Source: Fragilariopsis cylindrus CCMP1102
Lineage: Eukaryota; Bacillariophyta; Bacillariophyceae; Bacillariales; Bacillariaceae
Assembly: GCA_900095095.1 (NCBI GenBank)
Contig: FMBT01000338.1
Span: 124,001 to 188,000 of the forward strand
DNA length: 64,000 bases
Reading direction: 5' to 3'
The translations under genes were made by a program, and so were the position numbers. Below are positions 1 through 64,000 of this stretch, in pieces. Each line of letters begins with the position of its first letter. Position 1 is the stretch's first letter. The notes below the pieces were generated by a model. The model saw only the letters and a list, made by a program, of their open reading frames with translations. It made no database searches and was not told the DNA's origin.

Positions 1-540
1 ATGAGACGCATTTGCTTTCGTCGCATCTTGCATCTGATGATGCCATGATTTCGATTGTTTGATGGATGAAACTATCACGTGCCTATTCCTATTATAATTG
101 TCGACAGCAGTGCAACTCGTTCGTTTATGTGCTGTTGTGCATGTAATAAAATGCAGTGACTACATAAAGTAGCGAAGCGTGGTAGGCAGTACAAAAAAAA
201 TTAAACGAGATTTTTATATTTTTATCAGGAAGTTTTGTGACTATGAATACTGATACTAAAGTTCCATACGAAGAACTTTCTTTGCCATTACCAAATGACA
301 TCTTTTTATTTATAACTTTTGTATGTACTTAAGGCACTGAAGTACTTGTGTACCGGATCCAGTAACTGATCCGCACATAATTCATCTACTTTATTGTTCT
401 TTGGTCGAGGGCTTATTTATCCCTTAATAGGAGTACACGCGTATACGCGTGTAAATAGCGTTTTTTGAGCAATTTTTCGCTCCAGTAAAAAAAAGCTTTC
501 GCTCCTAAAAGTCAGCTTCCGACTAACCTCTCTCTCTCGA
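1..540. other. intergenic, left edge
   Basis: No supported gene. AT-rich sequence with short open frames only. It holds a perfect 20-bp palindrome at 434-453, listed separately. A gene ending beyond the left edge cannot be excluded. Confidence 0.5.
434..453. repeat. perfect 20-bp palindrome
   Basis: The sequence tacacgcgtatacgcgtgta equals its own reverse complement over 20 bases, with a CG-rich core in AT-rich surroundings. It could bind a dimeric factor or form a cruciform. Function is unknown. Confidence 0.7.
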
Positions 541-700
541 TGAAACAGACAACACGTTCGACTAGATTTTGTCTAAGAAATTCTACAGTACGCTCCACTG
601 CTTTGATCGATGCATGCTTGGATCATGAATGAATGAATCAATGAATCAATCTGCTAGCATCCGGGAATAAAATTTCGCTCGCGAGAATTTTGTAAATCCC
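541..700 (+). repeat. left arm of inverted repeat
   Basis: The reverse complement of about 541-700 aligns with 3433-3580. Shared blocks include ggatgctagcagattga, a run of cattcattcat, catgatccaag, caaaagcagtggagcgta (caaagcagtggagcgta in this arm) and gtagaatttct. The arms point toward each other and enclose the membrane-protein gene at 809-3019. Identity by eye is roughly 75-85 percent with small gaps. It may be the end of a decayed element or one of two inverted MITE-like copies. Confidence 0.75.
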
Positions 701-808
701 ACGACCAACAAACTCAATCGTGCTCGCATCTTGTTTTTGTTTTTCGCAACCTTGTTCGGTATTTTAGTCAATTTTATGGTGTGTTGTTGTTGTTGTGTTA
801 CTGTTGTG

Positions 809-3019
809 TTAGTTGGTGGTCGGTACTAATAATTTAATAATTTCAGTTTTTTCTAGTATAAACATACGCGGATGACAATCATTGATACCATATCCTATAA
901 TAGCTCTACTAGTATTACCAACCACTTCTGAAAAACCAGATATAAAATGTATTATGGGACAATTATATGTTTCATTGAATAAATTTAAACGTATATCCAT
1001 ATTATGACCAGCTAATGTACTTTGTTGTTGTTCTTGATGTTGACTATCTGTATCTGTATGTGTATTACTGCTACTACCGGTAGTACCAAATCCTAAACAA
1101 AACCAACCACTTATTGCCACAATACGAAATGGATAATGTATGTCATAGGCAATAAATCTAGATACAAATTGATCATTACTAATTAATGATTCATATCTAT
1201 TTTGACTATCTTTCAACCAAAATTTATTTTTGATACTTAATTTTTGATGGGATATACCTACCATCACTTCTTGTTCACTTTGTTTTTCGTTTTCAGGCAT
1301 TCTTGGTAGCAACACACGTACACAACATGCGGATCCATGATCTTTATTGATATCAAAAAAAGAACGTTCTATAGGATTTGTACAATTCTTATTCCATGAT
1401 GCAGTACCATCTATATTATCTTCACATACTGTAATATTATGATAGATATCCGGTGTATGAAATGTCGGTTTTGGATATCCACGATAATCAATATTATTAT
1501 GGCCATTGTCATTATCACCAAGAATGAGACGTGGTGCTTCTTGTTCTATTGATTTTTCATTATTACTAATTGTTGTTTTAAATAAATCTAAACGTTGATG
1601 GACATTTTTATTTTTATCGTCATCGTCATTAGTAGGTATATTTATTAATTTACGATACTGATGTGGTAAAGGTCGATATTGAATATAATAGTCAGTAGTA
1701 CTTGTACTATCATTTGTATCTGTATTACTTCTTTTTGTTGTTGTTTGAAATATATTAAAATTCTTTCCACCACCAATTTTAGTATTGGATCCTATGGATG
1801 TAATTTGTAATCCATTCCCATAAATATTTGGATATATGTATCCAGTATCAGATCCAGTATTATCAGAGGAAGAAGAAGAAGTTGTTGAATTTGTTGTTGA
1901 ATTTGCCATATTCATATTCATACTATTAGTATTACGTTTAATCTGTATTCTTCGACATTCTTCATTACAGATTAAATAAATAGATTTTTGAATGATAAAT
2001 AGTCGACAATCTTCCATAAATTGTCGATAATACAAGCCACGTGTTTGTGGATCGACATTTAAATCAATTAAGATATCGGAATTTTCTATCAAATTTAATT
2101 TCGAATCCAATAATGCTATTGCTAAATAAGAGATTTGTTCTCCCGCCTTCATCATTTTACGTTGTTGATTCGTATTCCCAAAACAATTATTACTTAAATA
2201 AGCACGATAGATCACCACATATTGGACATTGCTATCACCCCCCGTTAATTTAAATAAATCATCTTTGGATAATAACATACTACTATCATTAACATTTGGA
2301 TCATTATCATCTTCCTTTGGTATTGTATTATGTAATGGTAATATTGATGGATTATATAAATATAATGTTCTATAATCGGTGGTATAATTATGATTGGAAT
2401 CATATCTTCCTTTAGTAGCATTATCATCACGAAATTTACCCTGACGTGGTAATGGATAGATGATGGATAAATTATGGTCGGATGTATTCGTTCTTTGTTG
2501 TAAATGATAGGTTTTATTTTCCACTTGATTTCTCGGAATAATTCTGGTGATGGGTATGGCATTTGGTAAAGTATGTGATCGTTCGGTTCCTGGTATTGGT
2601 TTTGGTCCAGCCTCATCATATCGTCTTATTATCAGAGGTGTAGTAGTAGACTTTGTTGTAGTAGTTGGTTTCTCATCTGCTGCTGCTGCTGATTTCTTAG
2701 TATTCGCAGTATTCGTATTCGCCGTGGTCGTCTTCGTCTTATTCGCAGTAATAAATGACGACGACGACAACAACATAGGGTATTCAAAATAAAGGGATGG
2801 AGGACTCCTATTATCTGTTGGTGTGAGGAAGAAAAGACTGTAAATAATTGCAATCGTAGTTAATAGTAATGCCATTATTAGCATAACCATCGCTGATGCT
2901 GGATTATTACGATTTGTTAGTACGCCTCTTTGTTTCTTCTTCTTCTTCTTCTTCATCTTCTGCTGCGCCTGATGCTGCTGCTGCTGCTGCTGCTGCTTCT
3001 TATTCATCATCATCGTCAT
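809..3019 (-). CDS. type II membrane protein, possible Golgi glycan enzyme
   Basis: A single open frame of 736 codons. Residues 1-42 are cytoplasmic-like and very basic (poly-Q, poly-K). A hydrophobic segment at about 43-66 reads as a signal anchor, and the rest is Asn-rich with many N-glycosylation sequons, as in a Golgi luminal type II protein. Conserved-looking blocks are YNPSILP near 222, MEDCRLF near 335 and IGYGINDCHPR near the C-terminus. These resemble the five-bladed propeller architecture of GH130-like and related glycan-active proteins (NPS...YR...EDxRLF), but this is weak recognition from memory. Several low-complexity inserts separate the blocks. No intron is needed. The gene lies exactly between two inverted-repeat arms. 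A diatom-specific family without known function is equally possible. Confidence 0.7.
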   Translation of the reverse strand: MTMMMNKKQQQQQQQHQAQQKMKKKKKKKQRGVLTNRNNPASAMVMLIMALLLTTIAIIYSLFFLTPTDNRSPPSLYFEYPMLLSSSSFITANKTKTTTANTNTANTKKSAAAADEKPTTTTKSTTTPLIIRRYDEAGPKPIPGTERSHTLPNAIPITRIIPRNQVENKTYHLQQRTNTSDHNLSIIYPLPRQGKFRDDNATKGRYDSNHNYTTDYRTLYLYNPSILPLHNTIPKEDDNDPNVNDSSMLLSKDDLFKLTGGDSNVQYVVIYRAYLSNNCFGNTNQQRKMMKAGEQISYLAIALLDSKLNLIENSDILIDLNVDPQTRGLYYRQFMEDCRLFIIQKSIYLICNEECRRIQIKRNTNSMNMNMANSTTNSTTSSSSSDNTGSDTGYIYPNIYGNGLQITSIGSNTKIGGGKNFNIFQTTTKRSNTDTNDSTSTTDYYIQYRPLPHQYRKLINIPTNDDDDKNKNVHQRLDLFKTTISNNEKSIEQEAPRLILGDNDNGHNNIDYRGYPKPTFHTPDIYHNITVCEDNIDGTASWNKNCTNPIERSFFDINKDHGSACCVRVLLPRMPENEKQSEQEVMVGISHQKLSIKNKFWLKDSQNRYESLISNDQFVSRFIAYDIHYPFRIVAISGWFCLGFGTTGSSSNTHTDTDSQHQEQQQSTLAGHNMDIRLNLFNETYNCPIIHFISGFSEVVGNTSRAIIGYGINDCHPRMFILEKTEIIKLLVPTTN

Positions 3020-3432
3020 CGTCGTCGTCGTCGTCCCTCCTTCTATTACTACTACTTCTTCTTGAAAACAACGATCGTTGTCGTCGTCCTGCTATTACTA
3101 CTTGATCATGTGCAGTAGTAATGACAGCCATGCATGATACAATAATAATAGTAATAATAATGTAGTAATTTCAATAAAATGATCAACTCGTCGTCGTCAA
3201 GTCTTTTAATAAATATATATAAAATGAGACACTATCCCTTTATAACTGATGGTACTTATCAGGGGTCATAAAAAAGAGGGTTGCGTTTACAGCGAATTTA
3301 GTTTTTGAGTCCCACGAAATTAAGTCATGATTTGTTCTTAAAACTTTTACCGTAGCCCCTAGCAACTAATGAATATTTCGGGGGATTATTTTATTTTGTT
3401 TTATATTTAATTTCCCCCTGCCTGTTGCTTCT
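3020..3432. other. upstream region of the membrane-protein gene
   Basis: No gene seen. Microsatellite-rich (GAA, CTG and TCG triplet runs extend from the coding start), then AT-rich sequence. It presumably contains the promoter of the minus-strand gene at 809-3019. Confidence 0.5.
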
Positions 3433-3580
3433 GTGATTTACAAATTCGCGCGAACCGAAATTTCATTCCCGGATGCTAGCAGATTGACTTCATTCATTCA
3501 TTCATTCATGATCCAAGATTGCATCAAAAGCAGTGGAGCGTAGAATTTCTAAAACAAAAATTAGTCCGACATGATCCAAA
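3433..3580 (-). repeat. right arm of inverted repeat
   Basis: Inverted counterpart of 541-700, carrying the shared blocks ggatgctagcagattga and caaaagcagtggagcgta. See the left arm. No clear target-site duplication was found at the outer ends by eye. Confidence 0.75.
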
Positions 3581-4066
3581 CAATAATTATTTAAATAGCT
3601 CAGTTATTCCGTCATTTTTACTACTTCAAGTACCAGTTCAAAAAATAAACAAGTAAAACTATAGTATATTATAAACTATTAAAGTTAGTTCTAGTAAAAT
3701 TTTAGGTTATTAATTCTAGGCCAGTTTATTGTTAAGACTCTAAAAATAGATTAACCGTTTGGGATGATTTTCCTTGGAATGTATGGTAATTTTTGATTGG
3801 AAATTACATGAATTAAAAGGAGTAAAACTAACCCATGACTTGTCGAGCGACGAAAATATTTTCTATGCGGTATTAGTCCATCATAGAATACGATTTTCAC
3901 TCACTTCAAGGTATTAGAATGCAGTTTCTTTTTTAATCCGGATTCAATATGATACTGTGCTATGTATTGTACATGCTAAATGATTTATATATCTATAGTA
4001 GCTTTACTTTAATACAATATTATTATTTTATGAATTACAACTTGCTTATAGATATGAATAAACTGC
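3581..4066. other. intergenic
   Basis: AT-rich, no supported gene. It contains the 3' flank of the minus-strand gene that ends at 4067. Confidence 0.5.
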
Positions 4067-6590
4067 TTAGACTGGTACCGAAACAGTACGAGACTTTTTG
4101 ATGGCATCGCTGTTGTCGGTATCAACGTCGTTATCAGTAGCAGTAGCACCACCACTACCAACGATATTATCATCATCTCTCTTTCGCTTGGTGCTGTTAC
4201 TCAAGCTTAAACTAGAATCGTCATCCTCGGCGACCTTCTTCTTCTTCGTGTTTGCAGTTGCAATCGCTTCTGTTGTTGTAAGGGAAGTAATAACAGCATC
4301 TTCATCATCGGTATTGTTATCCGACACTTCACAGGGGAATAGTGGAACGGACGGAGACGAAGACTTTTCTTCATATTTCTTGTTGAGACTACCATTAGTT
4401 GTTGACACGATAACACTACTAGTTTCTTCTGCACTAACATCTCCCTTGGCAGCAGCACCAGTGGCAGCATTAGTGGCAGCAGCCACTACCCTCTTCGTGG
4501 TTTCGCTACTAGCAGTAGCAGTAGCAGTAGCAGTAGCAGTCGAAGCGATTTCCTTCGATGTCAATGATGTTGACGATGATGAGTTTTCGCCACCAACACC
4601 ATCATCGTCACCATCCGCATCAACAACAATAGCAGTAACACCATCTTCTGATTGACCATGTAATCTTGCCCACATCCTTTGAAAGAAGATTTTACGTGAT
4701 CCGTATCGAGGACGGCCTGTTGTTAAATTTTCCTTATGGGCCTGTTGACGTTGTAATTCCAGTACAGCCTTCCTTACATCTGATGGACAGAATCTACATT
4801 TACCACCAATATGTTTAAGGATTGTTTGACTTGTTGTAGTTTGTGCTAATGATCGAACCGAATTAGGAAAGTAACGTCCAAATCCTGGTTGTCCTCCACA
4901 ATGCTGTTTTGTTTATATATGTTTGTTTGTAAGAGAGTCAAATGAAGGACGTATTTTACGGTATGTTGATGAATAGAATCAATACATGGTAATGGTAATG
5001 AAGGAGATAGGAGGAGGAGAGAAAGGGTGAGACCACATACATACACAAGCATACATCAAATCATTTGTTTATTATACATTGTATTGTATCATACATTGAA
5101 TTGCATTATACATTGTATACAGTATAAAGTATTGTACGTACCTTGCAACACATTCCTAAGAATCCAATGTTACGTGTCTTATAACACCCAACACGATCAG
5201 CTTGTGTTAATTTACATGGTTTCATTTGTCCTAATGCAACGAATAATGAATCTGGTATTAAATCACGATCCTTTGGTATAACTAAACATAACTTCATGTC
5301 ATCTTTAGCACTTGTACCTTTTGTTTTTGTTGAAGTAGTTGAAGTAGTTGAAGTAGTAGTACTAGCGGCAACAATAGTAGTAGCAGTACCTTCTTCGTTG
5401 CCGCTAGTAGTAGTAGTAGTAGTATTATCGCCGTTACTACTGCTACCACTTTCCTCCTTCTTGTTTTCGGTAGTGGTAGATTTATCTTCGTCGTTGGAAT
5501 TCTTCTTCTGTGTCCCGTTATCATTGCTACCATCACTCTTCTTATCATCTTGTTTAATAATATCATCACTGATCAATGATTCAATAAATTCATCTGTTAA
5601 TACCGGACCATCTGGTTCAGCAGAATGTTGTTGTTGCTGTTGTTGTACAGCATTAGTATTAGGAGGAGGACCACGATGCTGCTGTTGAAGATGATGTTGC
5701 TGCTGTTGAAGATGTTGATGCTGAGTGTGATGTTGGTATGCCATTGGATGTTGTCCTTGAGGAGGACCTAGTTGCATTGCCATCGGCGGGAATTGCTGCT
5801 GCTGCTGCTGATGCTGTTGATATTGAGGAGAATAACCAGGATGACTATGACTACCAAGTCCCGAAACGTTGTTAGGTACAAAACCTCCACCACCACCGCC
5901 ACCACCACCACGCATCATATGCGGTTGAAGTGGTGGAGCGTAATATCCCATGGCAGGCGGCCATCCTACTACTTGTGCTGCTTGTTGTGCTGCTTGATGT
6001 GCCGCTTGTTGGTGGGCTTGTGCCTGATGTTGTTGTTGCTGTTGTAGCAATCCATGAGGAATTCCTCCTCCTCCTTGTTCTTGTTGTTCGCCATTTTCTT
6101 GATTCGTTTTGAGTTGTAATAAGAAGGAAGCAACATCTTGTGTATCAGCAGGACCTCCGCCACGTTTCTGTCCTTGTCCCTGCCGTTGTCCTTGCCCTTG
6201 TTGTTTCTTCTGCCCTTGTTGTCCTTGTTGTTGATGGCCTTGTTGTTGATTTGTAGGTGGAAGAAGATGTCCTTGAGCTTGTAAGAATGCTGTCATTTGT
6301 TGATTGACAACATTAGGGTTCATGAGCTTGCTGTTACTGTTCGGATTATGAGAAGGAGCATTATCGCCGCCGCCGCCGCCGCCATTACTACCAACTGGCA
6401 TGTGCATCATCATGTTGTTCATATTCATATTCATCATCATACCAGAAGGGGCACTAGTAGCAGCAAAAGATGAAGGTGAAGAAGTTAAAGAAGATGGAGA
6501 AAGAGTTCGTAATTTTGATTGAGTATGAGTTTGAGTTTGAGTTTTCGCAATGGAAGGTGATAGTTGTTGTTGTTTTTTCTTTCCGTTCAT
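4067..6590 (-). CDS. Q-rich nuclear-type protein with Cys/His-containing conserved domain
   Basis: Two exons: 5142-6590 and 4067-4903 (complement), intron 4904-5141 with donor GTACGT and acceptor CAG. The join is in frame (CCK|HCGG) and gives 761 residues. Residues 1-360 are poly-Q, poly-G, poly-H and N-rich, followed by an acidic Ser/Thr linker. The splice junction falls inside a compact conserved domain (about 440-560) with DRVGCYKTRNIGFLGMCCKH, then GGQPGFGRYFP, SLAQTTTSQTILKHI and GGKCRFCPSDVR. The regularly placed Cys and His suggest zinc binding. I have seen this type of domain in diatom proteins, sometimes linked to DNA-binding modules, but know no assigned function. The C-terminus is acidic and low-complexity with a basic KRKRDDD stretch. 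A transcriptional or chromatin role is inference from composition. Confidence 0.85.
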
Positions 6591-8695
6591 GATTAATGAG
6601 AAGATTTCTATCCGGCGGACAAGAAGATGAAGTGAGTAACGCTACCAGAAGTAGCTCGTGCAAGGAAAGAGAGTTGGTTTTGGTTTTGTTTGAGTGAATA
6701 CTGTAATATGTTTTGTATGCGAATACCGGTAGAACTAAGCAACTTTGCCTCATTAATGTTAGAAATATTTGGTTCGTGTCTAATTGTAAGAAAAAATGAG
6801 AGGTGTATACGTGACTACTTCAAGTACATAGAAGGTGATACAGCTAATTTTTATCTCATGACATTATTTTTGAAAGCGCCATCACAACAGGTGTATGCGT
6901 TTTTTCTTCACAAAAGCTCGGCGAACTCTTCTCTTTCTTACCGGTACACTTGCTCAAACGTTTCCTTTCTTTTCGCCTTTTTATACTCGCGCAAGACATG
7001 ATTCCTTTCTTTTCGCTTCTTTACACTCGCGCATGACACGAATTTTGTTCTTTTGGGGAGGATTTTGGGGAGAATAGAAGAATCATGCTGTTCTTTGTGC
7101 TTCTTAATTTTATAGTGCGTTAAATACATGGTCTGTATAATTGATTCTTGTATTCAATGCATATTTTTTGTACGACAGTGACAACCTTCTTGTTCCGAAT
7201 TCTTCTTTGATAAAAGAAGAACGCAAAAATATGTTAATTAACATTGAACCGAATTTTAATATTATTTATTTAAGTAATCTGACTCCACTCACTGTCACAG
7301 CTTCTATAACATTGTTAAATTAATGAATAATACTGTAGAAAGTAACGTACAAGTCGCAAACACTATGTAGTCGCTATTACTGACTCGTCGCGGGCGACGG
7401 ATATCATCGTTAAACTTCACTTGTACAGGATTCAAAAACTTCTCAGAGTGTGAAAGTCAAAGAAAATCTGGCTTTTTTATAAATACGACTAGCTATTTTT
7501 AGTAATTAAGGTATGGTATTATTTCTTTGAAACCATTACAGTACAACAATTATGCTGATATGATGGTTTTACGCTATCAATACTAATGGGTACATTAATT
7601 CGATTTCATTATTTAATAATTTTATTCAATAGGATTCTTCATTATGGCCTTATTGATATAATAAATCATATAAGCTCGTACGATAAAATATTCATGCTCA
7701 CATAATCAAACTCGCCAGGTTTTAATTAACAGGAGCAAAAGCACAATTGAGATCAATGCACAAGTACTAGGCTAGAAAAGGAGGATGCCAAAACGTAGGG
7801 AGTTCTGGTAAACTCAACAACAAGTGCCTCTACTGCAATAATGCATTTGTTGTTGTTGTTAGTGATAAGTAGTAGTAGTAGTAGTAGTAGTAGCAGCAAA
7901 AGTACACGGAATAGATGATGTTTTAGACAGAGGAAATACACAATGAGATGAATAGATAGTAAGTATGAGAGATAATATGAGAGATAAATCATGCCAAGGG
8001 GTAGGTGGTGCATAGCAGTGAATTGCCCCTGAGGCACAAACAAAAACAGTAACAGCACATTCATGTATGCATGGACAGTTTTGTCTGTCTGTCCTCCTGT
8101 AATGCAATTAGTACCAAGGGGTGTGGAGAATGAAGATAGATAAGTCGATTCCATCTATCATGTGTATAAGTATACTTCTCTGATGATGAACTTGGGTGGT
8201 CGTACATGACCATTCTGTGGAGGTGCAAATTGATACAGATACCAATGAGAGAGTTGTTGCTGTTGAGCATCATGGTGTCACAAGAAGTGGTAGATACATA
8301 AAACGAGAGGGAAGAAATGTGTACCAAGAAAATCTTAGTAGAACACCACCTAAGATATCAACCTGTGGGATTGTGTTTAAGTAGTATTTATTGTTTTGTT
8401 AGTTTTGCTATTCATTCCTTATTTTAGACAAGATCTGCTCTGATAGACCATTACTGGAAATTGCAGCATATATGTATATATTATCTTATTATTTGCCACA
8501 CAATATATATAAGATGATATTGGTAATGATGAATGCCCCTCAATGCTGACTCTTTTCTTCTTGTGTAGTATGATAGACAAATGTTTTCTTTTTGGTTCTT
8601 CTCTTGTTGCGAAGCAGTACACATGTTTTTCTAGATTCAGTCCTGTGGTGGAACGGTAAAAGCAGCATGTGGGTGAACTAAAATTACCACCATGA
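6591..8695. other. gene-poor region
   Basis: No reliable gene over 2.1 kb. Short open frames look random. Visible structure: a 40-bp tandem duplication at 6962-7041 and a GTA microsatellite at 7866-7890. A short open frame at 8196-8384 contains TRSGRYIKRE, which faintly recalls retrotransposon polyproteins but is too short to call. Confidence 0.5.
6962..7041. repeat. 40-bp tandem duplication
   Basis: Two adjacent 40-bp units (6962-7001 and 7002-7041) share ttcctttcttttcgc, actcgcgca and gaca with about five mismatches. It lies upstream of the minus-strand gene that starts at 6590. Confidence 0.7.
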
Positions 8696-9926
8696 GGCAG
8701 CAGCAGCAGCAGCACATACTTAAGCTGAGATATTTCTAGTTGCTAGCTAGCTGTATTATAGAATAAAGTATGTGCTTAGTTTGTATATACGACCTAATGT
8801 ATGTAATACACTATACATGCAACACCACTTTGGAAATGCTTGGTCTGTATAACAGTTTGTGCCCTGAACAATACAACCAACAAACATCACCACAGCCAAA
8901 AACACTGCAGAACAATAATTTTTTGCTTTATAGATCTACTATAATACCAGTACCCAAGAGAGACACTCAGTAGTGATATTCTGGGCTATGAGTAGACTGG
9001 CATAATACACACTTGTACATTGAATGCAACATGTAGGGGAATACAGGAAGAAGTAATGGTAAGTTGCTAGGAATACATATACATTTTCTAGTGATGTGAA
9101 TGCAACATCTTTCTTGGCATGTCCTGTCTTCCTATGTGTTGTTTAAAATGGGGAGATAGGAGCATACAAGATGTCCAGTCTACCAGGACCGAAAAGGAGA
9201 GACATACCTCTAGAGGAACATACTGCTAATTATACACTCAATAATGCTCTTATTTTTGTTTGATTACACACAATCTACGTGTTGCTCTCTCTCTCTCTCT
9301 CCCTCTCTTCTGGAGTTATGTTAAGTTTGAATCTATCTCCTTCCCTCTTCTGGAATTATAGTCAGTTTCAATAATCTCAATACTATTGCAAGGGTGTAAT
9401 ATGACAGGGAGAGAATAAATTCAACTACATTTGACAATCAAGGATGATGTATACACTATATGGAGGTCACATATTTACAAATTGTAAGTGAGTGTATCAT
9501 TCATCTTATTAGTAATGTCATGACTCCTAGCAGCAGAAACATCTAGGAGAATAGTTGAAGGAGGAGATCTCCCCTACAAAATGATCACAACCTTTTGTTG
9601 TGTTCTTCTTTCATCTTATTAGTAATGGCATGACTCCTAGCAGCAGGAACATCCAGGAAAACAATTGAAGGAGGAGATCTCCTACTTTCTGCTATGATCA
9701 TGTATTAAAAACCCTACAAGATGATCACATCATTTTGTTGTGTTCTTCTCTGACTGGAATACTTGTATGCTTAATGATTTGACCCACTCTTCAAAACATG
9801 TAACTGTGGTGCATCAGGCTCAACAAAGTTATACTGGCAGGTATATGAGACCATTGATTGTGTTATTTTGCATGTTGGTGTTCCACCTGAGTTTAATGGG
9901 GAAGCCATCCTACCAAGCCCACCTAA
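8696..9926 (+). repeat. 1.23-kb direct repeat, copy A
   Basis: Begins at a CAG microsatellite followed by catacttaa and ends at ccaagcccacctaa. It matches 13819-15054 in the same orientation along nearly its whole length (examples: gctagctagctgtatt, acactatacatgcaacacc, aagagagacactcagtag, gacagggagagaataaatt). It contains two internal subunits starting near 9501 and 9611 built on ttattagtaatg and ggaggagatctcc. No TG...CA ends, primer-binding site or polymerase genes are visible, so it is not an obvious LTR. Weak similarity may extend upstream to about 8500. Confidence 0.85.
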
Positions 9927-10279
9927 CAAGCATTATGAGAGAGATAAAAACTAGGTTGAATGCAATCTGTCAGTATTATATTAATCATAGGTGAGTGTGT
10001 ATGTACTACTAGCAGACTATGATTGAAAAATAATATGCAGTATTACAATAAATGATGTAAATATGCACTACACAGTATTTGTATGTTGTTTGTTCATGCT
10101 GTATTGTGTAATTCACAGGTTCAGGACAGGAATTGAACTATCATGCAATTTGAGATCAAGTTACATACTACTTCATTCTTCTTGCTTTTACTCTACGAAG
10201 CACTGCAGAACATTATATTCATCGATCTCTGATGGTGGCGAAACTTAATTTATTTTGTCCAATTCTTCATCTCTCTATT
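9927..10279. other. intergenic between repeat copy A and a gene fragment
   Basis: No gene supported. AT-rich, with short open frames only. Confidence 0.4.
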
Positions 10280-10620
10280 TTCCAGCAAAAAATTGTTGAG
10301 AAATTGGAGTTAAATAAGGTTTTCGATGAAGGTAATGATGATGAAACAAAAGAATGGATTATGTTTAAAGAAGGTGGTAGAAATACTTACAGTGCCATTA
10401 CGCACGTAGCCGAGTTACTTGCCATAGTTGCGGAACGCATACCAGATCAATCCTTTAAAATCAACTGGGCCGATGAAGTCTTTGATGAAGAAAAAAACAC
10501 TACTTCGGTTCGTAATTGCATTGATAATCTAATTCGGAAAAAAAATCTGTTCGAACATAAACAAAAAGTAGGAGATGGAAGATTTCGCTGGATACAGCTT
10601 TATATATTATTTCAATTATT
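10280..10620 (+). pseudogene. coding-like fragment, winged-helix-like
   Basis: An open stretch with protein-like composition runs from about 10288 (after a possible acceptor ttttccag) to about 10610. It includes KEWIMFKEGGRNTYSAI, VAELLAIVAERIPDQ and SVRNCIDNLIRKKNLF. The pattern of alternating helices and a final basic GRFRW could be a small helix-turn-helix fold, but I do not recognise a family. After about 10610 the frame becomes hydrophobic and low in conservation and is probably non-coding. There is no convincing start or 3' end, so it is read as an isolated exon or gene remnant. It lies between the direct repeats and next to the broken HA-domain gene. Confidence 0.4.
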
Positions 10621-10680
10621 GGTTCTGGTTTATGCTCGCTTTTGTCGTTTGGTGCTGATCGTTCCCTTCTTTCTCATACC

Positions 10681-11220
10681 CTATACGAAACCAAGTTCCT
10701 CCAGTTGTTGTTGCCGTTCATCTGCCATACAATTATTCGGCAGAGAATCGATTTTATTCTTCCATTCCCGCCGTTGCCGTTTTACCCAGATCGCCAACGG
10801 ATAATTGCCCTCATACCGACTGAGGACGTTGCAGTGACCGAACTGTTCCTGAAAATCTTTCAATTCCTCGAGCTGTTCCGCCCAAACAGCCTTGTGAGAA
10901 TCCCATACGAAGCCAGCCTCTTCCAATGCAGTAACTTTTTGATCTGTTATCGTCGATCGTTTGCCGTCTATTTTTGATTTATACAGGTATCGTTGTCCTT
11001 TGATCCATTGCGCAAGTGCTGGATTTTCAGGATGTTTGTTTGGTACCAAACAATGCCCGTTTATTTCACGGAAATGTAAAGATCTTCAAACTTTTCAGTC
11101 CAATTTTCTGCTTGATACGCTCGGAATTTTACCTCCTTTGTTTGATTGTCGTCAGACGTTTTCCTTGTTATTATTCTTCTCCTCATCCTGTAGCCTCTCC
11201 TTCTTCGGCGATGGTAAGGA
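10681..11220 (-). pseudogene. helicase-associated (HA) domain protein, frameshifted
   Basis: Two consecutive HA domains (PF03457 type) can be read on the minus strand. The first has GHCLVPNKHPENPALAQW and GFVWD, the second GHCNVL, PLAIWVKRQR and LEELGFV before a TAG stop at 10681. The intact part runs from 11049. Upstream the expected WTEKFED start of the first domain lies in another frame (break near 11081-11090). A further lysine- and glutamate-rich segment is shifted again near 11145. Two breaks without plausible splice sites suggest a decayed gene, although base errors could explain it. HA domains are short W/GH repeats, widespread in diatom proteins and in some helicases, thought to bind nucleic acid. 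A full-length relative would normally carry more repeats. Confidence 0.6.
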
Positions 11221-11746
11221 GTTGGAATGCTGGTTCAGCGCGAACTTTCAAAAAGAGTTGCAATCAATCAATCCATCCATCCATAATCCATCATCATTGT
11301 CGAATGTGTTTTGTGTTTCGATTTTGTTGTTTCGAATTACAGTAGGTACAAACTTCGCAATAATGAAGATTCTAGCTACTAGGTTCATCCCGTAAGTGAC
11401 CTAAATTAGTGCGCAAATATTTTACATCGGCTTAAATCTGTAAGCACGAAGACGCGCAGCATGCTTTTGTTGTCACTTACGTGAAGATCACGAAGGAATT
11501 TGCCGCCACGGAGGAACAGCGTGCTTCTTACGCAAAGATTTCTCCGCTTTTCAAAACATTTAGATTTGATTTCAACTTCAATACGTACGCCCACGTACAA
11601 ACAAACAGCATGGGAATTCTTCGATTGCTTGATTGTGAGCGAAGAAGATACCCTCGTCAAGTCCTTCTTGTATTCTCATAAAACAAATCAATCAACAACA
11701 AAACAAAAATAACATAAAATAAAATAAAAATAAACAATCAATAATC
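11221..11746. other. intergenic, upstream of the transporter gene
   Basis: No gene supported. Presumably carries the promoter and 5' leader of the plus-strand transporter gene; the A-rich stretch ccaataaa-like just before 11747 is typical leader composition here. Confidence 0.4.
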
Positions 11747-13339
11747 ATGACGGAAGCCAATATAAATACTAATAACAACGAAAGCAATCAATCCGATATC
11801 AATACATCATCGTTAGAAGCAGCAACAACTCCAAATGGGGAGGAGGGTCCTGCTGCCGTTCAGCAGAACGATGATGATGATGCTGCGGCTGAGAAACGCC
11901 GTCTCTCAACGTTTGATGCGGTGATGCATATCATCAAAGGAAATCTGGGACCGGGAATTTTGAATTTACCGTACGCCTTTGCGACGGGTGGCTATCTGTA
12001 TTCCTCGATTTTATTTGTCATCGTCGTCTTCCAGGGATTGTACAGTATGTGTCTGCTGGTCTACTGCAAGTATTTGTTGCAGCAACATTTCGAAGCCTTG
12101 CGGCAGGAAAAACTGGATACCACCCCGATGACCATTGATGATGTCACCAGCAGCAGAAACAGCAACAGGAGTAGTACGGATGATGCTGCGATGGCCGTCG
12201 AAGAAAAAAGTGATACCAATGTCCCTCTTATTTCATATGGCGATGTGGCGAATGCAACCTTTGGTACAAAGGGTAGATGGGTCGTAAATCTTTTTGCCTT
12301 TACGATGCAATTTGGTGTGTGTTGTGCCTTCCTCGGTCTGATGTCGACCAATCTCACGGCCCAAACGGGATGGTCCATGTATATCAGCGAGGGGATTATC
12401 ACGGTGGCCTTGCTCTTTTTGGTGCTCGTCCGACACTTGAAGGATATCAAATGGTTCTCGAGCTTTGCGAATATCCTCATGTTGATTGCCGTCGGTACCG
12501 CCATTGTGGCGGCTACTATTCAAATCGTGCGGTACGATAGTGGCAATAATACCGTCACTGTCGACGATGCCAACAATGTCGCCGCCAACACGCAAACCAA
12601 ACAACCCACCATGTTTCCCGATACAATCAGTGCTGGGGTGCAATTCATCACGAGTATTTTTTTTGCGTTTGAGGGTATGGCTCTTGTCTTACCAGTCGAA
12701 AAGGCGTTCAGCATGGGATACAAAGTGAAAGCCGACGAAAATAAGGCATCAAAGCGCTTTGGATTTTTAACATTGTATTCCATGGCCTTTGTCGGTTGTC
12801 TCTTTTACGTGACGGGAATTACCAACAGTATTGCCTTTCCGGATGTTTCTTCGGGTAGCATCACCGCATATTTACGAGTGACCTTTCCGAAGAATGTATG
12901 GTACGATATTGTGAACATCTTCGAAACGGTCGCTGTGTTCTTGACATTTTCGTTGCAAATGACGCCACCCAATGAAATCATCGATGATATGATCGAGGGT
13001 GGGTGCGGTTGTTTCAAACGTTCATCTCCCACTAGCTGTTGGGGTAAATACAATTGGATCGCCACGCGGTATGTTCTAGTATTGTTCTGCTACGGGGCAA
13101 ACATGATTTTTGGGAACGACTTATCATTACTGATTTCATTCTTTGGTGCGGCTGGCCAAACCAATCTTGCAATGATACCATGCATAATTTATTTGAAATT
13201 GCAGCACATGGGAATTGCTCCCAGGAATATGGCTGTGAGTATCCTGAATGGCGCAATTATCGTATTTTGTTCCTGTGCCATGGTCGCCGGTATTGCGTTT
13301 TCTGTCATGGATGTAATCAAGGCATTTGAAAACCCATGA
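11747..13339 (+). CDS. amino acid/auxin permease family transporter
   Basis: An intronless 530-codon gene. The acidic, poly-D N-terminus (1-60) faces the cytosol in this family. It is followed by about eleven hydrophobic segments of the amino acid transporter fold (Aa_trans, AAAP/SLC32-36-38 group). The signature of the first helix is clear: IIKGNLGPGILNLPYAFA near 65-82. Later conserved pieces are YGDVANATFG near 165 and FFAFEGMALVLPVEKA near 305. A low-complexity loop (120-160) separates helices 2 and 3. The family moves neutral or cationic amino acids by proton or sodium symport; the substrate cannot be predicted here. The gene is intact, with higher GC than its surroundings, and sits between the two 1.23-kb direct repeats beside two broken genes. 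Plasma or vacuolar membrane location is inference. Confidence 0.93.
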   Translation: MTEANINTNNNESNQSDINTSSLEAATTPNGEEGPAAVQQNDDDDAAAEKRRLSTFDAVMHIIKGNLGPGILNLPYAFATGGYLYSSILFVIVVFQGLYSMCLLVYCKYLLQQHFEALRQEKLDTTPMTIDDVTSSRNSNRSSTDDAAMAVEEKSDTNVPLISYGDVANATFGTKGRWVVNLFAFTMQFGVCCAFLGLMSTNLTAQTGWSMYISEGIITVALLFLVLVRHLKDIKWFSSFANILMLIAVGTAIVAATIQIVRYDSGNNTVTVDDANNVAANTQTKQPTMFPDTISAGVQFITSIFFAFEGMALVLPVEKAFSMGYKVKADENKASKRFGFLTLYSMAFVGCLFYVTGITNSIAFPDVSSGSITAYLRVTFPKNVWYDIVNIFETVAVFLTFSLQMTPPNEIIDDMIEGGCGCFKRSSPTSCWGKYNWIATRYVLVLFCYGANMIFGNDLSLLISFFGAAGQTNLAMIPCIIYLKLQHMGIAPRNMAVSILNGAIIVFCSCAMVAGIAFSVMDVIKAFENP

Positions 13340-13818
13340 TTAGTGAAGTTATCTGGTGGAAAATCACTTCGTCAATCTTCGATTACAGAATCATTGAACA
13401 GCAACAAAATACCTGCTCCTGAAGACGCATCACGTACTGGTCATTCTACTGGAACATGCATGGTCTTTATGCTGCAAAACAACTAGAAAATGTGGCTCTG
13501 GTTGATAAATATCAGTTGTTGTAGTCATTCATTGTACTGGTACACCTGAAGGTAATCATTCTACTAGAAGTTTGATGCCACCAAATAATGATACAGTAAT
13601 TGAGATGGTAACCAATCAAGAATAAAATAGTATATATATATAAAAGGAGTGATGATATAAATGATGAATGCTTGGCAATTTCTCTAGTAGTAGCTGGTAT
13701 ACTAAATGTACTATAGAATGAATCCTAATACAAATCTGTATATGAAGAATCTACATCTATCTTTAATATAACATCAGAATTGCGCTTTTGTACTAGTGGG
13801 TGTTGAAGTTAATGTAGT
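13340..13818. other. intergenic between transporter and repeat copy B
   Basis: No gene supported. Contains an (AT)n run near 13631. Sequence around 13630-13670 resembles 8500-8540 weakly, so the repeated unit may start earlier than annotated. Confidence 0.4.
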
Positions 13819-15054
13819 AGCAGCAGCAGCAGCAGCAGCAGCATATACTTAATCTGAGATGTTTCTAGCAGCTAGCTAGCTGTATTCAAAAATAAAGTGT
13901 GTGCTTAGTTTGTATATTATGTATACATAATATGTACTACACTATACATGCAACACCACTTTGGAAATTCTTGTGCAAAAGAAACAAGTTTTACACAACA
14001 TTTTGTCTGTACTATATAACAGTTTGTGCCTTGAAGAATACAACCAACAGATATCGCAACCACCACAAACCGAACCCTGCACAACAATAATTATTCGCTT
14101 TACAGATCTACTAATACCAGTAAGCAAGAGAGACACTCAGTAGTGATATTATGGACAGGCAATGAGTAGACTGGTATAATATACAGTTGTACACTGAATG
14201 CAAAATGTAGGGGAATGCAGGAAGAAGTAATTGTAAGTTGCTAGGAATACATATATGTTCCTTAGTAATGTGAATGCAACATCTTTCTTGGCATGTTCTG
14301 TCTTCCTGTGTGCTCTTTAAATTGGGAAATAGGAGCATACAAGATGAACACAATGCTACTACATTCAATGTTGTTCTCATTTTTGTTTGATTACCCATAA
14401 TCTACGTGTTGCTCTCTCAGCTCTCTCTCTTCTGGAGTTATAGTAAGTTTGAATAAACTCAATACTATTGCAAAGAGGTGCAAAATGACAGGGAGAGAAT
14501 AAATTCAACTTCATTTGACAATATGGAGGTCACATGTATACAAATTGTAAGTGAGTGTAGCAGCATTCATCTTATTAGTAATGGCATGACTCCTAGCAGC
14601 AGGAACATCCAGGAAAACAGTTGAAGGAGGAGATCTCCCAGTGGTAGATAGACACCTGCTTTCTACCATCATGTATTAAAAACCCTACAAAATGATCACA
14701 CCCTTTTGTTGTGTAGCAGCATTCATCTTATTAGTAATGTCATAACTCCTAGCAGAAATACCCAGGAAAAGAGTTGGAGGAGGAGATCTCTCAGTGGTAG
14801 ACAGACACCTGCTTTCTGCTATCATGTATTAAAAACCCTCCAAGATGATCACATCATTTTGTTGTGTTCTTCTCTGACTGCAATACTTATAAATATGCTT
14901 AATAATTTGACCCACTCTTCAAAACATGTATCTGTGGTGCATCAGGCTCAACAAAGTTATACTGTCAGGTATGTGAAAACATTGACTGTGTTATTTTGCA
15001 TATTGGTGTTCCACCTGAGTTTAATAAGGAAGCCATCCTACCAAGCCCACCTAA
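13819..15054 (+). repeat. 1.23-kb direct repeat, copy B
   Basis: Second copy of 8696-9926 in the same orientation, with a length within about 5 bp of copy A but several indels and an extra segment near 13970. The internal subunit occurs twice (from about 14567 and 14723), as in copy A. The copies also share a short frame with HSSKHV, VVHQAQQSYT and KPSYQAHL, probably a by-product of nucleotide identity. Confidence 0.85.
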
Positions 15055-15409
15055 TACCGGTAGGTATGTTACATAACGATGTGATGTATGTGCTGTTTTG
15101 ATTTAAATAAAAAGGGAAAGCGCTTTGTAAAAATGCGAAAAGGGGGGGGGGCGAGACAAAAGAAGGCCCAGATTTGAAGTTTTACTTTACTACTGTAGTA
15201 AATTCCCCTAATAAAATAATCCCTCAATTGATTGATTCTTTCTTTCAACGCGATCGCATGTAGGACAGACGTCCGCAGAATTGCTGAAACAAAACAACCA
15301 CGACAAAGCAATCATACGGTACGGTAACAATCAAATCAACAACTACAACAACACAACACAACCACAACAATCGAGAGAAGCAAGGAATAGACAAAGCAAG
15401 AGAAACAAA
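15055..15409. other. intergenic, promoter region of MRPS29
   Basis: No gene. Holds a poly-G run at about 15141-15150 and a CA/AAC-rich leader before the start at 15410. Confidence 0.4.
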
Positions 15410-18094
15410 ATGTGGAGATTAACAACCAATCTACCGAAGAAAGGTGTTTTCGCTGCTAGACACTACGTCGGAGTTCGGAGGCAACAACAAACAAACAACA
15501 ACGGCGGTGGTGGTGTCAGACTACGTCGTTGTTTTACTAATTGCAACACCAATAATGCAACAACAGCAGCCGTAATGAGATCTTCGTCGTCGTCGTCCAT
15601 CGTTGGTAACAGTCTTCCTTCTCTGATATCACCGTCAACGTCGTCACGACAACACCAAAATCATCGTGGACAAATCTTTCGATTTTTTGCTACTGATAAC
15701 GACAACGACAATGAGAAGGCTGATACTAATAAAACAACATGGGATTTAGATAATACTGATTTCGATAATTTCGATGATGACGACGATGATGATGACGATG
15801 AGGATGATTTTCAAATTGGTGATATTTTCGCTGGCGGCTCTGATGGTGGAGACGACGCAGATAATAGTATCAATCAAACGGAAGAAGAGAATGAAGAACG
15901 GGAACGGTATCGTCTAGCACAAGAAGTAATTAATGCGGAATTAGATGCACGTACGGGCCGGCCCTGGCAAGATCCATGGCATATCTCTGAAGAACAATGG
16001 ATGTCCACTAATACCACACAAGAAAATTTAGCGGATTGGTCACCAGATTTTGTCTCACGTGTTAGTTTAGAACGGATACAGATATTAGAAAGTAAGTTTT
16101 ACTCGCTGTTTTGTTCCAAGTTTGTGTTCAAAAAACGACAGGAAAACTGTTTATGATGGCGGACGGACACACGAAATGTGTTTCAAAACTCTTCTTATCA
16201 TGTGCTTGCTTACCCCCCCCCCCCCCCCCCCCCTTTTTAATTCCTCTCGTCGTTGTGTTTTACTACGGTAGATGGTATACCAACACTGGAAGAAATATCC
16301 AAATTAAATAATTTACCAGTTGGACAACCAGGATTACATCCATCAGAGTATACAAAAAAATATGCCTCGTATCGTAAATCATGGTATTATGAATCTGTAT
16401 CAAAGACAGTGCAAGAATTAGCCTCCGATCGTGTTACAAAACTGTTAAAAGCTGCCACTACAAAATCTAATTTGAAAGATTCGAATACTGCCTCAAATAC
16501 TAATGATTGGTATGATAAACAAGAGTCAGTGGATATATTATTTGAAGAAATACAAGAAGAAGTACTACATCATAGTAGTATGGACATTCTATCAAAACAT
16601 CCTGATTTTCAAAATTGGGTGGGTCGTTCATTAGAAGAATATTTAACCAAATCAATGAAAAAACAAAAACAAAACTCTCCAGCTACTTCTACTGCTACTA
16701 CTACTACTCAAACGGAAGCTAAAAAAGAAGCTGAGAAAGAAGACGTCGCCACAGCTGCTGATGCAAAGGAAGGTGAAGAAGATTCGGCCGGTAAAACTGT
16801 AGAAGAACATTTAGCCGCAGCAATTGCAGAAAAGAATGAGGAAGATGATGACGCTGTTGACATTCCTGTCTTTATGGATTGTTTCGATCCAATTATCGAT
16901 GGTGGTGGTAATATGGATGACGATACTAGTACTACTCCGATTGTACCAAAAATATTACATCCACTTAAGGTACATAAACATGGCGGGGCAGGTAAAATGG
17001 TGGAAGAATGGGAATTATCTGCACATACTACCACAAAAAGAATTATGATACGTGATACAACGAAACAAATTGCACACACTTTAATTTCAGATGAAGGCGA
17101 AGGATCATCATCAAAACGGATATATGTACATGGAAAGAAGGGAGTTGGTAAATCAGCAACATTAGCATCCATTGTTGCATCATCACGTAAGAGTGGATAT
17201 ATTGTTATGTATATGCCGGATGGTGATCGATTATCTAAGAATGGATTTTTTGTGACACCTAATACACATCGTGTTGGTATGTATGATCTACAAGATTTAT
17301 CACAAGAAGCGATACAACAATTATTAGATAGTCATGAAGATGATATTGAAAAATTAAATTTGATTGTTTCCCCTAAAACGCTTCATAAGTATTTCAAAGA
17401 TACACAATTAAAACGATTAAATGAATTTTGTGGTAACGAAGATGCAACAAACGATCAAAATATTTCATTAATGGATGTAATGAAATATTCAAAAGAACGG
17501 AAGGTACATGCACCAATGTGTTATTCTATTATGGTGAATGAATTAATGTCACAAAAATCATCGGATACAAAATTCTTAATTGTTATGGATGAATTTAATT
17601 GTTTGTATGATCATCAAGGGCATTACTTCCATATGTCGTACGATGATTCTGTACGAAAATCTATCCCATGTAATCAAATAAATTTATTTGAACCAATAAT
17701 GAATTTTATGAATCTTAGTTCTACTACGAATGAGGACGACGATGACGATGATGAAGTAGATAATGCTACCAACGTCGATGATGATAGCATTACTGCATCA
17801 GTCATTGTTGGCTCAACTGAATCACATGCTATTCGACGTGAAATTACTGATTCCTTAACATCAAGTGCTACTACTAATGCTACTACTGCTACTGCTACTA
17901 CTACTACCTGTATTGAAATACCACGATTCACTTCATTAGAGGTTGATCATATACTTGCAAATTATGAAGCAACCGGTGTTGGTAAATTACGATCCGATCG
18001 TGGTGATACAATTATGAATTTACAGGAAGTAGAATATTTAAAAATGTGTTCCGGTTCGATTGGACAAAAATTACTAGATGTATCTATTATGTAA
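15410..18094 (+). CDS. MRPS29: mitochondrial small ribosomal subunit protein mS29 (DAP3)
   Basis: Exons 15410-16091 and 16272-18094, intron 16092-16271 (donor GTAAGT, acceptor TAG). The join reads ILE|NGIPTLEE and the product is 834 residues. The ATG at 15410 is preferred over the in-frame one at 15281 because it starts a basic, Ser/Thr-rich mitochondrial presequence (MWRLTTNLPKKGVFAARHY). A P-loop, GKKGVGKSATLAS, lies at about 515-527, and a Walker B-like FLIVMDEFNCLYDH follows about 150 residues later, matching the GTP-binding P-loop domain of mS29/DAP3. The protein is about twice the animal length because of acidic and Thr-rich inserts (poly-D near 120, and 400-450). The intron holds a long poly-C run. 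A GTAAGT overlaps the stop codon, but no later exon is evident. Confidence 0.85.
16208..16233 (+). repeat. poly-C tract within the MRPS29 intron
   Basis: An almost uninterrupted run of about 25 C lies roughly 40 bp before the 3' splice site, where a polypyrimidine tract is expected. It is unusually pure and is a likely spot for length errors. Confidence 0.85.
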
Positions 18095-18980
18095 GTCCTA
18101 ACAAAACAAACGCACGCACGCACATGCACATACACAAATAAAGAAGTAGGAGGAAGAAAGAATAATATATTAAGATTATATTATGAACTAAACTGAAGAA
18201 AGGAAAAACAGGAGACGGAAAACAAACAAACAATCAAATGAAATACGTAGATATAATTAGAAATGGAAAATGCTATGGTAGTAATTCCTTTGACTGATAA
18301 GTCATAATATAAATAGCCCTAGTTATTTCTACTTGATACTTATTTTTTATAATGCAATACAGTAACTACGTAGCTAGCTTGCTAGCCAGCCAGCAGTACA
18401 CCGAACCAGTTTTATGTTTTTCTTTTCAACAAATTGATTCATATCCACAATGCATCATTAAAAGGTTGGTGAAACAACACTAGTTATTTCAAAAAGCCTC
18501 CATATTTACCGCCACAGTCGTATTTGCTCCACCGTTACTCCGCCTTTAATAATCGAATCATCGAATCGATATCAAAGTCTACCGTACTAGTAGATCTGTT
18601 CGAGCGAAATTGTTAAAATGGATCTTTCTTTAATAATAAAAACAAAAAGTGATCAACAAGCATTCCCAATTCGATTCGTGACTCAATTTAATGTACTACG
18701 CCTACATCGTTGCTATTTTTTTAGCTTGGCTCACCTTTTCAGCTTCACACATAACCCCTTGTCGTCGTATCGGATATAAATCAAAGACAACACCACACAG
18801 CACACCAAAAAAATCTTTTGAGGAGAACACTTCCGATGAAACAGAAACAAGAATTTCGACACAAACAAACAGACAAATAAACTCTTGAGTACTCCTAGTA
18901 CGACTTGAATCCAATAACTTCCCATAATCGGAGAAGGATTATATTATCAAGTGAGTAAGTAAGTAAGTAAGTAAGTAGTA
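18095..18980. other. intergenic
   Basis: No gene supported. A run of about six GTAA units at 18955-18977 directly precedes the next coding sequence. Confidence 0.45.
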
Positions 18981-20726
18981 ATGATAATACTGGCACCAAT
19001 AATATCGACAGTCGTTAGCAAAAAAACAAATTTCAATTTCAATCTCAGTCATATCATTAATCCAAGGAACAAAGTTAAATCGCTATCATCGTCTATGCGC
19101 ATGATAAATCTTATTACTGCTGCAGCAACAACATTGACAACATTAGCATTTTTCAGCCACAACAACGTCATTAGAACAAGTCACAGTTTTTGTTTTACTA
19201 CTACAACTAACAACAACATCAACATCAACATCAACAACAACGATCTACTACAACGTGTACTGCCAACAAGATCACCTTATTATTCATCATCCTCCCCATA
19301 CTCGACATTATTGTCTTCAACATCAACAACAAGAAAAATGCTATCACCAACCCAGGAGGATGGAGGATCCTTTCAATCGTTCCACCCTAATTTAAAAGGT
19401 GTATTTGCTGGTAGTGGTACAGATGGATTAAGTGATCCAAGGATGGTAGATACAATATTAGATTTACTACCATTATCATCGAAGAAAAAGTTAACAGCAG
19501 CATTAGCAGCAAAGTTAAGTAATAGTAATAATGATAATAATACGACGAATGCGAATGAGAATGAGAATGATAATAATGACGTAAATGTATTATACATTGG
19601 AACAGCAACGTACGATATACCAAAGTTTAAATTAAAACAAACCAAATGTTTTGTAGAACGTGGTTGTAAAGTTCAATCATTAGATATTTCATTTGACAAT
19701 GATAATGATAATAATGACAGTGAAGATGACAAAGCAAATAACAATAAAGCATTAATTGAGAATGCTGATATAATTGTAGTTGGTGGTGGTAATACATTAT
19801 TTGCGGTAGATCGTTGGTACAAGAAAGGAGTAATTCCTATACTAGAAATAGCAATGGAAAGAGGTTGTATCTTAACGGGAGGTAGTGCTGGTGCAATATG
19901 TTGGTTCCATTCTGGACATTCGGATTCAGCTGATCCGGATACATATGTCACTGCAATGTTACAAAAATATAGTGACGAAAATGATGATACTGTTGTATCA
20001 TGTTCCACATCATACGATACTACTAGTAATAGTACAAAAACGAAAAAAGATTGGAATTATATACGTGTTCCTGGATTAAATTTTATTCCTAATGTTATTT
20101 GTTGTCCTCATCATGATAAAGTACAAAGTAATGGTCTATTAAGATCCAATGATTTTGATACAATGTTATTAAAATTAGCATCAGCTAACAATACTATTAC
20201 TACTACTGCTGCTGCAGCTGCTGCTGCTGCTACTCAATCTTCTCAATCTCAACAAGCTGCTGTTAATAATAATTCTAATTCTAATAATATTATTGGTATT
20301 GGTATTGATCATTATGCAGCATTAATTGTTGATGGTGATAACTATCGTGTTTTTTCATTACAAGATAAAGTCGGATCAATTCCACCGAACAACAATACTT
20401 GGAATGATGACGAGGAAAAGAAACAAGATGGCGGCGGCGGCGATTTTGCAGTTAGTGATCAGGGTATTGCAACTGGTACACCAGGAATTTGGATCAAACG
20501 TATTGTAAGGACTACTGATACGAAGAATGATTATAACAATAACAGCAATAAAAATTTTACTATTGATGCACAAATATTACCATTGGAAGGAAAATTAAAA
20601 GCTATTATTCATACTAGTAGTAGTAGTAGTAGTACCATTGACGATGATACTATTGATATTGATGATACTGATATTGATAATAAAAATGAACTAGAACGTT
20701 GTCGTAAAGAAAATCCATCATCATAA
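18981..20726 (+). CDS. peptidase family S51 (dipeptidase E / cyanophycinase-like) protein
   Basis: A single 581-codon frame. The core has the class I glutamine-amidotransferase-like fold of S51 peptidases: FAGSGTDGLSDPRM near 135, VLYIGTATYD near 205, IIVVGGGNTLFAVDRW near 262, and nucleophile motif LTGGSAGAICWFHSG with Ser302. CCPHHDK and GIGIDHYAALIVDGD follow in the expected order. Members cleave Asp-X dipeptides or cyanophycin; the substrate here is unknown. The N-terminal 100 residues are non-conserved. From the in-frame Met at 19095 (MRMINLITAAATTLTTLAFF) they resemble a signal peptide followed by a Ser/Thr-rich stretch with SHSFCF, which could be a plastid bipartite signal; this is inference. 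Poly-N, poly-A and poly-D inserts interrupt loops. Which of the two ATGs is used is undecided. Confidence 0.85.
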   Translation: MIILAPIISTVVSKKTNFNFNLSHIINPRNKVKSLSSSMRMINLITAAATTLTTLAFFSHNNVIRTSHSFCFTTTTNNNINININNNDLLQRVLPTRSPYYSSSSPYSTLLSSTSTTRKMLSPTQEDGGSFQSFHPNLKGVFAGSGTDGLSDPRMVDTILDLLPLSSKKKLTAALAAKLSNSNNDNNTTNANENENDNNDVNVLYIGTATYDIPKFKLKQTKCFVERGCKVQSLDISFDNDNDNNDSEDDKANNNKALIENADIIVVGGGNTLFAVDRWYKKGVIPILEIAMERGCILTGGSAGAICWFHSGHSDSADPDTYVTAMLQKYSDENDDTVVSCSTSYDTTSNSTKTKKDWNYIRVPGLNFIPNVICCPHHDKVQSNGLLRSNDFDTMLLKLASANNTITTTAAAAAAAATQSSQSQQAAVNNNSNSNNIIGIGIDHYAALIVDGDNYRVFSLQDKVGSIPPNNNTWNDDEEKKQDGGGGDFAVSDQGIATGTPGIWIKRIVRTTDTKNDYNNNSNKNFTIDAQILPLEGKLKAIIHTSSSSSSTIDDDTIDIDDTDIDNKNELERCRKENPSS

Positions 20727-21090
20727 TGTTATGATGACAGAACAGTATCTCAAATGATCAAAAATCAAATCAACAATGCAATGCTTTGCAACTATAGACG
20801 AAAATGAAACAAAACAAAAACTTGCTACAGAATGATATAAATACGGAAATATAGTAATAGAGAAATGAATAAATTTAGATAATTATTATTACAGTACAGC
20901 TATTTCATTTATTTCGAGGTGAGTCTATAATACTGTATCAACTTTTACTACTAGTAGCATTTCACAATACACGTTGAAAGTAAGAAATACTAATTGGCTC
21001 AGTTGCTCCCGCTCCTACCAAAGCATCGTGTGTATGAAAAAAGAGAAGCGAAAAGAGACTAGTGCTGCTTGCTTACCGTTTTGTGCGTTT
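20727..21090. other. intergenic, 3' ends converging
   Basis: The 3' flanks of the plus-strand S51 gene and minus-strand NIP7. AT-rich, with possible AATAAA-type signals near 20867. Nothing else seen. Confidence 0.45.
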
Positions 21091-21636
21091 TTAACAAAAA
21101 TCATCTTCTAATCCACGTAAGTAATCACCAATATCAGCTTGATGTAACACAACATTGCCATTGGATTCTAATTGTTGACAATGTTCTGTCGATTGTGCCG
21201 CTACACCAAATCCCATTGGTATATCGGCCATATTATAGACAATCACACCTGAATATTGAGGAGTATTTTCTGTCATTCTTGCTAATCCTGATTTTGTGAT
21301 ATGATTCCCATATAAGAAGGACATTTCCGCATTTTGTTTCACCCATACTTTATATTTGGCATATTTACTTAAATATTCTAAGGATGTGATATGCAAACGA
21401 AATTTACCAGATTTTGTAAATTTACCAATACAGGTACCCACCGCCAACAAACTATCCCGTGCTATGGACGATGCCGCTTTCATTAAACTTTCTGAGACAT
21501 AATAACAACGATCTTTCATTAACCGGAAACAATATCGTTCATCACTTCTATTAATCATTTTTTCCACATTTTTACCAATATATTCGGATAATTTCAAAAA
21601 TAATGTTTTCGTTTCTTCTTCTGTTAATGGTCTCAT
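21091..21636 (-). CDS. NIP7: 60S ribosome biogenesis protein NIP7
   Basis: 181 codons without intron, the normal length for the family. It begins [20 protein letters not shown] as in animal and yeast NIP7. An N-terminal alpha/beta domain (1-90) has [11 protein letters not shown] and [20 protein letters not shown]-terminal PUA domain (about 95-175) follows with [33 protein letters not shown] and a closing [15 protein letters not shown]7 acts in the nucleolus in 27S pre-rRNA processing and 60S maturation; the PUA domain binds RNA. Start, end and length all fit, so this is one of the safest calls. Confidence 0.97.
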
Positions 21637-22696
21637 AATAATTTCTGTATTGATTTATTGTATTGATCTGGATGTGGATTATTTCTGTTAGATTGATTGC
21701 TGAATGATTTTTGCGTGTTGCACAGTAAGTACTAGTCTTCGGTACGGCGTTTAGTGTATTTGATGAGAGATGATGGACGATGTAGCTGAGCTTACGACAA
21801 CAACTTAGGGGAATCAAGACGATGGTGTTGATGATTGTTAATAGAGGCTGGATTTAACGATCAAGCATTCGCATCTTTCTCACAACATCCATCTCCTTTG
21901 CTAAAAGAAATTTTTATTCGATTGGTTGTTATTGAACATAAAACTGTCCTTCACTCCTCCATTCGTGAATGAAAGAATGAATCACTTATGCATTAAATCT
22001 TGTTAGTCGACTATATCGACTACAGCCAGACTCTGGTTTGTACTTCGCGATAAGAATGAGGATGATGTCGACAACTTCTTTGAAACGCTATCACATCATT
22101 CTTTTCATGGATTTCTATTGGTTGTATTTGTTTTGAAGTTGGACATGCTTCGCCTTACGTGTCAAGAATCAAAAGAAATGCGAGTTAATTGAACGATTCT
22201 TTCTGTTGCGTGTCTGTCTTGTGTCAAATTTTTCGTTGTGTTGTACGTTGCTGTTTAACAAAAAAAAAAGGACCAATGTTCTCTTGTGAAGTTATGAAGC
22301 TACCAAGAAAGAAGAAAATAGCGCGCTTCTTTCACGAGCGTATACAGTACAACATTCTTAAACCAAAGCAAGCAATGATTCATGCCGCTTTCTTAGCACA
22401 AGGTGAGCGAAAACGATGCATCAATTCCTACGGTATTCTCACTTCTTCGCAGCTCATCTTACAGTAGATGTGTCATCGATGTGTCACTAGAACAAAGAAG
22501 CAAGAAACTATCGAATGACTGAAATACGGAATTAAACATCGACCCACTTCATTGACAGAACTTAAATCAACACAACACGAACACAACTACATCCGTCCTC
22601 TCATAAAACAACCAAAGAATCCAGACTTCATACACCTGTACTGCTATCTTCTTCTTCTTCTTCTTCTACGATCTACGAAACCAAATTTCCTCAAAT
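21637..22696. other. intergenic
   Basis: No supported gene. Short frames (for example 22189-22467) show no protein-like conservation that I recognise. A CTT microsatellite lies at about 22650-22667 before the small secreted-protein gene. Confidence 0.45.
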
Positions 22697-22933
22697 ATGT
22701 CGTCGATTACATCATCATCCTCGATCAAGTCTCTACTAGTATTCGTCATTCTTGTTATAAGCATCGCTTCAGTACCTTCAAAAGTGGAAGGTAAAATAAT
22801 AGATGTGATACTGAATATATTCGATGCACCAAATCAAATTGATTTATATGCAACTTCACCAGGACATTATGCTGATAAGACAATTGAATTTTTAGCCTTT
22901 GGTGATGCTGCTATGGATTATTATGTAAATTAA
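22697..22933 (+). CDS. small secreted protein
   Basis: 78 codons. Residues 1-12 are Ser-rich. A hydrophobic core, LLVFVILVISIASV, spans about 13-26 and is followed by a likely signal-peptidase site around SKVEG. The mature part would be only about 45 residues, ending FGDAAMDYYVN. No family is recognised. It is supported by the classic signal-peptide layout, a leader rich in CAA/CTT and an isolated position; a transcript is needed for proof. Another small signal-peptide gene lies 2 kb downstream. Confidence 0.5.
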   Translation: MSSITSSSSIKSLLVFVILVISIASVPSKVEGKIIDVILNIFDAPNQIDLYATSPGHYADKTIEFLAFGDAAMDYYVN

Positions 22934-24953
22934 ATTAATAAGGAAAATATATGGATCTAGTGTATATTGCGAAAAAAAACAAGATCCATATCCGTACATC
23001 ATCTCAAGAAGAATTTTCATTTCATCCCGCCCGCCCCGCCATCACAAACCGCCTTCCCGCTTTCTCTCAATTTTGATTCTATACCTCAAGATACATGCGG
23101 CACTCACTCCAAAACAAATATATACATCACAACTTTCGACTAAGGAATCGAATGAATCTTTTTCACACACGCATTACATACATACATCCATCATGAACGA
23201 CACGACCGAACACCATAATCATGGCAGCAGCCAAAAGTGCTGACATGACATGAGGGTAGGGAACGTGCGTACACTACGTTACGTACATTGTATCACTATA
23301 ATTTATAATATATAGAATATATCAAATCTTTATATACTAAACAACGATCTAACTTTTGTATCTGTACAGTAGTAGAATATATATAAATATATCTTACTGA
23401 ATTCGTTCACGTCATGGTATGTATCATAATGTTTGTCTCATCTCATCTGTCTCATTCTATAGTTCATTAATCACTCAGTCAAATACCACCATACTGTAGA
23501 GAAAGAGAAGTAGTTTGTTGAGAAATGACTGTACAGGGGAATGATAATGTTATGATGTTGGTATTATTTGGTTGGATGGATTTTCACATCAGATACTGTA
23601 GGTAAATTTTGCCTTGGCTGATGAAGTAGGTCATGGTTTGAATATAAACTAGACCAGACCATCCTTATAGGAAAGATACCAAAGAGTGGGGGACATCTAC
23701 CATACCACCGTGCACTAGTCTGGGATGATATGCGGTGCATGCAGTGGGGTTTTGAGCTCCCTTCAAAACAAACTAAGAGAAAATTGCACATCAACTTGGG
23801 GTTTTATAATGTGCTTTCTCATGTTGCAGTGCAGATAGACATGTGCCTTTTCTAATATTGAAAACCTATATACCTAATCAGAACACATCCATATATTATG
23901 CATCAACAATATGTCAATTAGTACTCTCTTCAAAATACTTGTCAACAATGCTCTATTGGTTATAAAACTAATCACTGGCCATCAAGCACGCAACACCCTA
24001 TTCACTATCATTATAGCACAATACCAAACATTACTATTAACTAGTATTACCAATAAAGTAACTAGCATTACCAATATTTTAACCAGTTATTATTCAAGTA
24101 TTCAATTCAAATTTCATCTCTCTTTTTCATTTTGTTGCATGATGAGGCATATCCTAAGAATATGCATACTTAGCTACTAGCTAGTACATACCTACGAGCC
24201 ACTCATAGTTTTCTGGTCTGTACAGTACACAAGGACTGAGAATCTACGACTCACTCACTCATGATTTTCGCTGCTGTGTGTGTCTTTTTGAAAGTACAAT
24301 AGGTGACGGAAGCTACGTAGATCATCTCCGATTGTCCATAATTGAGATCAACTCACTTCTGGTCGCGATCGTGTTAATATGCCAGAGGCACAAACAAAAT
24401 ATGCACAATATAAATAAAATATGTGCCACATGTTTTTCGATTCTGCTGTGTGTGTCTTTTTTTGAAAGACACAACTTGAACATCTACGTAATTTCATCAA
24501 CTCCGAATTGTCCACAATTGAGACAACAACTGATACGTGATTGACTTTGGGTCATACGGAAGCTCTAAATATGTTGAAATTACATAATATTGTGTGATAT
24601 CTCTATGTAATAAAAATAACATAGCATGTCAATTTTCCCTCATTTCTACTCCGTCCGCTTTGTCCATTATTGAGACACGGACTGATACGTGAATGAGTTG
24701 GTCTTGTACAGCGCACCAAATTCTGTCGACATGTAACCTGGTCACGGCGGAAGGCGAATTTATCCATCATTATATTATATTATGGTTCATCAATGATGTA
24801 AATCGCCATTTACCTTTGTCGGCGTCTTTGAATACAGGACCAGTACTTTCAGCACAAACCTCATAAATTTCATTTCTGAAAACAATCAAAACAGATCCCG
24901 AAACAACACAATATACCGAATAAACAAATAAGACTCCAAATTAATACAACATC
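22934..24953. other. gene-poor region with degenerate repeats
   Basis: No gene supported across 2 kb. The part from 24262 to 24700 holds three degenerate repeat units, listed separately. Confidence 0.5.
24262..24700 (+). repeat. three degenerate tandem-like units
   Basis: Units at about 24262-24355 and 24434-24540 share ctgctgtgtgtgtcttttt, gaaag, catctacgta-like and attgtccacaattgagac-like blocks. A shortened third unit at about 24645-24700 keeps gtccattattgagac and ctgatacgtga. Spacing is irregular. No protein is encoded. Confidence 0.65.
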
Positions 24954-25358
24954 ATGATGCATTCCATTCTTCTATCATCGTCAGTCTCAGTCTTCTTCGT
25001 CGTTTTGGTTCTTACTACTCTGACTATCGATCAATCTGTTCAAGGATTAGCATTAGCAGGAATCGTCCGTCGAGTCAAGAACAACAGCAGCAACATCAGC
25101 ATCTGGGGCACACGAAATAGCAGAAGCCAACAGCAGCGAAGTAGTGAACTTCCTGCTATGACGATGGGTAATACGATAAGTACTAGTGCTCGTACTAGTA
25201 CTACTAACACACAACAAGTAGCACCATCCATATCGACTACTGCTGCTGCTGTTGATGGATTATTATCATCACCTTATATTCCATTTGATGCTGATATATA
25301 TCGACAAGAAATGACTGATATAGTATATCAACGAAATATGGAACGAATGAATCTATAA
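24954..25358 (+). CDS. small secreted or membrane protein
   Basis: 134 codons (an in-frame second Met follows directly). A signal peptide is clear: a hydrophobic run, ILLSSSVSVFFVVLVLTTL, at about 4-22, with a plausible cleavage after QSVQG. The mature region begins LALAGIVRRVKNN, then a low-complexity Ser/Thr/Gln stretch, and ends with a charged helix-like tail of 30 residues containing DADIYRQEMTDIVYQRNMER. No family is recognised. The non-repetitive tail and good start context support a real gene. Confidence 0.6.
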   Translation: MMHSILLSSSVSVFFVVLVLTTLTIDQSVQGLALAGIVRRVKNNSSNISIWGTRNSRSQQQRSSELPAMTMGNTISTSARTSTTNTQQVAPSISTTAAAVDGLLSSPYIPFDADIYRQEMTDIVYQRNMERMNL

Positions 25359-26247
25359 ATTATAATACATTCATTCTTTCTGTTCTTTTCTTGAGAAGAA
25401 AAGTATTGATTGATGATTATTGATACGACACAAAACGAAAAAATAGACACATACCGTTACACATACAAGTACAAAGTACAAGTACAGTTCGCATACACAG
25501 GATACTTCGTGACTAAGAAGGTTGCTATCGTGAGGATCCTTCTTCCTATTTCTCTCAATTTTTGTTGGACGAATGAGTGAAACGAAAGTCAGTTTATGTT
25601 ATTACAAAAAATAATAAAATAGAGAACATAGAAAATAAAATAATAGAATAGAATATAGAACTTATAACATGAACCACAAAAACAGGCAACAATAATTTAG
25701 GTAGGACCTTTTCGTTCTGTATATCAAATCACTTCTTTTTATTATCATAGTATTTTTTAAGGTATAATAATATCGTCTCACTTTCATACTGTAGAAGAAG
25801 AAAAAGAAAAGATTACTCTTATTCCAAATTATAGACAACTTGTTCATGTATTTGTATGATGTACGGTTGCTTCTTTGTATATTGTAGGGCTTCTCGTACT
25901 CTTTTATGTTCGGACTCGACTGACTCGACTCGGACAAGTATCTTTCAAATAAGACGTACTAATAGTGCGTATCCGCATAATAAATGACAGCAACGGTAGA
26001 TGCTGTTACAGTCAATAAATAATAAAATTCGAAACCACAGCATTGCACAAGAAATAAGTCGTGATTACGCCTGTTCTTCCGTGTCCACTACTATATCACA
26101 AACACAAAATCAACACGAATACATAGTAATAGCTCGCACAAGAATGTTATATTGTACGATATTATTATCTCTAGTTGTTACTTTTGTGATTAATAGTAAT
26201 TTAGTACGTTTATTGATGGTGTTCCATCGAGTACGAATAAGAATGAA
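25359..26247. other. intergenic
   Basis: No supported gene. AT-rich, with 3' flanks of the genes on either side. Confidence 0.45.
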
Positions 26248-27822
26248 TCACTTAGCGTTTGTGGGGAGTGTAATCCAAAGCCCTCCTCGCCGTGTTTCAA
26301 GCTGAAACTTTCCCGAATGAGACAGTCGCACTAGCTCATCCTTCAGTTTTACTCCCTCTGGAAATGGTGGTCTCCCATATTTCTGTTTAAATTTGAACCA
26401 GAACCCTCCAAGATGTATTTCTCCGTTGTCTGATTCTTTGAGGAGTTCACATATTCCATATTCTACACTGAACGCACCAGCAGCTAACTTTGTTGCAGTT
26501 TCTTTTTCTGGAAGTTTCTGAACCTTATCTGCTGTACAGGATTTGGATGTTAGAACGTACTGGTATTTTTCTTCGGTAGATTGCTCTATCAAATAGAATG
26601 TACCAATCTTAGATAGTATTTTCAATGAATCTACTAGTTTATCCGGCGTGTACATTGGACTCTTTCCGAACCTTCCAGTGTAGATTGTGTTGAAATTTTC
26701 TAGCGGAATTTCGCCTTCTTCCTCAAGTAGCGTATGTACTTCTTCCACAGTGAAATGACCTTCGTACGATAGCAAATTTAACGAGTTTGTGAGTTCAGAG
26801 TTCATGACCGAAAAAAGCTCTTTGAATGTGTCAATTTGTGGCGTTTGTATCGAGCCAAATTTTTTTCCGTAGAATTCGAAGAGCTGGTTTGAAAGGATAT
26901 TGCCTTCCTTTTCAAACTGTTGAAGTGCTTGTCCTGGGGTGAAACATGTTTCATAGATTTCCCGCTGGATTGGCGCAAGCTTTTCGAGCTCTAAGAAATA
27001 TTTATCTTTCAACTTCAGTTCAGAATCGTTTTGATGACGTAGAACGTACGTAAGACAGTCGATGTCGCCGGTAATATTGAAATCGCAAAAGGATGAAACT
27101 TCTGTAACAGCTAACTTGTTATTCCATGCGAATCCTTCCAGATCCCATTGACTATCATCTCCGTGCTGATCACAAAGCGTGATATAAATAAATCCATAAG
27201 GTTTTAAAATCTGGCTCATGTTTTGAAAGAATCCGGTCATCAACGCCTCCCTCTTTAAATGATACGCCAGAGGAGTGTTTGGGGAATACGGAAAATTCCA
27301 AACAATACTGTCCCACACCTGTTCGTTCCCCAGACTTCCGAATTCTGTGATATCCAGCTCGTGTTTCAATTGAATATTTGAATCAAGATCTAAACTGTCT
27401 AAATTTGCTTTGCCTTTGGAATATGTCTCCTCAATATAATCCTTCGTATCAAGGGATGAAGCAGTAATTTTAGCGTTGCCTGTTGTTTGATTTCTATATG
27501 CTAACGATACCGTGTACGAAAAATCTCTATCACCGACGACAAGAATGTTCCCTGTAAGTGGTGGGAAACGAAAGTTGTTGTCGTCGTCGTCGTCGTCGTC
27601 GCTGTCATCACCAGTATTTATATGAGAGAATAATCTTGTAGCTAAGGTCCTCATTCCTTTTAACATATCCCTACTTTCAGGAAATTTAGCTCTATCGATT
27701 TTATCGATTCCGATCGTGTATTGTCTTTTGAAAACTGGTGCGAAGGGGGGACTCCCTGATAGGTGTCGAAGAATACATGATGATCGACGAGTCGATCCCG
27801 AAGCTACGATGAAGGAAAACAT
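26248..27822 (-). CDS. BMT5-like rRNA methyltransferase domain fused to LOTUS-like repeats
   Basis: A single 524-codon frame. Residues about 91-265 form a Rossmann methyltransferase of the DUF2431/BMT5-like type: GNILVVGDRDFSYTVSLA, then ASSLDTKD, an acidic HELDITEF, VWNFPYSP, FFQNMSQILKPYG and ITLCDQHGDD. The family founder, yeast Bmt5, makes m3U in 25S rRNA. After it come three similar 55-residue units at about 298-350, 362-412 and 456-518. Each reads roughly ...LL/F..EGEI.L..F...Y...FG..P.......L...LS..G.F.L, as in OST-HTH/LOTUS RNA-binding domains. The N-terminal 55 residues are basic and Ser-rich and could be an organelle signal, followed by an acidic poly-D stretch. The combination suggests an RNA-targeted methyltransferase. 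The substrate is unknown. Confidence 0.8.
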   Translation of the reverse strand: MFSFIVASGSTRRSSCILRHLSGSPPFAPVFKRQYTIGIDKIDRAKFPESRDMLKGMRTLATRLFSHINTGDDSDDDDDDDNNFRFPPLTGNILVVGDRDFSYTVSLAYRNQTTGNAKITASSLDTKDYIEETYSKGKANLDSLDLDSNIQLKHELDITEFGSLGNEQVWDSIVWNFPYSPNTPLAYHLKREALMTGFFQNMSQILKPYGFIYITLCDQHGDDSQWDLEGFAWNNKLAVTEVSSFCDFNITGDIDCLTYVLRHQNDSELKLKDKYFLELEKLAPIQREIYETCFTPGQALQQFEKEGNILSNQLFEFYGKKFGSIQTPQIDTFKELFSVMNSELTNSLNLLSYEGHFTVEEVHTLLEEEGEIPLENFNTIYTGRFGKSPMYTPDKLVDSLKILSKIGTFYLIEQSTEEKYQYVLTSKSCTADKVQKLPEKETATKLAAGAFSVEYGICELLKESDNGEIHLGGFWFKFKQKYGRPPFPEGVKLKDELVRLSHSGKFQLETRRGGLWITLPTNAK

Positions 27823-28841
27823 TGTTGCTATCTGGAACTATACGTTGAGATGATATGATAATGTCAACCTAAGATTTTTATGAATACACTGTATAATTCC
27901 TGTTCGTTCAAATGGAACCTTTTCTTTTTCGTTGATAGGTTGTGGTTTTCATTGAGTTGTAATACTGTATTACGTACGACAAGGGTAGTGCTGCTGGTAA
28001 AAGAAATCTTTGGGGTTGAAGTGATGCCGCCGCGCTTCCGTCATCCTTTTATTGTTTTAAGCTTCTCAGGTTTTTTGTTGTCCCACGTTATCTCGTGTAA
28101 ACATTATTTGTCAAAGTTCCACAAGTAAAATTACTAAAAATGGAACCGAAATAATTGTAAATGCAAGAAAATCAAGAAACACAATTGCTCTTCTAAGAAG
28201 TGTATAAGCTTGCTTAGTTCAAAATCATGAGGCCATACCATAAAAAGATGAAAAGATTGCAAAGCACTACAGTGCATTAAAGCAACTAACAACAATAGTC
28301 ACTGACCCCTTTCCAAAACGTGAATAAACAGAACAGTAAAGTTTTCATGTCAAAGCGAATAAAGCAACGAATAAACAATGTAGTGGTATCGCATTTATAC
28401 CTAAGGTTCGTATGTTTACTACCGATGATGTGTCATCTCGAGCGAACCATCAGTCGTGCACGTGTTTATTTGTTCTTTTTGTTCGTTATTGGCGCTTAAT
28501 TCTTAATTATCTAGAGGTAAATGTGGCGATCATATCTATCATTTTATTGAACAGTAGTACAGTAGTATCAAAAACTTCGCCAAATGAATAGTGAAGTCAA
28601 GAATCCAATCAAGTATCAAGAACTTCGCCTAAAAACTTACGATCAATCTTATTCAACACTCACTGTTTTGTTACAGTGTACGAAAGAAAACATGAATAAA
28701 TTCCTTTTGTTCTTTTATACACCGCGGAATGTATGGGGCAGAAAAGTTAACAACGACGAACAGCCATAAAAACAGAACAAATTTAATAAAATAATTTACG
28801 ATAAGAAATTAAAACAAAATCCAACAAATAATAATAACATC
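27823..28841. other. intergenic, with duplicated upstream region
   Basis: No gene supported. The part from about 28459 onward shares blocks with the upstream region of the second paralogue at 30287 (see the repeat entry). Confidence 0.45.
28459..28841 (+). repeat. promoter-proximal duplicated sequence, first copy
   Basis: Blocks shared with 29896-30286: ttcgttattggcgct-like near 28480 (matching ccgttactttggcgc near 29920 and again near 30002), then caagaact, gatcaatctt, caac.ctcactg and acatgaataaatt. It ends in the leader before the ATGATG start. The duplication thus covers promoter, leader and the 5' end of the gene. Confidence 0.7.
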
Positions 28842-29342
28842 ATGATGATCCGTATCTTTTCCTCGAAATATATTGTCGCTGTATTAGCATTGATGGCGAT
28901 GACGATGACGTACAACATCAACAACAGCAACGGTGTTGTGTATGCTGAAGAAACATCAGCAGTCGATAAGGCTCAGGAATCGGCAAATACTGCGGTAGAG
29001 AACGCAAGTGAAGATGTAGAGAACGCAAAGGGAGATGTAGCTGATGTAGTAAGCGATGCGAAGGATACGGCAACCACTGCGGTAGAGGATGCGAAGAATA
29101 CGGCAAATACTGCGGTAGAGGATGCGAAGGGGACGGCAAATGATGCGAAGGATACGGCAGCTGGTACAGTAAGCGATGCCATGGATACGGCAAATGATGC
29201 AGTAAGCACTGCCATGGATACGGCAAATGATGCAGTAAGCAATGCCATGGGTGATGTAGCTGATGTATCATCAGCATCATTGTTGACGTCGTCAATGATT
29301 GGAATTGCAGCTGTTACTACTGCATTTGTTGCAATTGCATAA
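28842..29342 (+). CDS. secreted, surface-type protein with LEA-like helical repeats (paralogue 1)
   Basis: 166 codons. A signal peptide (about 1-34) starts MMIRIFSSKYIVAVLA. The mature part (40-138) is made of Ala/Asp/Thr/Val 11-residue-like repeats such as TANTAVEDAK, DVVSDAKDTA and TANDAVSTAM, resembling LEA_4-type or apolipoprotein-like amphipathic helices. The C-terminus SSASLLTSSMIGIAAVTTAFVAIA ends with a hydrophobic stretch and no charged tail, fitting a GPI-anchor signal or a membrane anchor. The paralogue at 30287 has almost identical ends but a different middle. Amphipathic repeats of this kind are linked to desiccation or membrane protection; this is inference for the present gene. 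Confidence 0.8.
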   Translation: MMIRIFSSKYIVAVLALMAMTMTYNINNSNGVVYAEETSAVDKAQESANTAVENASEDVENAKGDVADVVSDAKDTATTAVEDAKNTANTAVEDAKGTANDAKDTAAGTVSDAMDTANDAVSTAMDTANDAVSNAMGDVADVSSASLLTSSMIGIAAVTTAFVAIA

Positions 29343-30286
29343 TCATTATTCCACAATGTACCGTATCAATTTGTGTTAAAGTCGTTCAACAATGTTCGTT
29401 AGTATTTTTCGTTACACATCCATCATAATTTATGATTATTAAGATACCATAATATATATTGTTTTAGAAAAAGTTATAATTATCCTATAGCTATATTATC
29501 AACTGATGCGTGTGTTACTGTTATTTACAGGAGTGTTTCTCTTCATGATACGATTGGAAACCTTCTACAATACTACTACTAGAGCCCGTTTTTACCCATG
29601 TGGTGGTATATCATAACGTCATGTTAGCACGTCGTCCAAGTAAGGTCGATGATCCAACAATTCGCATATACAATCTTAAAAACTAAAAGCGTTCGACTGA
29701 CCTCGACTCATGCATGATTGACTCTCCTACCGCTTACGCATGCACGTTAAATCTGCCCGTGTCGGAAGTCATGTCAAAAGTGCGAACATCGGTTGTCGTC
29801 ATCTCGATCGCGAAATTGCAGAAAGTATGTCAAGAACGCGAAAATCGGTGTCATCTCGATATCATAAGTAGCCATCTTCTGTTTCGCTTATTTAGTGTTT
29901 ATTCTTTCTTTTTTTGTCCGTTACTTTGGCGCTACCAGTTCTTTCAAGTGCTTTGTCATTGAAAGGATTAAGTAAGTGTAAACTAGTGCAAGAACTTTGT
30001 TGTCCGTTACTTTGGCGCCACCATTTCTATCACGCGCTAATATTCTTGCATGCAAGAACTTGGGCGAAACAGTAGTGATCAATCTTTTTCAACGCTCACT
30101 GCTTCGTTACAAAAGAACATGAATAAATTTCCTTTGTTCTTCCCCGGTTGTACTACACAAGCGGAATGTATCTTCGTAAAATCAAAAAAAGATAAACCAC
30201 ACATCATAGACACAATAACTTTTAAGATAAGAAATTAAAACAAAACATCCAACAAACAACAACAACAAACAACAAACAACAACATC
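29343..30286. other. intergenic between the paralogues
   Basis: No gene. Contains the second copy of the duplicated upstream sequence (about 29896-30286), with the ccgttactttggcgc element present twice. Confidence 0.5.
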
Positions 30287-30712
30287 ATGATGATCCGAAT
30301 CTTTTCCTCGAAATATATTGTCGCTGTATTAGCAACGATGGCGATGACGGCCAACAACAGTAACGGTGGTGTGCATGCTAAGGATTTAGCAACTATAGGC
30401 CAGGCTTATTATGATGCGGCAGGTAACTTAGTGGATGCGACAACTAATGCAGCAGGTAACTATGTTGATTATGTTCTTGGAAAAGACAGTAATGAAACTG
30501 ATATCCCGGATGATGTTGATGTTGGCGTACCTAATGGTGAAGGCGATGGCGAAATTGACACCAACACAGGTCCTGGTGATGGACAAGCAGTCGCTAGTGA
30601 ATCTGGTGTGGAGAATGTTGCCGCACCATCTGGTGTATCATCAGCATCATTGTTGATGTCGTCTATGGTTGGAATTGCAGCTGTTACTACTGCATTTGTT
30701 GCAATTGCATAA
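30287..30712 (+). CDS. secreted, surface-type protein (paralogue 2, unrelated middle)
   Basis: 141 codons. Residues 1-17 (MMIRIFSSKYIVAVLAT) and the last 25 (SSASLLMSSMVGIAAVTTAFVAIA) are almost identical to the gene at 28842, at protein and nucleotide level. The middle is different. It opens with a helix-like Ala/Asn part (GQAYYDAAGNLVDATTNAAG, with a doubled motif DAxxNAAGNxVD) and continues with an acidic, Gly/Pro-rich stretch (DVDVGVPNGEGDGEI). A signal peptide and a GPI- or membrane-anchor tail are predicted. The two genes are tandem, same strand, about 0.95 kb apart. No known family is recognised. Confidence 0.75.
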   Translation: MMIRIFSSKYIVAVLATMAMTANNSNGGVHAKDLATIGQAYYDAAGNLVDATTNAAGNYVDYVLGKDSNETDIPDDVDVGVPNGEGDGEIDTNTGPGDGQAVASESGVENVAAPSGVSSASLLMSSMVGIAAVTTAFVAIA

Positions 30713-31639
30713 GGATGATATTGTTCTACAATACAATACATCGTACTTGTGTCTTTTTTTCTAAATTCATTCCTTCAACAACGTCCATTATTCATAAGAC
30801 ATCCATCATCTTCTATCATCTATCTATCAACTGCTGTATTCAATAGCTGAAGTAGGTAAATGAATAGGAAGGCATTCATAGTTAATAAAATTCATACTGT
30901 TCTAAAGAAAAAGTTATTATTACTATTCTCTACCAACATCTATCTTCTAATTCGTTTGTTCCTGTAGCTAAAGAGATACAAAATCTTATATATAGAAGTA
31001 TTGCCATGGTGTGTACTACATTTCTCCTATTGATATGATTGGAAACATTCTGACCGTTTTATCCGTGCGTTGATATCACACATGTTAGGTCTTCCCATCC
31101 TATGGTGTATCTCGTTGGAATTTGATCCTTTCGATAGCCCATTGTCGGTCCCTTTTCCTCCTGTTCTAAATCTGCCGTCGTGCCGTCGTATCTTAGTTTG
31201 GTCGGTGCTTCCTATGCCTTGTAAAAAACATGCCATAGAGAATCGTCTATTGAAGAATTGTAAATGGTATACACCCTCTATATAACTAGTAGATAGGTGT
31301 GTACGATTTTAAAAAAGAATGATGTTAGCTAGATAGCTAGCAAGAACATTAATGAATGAAAACGCATACTTTTGCATTGTATTGCTTTTTATTATTAATA
31401 TTATTATATATTACTTGAATAGTGATTATGATTATGATTATGATTTTGCTTTTGAAAACGATATATTTGTATGCTCATTTTCGTTTCTTGTCTTTCGATT
31501 CGATCTGAACCGATCGGATCCGTTCGTACAGAATGGTGAGTACCACAATTGCTAAATCGACGTCATCGTCATTATATAGACGACGGTTTGGATTATATAT
31601 TCACTTTCTTGTTGTTGTTGCTGTTTATTTCGATTTAAT
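30713..31639. other. intergenic
   Basis: No gene supported. A GATTAT microsatellite lies at about 31424-31446. Confidence 0.45.
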
Positions 31640-34042
31640 TTAATTGTAGACCATATATTTTGGTGTGGCACTGAATTTTTTATATCCCTTAATGACTTTA
31701 TTGACAGATTCTAAGAAATCTTTTTCACTCACCGATTTGCGTCTGGCACGAATTGAAAACATACCAGCTTCGGTACACACACTATGTAGTTCGGCACCGG
31801 TCGTATTGGGACATAATCGTGCAATTAATTCAAATCGAATATCCCTATCACAATTCATACGTTTGGAATGGATTCTTAAAATATGACCCCGACCTTCTAA
31901 ATCCGGCAATCCAAATTCCACTTTACGATCCAGACGACCGGGTCGCATTAATGCCGGATCTAATGTATCCGGTCGATTGGTGGCCATCAATACCTTAATA
32001 TTACCACGTGCATCAAATCCATCCAGTTCTGTCACAATTTGCAGCATCGTACGTTGTACTTCATTGTCGGACCCATTATCACCATCGGCACCACCCCGTG
32101 CACCACCAATCGCATCAATTTCATCAAAGAACACAATACAAGCACGTTTCGATCGTGCCATAGTAAATAATTCACGGACCATCCGAGCCCCCTCACCGAC
32201 ATATTTTTGTACTAATTCCGATCCAATCACACGAATAAAACAGGCATCGGTTCTATTTGCCACAGCACGTGCTGTTAATGTTTTACCCGTTCCGGGTGGA
32301 CCATATAATAAAATACCTTTGGGTGGTTCAATACCTAATGTCACAAATCGTTCCGGATGTAATAAGGGTGTTTCTAATACTTCACGTAGTTTTAATAATG
32401 CATCTTTCGCACCACCCACATCATCATAGGTCACATCTGGTTTATCTTCCACTGTCATTAAGGACACTGTGGGATCAATTTTGGGTGGTAATGGAATTTG
32501 TATCGAATATTTCGATCGATCTACACCCACTCTCATCCCTTCTTCAATATCAGTTGGTGCAACTTTTTCACCTAATCCAACCACAAATTTAGCAATTTGT
32601 TTGACATTAATCACATACTTGTTGGGAACAGCAGCAGCTGCTGCACCTCCACTGGGTGCTGCACCACCACCACCACCGGCTGGTGCTGCTTCGGCAGCAT
32701 CCTCACCCGAAATAATTTTCGTACAGCGTGCCACTTGCAGTGGTGCCTCCTCCGACATCATTTGTTTATCACCTACTAAATCCCACATGGACGGTGGACT
32801 TAATCCGGTATCACTTTCTTTAATACCAATTAATTTTTTGACTTCCTCTTGATGTTTTTTAATTTCTTCTTCTAATGTTTTAATGGAGGTCGAATAGGGA
32901 CCTAATCCATAGGATTTCAATAACGCAATATCACCTTCATCTAAGGGTGGTGGTGCATCATCTGCTTTATCCTATTTTATTAAGTAGAATTAAAATAAAA
33001 TAAAATAAAATAATAAAATATGGAGAGATACAGGTAAGAAAGAAGGACGGAATAGAAAGAAAGAAAGTCGGCATCGTTTTTATCTTATCGAGTATCTAAC
33101 ATAATAAATGGCGGAATGAACGAACGGATGAACGAAAAAAGGGGACTAGATATGTCGTTTTCTTTGGCCAATTCTAGATCTCTTTCGCTTTTCTTATTTC
33201 CCTTGATGTTTTTGTAAAAGCGGGGGGAAGGAAAGCAAACGAAAGATCCAGAATTGGCGCAAGGGAAAAGCAGTAGCATAATGTATATCGTCCTTTTGTA
33301 ATTGAATAGACTGGAAAAATGGGACGTTCCGTCCAAACTGGGAGGAAATAAGGGATCAATTGTTGCGTGCGTAGGCCGTTTTTTTTTGTTTCGTTTCCGA
33401 TATAATGTTCTAACTATAAAATCGGAAATGAAAGAAAGGAGGCGAAACAACACAGACACAGGCAGTCTTGGGTTGCTGCATGAGCCTGACGTCGGGTCCT
33501 GTCAACAAGGTTTCTCATTTCGATATCGATATTAGCACAGGATTTAGTTGTGAACAAAACATTTTGGGGGATAGGATACCACGTTTTCGCTTTCGTTTTC
33601 GCTTTTGTTTCCCGATTAGATCGAGGAATGAAAAGTGTCATCGTTATGTGCTTATTCTCCTCTTTCCCCGATTTGGGAAGCGGAAAATGAGTAGAAGAAA
33701 CGGGATGACGCTACCTTTTGTTTCAAAGCGGAACTGATAACGAATGAATGCTGGACGAACAAAATAGAGACAGGATTCTCTTCTTTTTTTTTGGTCAATT
33801 TTAAATTAAACGTAATATATTCATTTTTTCGTTATGTGTGTGTGTACAGTATGCCACGATAGATTGTTGGTACACAAAGCACGCAAATTCCAACAGAGAG
33901 CTAGAACCAAAACAAACGATACGATTGTGTCACCTCACAAACGATGGAATCCAAAAACAAAACAAAAAATAATAGAGACTTTTTTTCAACTTACAGTATC
34001 ATAATCATTTTTATTTCCTGTTTGACATTCACCGGCCGCCAT
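31640..34042 (-). CDS. RPT1: 26S proteasome regulatory ATPase RPT1 (subunit 7)
   Basis: Exon 1 is only 48 bp (33995-34042: [16 protein letters not shown]). A 1023-bp intron (32972-33994, donor GTAAGT, acceptor TAG) follows. Exon 2, 31640-32971, continues in frame with [18 protein letters not shown]. The product is 459 residues. Identity with RPT1/PSMC2 is obvious: [25 protein letters not shown], a coiled coil at 40-65, the OB region, Walker A GPPGTGKT at about 240, Walker B FFDEIDA near 297-303, the RPGRLDRK arginine finger region, and the C-terminal [12 protein letters not shown]. It is one of six AAA+ ATPases that unfold ubiquitylated substrates into the 20S core. A Gly/Ala-rich insert of about 25 residues (near 108-132) in the OB region is not typical. 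Confidence 0.97.
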
Positions 34043-34610
34043 CTTTGCTACTGTATCGTTTTATTTAATTAATTTGTATGTATGTATGGTTATTCTCCCC
34101 TTGTATTGACTATATTGAAAGTTGCGGTTTGCTATTGTCTATTATTGAATGATGTTGCCGTGTTGTTTTGATTTGATTAGTTTTGTTCATCGTCGGTTGT
34201 CGTTGTTACAGAAATTGTTTTCAACGTGATTTTAACGTAGCGTGTATCGAAAGCAGAAGAAGCTTGGTGAAGGAATTTGAATCTATCAGTCAGCACTAAT
34301 TGAATCCCGAGTTGTTGTTGTTCGATTTAGAAAATTGATCAAGCAAATTCCCAGAGCACCCGGAAAATTTGCTCTTTACCTCGCGCCACACAAACAATAC
34401 ATTTTTTATAACCAAAATGGAAACTCGAATTGAAGCATACCGGTAAGCGCCAAAACAAAGAAGACTTCTCTCGCAAGCTACTGTAGCTTAATACAAATTG
34501 TAGAAAGCGTTTCGTCAACTTCCACCATTACGAGGTAAAATAAACAAGAAGAAAGAGTAGTACAGTTAAATAAAAAGGTCCGGTAATTCATTCAAGATCT
34601 ATCTTTCAAT
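34043..34610. other. divergent promoter region of RPT1 and the RBM42-like gene
   Basis: Two genes are transcribed away from this 568-bp segment, which should hold both promoters. No further gene. No clear TATA or Inr could be assigned by eye. Confidence 0.5.
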
Positions 34611-35645
34611 ATGGCAGACGATTTAGATGATTTTTTCAACGATATTGAAGAGGCGGAAGCTGACGTCGATGATGTTTCCGACGACGTGAAGAATAAGGAA
34701 GGTAGCGATGATAGTGCTGTCGTTGAAAAGAATAACAGCGATGATGATGGTGGTGCTGTTGATGACGTGGAGAAAGAAGCGCAAGATCAAGAAGTGGTTT
34801 CAGTAGAGCTACCACCAGCAAAACGGATCAAGACTGCTGCTGCTGCTGCAGCATCAGCATCAGCACCAGCATCGACTGCTTATGTTCGACCGAGAGGTGC
34901 TGTCGTAGCTGCATCGGCTGCTTCCAAGAAAATTCAACAGAAACCATCTTCTTCCACCGACGTCTCACTACCACCACCGCCGCCACCACCACCTCCAATG
35001 AATAATAACAACAACAATTATAATCATCATCAACAACAACAACAACAACAAATGATCGGTGATGCGTATTTTGGACCACAAAGTAATGCATCGTCTGGTT
35101 CGAATAACATTAACACTAATCTACCACCATTGCCTTCTGGTCCGATGCCAATGCCACCACTACCACCTGGTCCGATGCCACCAGCACCCTCACAAGCACA
35201 AACTCAACAAAATAATACAAATAATAATACAAATATGAATAAACCAGTTGTTCGAATGGCGGCTGGTAAATCATGGGTCGATTCCACATTATCGGAATGG
35301 CCAGCCAATGATTTTCGTTTATTTGTTGGTAATTTAGGTGCCGATGTCTCGGATGAAGCATTATTTGATCATTTTTCCTCGAAGTATGCCTCGGTTGCCA
35401 TGTCTAAAATTATCCGCGATGCCAAGAAAAATAAAGAAAGTAAAGGGTTTGGGTTTGTATCATTTTTACAACCATTAGATTGTGCAAAAGCCATGCGAGA
35501 ACAAGATCAAACATGGTTAGGATCACGACCCATCCGTGTCAAACGGAGTGATTGGCAAGATCGGAATAGAAATACTGTCCAAAAAAAACAAAAGAAAGAA
35601 AATAAAAAACAACAACGATGGAATAATGGTCGAAGTGGAAGGTAG
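34611..35645 (+). CDS. RBM42: RBM42-like RNA-binding protein
   Basis: 344 codons, no intron. Residues 1-75 are acidic, followed by a Pro-, Gln- and Asn-rich middle (110-210). Just before the RRM stands VVRMAAGKSWVDSTLSEWP, matching the RBM42 linker (RRAAGGQxWEDxxLxEW). The RRM spans about 233-315 with RNP2 LFVGNL, RNP1 KGFGFVSF and the RBM42-type SRPIRVKRSDWQDRN ending. The C-terminus is basic (KKQKKENKKQQ). RBM42 binds RNA, associates with hnRNP K and the U4/U6.U5 tri-snRNP in animals. The start ATG follows a leader and begins the conserved-looking MADDLDDFF. Confidence 0.9.
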   Translation: MADDLDDFFNDIEEAEADVDDVSDDVKNKEGSDDSAVVEKNNSDDDGGAVDDVEKEAQDQEVVSVELPPAKRIKTAAAAAASASAPASTAYVRPRGAVVAASAASKKIQQKPSSSTDVSLPPPPPPPPPMNNNNNNYNHHQQQQQQQMIGDAYFGPQSNASSGSNNINTNLPPLPSGPMPMPPLPPGPMPPAPSQAQTQQNNTNNNTNMNKPVVRMAAGKSWVDSTLSEWPANDFRLFVGNLGADVSDEALFDHFSSKYASVAMSKIIRDAKKNKESKGFGFVSFLQPLDCAKAMREQDQTWLGSRPIRVKRSDWQDRNRNTVQKKQKKENKKQQRWNNGRSGR

Positions 35646-36445
35646 GGGAGGGGGAATTTTTTTAAAGAGAAATAATTCATTTCACGAGAAAAAAAGAAAA
35701 GATAAGTAAAAAGCAGCATACCGTTACGTGCAATAATACACTATGCCCTATGTTTGAATGAAGACTAACGCTACATGCAACTTTCACTATTTGAAAAAGA
35801 AGAAGAAAGAAAGTAAAAGTCAAATGAAAGTAGTACTTGTAATGAATAAACACAATAATACGGTAATAATTATACTATAAATAATGACAATTTTCTTCCA
35901 ATTTTCATTTTGCCGTGTATATTGGGTAGGGCAGGGACACCCATTCCAGTCCTTTGATAGCATGGTTTTGTTTAGAATGGCGTATCGATTGTCCAATCAC
36001 CTCGTATCGCTTCATTCTTCTTTAAGAGTTGTAGTAGTAGTAGCAGGCATGAGATGGATCATCGCCATCGCCAATCGTATCGAATCGTATCGAATCCGTA
36101 CAGCGGCTCTGCCGAGCCCACAATTGAAGAAAATGCAACATGCCTCTAATAATGCCTGTGCTACTATGATGGTGCGTTGCAGGATCCGGCGCGATGGGTT
36201 CCTTTTGCGTTCTTCTGACTATGATCATGATGGTGTGGATCTACCAGTATGATGTAATGTGGCATTTTAATAAAGCATACTGTACAATGAGGAGTAAGTT
36301 AGTGACTACTGGTAACAAAGTGTGTGAAAGGAGCGGAAGCATGCATCTTGCTTGTTATCCTCCCATCCCATCCCATTCCAAAACACACATACCTTTTTCT
36401 TTGTCTTCTTTTGTTGCACCTCCACAGAAATCGACAGACTGTACA

Positions 36446-36507
36446 GGACCAAACTAATTGTCAGATACACATGCCTGGACCAAACTAATTGTCAGATACA
36501 CATGCCT
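36446..36507 (+). repeat. perfect 31-bp tandem duplication
   Basis: Units 36446-36476 and 36477-36507 are identical, each beginning ggaccaaactaattg and ending tacacatgcct. It is probably a recent slippage or assembly duplication. Confidence 0.9.
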
Positions 36508-36974
36508 ACACAATGCTTACAATAGCTGATTTAGTGACAGGTCAAGCAAAAAACTGTTGGAATGATTGGTCCAGCTAGTAGCCTATAGGTTCAAGGAGGT
36601 AGCATTTATCTACTTTTCATACAATACTTCTCTATTTATTCTCTATTTACTTTTCATAAATATGCCTGAGAGTCTGAAATAGAGTTAACGCTAAAATGAA
36701 AATATCTATATTATTTTAGTTGCAGTTCTTCTTTTTTGCCTTGATATACTACGGACAGCATGTATCTAGAGTACATTCAAACTGGAGATTCTTCCTTATT
36801 GCATATGTCATGTGTTTATCCTCTCCTCTCTCATGAAGAACCTCCCATTGTTCCCATGACACATCAAAATTTGACCCCTGGTGTGTGTGCACCAGCAGGA
36901 AATGGTTCATATCTAATTTTTTTTCATGTCAAGTTCCCATGATCCCATCCACATCCAGTAATGCACAATACAAG

Positions 36975-36988
36975 GGGGGGGGGGGGGG
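36975..36988 (+). repeat. poly-G run
   Basis: An uninterrupted run of about 14 G in AT-rich DNA. Length is prone to error. Confidence 0.8.
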
Positions 36989-37670
36989 CAAACAACCATA
37001 TCTCTATTACTAACTGGGGCTCTAACAAACAATTACAACATAAGCAGAAGTATCAGCATGTTGTACATAACCACTTAATAACACAAGAAATTGGAGAAAA
37101 TTTGTTGGGAATGGGAATTTTCTGTTGAGGTAGGAATCCAAATCACACATGAATCATCATAATCTTCATCATCTTTCCTGTTGTATTAGCATATACAATT
37201 TGTTTATTGATAGTTGAGCTACTGCTGTTCAATGTAGGAAATAATAAAGATGGATCTTGCAATAATGTCATGTACATGATGAGATTTCTCTTTTATGATA
37301 TTCTTATTTGATGTGATGTGAGGAACACATTGATGATAATAAGTAATATATTTGTGCATCATAGTATCAGCTTCTGCCCACTATCAATTCAACTATACTA
37401 TCCAGCCATTGCAAACTCAACACAACATCATGGGCCATAATATATATTTGTTATATCAATCAAGAAGATAAGTTGGTTTACTGGAAACATAATTGTTGAT
37501 GATAGCACCACTCTTCTTGGCAAATCCTGGTAGATAAAACATTCAGCTACTGGGAGGAGGTGTGGTGCTTTATATTGTGTTGCCTGTTTGCCATCCTGCT
37601 ACTACTACACACAACACTGACCTTTTGCTGTTTTTTTGGCATCTTCACAGAAAATATTTATCCACTACAA

Positions 37671-37684
37671 CCCCCCCCCCCCCC
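37671..37684 (+). repeat. poly-C run
   Basis: An uninterrupted run of about 14 C, a mirror of the poly-G run 0.7 kb away. Confidence 0.8.
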
Positions 37685-38876
37685 TCCAGAAAGAAAACAC
37701 ATACGCACACAAAAGAGATCACACGTAACTTTTCATCATAGCTCTACACATTATGACTCAAAAAGGAATAAGAATTTAGTGGCTGGCTGATTAGCTGGCA
37801 GCAGCATAGTAGGCATCATCTATCTGTTTTCCAGTGCGTGCATGTGTCAAAAAGCTAAGGTGAAGAGTAAGTATTACAAGAATTTACACCCGCACCAATT
37901 AATCTATGTGTATGGTTTCATTTGCTTTTTTGTCACACATGTACATACACATGGACAAACCTTCTGTCAAGCTAAACATTATATTATATCCACCATCCAT
38001 CCCAGGACATCTGCATAGATTTTCATTTGCCAGTTACAAGGCAGTAGACAAAAAATCCATATGTGATGACATAATGGCATGGCCCACATGGCTGGAGGAG
38101 TGTAGCTCTTTTTTAGCTAGCAGCATCAAGCTAGAGAGCACAAGAATTTACATCATGTCTGTATCCATCCCAATTTGTACAGTGTTGTGGTGTGATTATT
38201 TATTTTTTGTTTAACTCCTGTCACATTCCGGTCGGCGAACAGGCAGCCATTTTTCCTCATGCGCGCACGCACAAGCTTACAGTGTACTGTACTGGAGTGG
38301 CATGATAGGATTATCGTTAATTTTAGCCGTTGCTATTATTTCATTCCATCGCACAACACATCCATGACGACACCATGCATAAAACAGCAATACACATTTA
38401 CTTAGGCGCATTGCCAAAGACAAACTGCCCTGTTTTTGTGGTGCAACACGCTCGAGTTGGTTAGCCTCAACATCAAACGAAGTAGCGGAGGAGTGTGCCT
38501 TGTGCATTGCAGATCGATTGATTCATCGATCACTACCGGTACTTCCTTGTCAGATTAATTGTCCACACGCCAATACTGTAAGCCCACCCTTTGCTTACTT
38601 CCAGTCAATTTATTCATCTGCTTACGATAGTAGCTTGTAGTATTGTGTATCTTTGTGGCCATACTATAAGGGGAGTTTTGATTAAAGCCGCCTTGCTTAG
38701 TAACATCGTGGGTTTGTGTCATTTGCAGAGTTCTTTTGTTGGGGGAAAAGAAGCAGATAAAGAGATAGATAGATCGCCCTTCCCATCCCGTCTGAAGGAA
38801 GGAAACAACAACACAACTTTGCACGAACGAATTCAAATTCAAATTCATCTACTACTGTACAGCATAATACTACACT

Positions 38877-40516
38877 ATGTGCTGTTGTTGTCCAACGGTG
38901 ATATCCGCAATCTTTTGTTTATGGGTACAAAGTGGATTTAGTAAAGGAACAGTGGCTGGTGCATTATTATTTTTTCCACCGGATCCACCCTTATATAAAT
39001 TTGAACGCTTCGACAAAGATGGTAATATATTACCTCCATTAAATGATGACGATGATGATGACGACGATGATGACGATGACGATGATGAGAATGATGAGAA
39101 TGAGAATGAGAATAGAAAGAAAAAAGGCAGCCGAACCGCAAATGCTGTTACTGGAGGAGAAGTAATAGATAGAGGTGATGGAAATAATGAAAATGGAAAT
39201 GGAAATGGAACAGATGCTAGTACTACTGGTGTGGAGGTCGTGACAGATGGTACCTATCAAGCAAGAGAAGGACAATCTAAAGAAAAAGTTCGTTCACCAG
39301 CACAACAATTTACGGATCAAGCACGAGCATTACGTATTCGTGGTAAGAAACGGAATGTACGTGATACGAAAGATGCTGCTAATGGTATTTCCTATAAATT
39401 AGTACTAGATCCAAGATTACAACCACCACGATTTCATAATGGTGGTACCGTAGAGGCTGTGAAAATTCCAACCGGTAAAACAAAAAAAAGTAGTAAGAAC
39501 TCAACAACAACCACATCGTCTTCAAAATCAGAAGAAGCAGAATCAGAATCAGAATCAGAATTAGAATCAGCAGCCCCCAAAACAACAAAGTCATCCAGAG
39601 CCAAAGCCAAAGATAAAAAAGTTGCCCAATCAACCTCACATTGTGCAGCAATTGTATATAAAGTACCACCCACAAATTTAGAAACAACATCACAAGGCAA
39701 GAAAACAATGACAATTATTTATAGTCATGGCAATGCCACTGATATTGGTGCCATGTATCCACTCCAGGCAATATTATCCAATAGTTTAGAATGTAATGTG
39801 GTATCGTATGATTATAGTGGGTATGGTGAATCCGGTGGAACTGCGATGGAATCCAATACCTATACGGATATAGCGGGTGTGTATGAATGGACACTCGACA
39901 ATGTCTGTTTTGGTGACCAGTCACGTATTATACTTTATGGACAATCGGTGGGATCGGGACCATGTTGTCGCTTATCACAAAAAATTGAAGGATTAGGTGG
40001 GATGATACTGCACAGTCCATTCATGTCTGGTATGAGAGTATTAACACCCAGTCGGTACGTGTTTTATTATCATTTTATAGATGACATTTATTATATCTAT
40101 ATCTATCAATCAGTGGCGGTGTGTGGCTCAATCCATATTCATGTTCCTGCATCAAGTATCTCACACATTCCATTTTACTTTTTTTCCATTCTACTATCTT
40201 TTTTTGTGCTTTCTCATTTATCTTGCACTTCAACAAAAACATAACATAACATAACAGGGCATTAGCATGCTTAGATGTATATCCAAATATTGATCGTGTA
40301 CGTAAAACGAAATGTCCTGTGATGGTGATTCATGGTCGATTAGATGAAGAAGTGGATATCACACATGGTACATCCATGCATCAGGCGGTACCACACCATT
40401 TTAAAAGAGATCCATGGTGGGTTCCGGATCGTGGTCATAATGATATAACAGAAGGTCCTGGTAAATTAATGGAGTACGTTGGACGGCTTCGTTCATTTAT
40501 GGAATCATTAGATTAA
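38877..40516 (+). CDS. ABHD17: ABHD17-like alpha/beta hydrolase (putative depalmitoylase)
   Basis: Exons 38877-40054 and 40258-40516, intron 40055-40257 (donor GTACGT, acceptor ACAG). The join PSR|ALACLDVYPNIDR restores the family sequence, 478 residues. The N-terminus MCCCCP is a Cys cluster as in animal ABHD17, where it is palmitoylated and anchors the enzyme. LLFFPPDPPLYKF matches the family's LAFLPPDPTY. A 200-residue acidic, low-complexity insert follows. The hydrolase core has IIYSHGNATDIG (oxyanion), VSYDYSGYGESGG, nucleophile Ser357 in LYGQSVGSG, LHSPFMSGMRV, then HGRLDEEVD (Asp) and DRGHNDI (His). ABHD17 enzymes remove palmitate from proteins such as N-Ras and PSD-95. All catalytic residues are present. 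Confidence 0.92.
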
Positions 40517-41158
40517 ATATGATATAATATAATATCGATCGACACAACACAGTATATTCAATACACTGTCTCGCCCCATTTTTTTTTTGTATCGGGTAAT
40601 TCTGCACCATCGTCTTTATCTAATTTGTGATAAAAGAAAAACTGAATCTAAATAGACGATCGCAGCTGTATTCGAGAAAGAAAAAAAACGGAGGAAGAGA
40701 GAGAGAGAGACTGACTGAACGATACGATGCGACACATAAAGTTGTAATAATACATCATTACATAACATCAACATCGTACGCCGCTGTCTGAGTATCTTAT
40801 ACAAGTATCACCAGAAGAAAATAACAAACAAACAAAATAAAGAAGAAGAAATCGAGCGGATCAATAATCACCAAAATGATCTTTGCTCTTAGATACATCC
40901 ATGTTCACACACAAATTCACGCACACCCTTTTGTATAACTAAACTAAACTAAACTAAATATATTATTAATACATATATAATAAATCACTACAATTTCACT
41001 TCACATCTCATGCATGTCCTTTTCAAATGTATTCGTCGTTTTCTCCACGAAGAATGCGGTGTCGGTCTTCAAATTGTTGCGCGCAAGTCACTGCGCTGCG
41101 AAGGTAGATGGGTACTATTCATTCATTCAATCATTCAATTATGTATTCAACCATTCAT
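40517..41158. other. intergenic, converging 3' ends
   Basis: No gene supported. Contains a GA-rich stretch near 40690-40712. Confidence 0.45.
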
Positions 41159-41440
41159 TCAGGCATCGGCCACCTCCACCGATTTGATGCGAATTGTATG
41201 CTCGTCCACTCCCTCTGTTTCCACTTCGGTCGTCCATTCCCCGGACGCGTAAAATTCCCGGATCCCATCCTCGACAGCTCCAACTTCTTCTTCATTGTCG
41301 TCGTCGTCGTCTTCGTTTTCCCACGTATCTTTATCCTGAAAAGTCATTTTAAATTCTTTTTCCATAAATTGAACCGCCGCTAGAATGGCATTCCGCTCGC
41401 TAAAGTAGGCTCCCAATTGATCGGTACTCACTTCATTCAT
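41159..41440 (-). CDS. small acidic protein of unknown function
   Basis: 93 codons. It starts MNEVSTDQLGAYFSERNAIL and has a helical, non-repetitive first third with FMEKEFKMTFQDKD. A poly-D/E stretch follows at about 43-53, then a mixed strand-like end (GEWTTEVETEG, EHTIRIKSVEVADA). The codon and residue make-up look coding and GC is raised relative to flanks. No family recognised. Upstream exons are possible but none is needed. Confidence 0.6.
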   Translation of the reverse strand: MNEVSTDQLGAYFSERNAILAAVQFMEKEFKMTFQDKDTWENEDDDDDNEEEVGAVEDGIREFYASGEWTTEVETEGVDEHTIRIKSVEVADA

Positions 41441-42061
41441 TGCCGTACAAATGAGAGGAGCAGGTATACGAGTGCGTCACGAGATGGACGGTGGTGGGAA
41501 TGGGTCTTTAAGAGTAATATTAATATGGCAAGCGTTTGAAAAGTTGTCGAGAAATAGTGATGTGATTGTCTGTTTGCTCCGTCGGAACAAAACATAAGCC
41601 CTGCTATGCTTCAACGCACGGTTTCGCGTGATCGAAATCATTAGATCTGTCGTGCATGATTGATACACTTTTCTTTTGAAATTTTCACGGATTTCACATT
41701 TCACAACATACCGTGACACGCAACACTCTAAACCGACCCATGGTTGACAACTACTCCAACAAATCGCACAACCAGTACGACAGAAGTAAGAGAGTGTACA
41801 CGCCAAAAACATTGAATGCAATATATGGAATCATGACGACTGTACAAGAGAGAAGAGAGACGCCCCCCAGTGCTGACAACTCCAACATGCGCACAACACA
41901 ACGACACTTGATTGTCACACAAAACATTGAAGGCAATGAATGCAATGATTATAAATGTACAGGAGAGAAGAGATAGAGAGAGAGAGAGGAATACACAATC
42001 ATTCTAAAATAAAAGGATTACAGCGACGACAACAACAGCATCAAAAGAAAGAACAGAAAAT
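41441..42061. other. intergenic, divergent promoter region
   Basis: Between a minus-strand and a plus-strand gene. No other gene. A GA repeat lies at 41971-41989. Confidence 0.45.
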
Positions 42062-43300
42062 ATGACAGAGTCTCCAGCTAGTAGAGCTGCGAAGAGGATG
42101 AAGTTGGTGGGAGAAACTTCTTACGGAAAACCAAAAGTATCTTTTGGAAACATAGAGAAGATGCAGTTTCATATCCATGATTTTGCGAACATAAATCATA
42201 AGATAGGTGAACACTTCAAAACAAATACCATTAAAGCCCATGGTCATCTATGGAAGCTAAAGATTTATCCTCGGGGTAATATTCAATCAAATACCGATAC
42301 CGAACATGTCTCGATTTACCTCCATTGCATGGGAACGGATCCAGTACTTGCGAAGGCAAGGATTCGTACGAAGACTAAAAAACTAGGTAAAAATAGTCAC
42401 GAATACGCTAGATATGTTCACGGACATCAAAATTTTGCCGAACGAGATGACATTATTGGAAATGATTGCAACAAAGACGGAACGTTGACAATTACGGTAG
42501 AACTACGAGTAGCAACAGAAAAGCGATCCGTTTGGTTTCCCAATTCTACTTCCAACGACGACGTTTTATATACTATATTCAACTCGGCCGATACTTCTGA
42601 CGTAACGTTCATCATTGGAAGTACTGGCAAGGAATTCTATGGTCATAAATGTGTTTTAGCAGTACGAGCTAAAGAACTTTACGAACTGGTTCTAGTGGAA
42701 GAATCCTCGAACATCGAAGGGAACGACAACAACGTTGTTGCAATTCCAGACGTAGATGAGAAGGCGTTTGAGACGTTATTAGAATTTGTATACACTGGCA
42801 AAGAACCAGAGTTCAATGATGATGACGATGATGATGAAGAAATTGCTAAGTCGATCTTCATTACCGCTGATCGATTTGGTTGTAAAGATTTGAAACTGTA
42901 CATGGAATCAATTTTAATTGAAAAATTCCTTATTCCGTCCAATGTTGCTGCACTATTGCTATTTGCAGATTCACATTCATGTGCATTGTTAAAGGAAGCT
43001 ACAATGAACATGTATATTGAAGACTGTAAACCTGTAATTGAATCCAAAGATGATTGGTCAAAATTAAAGGAATCCAATGATCTTCTTGTTGAATTATTGG
43101 TATATGCAACCTCTGCTTCTTCCGGACGTAAAAAATATTCATCCGTTGTTGATGATGGTAATGGATCTATAGAAGATGCAGACGAATTTGATGTGACATC
43201 ACTTCGTGAACGTCTTCAAAAGGTTGGTCTTGACGTTGATGGTAGTAGAGAGTATCTATTAGAGCTTTGGAAGAATTACCTGCGTCCTGTTGCGCTATAA
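42062..43300 (+). CDS. MATH-BTB-SAP domain protein
   Basis: 412 codons, no intron. Residues about 35-165 resemble a MATH/TRAF fold (FHIHDFANI, HGHLWKLKIYPRG, VSIYLHCMG). A BTB/POZ domain lies at about 178-290: SDVTFIIGSTGKEFYGHKCV, LAVRAKELYELV, VDEKAFETLLEFVYTG, with a poly-D insert near 258-265. It is followed by a BACK-like helical part (ADRFGCKDLKLYMESIL). The C-terminus, about 378-407, resembles a SAP motif (VTSLRERLQKVGLDVDGS). MATH-BTB proteins serve as Cullin-3 substrate adaptors in animals and plants; a ubiquitin-ligase adaptor role is inference. The SAP-like end could add nucleic-acid binding. Confidence 0.85.
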   Translation: MTESPASRAAKRMKLVGETSYGKPKVSFGNIEKMQFHIHDFANINHKIGEHFKTNTIKAHGHLWKLKIYPRGNIQSNTDTEHVSIYLHCMGTDPVLAKARIRTKTKKLGKNSHEYARYVHGHQNFAERDDIIGNDCNKDGTLTITVELRVATEKRSVWFPNSTSNDDVLYTIFNSADTSDVTFIIGSTGKEFYGHKCVLAVRAKELYELVLVEESSNIEGNDNNVVAIPDVDEKAFETLLEFVYTGKEPEFNDDDDDDEEIAKSIFITADRFGCKDLKLYMESILIEKFLIPSNVAALLLFADSHSCALLKEATMNMYIEDCKPVIESKDDWSKLKESNDLLVELLVYATSASSGRKKYSSVVDDGNGSIEDADEFDVTSLRERLQKVGLDVDGSREYLLELWKNYLRPVAL

Positions 43301-44022
43301 ATACGAAGGAGGTAAAACAACAACAACAACAAAACGAGGAGAAACGAGAAAAAGAAAAGGATGTTCGAGAGAGAGAGAGAGAGAGATGTTACTTTTACCT
43401 GCTGGGGACTATATTTATATTATATTATAACGAGAATATTTCGGAGGAAGACTCGAAACAAAGCAGGTCTATTGTTTTTATACACATACATATACAAGGC
43501 ATAACAACAACTAAGTGCATCTATTAACACCATATCTTGTTGGTAATTGTAGTTAGGAAATCGAAAATAGGCACGCATACAAGTAGTATTGTGAAAATAG
43601 ATCCTAATTTCCATTTCTAAAGTACAAATATTCATCGCGGAATGAAGTAACGAGTAGCTTTTACTATGTGAGATCACGCTCGTAACAGCTCTAGCACATT
43701 TGCATCGTTTTTGGGATCTAATACTTGTTCTATTTCATTTATCTTGTTATGGTTTATATATTGATGTTTCCCAAGTATAACTGGAGGTCTCTGTCGCTGT
43801 CTTTACGATCGACCACCGCTTCTTCCAGACCAACAATAACGGCAAGTAAGAAAATAGTTGTTGCTTTACTTATTTTACGATCCTCCACACGTATATTATC
43901 ACTTTTTATTCCGTAATTTGCATATCAATCGTCTCATATATATATATAGATGGGACATCAAAGCTACAAGATATACAATAGTTAAAACAATACATCATTG
44001 TAACTATAGCATGCCTTAATCT
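43301..44022. other. intergenic, converging 3' ends
   Basis: No gene supported. A GA repeat lies at about 43369-43386. Confidence 0.45.
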
Positions 44023-46455
44023 TCAGATTACGATAGCCCATGCCTGCTCGAGGACTTTCTTTGCTTTGTCAATTCCTTCTTCAAAGTTTTTTAATTGACC
44101 TTCCAATCCTTCGTTCTTATTGCGGAGTTCCTGTGCCACAAGTAGCGAACGTGTCGTCGGTTTTGTTCCTTCTTTAGGATGGTTGTCGCCGTCGTTGATT
44201 TCGTCGACAATAATAGCACCGGCCTGCAGTAGGATTTCTTGTGCTCGTTTGAATTCCTCCTTTGCCATCTTTTCTGATTCCTTAAGACGTTTATTTTCCT
44301 TCTTTGCCCTCTTTTTAGATTCTTTAAGGCGTTTGATTTCCTCTCGTAGGTCTAAAACTTCTCTACTACCCACTGAAAAGTAATGGTACATAAATTTGAT
44401 TTATCACAATTCAGAAAGAAAATGCAAACGAAAATGAGCAACAGGATCCGAATGAACCAACTTTTTGGAATGATCGAAAGAGCGTTACATATAGAAAATA
44501 AAATGTATACAATCATCACGAAAACACATCACGCACTCGTACCTTTTGGATCATTGCTGTTCTCAATCGATTGCCCCTGAACTATTTTTGCCCTCTCTGG
44601 AGGCGACCCGCTGATGGATGATTTTTGTGACATAGTGTTTGAAGTCGAAACAGAGGTAGTATCCATTACCATGGGCGTCGAATCTTTGTTTATACTCTGA
44701 GTTGTTTGTGCAGTTGCTTGGCTTCTTAATTTGTATTTCCTACGTGAGTCTTTGGTCAATGCTTTTGCATTATATTCAATATCTCTAGGTTGCGTCTGAC
44801 TTGGAACGAAGAGGCCACTTTCCTCTACGGCCTTGAGCAACTCAAGAAGATGTCCATCTTCTTCAAATTCAAGTTCAAAATGAAACGCCTGCTTTCTATC
44901 TCTTGCACCTGGGCGCTCAACCTCTGCACGCAAGTAGATAAAGCTGTTCAGGTCTAGATCGATGTAATCTTGCATGGTTGTGTCATTCATTCCAAAATGA
45001 AACGTTCCTTGTACATCTCCCATACCAATAAAGATTTCTGTACGGCCTTTAGTTACATCTACCTTCGATTTATTGAAACTAAGAATCATTGCATTCGATT
45101 CAAGATCATATTTTATCATGGGTTGATGATCTTGTTGATTACGTACTCGATAGTTGATAGCAAGACGCTTTAAGGTGAACTAAAAATTCAGGAGTAAATA
45201 AAGAGAGACACGGCAACATCAGGTTGTTGATAAAGAAAGAAGAAAATCTGATTGAAGCGACAAGAAAAGGAAAACAAGAACCTACCTCTATGATCTGACT
45301 ATCCTCCACAACTTTATCATCATCATTGTCGCTATCGCTGTTTGTGATATCGATGATTTCCGGTGCTGTACTATCTCTCCTAGATGGGCCCGTATTTCTT
45401 GGGCTTTCTTGTAACAAGCTCGTAATATCACGATTGGCTTTGCGACGCGCAGAGCGTGTTCTACTTGTGCTTTTTTGTGACAGAGATGAAGATAATGTAC
45501 CATAAGTTGCTCTGCCACCAGTAGAGTTAACATGAGTAGAGCTACTACGTGTGTTTTGTTGATTACTGCATCGTGAACCATTCGGTGGGTTCCAGTTGTT
45601 CGTTCCACCATACTGAATGTTATCACTCGTATTTCTTGGGCTTTCTTGTAAAAATCTCGCAATATCACGATTTGGTTTAGGACGATTTTCAGCTTTTCTT
45701 ACACGACTTACAATCGATGAAGTTCGTCTTTGAGGAATGTCGTTATCGACGCCGTCGCCGTTGACGCCACCACAACCACAACCACTACCACTACCACCTT
45801 TCTTCTTCATCGATTTCAGTCCCTGATTAAGAATCATCGACCGTTTTGATAAAAATTTGTTCTTGTCATCATTATCATCATCATCATCGTCGTCGACGTC
45901 ATCGCCTCCTGCTAATGCTTTAGCAAAATTACGACTATCACTTTGACATAATGCTTCTCTTGTACGTGAATTTCTACTTGATGTCAATGGAGTAACAGCA
46001 CGCGTGGTGGTACCTAATAATGATGATGATGTTCCTGTAGTGTCTGTGGCCTTCTTAGTCCTGATGGAATTCGTTCTTGTTCTTGTGGATGTTGCTTTAA
46101 ATTTCGATCTTGAAAACGGTGCTGCTCTCATCATCAAAGGTCTTGATGCTGATGCTATAGCACTTCCAGATCTATAATCATCATCATCATCATCTAAAAA
46201 TGCGTCTTTCTCTTTACGTAGCAGTTTTTGTTGTTTTTGTTGTTGCTGCTGCTGCTGAGAAGTAAGATATCGGTGCCTTTTTCGTTCTGGTTCTTTATCT
46301 GTAAACCTATGAGAACTAAACCTACAGGAACGATGATTATTATGGTCTTGAATCATCGCCACAGCTCGATCCAGTGGATGAACGTCTTCATCGAACAATC
46401 CACCCTGAGAATCCACGAGACTTTTATAAGTATTACTATTTCTCGTTGACGCCAT
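44023..46455 (-). CDS. nuclear-type protein with SUMO-interaction-like motif and coiled coil
   Basis: Three exons on the minus strand: 45286-46455, 44543-45179 and 44023-44372. Introns 45180-45285 and 44373-44542 have GT/AG borders, and both joins are in frame (IIE|FTLKRLAINYR and DPK|VGSREV), giving 718 residues. The N-terminal half is basic, Ser/Arg-rich and disordered, with poly-Q and poly-D. A motif NRDI..hLQESPRNT occurs twice (about 262 and 341). EIIDITNSDSDNDDD near 366-380 has the layout of a SUMO-interacting motif. Exon 2 encodes a globular domain of about 140 residues rich in strands (FIGMGDVQGTFHFGM, AFHFELEFEEDG), perhaps PH-like. Exon 3 is a charged coiled coil. No family is recognised. 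A role in SUMO-linked nuclear biology is inference from the motif. Confidence 0.75.
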
Positions 46456-47235
46456 GATTATCGAAGATAGATGGTATAACAAGAAGTAGTAGTAATGAAA
46501 CAACTTCTCTCTCACTTTCGCTCGTTATGATTGATCGATTGAATGATTTATGAAAACAAGTCAAAACTAAAAAAAAGATAAGGAAAAGTTCCTACTATTT
46601 GTACTATAATATACAATGCGTTTTGCCGTCCTACAATATTCTGAAACTATGCATCTCTCTCTCCCTATCGAAATGAAACTTCAATCCTATCGAAATGAAA
46701 TTTCAATCATATACGACAGAAGATATGGGAATCGTGAGTATCTCCGACGACCACCGAGCTTTTGTTGGTTTTTGGTCTTACATTGTACCAAGGAGACTCA
46801 ACGGTTTCTCATGCTATGTGTAAAAAGTATGTGTAAGTATGCGTGATTGGATCTTCGCAAGTTTTTGTTTGTGGTGAAAAAAAAGGAACTACATTTTTCA
46901 ATTTTTCCCATCCCCCGCGTCAAACATGAATGATGAATGACGTCACGCGTTGAACATCACTTTAGTAAGTTATACGCGTGGATGGTGGTAACAAAAGATT
47001 CATTCATTCATTCGACATTCAAGAAATAATGAAATACCGGTAATAGTGTATTTTGTGAAAGACAATCAATCAATCAATCAATCGAAGATCGAAGAGAGTG
47101 AATCGACGAAGGCAACCAAATAAATAATTTTACTGTAGGACAACACCGAGGACGACGACGACTTATTACTACACTTTCAAGCGTTCTTCCAATTATTTAT
47201 TTTCTTCTCCTCGAGGCTTTCATCAAACATCAATC
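46456..47235. other. intergenic, divergent promoter region
   Basis: Between two genes transcribed away from each other. No gene. Contains short CAAT tandem units near 47065-47083. Confidence 0.45.
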
Positions 47236-48689
47236 ATGCCTCGACATCAACATCGTCGTCGTCATCGTCTAGTAACAGTTACTACTGCTGCTTTACTGTT
47301 AGCAATATGCGTATTATGTTGGTCCACGACTTCATTAACAACGAATCGACAGATTGTTGTTGGTGCCTTAGCTATGACAGCACCAGGCAGTAGTATTAGT
47401 GGTAGTATTAGTGGTAGTCAACAACAACGTCGTACAGTACTTGTGACGGGTGGTGCAGGATATATTGGATCACATACCTGTTTAGAATTATTAAAAATAC
47501 CCAATAAGTTATATCGAGTCATTGTCGTGGATAATTTAGATAATTCCTCGGAAGAATCATTAATACGTGTTCGAGAACTTGTAACAGAATATGAAGGTGG
47601 TGGTTCACAACCTTGTGATGCAAATCGTCTTGAATTTCGGAATTGTGATATACGTGATAAAGAAAAATTGAATCAAGGTAAGTTAAGAAACTGATCTCTT
47701 TGTCTTGTCTTCGTTTCCGCGTTTCTTATTTTTGTGTCATCTCACACACACACTAACTATCACTCCTCATCACAAAAATCCAAACAAACACAGTATTAAC
47801 TGAATTTCCTGAGATTGATTCCTGTATTCATTTTGCTGGATTAAAGGCAGTGGGTGAATCCTCCTCCAAACCACTGGATTATTATGATTGTAATATTGGT
47901 GGTACTATTAATTTATTACAGTGTTTAGAAACACATCAAATCAAACATTTTGTGTTTTCCTCCTCTGCCACCGTCTATGGGGAACCAGAAATGTTACCAT
48001 TAATTGAAACTGCTAGACTATCTACCACGAATCCATATGGACGAACGAAATTATTTGTAGAAGAAATATTAAGAGATACCTATGCTTCCTCACCTAAAAG
48101 TTGGAATATCTTAATCTTACGTTACTTTAATCCCATTGGTGCACATGCCAGTGGCCGTATCGGTGAAGATCCACAGGGGATACCAAATAATTTAATGCCA
48201 TTTATTGCACAAGTCTGTGTGGGCCGTCGTCCGGAATTATCAATTTTCGGTAATGATTATGATACACCCGATGGTACCGGTGTACGTGATTATATCCATG
48301 TAGTAGATTTAGCAAAAGGACATGTGGCAGCAATAAATAAATTATATACTACACATGATTTAGGTTGTACAGCTATTAATTTAGGTACCGGACATGGTGT
48401 ATCGGTATTAGAATTAGTCAATGGTATGGTACAAGCAACTGGATCAAAAATCAAATATAAATTTGTCGATCGACGTCCCGGTGATGTTGCATCCATGTAT
48501 GCGGATCCCTCATATGCCAATACATTATTAAATTGGAAAGCAACATTAAATGTACAAAATATGTGTAATGATACATGGAAATGGCAATCGACAAATCCAT
48601 ATGGATATAATGAAGTAGTAAAAGAGGATGATGTGAAAGAGGATGAAGTAAAAGTTGCAATAAAAATTGAAGTAATAGAAACCAAATAA
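47236..48689 (+). CDS. GALE: UDP-glucose 4-epimerase
   Basis: Exons 47236-47677 and 47794-48689, intron 47678-47793 (GTAAGT...CAG), join [13 protein letters not shown] in frame, 445 residues. It is a short-chain dehydrogenase/reductase: [17 protein letters not shown] (NAD binding, about 70-86), [32 protein letters not shown] (Ser), NPYGRTK (Tyr-x3-Lys), [35 protein letters not shown] and [13 protein letters not shown]. It interconverts UDP-glucose and UDP-galactose. The first 65 residues are not part of the enzyme: a basic stretch then [18 protein letters not shown], a signal peptide or signal anchor. This suggests secretory-pathway or, in a diatom, plastid or Golgi location, unlike the cytosolic animal enzyme. 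The C-terminal tail is charged. Confidence 0.95.
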
Positions 48690-49266
48690 ATAAACAATTA
48701 TATTAATCGAGATGTTTGTTTGTCCAAGTGGGAGTTGAGTCAGTCGATTGTTTGTCATGTATGTGTGACGTACCTCGAGGAAGAGTCAGTCTATTGTTGT
48801 AACTAACTAGCTAACTTACTTACTAACTAGCTAGCTAGCTAGCTAGCTCTCACGAATGTATGAACGGTACGATACAGTGCATTTTGAATTCAAAAAGATC
48901 ATTAAATTATTGATAATAATACCTATTTTATATGAATACGCAAAAGTTATTAGGTCTTACAGCATATGTACGCACAGTGCATACATAATCACCATTATTC
49001 TCCCCTCTTCTTCTCGTGATAGTAATACTTTTTGTAAGAAAGGTAGTAGTAGCAGTAGTAGGGGTAGCAGAAGTACGGCCATTTCGATCTTCAATAATTT
49101 TAAAAGATAGTTGACTGTTATTACTTACTTGCTTGGTGTATTATGCGACATATGTTTATTTCTTTATTCCATATATTAGTTATACATATTTATATGAAAG
49201 AAGAACGAGCGACGAGACACGAGGAAATTGACGGCATATTCAACACAAAATAGAGCGATATCATTG
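48690..49266. other. intergenic, converging 3' ends
   Basis: No gene supported. A run of ctag units (about 48820-48848) forms a self-complementary stretch. Confidence 0.45.
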
Positions 49267-51213
49267 TTATTGCCAAACGATAGGTTCTGGACTGAGCTCA
49301 TTCTGACTATCATTAGATTTTGATCCTGTCTTCGGGCCTAATATCTCGTGTTTTACCTCAGCGGATGGTGCAGTATCAGTATGAAAACGTGAGATTTTAT
49401 CGAGAAGGTCGGTAATAAGATTCTTCAAAAACTTGTCCGATATCGTATCGAGTTCGAGTTCATTCATAGCAATGAACGAAGATGCCCAGTCATGTTCGTT
49501 CTCAACTTTACACTCGCGCAGGTGATTACTCATTCTCTCGGCTACAGACTTAAGGATGTTGCAATCTTGTCTTTCAATGATTGCACTGACGATCTTATTT
49601 AAAAGCTCTAGACGACTGCGTCTATCCTCCACAGAAACGCCGTCCTCTGCTATTAGGGATTCAAGTGCTCGATCTGCGTATAATTCAAGAATCCATGTAT
49701 GGTAGTTCTCAGGGTCGATCGATGAAAATGCCATAATATTGGCATCGATAAATTTTGCCATTTCATCTTCGCAGGCTTCGTTTTTTTGTTGCAGTTCCTC
49801 AACCTTTTCCCGCTGCGTTTGCACGGCGAGAAAACAATTCTCCTTTTCGACGTCAAGTTGCTTCTTCAAATTAGAAATTCTCTTCTCTTGATCAACGTTA
49901 TTTTCTTTCATCTTTTCGTTGCGACTAGTTAGATCGATCTTCTCGTCTTTCAACGTGGAAATTTCTTTCTTTTGATCTTTAGTAATTCCTTCTGCTCGTT
50001 TGCGGTTTTCTACCTCCTTTTGATGGTCAAGCGAAGTAACTTGCGTGCTTGCAATGAAAGAAGTCACGAGTGCCTCTTTACCATTCTCTTCTATCTTTCC
50101 TGGAGCCATCAAATGCTCGGAGAGATCCTTGCATTTTCCAATTGCACGATTGAGCTTGATAACGTTCACATCAAGGACATTGTTACTGCTGTTCCATTCC
50201 TCTTTGGATGTAAAAATTGGATGATTTAAATTGCATTTTGCACAATCATCTTCGTAATCAGAGAGAACAAGGAACTTATCAGTCTTACTATCTACTTCGT
50301 TGCTTGTAGACTCCGGAGTGACGTCGTGATCATTATCATCCGTGGCTCCAGCTTTGAGAGACCCATCCTGTGCTTGTATCTTCTGCTCTCTAACAAACAT
50401 TCCAGCAGCAGCAACAGCAGCGTTTGTATCATCGTGATATAGTTCTCTTTCGTTGTCTGTTTCAGTCATCCTCGGTACTCGGTTGACAAAATTTAGTGGA
50501 TATGCTTCTTCTCGTATATCAGGAAATCCTCCATTCGTTCCATAGAAATGAGCAGGCTTCCGTTGGATAAAGGGGTAACTATATCCACGTTTATTAGAAA
50601 CCCCCATCGGATGACATCCAGTACAATCTCGGCAACCACAATGGCCTACTTCTGGGATTCTGATATTCGAATCAATTACGTCTCTGGCAAATTCGCCGGG
50701 TCTGTCTGCAGGGTTTTGATAGCATTTACTCAAATGGGCTCCAATTTTCTTTGCAGCTACTGCTCTTTTATCATCTGCAAGTATTCTAGCTCTCGGAAAA
50801 TGAAAGGGATCAATTAAAAAGCGCCCTTCACATTCTGGGTCCTCCGGTGCTAGTAGTAGCGAGAAGTTACATTCTCTTTTAGTAACTTCGGTTTCGAAGC
50901 CACGTATCTTGTCTCCTGCAGCGTCACTACGTTTCAATTCGAATGACGCTATACAATTCTCGCCCTGCGGACAACAATAAATTTGCCCAACTTTCTTTCG
51001 CTTCTGCCTAGTACGTCGGTTATCTTTAGCTAACGGAGATACGGGGCCATCCGCTTCCTCTGTTTGAGGTTCTCTTGTGCTCGTTTCAGAAGTCGCATCA
51101 TGCGATGATTTCGTTCTCTTGTTACCACCAATTCGAGCCTGCTGCTGATCCTTCCTCTTCCTTAGATAACAACGAGATATTATTTTAAATTGTTTGTTGG
51201 AACGAAAACTAAT
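49267..51213 (-). CDS. Cys-containing coiled-coil protein, 5' end unresolved
   Basis: The frame is open from 51213 to the stop at 49267, but no in-frame ATG lies upstream of a Met about 190 residues in, so a 5' exon is likely missing. A possible acceptor (TCTAAG) places the exon start at 51160. The N-terminal part is basic (RKRKDQQQAR, RRTRQKRKKVGQ), probably nuclear. A Cys region follows with YCCPQGENC and HCGCRDCTGCHP separated by a conserved-looking block (GRFLIDPFHFPRARIL). The C-terminal half has a coiled coil with KDQKKEISTLKDEK and KRISNLKKQLDVEKENC, and a helical end domain. No family is recognised. The start given here is only the limit of the open frame. Confidence 0.65.
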   Translation of the reverse strand: MSFRSNKQFKIISRCYLRKRKDQQQARIGGNKRTKSSHDATSETSTREPQTEEADGPVSPLAKDNRRTRQKRKKVGQIYCCPQGENCIASFELKRSDAAGDKIRGFETEVTKRECNFSLLLAPEDPECEGRFLIDPFHFPRARILADDKRAVAAKKIGAHLSKCYQNPADRPGEFARDVIDSNIRIPEVGHCGCRDCTGCHPMGVSNKRGYSYPFIQRKPAHFYGTNGGFPDIREEAYPLNFVNRVPRMTETDNERELYHDDTNAAVAAAGMFVREQKIQAQDGSLKAGATDDNDHDVTPESTSNEVDSKTDKFLVLSDYEDDCAKCNLNHPIFTSKEEWNSSNNVLDVNVIKLNRAIGKCKDLSEHLMAPGKIEENGKEALVTSFIASTQVTSLDHQKEVENRKRAEGITKDQKKEISTLKDEKIDLTSRNEKMKENNVDQEKRISNLKKQLDVEKENCFLAVQTQREKVEELQQKNEACEDEMAKFIDANIMAFSSIDPENYHTWILELYADRALESLIAEDGVSVEDRRSRLELLNKIVSAIIERQDCNILKSVAERMSNHLRECKVENEHDWASSFIAMNELELDTISDKFLKNLITDLLDKISRFHTDTAPSAEVKHEILGPKTGSKSNDSQNELSPEPIVWQ

Positions 51214-52035
51214 CTAATATATTTAATACGCCTGTCATATGATGTGCAAGTGGTTGCGTGTTTACGTAGGTCAATCGAATGGAAATCGAGATACAAAGAA
51301 TGAATATGAAACATCTTAGAGTAGTGATGTAAGCTTCGAAGTCGAGTAAAGAAACGAAGAAAGATCTCGTGGTAAAATGAAATCAATCATAGTGTTCTTC
51401 CGTCGAAAATAGTGGCAGCTATTAAAAGAACAAGACGTGTCAGGGAAAATGAGAACCACTTGAAGTAGTCTAAATCATGGATATGTATATAAGATTATGG
51501 TTTAAGAAGAGGTGAGTTTCATTGCTTTGGGTCTGTGGAACATTGCAGGTTCTGGAACCTACCCAAAAAAAAAACTAAATGGTGTATTTCGGCCTATAGA
51601 CCTACTCATTGGACCAGACTGGCTCCCAAGATGTTTTAGCCTACCAAATGTTTTCAATCAGATCAAGGGAGCTAAAACCAGTTCTTAGAAGGGAGAATAA
51701 GATAAAAAGAACAGTTTGGTGACGGTACTGTAGAAGGAGGCAGAAGAGGTGCCCGCCTACGTCATGGCTAGCAATGTTGTCAAGACACTTCGTATTAATA
51801 CCGTATGTGTGCACAATAAACATACATGGTGTCATGGGATGTACCAGATGCTAGCTAGCCAATGAGATTGAAGATATGTAGCGACACCGTAGAAAGATGA
51901 TTCGTACAACGACATTAAAATTAATCAATCAATAATGATTGATTTAATCAATGATCTTTCCATAAGGTTACATATAAAATCTGTGTTTCATCCCATCCTT
52001 TTATTGTTTATACCGATGTGAAGATTTGACAGATA
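51214..52035. other. intergenic / possible 5' exon of the coiled-coil gene
   Basis: No clear gene. It may contain the missing first exon of the minus-strand coiled-coil gene; ATG codons near 51386 and 51321 (minus) are candidates, but no donor pairs convincingly. Confidence 0.4.
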
Positions 52036-52555
52036 ATGGAAGAAGGTAAGTTTATCATTGGTTTACCTCTCAACTGAACATTGCATTGACAACGCATTCA
52101 CCGTGTTCTTGTTTATTTATCAGATATGGAAGACAAAAGACAGTAAGCCTCGTCCAGTAACAATGTAACAAAGGTTATTACTCCAGAGCGTAACCCCAGA
52201 GCTGAATCTCGGCGAACCAATCATTTAAGGCGGGATGTAGAAACTTACGATCGAAACGCTGCTGCATTTGCTACAGATGAAGAGAAATATGCATTCATCA
52301 TTCAATGGATAAAGGAGCAAAGCGATGCAAATGGAATTGGTGACCAGCCGTAGTAGTAAAAAGAACAAATCAGCAGCTGCAATCGATGGTGAAGACGGCA
52401 AGAAGTCTTACAAAGAAGATGGCAGTGGTGATAGCACTAAAAGTGATGATAACAGCGACGACAGCGACGATAGAACTGCCCCTGGCTATTCAAGTGATGA
52501 TTGCGATGATGGCGATGACAATGGCGACGAGGGCAGTGATAGTCTAAAGTCGTAA
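52036..52555 (+). CDS. small gene with short introns or a frameshifted gene
   Basis: ATG at 52036 and a donor GTAAGT at 52046 pair with CAG at 52121-52123 (intron 52046-52123). The exon then meets TAA in CAG-TAA at 52141-52146. Removing GTAAGC...CAG (52143-52199, 57 bp) or only 52143-52157 (15 bp) avoids the stop and stays in frame. It continues AESRRTNHLRRDVETYDRN and TDEEKYAFIIQWIKEQSD to TAG at 52351. In the +1 frame an acidic, Ser-rich stretch (GEDGKKSYKEDG, GYSSDDCDDGDDNGDE) continues to 52555 and looks like the natural tail. So this may be a 61-residue gene, or a longer gene broken by a shift near 52330. No family recognised. Confidence 0.4.
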
Positions 52556-52671
52556 ATGAAACAAAAACAAAAAAGTTGTGGTCTGTCTCACGCACACGTG
52601 CATGCAAAATAAATAAAAATGAAAAGTAGTGTGTCAAAGGAAAGATCTCGAACAAAGATTTGGATTTTTAC

Positions 52672-52691
52672 GAATGCGCGCGCGCGCATTC
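52672..52691. repeat. perfect 20-bp GC palindrome
   Basis: gaatgcgcgcgcgcgcattc equals its reverse complement. The alternating CG core is a possible Z-DNA or cruciform former. It lies about 180 bp before the start of the uronate fusion gene. Confidence 0.75.
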
Positions 52692-52868
52692 TTCGTCGCT
52701 CAAAAAACACACACAAAAAGATAAAAAGAAGTAGAAGAAAAAGTGGATCTCGTTCAACGATGACACCATTCACAAAAAACAAATTGAAAATCTCACTACG
52801 ACATAACAAGCATCCCATTGGCGTCAAAGAAGAGTAGACAAAACAAATAAGTTACACTGATATCAATC

Positions 52869-55800
52869 ATGGCCAGTAGCAGCAACGACAACAACGACAA
52901 CAACAAGTCGGAGGAACAGGAACAATTATTATGTGCTTCCACCTTTTTTGCTGGTGACTCTATAGATATAGATGTAATAGATTCCATTTGTATTGGATCG
53001 GGTAGATTCCTTCGTAGTGTATTAGTTCCTGCATTAATTGAATCCAATTATCATCCTGTAATTGTACAAACACGTGGACGATCATTTTTAGATTATACCA
53101 TTAGTGATAATAGTAATAATAACAATAGTAACGAAGATGAAGGGACAGCAGATTCGTCTTATACTTGGACGTATGAAGTTGATACAATCCATTATGATGG
53201 TAAAATAACAATTGATCAAATACCATATTATGGTGCTGGTACATTAGGTAGTAATGAAGGGAAACAAGATGTATTGAATCTTTGTGCTTCCAATTTGAGT
53301 AGTATGCCTATAGAAGAAAATAATAATAATAGTAATAAACCATTCATTATTGGTGTGGGTGTCACAGAAGCTGGATTATCAAGTTCCTCCTCGAAAGCAA
53401 TGATAGATTTATTTGATATATTAGTTGCTTTATCAAAAAATCAAGATTTGTTTCCGTCATCTTCGTCATCTTTGTCATCATCGAACAACGACGAGAACGA
53501 GAAAAAGAAACAAAAACTTGAACACAAGAAACAGCAGCAAACAAAGATATGTATTATTAATACAGATAATGTATCCCAAAATGGGACTGTAATTTGTAAA
53601 TACATGCTGGAATTAGCAACAGACAACGAAGATATGCTAATATTTTTAAATGAATCAGTTGTATTTCATAATACAATGGTTGATCGGATTACATCTCAAC
53701 GACCAGATACACCAAATGGATTAGTTCCTAGAGCTGAACCTATACCAGCAAAAGCATTAGTTATTGAAGATCTTAATGACGATTTACTATTCTCATTCTC
53801 ATCTACAAACAATAAATCTTTAAAAGAAAAATTTGGTGTTATTATTCGTTCTAAACCAAATCAACTTCAAGCTGATATAGCATTAAAATTACGAATTGCG
53901 AATGGTACCCATACTGCTATTGCACATGTTATGGCATTATGTGGTATGACAATGACTGATATATTATCTGATAATGACTCCCATGATTCGAAACTTCTAC
54001 TGAACTATTTAGATTCTTTTTTTTATAATCAAATATTAGTAGGTATTACATCCCACAGTAATAACACTACTCAGGAACTTTGCGATGTAACAAAAGAGGA
54101 TGCTATTGCTGTTTACAATGACTGGAGGAAACGAATAGTACATCAACATTTTGGTTTATCAACATTCTTTATAACACAAAATGGTGCAGCAAAAGGTGGT
54201 ATACGTTTTGGACCAACTATTATTGATTTGATACAATCGAATAAGGTATGTACAGTAATTGTTATAATAGCTTCTTGTAATATAAGAATTTGCGCTCTGT
54301 TTTTTTGTTCGTTTCCTTTCTCCCCTTCTTTCTTTCATGTGTGTCTTTCGGATCACTCAATCTCACATATCATCGTACTCGGAATACCCCCCGCATCTAA
54401 TGATATATTAAAAACAATAGCCCATAACTTGTTCTACGGTATTTGCATTGGCAGCATTAATACGATTCTTAACCCCATATGATGACAAATCGAAGGCTGA
54501 GATGACTGGTATTCACAAAGGATGGTTGGATAAGAATAAGATTAAAAAAATCGACGACCTCAAAAACTATACCGTTGACGATGATGAAGACGATGAGGAT
54601 GAGACTGACGACACTGATGCCAGTACAATTGTATACGCAGATGGTTTATCATATAATTTAAACAAGGGCTGGTATAAATTCCGTTGTGCTTGTACCGTCG
54701 ATGATGATAATAATCTTTTTGATGCTCTTATAGATCAGAAAGGATTTGTTGGTGGTGGGATTGTTGTTGGTGGCAATCCTCAAAAAGGTATGGACTTAGC
54801 TCGAATTCTGGCTATACAAGCCGGTACAAAAAGAACAACATACCTCATAACAGGTGAACTACAACCTTCGGACTATCAATATAATATACATTTATATTTG
54901 AAGGAAAAAGATGGTGGAAATTTATCATCAATTTCACATACATCACAATACAAAGTATTAGTAAAGGCTATTGCAACTGTATTAGCAAGAATGGTTGCTG
55001 ATGATGGGATGATTCATATATTAAAAGAAATGGATTTAGATGCAAATTGTGAAACGTTGATTGATGGTAAGTTAAAGTGGAAATTTTAACGATTTTCTTT
55101 CTGACCATCGACTACAAACAAACCTCCGTCCACGTCACGCCAAGTCCGTATATCCGATCACCGTTACATATTATAATCTCTATAAATAATCTCACAAATG
55201 GTTAAACAAAAACATTCTCTACTTATATGTATTTGTAGGTACTTTGGACGATGCAGATCTTCGTAGTGGTAGTCGCCGTCCTTTACATTATAAAAAGACA
55301 TCAATACCGAATGATAGTCAATTGATGAAGCGTCCGCTCAAAAATGATCGTGATACTATTAGATCGATTGTATTTTCAGAAGTTTCATCAGCCGTTGCAA
55401 TTGATTTACACACGCATTTACTTCCACCAACACATGGTGCGTTGTGTTTATGGGGTATTGATGAGTTATTAACGTACCATTACTTAGTTGCTGAATACTT
55501 TATAACAGCACCACCGTCAATAATTCCGGAACAATTTTATGCAAAAAGTAAACAGCAACAGGCTGAGATAATTTGGAAAGCATTATTCATTGATCGGTCA
55601 CCTATTTCTGAAGCGTGCCGTGGTGTCATCACGGTCCCTGTGACACTTGGTCTCAAGGATGAAATTAGAAATCGTGATTTAGATGCAGTACGAAAATTCT
55701 ATACAAGTTTTCGTAATGATGGTATTGCAGGAGCTGAAAGATTTTCACAATTGGTATACGATAAAGCTGGTGTGAAGTATGCAGTTATGACCAATATTCC

Positions 55801-56767
55801 TTTTGAACCTACCGAAACACAACATTGGAGACCAACACCTAAGGAATATTCAAATAATTATCGATCAGCTTGTCGTGTTGATCCGTTACTTGCTGGGAAT
55901 AAAATAGTTGTTGAAAATGCATTAAAAGCAGCGGGGTATAACAACACGATTGATGGTGCAAAACAATTTTTACATGATTGGTGTGATACAATGAAACCAG
56001 AATATATGATGGCATCTACTCCACATGATTTTGTTATGCCCGAAGATAAGGGTTCTACTGGTGGTATGGTGGATAATAGTAGTAAGACCGGTGTAAATGA
56101 AGATGCAATGAAGGTGCCGTTCGCTTTCACCGATCCTGTCTCATCATTAAATAATTGTGGTGGTGGTGGTGGAGAATCATGTGGAGGTGAAGAATTAGCA
56201 AGTGTCATTGATGAAAATAGTGATTTTTTAAGTGAGGTCTTAATGAAAGTTTGTGAAGAAAGAGATATACCACTTGCATTAAAGATTGGTGCACATCGAA
56301 AATTGAATCCAAGGTTACTGGATGCTGGAGATGGTGTGGTTGCATTTGCAGATGGTAGTATGTTAGCACGTCTTTGTACACGATTTCCGACTGTACGATT
56401 TTTAGCAACATTCCTATCAAGAACAAATCAACATGAGGCATGTGTCCTGGCAACGAAGTTTCGTAATTTGCATCTATATGGTTGTTGGTGGTTTTGTAAT
56501 AATCCATCAATAATAAAAGAAATAACATCAATGAGAATAGAAATGTTAGGTACAGCATTTACAGCACAACATTCGGATAGTCGTGTTTTAGATCAACTTT
56601 TATATAAATGGCCACATTCCAGAGCAGTAATTGCATCTGTTTTAACAGAAGAATATACAAAACTAATAGAATCTGGATGGTCATTAACAAGAGGAGAACT
56701 TCGACGTGATATACAACGATTATTCGGATCGAGTTATGAAGAATTCATGTCTAAAAGTTTGGTATGA
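52869..56767 (+). CDS. fusion of mannitol-dehydrogenase-family uronate reductase and uronate isomerase
   Basis: Three exons: 52869-54245, 54421-55066 and 55239-56767. Introns 54246-54420 (GTATGT...TAG) and 55067-55238 (GTAAGT...TAG) join in frame as SNK|PITCSTVFALAALIRF and LIDG|TLDDADL, 1183 residues. Residues about 25-670 are a mannitol dehydrogenase/fructuronate-tagaturonate reductase: GSGRFLRSVLVP (NAD site), INTDNVSQNGTVI, FHNTMVDRIT and the catalytic pattern K340-x4-N345-x2-H348 (KLRIANGTH). Residues about 715-1183 are a uronate isomerase: metal-binding DLHTHL (His732, His734), ALKIGAHRKLNP, GCWWFCNNP and HSDSRVL (Asp1121, Arg1123). In bacteria UxaC makes fructuronate or tagaturonate and UxuB/UxaB reduces it. 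Both sites look intact, so the protein could do both steps. Poly-N, poly-S and poly-D inserts are host-typical. No targeting signal is obvious. Confidence 0.9.
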
Positions 56768-57089
56768 AAAAGAAGAAGGAGAAGAAAAATCTTTCACATT
56801 ACGATTGTACGACGCGTCCGGATGGTGGTGGTGGTGGTGAGAAGCGGGCGAGGAGGCAATCATGAACAGAAATTCAACAATTCCTCCTCTTCTCTTGCTA
56901 GCTATTCATAGAAGAATAGATAAATATTCCTCCAGATACATCTACATGATCTTTGTTTTGTTTTCTTGTGACAATCTATAATTGTTTATTTTTGTCAACA
57001 CTATTTATAAAGTTACATCTTTCTACCTCCTTCCTTGCTTTCCTCACCATACCAATCCTAGGAAAAGAAAATGGTATATATTTATTGAT
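56768..57089. other. intergenic, converging 3' ends
   Basis: A GGT-rich run near 56823-56840 follows the fusion gene; otherwise AT-rich. No gene seen. Confidence 0.45.
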
Positions 57090-57657
57090 TTATGACTTTG
57101 TTGCATCCATTGATTTTCGTATTTCTGCTGCATATTTTTCATACTGATCATCACGTTTGACCATCCGATAATTCCATTCATTTCCTGGCAAACCAAGTTC
57201 TTTCGGTTTCTGTTTTTTGTTTTATATTTTGTTTTAAATTGGTACGATGCAAATCAATTAGATTTCAATTTCACACCGTTGTAGATTTACAAATAAAATA
57301 AGAAATGAAATTTATTGCAAACAATCAATGAGTGAGTGAGTGAGTGAGTGAAGACCCAAGAAAAATAAATAATAATTTGTGCAATTAATGGCGACTACTA
57401 TTTTCCATGATTAAAATTAATAATACACTGCATGACGATACCAATTGTATAACGCATCGAATGAATAAATTAATGAATGATTGATTTATTGGTTGGAATA
57501 TAATACAGTAGTAGAGTACAGTACGTCTCCGGTTATGTTATGTTATGTTACTGTTACTTACCCCGTGTCCTAAGTATTGAATTCCACCAACAAGGAGTGG
57601 AACAACATTGAACATAGCAATAATGACGGTCATAGCTCCAGCTGATTGCCACGGCAT
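57090..57657 (-). CDS. complex I NDUFA1 (MWFE)-like subunit
   Basis: Two short exons: 57562-57657 and 57090-57209 (complement). The intron, 57210-57561, has donor GTAAGT and acceptor CAG, and the join LGHG|KPKELG is in frame, 71 residues. Layout: a short N-terminus MPWQSAG, one membrane segment (about 8-29), then HGKPKELGLPGNEWNYRMVKRD. Size and plan match the NDUFA1 subunit of mitochondrial NADH dehydrogenase, especially plant-type proteins with GRPKHIGHDEWDVAMERRD after the helix. The similarity is short, so the family call is probable, not certain. NDUFA1 is a one-helix accessory subunit of the inner-membrane arm. Each exon is too short to stand out alone. Confidence 0.7.
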
Positions 57658-58401
57658 CTTGATTTGTTTTTCTTTCTTTCGATACAAATATTAACAATTA
57701 CGGTATAGTAGAGACGATAAGGTCTATGAGATGTTATTGTTATTGTGATTGTGTTGTCGTTGTCGTTGTCGTTGTCTGGTTGTTTGTTGTTTTGTCGTTC
57801 TTGACGCAACATCCATTACACCCGCTGCAAAATTAAATACGCGCGGTTCGATTCGCACGAGAAGCAAAATCCATAACGTCGGAATCACAAAATTATTATC
57901 TAATTGAAATTTGTAGCTACTAGTCATCGACGGGTTCACGAACGAGACGATATTATAGCCCTGTCTTTGTCCTTTCTCTCTCTTTTAAATACCGAAATAG
58001 GTTCTTCCTTGAGATTGATTCGATTCAAACCATCTTTTATCGCATCTCTCCTTTTACTCATTGAGAGATTCAACAATTTTTTTTCGACGACGACAATCGT
58101 TTATTCATTCGTGATTTGATTCAGTCCCATTTACATATCATCTTGCTGATACTGTAGTATCATACTGTATCAAAGGTATGTTGTTGGATCATTATTATAC
58201 CACGTCATAATTATGTACGACTCAAGAAAAAAAAGAATTCTCTTTTTTTTTCACATGACAGCAGAAATGAGTTCTGATATGGATTTTAATTCCGTATTTT
58301 TTACTCACCTTTTGTCTTTCCTTTTTTTATGTGTCCAGTAACTTAGATCATATTCTTTTTATTCTTTAGAGTATTCTCATCTTCCGATTCCTTCAGCCAG
58401 C
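57658..58401. other. intergenic, divergent promoter region
   Basis: Between the minus-strand NDUFA1-like gene and plus-strand glycerol-3-phosphate dehydrogenase. No gene seen. A GTTGTC tandem run lies at about 57752-57775. Confidence 0.45.
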
Positions 58402-60498
58402 ATGTCATTGTCTCAAAAATGCTCACGTACCGGTACTTATGGTCAAGAACAAGAAAGCTTTCTCAATAATTCGAAACAAACTGACCAACAACAACAAGAA
58501 GCAAGACTTAAGTTAAACAATGCACCGAACATCAATCAGAACTCAGTTCCACCAGTTCGACACAACATAAAATCATCCTCCGATACTAAACATCAAAATC
58601 AAAATCATAATCACAAGAAGAAACGATCACAATCAGTATCAATATCCCCATTCACTTTGTCTAAATCTCTCATATTACAAGTATTACTCCTATCCGATCC
58701 ACAACAAACATCAACTGCAACAGCATCCTCATCATCGTCATCCTCGCCAACATCAACATCAACACAACCATCATCATCAATGTGTGGCTCTCCTCACTCT
58801 TCTACTACTACTGCCTCGTCATCGTCATTATTATTATGTAGTACACCAAATCCACAAAATAGTTCGGATCAACTTGAAAAAGTATGTATTATTGGTAGTG
58901 GTAATTGGGGATCCGCAATATCAACTATTATTGGACGAAATTGTATGAAATTACCATTTTATGAAAATCAAGTAAATATGTGGGTATTTGAAGAAACTGT
59001 TACCGACACATCAACAAATGAAGAACGTAAATTAACGGATATTATTAATGACACACATGAAAATGTGAAATATTTGCCGGGTATTATCTTACCATCGAAT
59101 ATTGTGGCGGTACCTGATTTAGCAACAGCCTGTCAGGATGCAACATTATTAATATTTGTGTTACCACATCAATTTTTACCGAAATTATTACCAATCATAC
59201 GAAAATCCTCTCATCCATCCTGTCGAGGTGTATCACTTATTAAAGGTATTGGTAAGTTTTTGTTTATACCTTGTAATTTTGAATTGAATTGAATTTGAAT
59301 TGAATTGAGTTGAATTGTCGCTACTGTGACAATCGTACACAACATAAATAACAACTTTCTCATTAGTTTTCTGCTGCTACTGCTTTTTTTTGTCTGTGTC
59401 TCCTTCCGTCCAATGACTATAACAGATTTTGATGAAAAAACTGGACAACCAATCCTTATATCAAAAGGTATTGCTGATGCAATGAGATCTGGAAAAAATG
59501 ATTATTTTCCATGTGGTGTATTAATGGGTGCCAATGTTGCCTCCGAAGTGGCGGAAGGACAAATGTGTGAATCCACATTAGCATCTAATTTTGGTCAACC
59601 CGCCGATGAAATGACACGTCAATTATTTGATTCTCCTCCCTATTTTCGTGTCCAACATATCACCGATGTGGCTGGTGCTGAAGTATGTGGTGCACTGAAA
59701 AATGTCTTTGCATTAGGTGCCGGCTTCATTGATGGAGTTGGATTAGGTGGTAATACAAAAGCTGCATTGTTACGAGTTGGATTACTTGAAATGGCGAAAT
59801 TTTGTCATATGTTCTTTGATGGTATTCACGATGATACATTTACAGAATCATGTGGTATGGCTGATCTTATTACGGTAAGTTTCATGTTCATGTTCGTTTT
59901 TCGTGCTGCTTTTGCTACATCATTGCTGGTGTGTCGCCACTACGTTATGATGTTCCGTCGTTGATTTTTATCTCACTCTTTCGTTATTTTCTTCTTTATT
60001 CCATTCCTTTCCTCTTAGACATGCTACGGCGGTCGCAACCGAAAATGTGCAGAAGCATTCGCACGTGAACGCTACAGCAAAAAAAGTACTACTACTATTC
60101 CTACTCAAGACAACTACGATGATGATAAGTCTAAGTGTGAAGAATTATGGGCACGAATTGAAGTTGATGTGTTGAAAGGACAAAAATTACAAGGTACTAT
60201 TACAGCACGGGATGCATACAAATTAATTTGTTCTCGTAACGTACTTGATGAATTTCCATTAATTAAGGTCATATACGAAATTTCATATGAAGGTAAACCA
60301 GTTGAAAGTATCATTGAAGGTATCCATGTTGTTTCATCGTCGCCGTCGTCATCGTTTCGACGAACACCACAAGGACATCAACAACAACAATACCAACGAC
60401 AAGCGCATGGACATATGGATTTACATGATCGTGCCACCACATTTCCACCTCATTATCAACCACCACCACCACCACCGACCCATTCATCGCATCTTTAA
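58402..60498 (+). CDS. GPD1: NAD-dependent glycerol-3-phosphate dehydrogenase
   Basis: Three exons: 58402-59251, 59426-59874 and 60019-60498. Introns 59252-59425 and 59875-60018 (GTAAGT...CAG/TAG) join in frame as KGI|DFDEKTG and LIT|TCYGGRN, 592 residues. NAD motif [12 protein letters not shown] sits at about 163-174, then [10 protein letters not shown]-type, [15 protein letters not shown], catalytic Lys in [28 protein letters not shown] and [19 protein letters not shown]. It reduces dihydroxyacetone phosphate to glycerol 3-phosphate for lipid and glycerol synthesis. The first 155 residues are Ser/Thr/Gln-rich and unconserved, with no clear signal peptide. The C-terminal 50 residues are His/Pro/Gln-rich and also extra. 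The core is about the usual 350-380 residues. Confidence 0.95.
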
Positions 60499-61433
60499 TA
60501 AGAAAAGGATGGACCTATTTTTTGACTGTTGTTGTCTTCGCGGGGAGAGTGATGGGATGAACTACTATGGACGAAAAAGCAGTACCTCAGAATCTTCTGT
60601 CATCATCGACATTCATACATCCCATGTGAATCTTTCCCCAACAAGGTAAGATTGTCTCTTATCTTCCAGAAACACAAACACACACACACAAATCCTTTTT
60701 CTTCTCTTTCTGCATATAATATATTCGAAATCGAGCGAGCTATATCATACGACATTCAATCGCCCCCACCGTTGTTTCCGTTTGTTGTGTACATACATGC
60801 CCCAGCAAATGCCAACTATTCTTAAAATTTCGGTGTCTATTTTTGTTTGTGTGAGTGCATGCGAGATATATGTCGATGTCATAGAAACCGATAAAATAAA
60901 AAGTAATCTAAAAATAATATACATCGCAAGACTAGCTAGCTTGCTATAGCGGGTTTGTACCATCGTATCATCGTAGCAATGTTAAAGTGTAGTATGGTAG
61001 CACACAATCTACCTGTGTTAGTAAATGATGACACGTAGCCGTAGTACTGTACTTTTCTTTCTTGTACACCGTACAAACTAGTAGCTAATATCATTTATCG
61101 CGTTCTTGTGGCGATGGAAAACGAAAAAGGATGATGGTCAATTGAAAACGCCCCCGAGTGGTTGCAGTTGCAGTTTGACCAGAGATCGACGAGGCACGCG
61201 AATTTTTCGTATTTCATTTTTTAAATGCTTGTACAAATTAGCATATCGTTATTCACATTTTATCTCGTTCTATATAAGGCATCGGGGTCTTTTTATTTGT
61301 TTTCAATTGTTTTGGACCAGACCACTTTCCCAAAATGAGGCAATATAACAAGCATTAGATGTACCGGCTCTTTCCTGGACTAAAAACCGTTGACCGCAAC
61401 CAACAGGGGGAAAATCGAACCTAGTTAACCTAG
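60499..61433. other. intergenic, converging 3' ends
   Basis: No gene supported over 0.9 kb. Contains an (AC)n run at about 60674-60688. No RNA gene recognised. Confidence 0.45.
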
Positions 61434-62645
61434 TTACCTTGTTAGAGATATCTTATCATCTTTTTTACTGTATGAAAGATTCATTTGATCAGTGATTTCA
61501 CTTCCTGTGATTAAACTAAAGAACACTAACAATCTATTTTCGTTCAAGTAAGAGAGATATTTACCATCCGGTGTAAATCGAATCGATGGGAACCTATGTC
61601 CTGAAAAGGACTGTTTCAAAGATAATTTACTATTGGTCGCAGACTTATTGAAACAAAAAAGCATTACCCTGCTCTGCCCATCTTCGCTGGCGCATATTGC
61701 TACCATTGAATTATCACGAGATAGTGCAAAATCATTATCGACATATCTCGTATTAGGATGTTCCAAGATAGTAAACAAATCATCACGAGGACGCCAAATA
61801 TTGATGGTATGTCCGTTGCCATCTACATTTTCAGAACGAATAAAAATGGAATGATGACTATCAATAGAGGAAAACATGATTTGCTTTCCCAGCTTATATT
61901 CAGGTAGTAACACCGACTTAATGGTTTTGCCATTATTTTGAACATCTTTTAAGAGAACATGCCTGTCTGATAAAATCGCAACATATCTACTGCAGGGAGA
62001 TACGTCAATATAGAATCGGATATATCTGATAGGTGTATTAGTTTCTTGACGCACATTCCATTCTTGTAATTGTTGATAGTACCCATCAGTGCTATTATAG
62101 TTCCAAATTTTAATTAACCCGTCTTCACCAGCCGAAACCAGAAAACTTCCATCCGGTGAAAATCTTACATCCATCATATAATGGCAGCCTTGTTCATATA
62201 CACACCATCCTACTTCGTTATTTTCATCGTTGTCGTCGTCGCCATGACGATGAAAATGAAGAAGACCACGCCGTTGATCAAAAATTACTATTCTAGTACA
62301 TTCACTATCATATAATTCACCAAAACATGCTATCTGAGTTCCATCCGGTGACCAAACAGGACTATGTCTTTTATCATGGCTGTAACCAGGAATGCGTAAT
62401 TTAAAATTGATTGGCCATGGTGGTTGATATGCTTCTTCATCTTTTGTTTTTCCATAGATCTCTTTATTAGATGAAGCAATTGAATTCCAAATAATCCTAT
62501 CAGGAATGTAAGGTAAAATATGTAATAGAAATTCTGGAAATTTTTGAAGGATATTCCCGAATGAAGTAGGAGGAGGCGGAGTGTTTGACGTTTGTAAGGG
62601 TTGTTCCACTTCTAATACTACCTCATCATCTTGATTATGGTTCAT
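61434..62645 (-). CDS. WD40 repeat protein with F-box-like N-terminus
   Basis: 403 codons, no intron. Residues about 30-62 (ILQKFPEFLLHILPYIPDRI, WNSIASSNKEIYG) resemble an F-box-type helical motif common in diatom WD40 proteins. Repeats of a beta-propeller follow: HSPVWSPDGTQIACFGE, VRFSPDGSFLVSAGEDGLIKIWN (the clearest repeat), SPCSRYVAILSD, FALSRDNSMVAICASEDG and IRFTPDGKYLSYLNE. At least five blades can be counted, the rest being diverged. If the F-box is real, it would bind Skp1 in an SCF ubiquitin ligase, with the propeller choosing substrates; this is inference. The start at 62645 is the first ATG after a stop-rich leader. Confidence 0.85.
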   Translation of the reverse strand: MNHNQDDEVVLEVEQPLQTSNTPPPPTSFGNILQKFPEFLLHILPYIPDRIIWNSIASSNKEIYGKTKDEEAYQPPWPINFKLRIPGYSHDKRHSPVWSPDGTQIACFGELYDSECTRIVIFDQRRGLLHFHRHGDDDNDENNEVGWCVYEQGCHYMMDVRFSPDGSFLVSAGEDGLIKIWNYNSTDGYYQQLQEWNVRQETNTPIRYIRFYIDVSPCSRYVAILSDRHVLLKDVQNNGKTIKSVLLPEYKLGKQIMFSSIDSHHSIFIRSENVDGNGHTINIWRPRDDLFTILEHPNTRYVDNDFALSRDNSMVAICASEDGQSRVMLFCFNKSATNSKLSLKQSFSGHRFPSIRFTPDGKYLSYLNENRLLVFFSLITGSEITDQMNLSYSKKDDKISLTR

Positions 62646-63316
62646 AATAATATCGTTGTGGTACCAGTGAATGATTACTGTAGAATGATAGCGGTGGCGA
62701 GTGAAGAAGAAAAATGAATGTGTGTTGATGTTTTTCTTCGAAAGTCTTTACATATATTCAATATCATGCAGCGCGCAAAACAATAGACCGATTAAGTCTA
62801 ATTTAGTCTTCGATTAGATAACGCAAGCAAAATCACCCATTTTCAAATCCAGGATGTTCTTGTCGAGAAATTTTGAAAATACTGTACCTGCTGCACACGA
62901 TTCAAAACACTTTTTTAACACATAAGGAAACAAGAAAACTCGAAAACACATCATCCACAAACTTTATTATCGTCATAAATCAGCTGGTAAGTTTTGTATC
63001 GTTTCTCTTTCTCTTTGTTTTTGTAGTATCGGTTAATGCCTAATCCGTCTAAATTAGATGATTGAACCTAGCGATTGAGGCGAATGTTCGGTGTCTGTGG
63101 AGAAATGGAGATTGTAAAGCAAAGGCCTTCGTGGAGGAAGCGAGATGTGGTGAACATTGAGGATTGCGAATCTGGTCAACAGTTCAACAGATTTGAATTG
63201 GCATTACATCCTTGTTCATGCATCCCCTTGACCTCATCATTCTCTATGGATATCCTCCACTTCCCTCCCACTATCGTCTAATCCTCCTGACAGCTTATAA
63301 TTCAGAACCTCAGATT
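62646..63316. other. intergenic, divergent promoter region
   Basis: Between the minus-strand WD40 gene and the plus-strand CCCH gene. Some frames continue into the latter from 63212, but nothing upstream of 63317 looks coding. Confidence 0.45.
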
Positions 63317-63991
63317 ATGGTACAGGGCAACAGTGCTAGGCGAAAAGAATTGGCAGCAGGCCGACGCCAAGATTGTAAGGATGAGATTGAAAGGAAGAAA
63401 GCTGGCGCAGCTAGGGTGACACCAGCGGAGGCACGAGCACGGTTACTAGACTTTGGGACGAAGAACAGTGCGAAGTCCTCCATGATCGCGTGGTCGGTGA
63501 ATCCCACCTCCTCCTCGGCATCGTGTTGGTGCGCCGCTTATTTTCGAGACGGCGCGTGTCCTCGGGGGAAGAGGTGCAAGTTGAATCATGAGGAAAGTAT
63601 CGCTCATCTTGCTTGTCCTTCGGCTGTGTTTGCCGAGACTCTTCCGGCGTTGGTCCGTGGACAGCTAGAGGCTGTACAGGCTGGCGGAAAACTCGTTTAC
63701 AACAGCAAGCTCCGCACCCAACGTCGTGAGAAGTCTTCTCTGTATTTCGTGGAGTACAACAATGCGTTGGTGTTTGATGCTGAAAATCCGCAGTGCTTCG
63801 AGCAGTGGGCAGCAGGCGTGACGATGCAGAAAAAGCCAGAGGAGGATAACGATAATGCGGTAGATAATGCCACAGTCGGCGATGGTGGTGGTGGCCCTGA
63901 CATTAAAATTCATATAGGGCCTGCTCCTCTTTCAAAAAATGAAAGACGGAAGATGAAAAAGGAAAGCACCCAAAGCAAACCCCCAAAATAA
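63317..63991 (+). CDS. CCCH zinc-finger protein
   Basis: 224 codons from the ATG at 63317; the frame extends up to 63212, but the extra residues are not protein-like. A lysine- and arginine-rich N-terminus (RRKELAAGRRQD, EIERKKAGAARV) precedes one CCCH finger of the C-x8-C-x5-C-x3-H type (CAAYFRDGACPRGKRCKLNH) at about 91-110, typical of RNA-binding proteins. A compact region with KLRTQRREKSSLYFVEYN and NPQCFEQWAAGV follows. The C-terminus is acidic, then ends in the basic LSKNERRKMKKE. GC is higher than in the neighbours. A role in RNA binding is inference. The stop lies 9 bases before the window end, so the gene is complete. Confidence 0.75.
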   Translation: MVQGNSARRKELAAGRRQDCKDEIERKKAGAARVTPAEARARLLDFGTKNSAKSSMIAWSVNPTSSSASCWCAAYFRDGACPRGKRCKLNHEESIAHLACPSAVFAETLPALVRGQLEAVQAGGKLVYNSKLRTQRREKSSLYFVEYNNALVFDAENPQCFEQWAAGVTMQKKPEEDNDNAVDNATVGDGGGGPDIKIHIGPAPLSKNERRKMKKESTQSKPPK

Positions 63992-64000
63992 ATATTTACC

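Follow-up and report, generated by a model that had tools for sequence, protein, structure and literature searches.

A predicted reductase and uronate isomerase fusion protein encoded by a nuclear gene of the diatom Fragilariopsis cylindrus

A single nuclear gene of the photosynthetic alga Fragilariopsis cylindrus CCMP1102 probably encodes a two-enzyme protein that covers two consecutive steps of uronate breakdown. The gene lies within a stretch of 64,000 nucleotides (contig FMBT01000338.1, positions 124,001 to 188,000 of the forward strand), referred to here as the window, and all positions given below are those of the window. The C-terminal half of the predicted protein would convert D-galacturonate, and probably D-glucuronate too, to D-tagaturonate (D-fructuronate), and the N-terminal half would use NAD(P)H to reduce this keto-uronate to D-altronate (D-mannonate). 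The steps are those of the Escherichia coli uronate pathway as set out in a review (PMC6353982); in E. coli the isomerase and the reductase are separate proteins, as against the one predicted protein here. We infer the single transcript, both activities, the substrate, the direction, the cofactor and any benefit of the fusion. The idea, put forward in a preliminary description of this DNA, that the unstable keto-uronate is handed over inside one protein found no support as a case of channelling.

Gene layout

Spliced translation joins three exons into 1183 codons plus a stop, and both introns are of the GT-AG type. The features of the gene are:

52869..54245, + strand: exon 1 (residues 1-459), with the Rossmann domain and the start of the C-terminal domain of a long-chain polyol/uronate dehydrogenase
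54246..54420, + strand: intron 1 (175 nt, GTATGT...TAG)
54421..55066, + strand: exon 2, with the remainder of the reductase C-terminal domain, including an extra stretch at about residues 540-630
55067..55238, + strand: intron 2 (172 nt, GTAAGT...TAG), falling precisely between reductase and isomerase
55087..55089, + strand: stop codon that ends the frame when intron 2 is retained (open reading frame 54421-55089)
55239..56767, + strand: exon 3, with a linker followed by the BH0493-type uronate isomerase
55239..55324, + strand: inter-domain linker, coding-like in its codon use
55325..55327, + strand: earliest Met codon of exon 3, a possible start if the isomerase is a separate gene

The coordinates, the three exons and the length of 1183 residues agree with the preliminary description, and residues K340, N345, H348, H732, H734, D1121, and R1123 all stand where it had placed them. 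The open frames far exceed chance: the longest stop-free run on the + strand is 537 codons, whereas 500 simulations of this sequence by a first-order Markov model gave 161 at most. The locus had also been read as a gene with introns whose halves are enzymes of sequential uronate steps with their active-site motifs retained. This is supported, and database searches lent homology support to both halves. The gene model and the two-half protein are confirmed as an observation; the join between the halves we infer, because it depends on the splicing of intron 2 at the exact domain boundary.

The C-terminal half

The C-terminal half belongs to the BH0493-type uronate isomerases, with a predicted activity to match. 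It aligns nearly end to end with BH0493 of Bacillus halodurans (PDB entries 2pnk and 2q08) at 323 bits, with an identity of 44-45% (45% in the pairwise alignment). The earlier assignment to the uronate isomerases stood, but its canonical UxaC label was rejected: the half is of the BH0493 kind, and the UxaC profile (PF02614) matches neither it nor pieces of BH0493. A search of the diatom's own genome with PF02614 was empty, the control matching in 7 of 14.

A scan of a genome collection gave 311 relatives of the isomerase, from which the best 80, bacterial by their titles, were retained. Together with BH0493 they form a conservation table of 81 rows, in which columns conserved at 97.5% or more were counted as near-invariant. 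Relative to these 81 BH0493-type rows, the diatom protein retains 84 of 92 near-invariant columns, including H732, H734, H755, Y756, R887, D889, H1073, H1119, D1121, and R1123; the eight that have changed are L886C, A932M, P1011K, M1023K, R1080T, F1088Y, K1146E, and F1174Y. Three features of this half are:

55409..55417, + strand: H732-x-H734 motif, which we take to be the metal site, present in 81 of 81 BH0493-type rows and in the diatom protein
56570..56584, + strand: H1119-S-D1121-x-R1123 motif, presumably the active site, likewise present in 81 of 81 BH0493-type rows and in the diatom protein
56051..56212, + strand: insert (residues 946-999), nearly missing from the bacterial rows and predicted to be disordered

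A structure predicted for the isomerase half with 31 of the 80 relatives has a pLDDT of 85 and a pTM of 0.84. Its top match in the PDB is 3hka (E 1.4e-36, TM 0.94 by target), which is BH0493 with zinc and D-fructuronate.

The N-terminal half

The sequence of the N-terminal half marks it as a divergent long-chain polyol/uronate dehydrogenase whose closest named model is tagaturonate reductase. It had been described as a mannitol-dehydrogenase-family reductase, which holds for the PF01232 Rossmann domain, whose score is slightly above threshold (29.2 bits; cut-off 27), and for K340, N345, and H348; the qualification is that the protein is divergent, with PF08125 (Mannitol_dh_C) at 11.8 bits, under the cut-off of 30.7. 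Among NCBIfam models, tagaturonate reductase (NF002969) ranks highest at 46.6 bits, with arabinitol 4-dehydrogenase second (30.0) and fructuronate reductase third (21.3); all three scores fall far short of the respective cut-offs, the curated one for NF002969 being 359 bits. When the half is aligned with E. coli UxaB and UxuB and one Poribacteria protein, G43, G45, R49, K340, N345, and H348 are invariant, and the identity to the relatives aligned is 22-27%. These residues fall into two motifs:

52995..53015, + strand: G43-x-G45-x3-R49, presumably the nucleotide-binding motif, in columns invariant with UxaB, UxuB, and the Poribacteria reductase
53886..53912, + strand: K340-x4-N345-x2-H348, taken here as the catalytic motif, in columns invariant with the same three enzymes

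Profile comparison gave 95.7% with UxaB/UxuB, where the alignment takes in part of the Mannitol_dh_C region, and 96.4% with two Poribacteria reductases. Pairwise scores point the same way, with 49-61 bits for eight reductases of the Poribacteria phylum, 46 for UxuB, and 36 for UxaB. Of the 84 Poribacteria-phylum genomes, 54 had a reductase match at E <= 0.001, the best being a weak 30.5 bits; of 28 genomes from several phyla that carry the isomerase, and that account for 28 of the 80 loci, one had such a match. None was found in 392 Planctomycetota genomes, in a search that had no positive control, so that its empty result shows nothing. About 90 residues (roughly 540-630) lack a counterpart in the three aligned bacterial enzymes and have no Pfam match. 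Exon 1 folded on its own gave an unusable model (pLDDT 31.6), and the profile used for the PDB search included the E. coli enzymes and is therefore not independent evidence on the diatom protein.

A second copy

A stretch of contig C718 is collinear with this region, at 83.5-90% DNA identity within 10 kb, and ends inside the isomerase half. Because of this collinearity and level of identity, it is likely to be a diverged haplotype or a duplicate. Both halves of the C718 copy are interrupted by frame shifts and stops, and within a shifted stretch residue 734 reads T; the breaks may be sequence errors near the contig end, or real decay. For the in-frame parts of the two copies, dN/dS is 0.38 in the reductase (593 codons) and 0.35 in the isomerase (167 codons), values in which dN is lowered by the prior removal of blocks with less than 60% local identity.

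One protein or two, and which reaction

Codon use and splice signals argue that the two halves probably form a single fused protein from one gene. Two separate genes are a serious rival, because an intron lies at the boundary, a stop stands at 55089, and Met 55325 immediately precedes the isomerase homology. On this rival account, which we regard as distinctly unlikely, two adjacent genes would lie on the same strand: the reductase frame, left unspliced, would end at 55089, about 7 codons into what we call intron 2, and the isomerase would start at Met 55325, each half being plausible as a gene on its own. The linker codon content and a splice simulation favour one protein. The 84 nt of linker before Met 55325 have a codon log-likelihood ratio of 8.3 bits in the fusion frame, against -10.3 and -33.6 in the other frames, with a training set that included both halves of the gene and left the linker out; of 1070 coding windows, 46% have the same score or a lower one. 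Among 3049 overlapping noncoding windows 66 reach this score, but all 66 are within the 710 that are stop-free, and, given how often stops occur in the local intergenic sequence, a 29-codon open frame has a chance probability of 0.18, both of which are points for two genes. On the other side, of 20000 spacers that were simulated, 0.9% contained a consensus donor with a frame-joining acceptor, and 0.2% did so with a linker no shorter than the observed one. The sole linker substitution between the window and C718, at 55315, is synonymous as judged by eye, the C718 copy also being without three linker bases. A conserved multifunctional 'Mannitol dehydrogenase' recorded in two stramenopiles (PMC2705460) would, if it is the same protein, also count against two genes. 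Conservation cannot separate the one-gene from the two-gene reading, because between the copies the 172 nt of intron 2 have 8 substitutions and 2 indels and a 117-nt part of exon 2 has 4 substitutions.

A fused protein could still have a reductase half that acts on something else, be it a polyol, a keto-gluconate, or a different ulosonate, in which case the halves would not be consecutive steps. This is unlikely. In its favour, the half is just 22-27% identical to its aligned relatives, it also matches arabinitol and mannitol dehydrogenases, and its C-terminal domain contains the extra stretch of about 90 residues. Against it, tagaturonate reductase is the top named model for this half and is so more clearly for one Poribacteria relative (113.6 bits versus 49.6 for the next model, the cut-off of 359 likewise not being reached), and the reductase is coupled to a uronate isomerase. 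We consider it very improbable that the gene is decaying because the enzyme is no longer needed. The frame shifts and stops of the C718 copy, together with the failure to find a PF04295 or PF03786 dehydratase in the genome, would fit such decay; however, the copy in the window is entirely open with its motifs intact, the C718 breaks lie near a contig end and are possibly sequence errors, and dN/dS is 0.38 and 0.35 in the two halves, although the block removal lowers dN. An intact gene for a fused protein with two consecutive activities is the reading we prefer.

Pathway context in the host genome

The genome searched comprises 67.9 Mb in 818 contigs. The light-harvesting family PF00504 has 104 matches in it, and one of these proteins starts with an ASAFAP-like sequence, presumably a plastid signal. 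No dehydratase of the UxuA (PF03786) or UxaA (PF04295) family was found in the genome by an exon-by-exon profile search, which may miss split genes and whose controls matched in 5 of 14 genomes each. There are 13 enolase-superfamily matches, on nine contigs. One of these, an exon on contig C679 (L095), scores 114 bits with an unnamed family member, 102 with rhamnonate dehydratases, and 33 with a mannonate dehydratase, and is rhamnonate-dehydratase-like; an enolase-type mannonate dehydratase may be among the others.

An inositol-oxygenase-like protein is also encoded (107.5 bits; cut-off 25). Its stretches corresponding to the conserved HD and GHDEY, which we take to be ligand residues, read HG and TSSEY, and as a source of glucuronate it was not counted as active. 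D-glucuronic acid appears as a product of inositol breakdown in a paper on Phaeodactylum carbohydrate metabolism (PMC2173943), in the available part of which a term search found neither 'uronate' nor 'mannitol'.

If the reading is true, some algae start uronate breakdown by a bacterial-type isomerase route within one protein; an alternative use would be the recycling of their own uronate-containing polymers. Two gaps then become open to test: where the uronate comes from, and which enzyme acts after the reductase. It is conceivable, although we lean somewhat against it, that a bifunctional reductase-isomerase across the stramenopiles constitutes a eukaryotic isomerase-type hexuronate route, with a product that goes to a dehydratase outside the UxaA and UxuA families or is itself the end product.

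Bacterial loci and origin

Within the best 80 of the 311 isomerase relatives, seven loci have a gene for a UxaE-type tagaturonate epimerase directly upstream of the gene for the BH0493-type isomerase and in the same orientation. In a Bacillota genome (locus L034) the gene order is reductase, altronate/galactarate-type dehydratase, epimerase, isomerase. The epimerase, reductase, and dehydratase neighbours thus support a uronate role for this isomerase family. By family scan and HMM, a reductase of the same superfamily flanks the isomerase in at least one of the 80 loci, L034; the count is a lower bound, as 33 of the 80 stretches span less than 11 kb. The family-model scan of neighbours covered 10 proteins (from L011, L015, L024, and L034) and a further 10, partly the same (from L014, L024, L034, L035, and L057). 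A search of the 80 loci with the diatom reductase sequence and motif gave no reductase neighbours and was too insensitive, since it missed L034.

The preliminary description had raised the transfer of a bacterial operon. This is not supported, with a reductase near the isomerase in just that minimum of one locus in 80 and with the GC of both halves like that of their neighbours. The halves have GC contents of 0.34 and 0.37, compared with 0.33-0.42 in six neighbouring genes, and third-position GC contents of 0.23 and 0.21, compared with 0.20-0.37; because they lie within the neighbours' range, composition shows no recent transfer. A phylogeny of the isomerase half (82 rows), a check that had been proposed earlier, places the diatom row beside Planctomycetota on a branch of 1.71 changes per column, a length at which the placement is untrustworthy and the donor not resolvable by the tree. 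The viral contigs and plasmids searched contained no relatives.

Comparison with known systems

Among the matches listed, in a search whose terms matched the beginnings of words only, no title or start of an abstract names a reductase-isomerase fusion, and the available part of PMC11468063 contains nothing on one. The closest precedent may be Ps131558/Tp264628 of Phytophthora sojae and Thalassiosira pseudonana, which a 2009 study of fusions in oomycetes (PMC2705460) enters in its Table 2 under 'Mannitol dehydrogenase', as a novel multifunctional protein with a conserved domain order. The partner domain is unnamed in the main text of that study, in which a term search finds 'mannitol' once and 'uronate' nowhere. 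That the two are the same reductase-isomerase fusion is a guess; if they are, the architecture is old in the stramenopiles and was already on a list, its second enzyme not named.

The reductase half shares GxGx3R and K-x4-N-x2-H with E. coli UxaB and UxuB, from which it differs by an identity of 22-23%, by extra loops, and by scores that fall short of the cut-offs set for the named families. In the sets searched, it is matched best by the tagaturonate-reductase-like proteins of Poribacteria, which are encoded by separate genes, with no isomerase match in eight stretches (about 14-19 kb) around them. The isomerase half resembles the canonical UxaC-type enzymes (1j5s, 2q01, and 3iac) distantly in fold (TM 0.64-0.71 by target), at just 13-15% identity. 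BH0493, a member of the amidohydrolase superfamily, is a uronate isomerase that converts D-galacturonate to D-tagaturonate (PMC2684587). Its structures (2q08, 2pnk, and 3hka) have the predicted fold and the motifs in common with the diatom half, which differs in its eukaryotic host, in its predicted fusion to the C-terminal side of a reductase, and in a disordered insert of 54 residues.

Genes near the probable fusion gene

In the window, the probable fusion gene lies between two other genes:

47236-48689 (+): UDP-glucose/galactose 4-epimerase gene, about 4 kb upstream, on the same strand as the fusion gene
58342-59961 (+): NAD-dependent glycerol-3-phosphate dehydrogenase, a short way downstream, with at least two exons

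The epimerase gene, which contains an intron (about 47679-47794, placed by eye), may be a coincidental neighbour. A stretch of another host contig, C718 (L089:1-10000), is collinear with window 46941-55866, interrupted by gaps, at a DNA identity of 83.5-90%, and is probably either a diverged haplotype or a duplicate of that part of the window.

Bacterial relatives of the two halves

At a Bacillota isomerase locus, the genes form a compact row:

L034:398-6236: long-chain reductase, altronate/galactarate-type dehydratase, UxaE-type epimerase, BH0493-type isomerase

Relatives of the reductase half (E <= 0.001) occur as separate genes in 54 of the 84 Poribacteria-phylum genomes, including L116:6660-8117; the single such relative scored was tagaturonate-reductase-like. 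No isomerase match was found near these reductase relatives in the eight stretches examined.

Other host genes

An enolase-superfamily gene has matches on two host contigs, C679 (L095) and C717 (L094); one exon of the gene on C679 is rhamnonate-dehydratase-like. Host contig C184 carries another gene:

L098:3519-5201: inositol-oxygenase-like protein

Because this protein has HG in place of the HD, and TSSEY in place of the GHDEY, of the known enzyme, its sequence suggests that it is perhaps not an ordinary inositol oxygenase.
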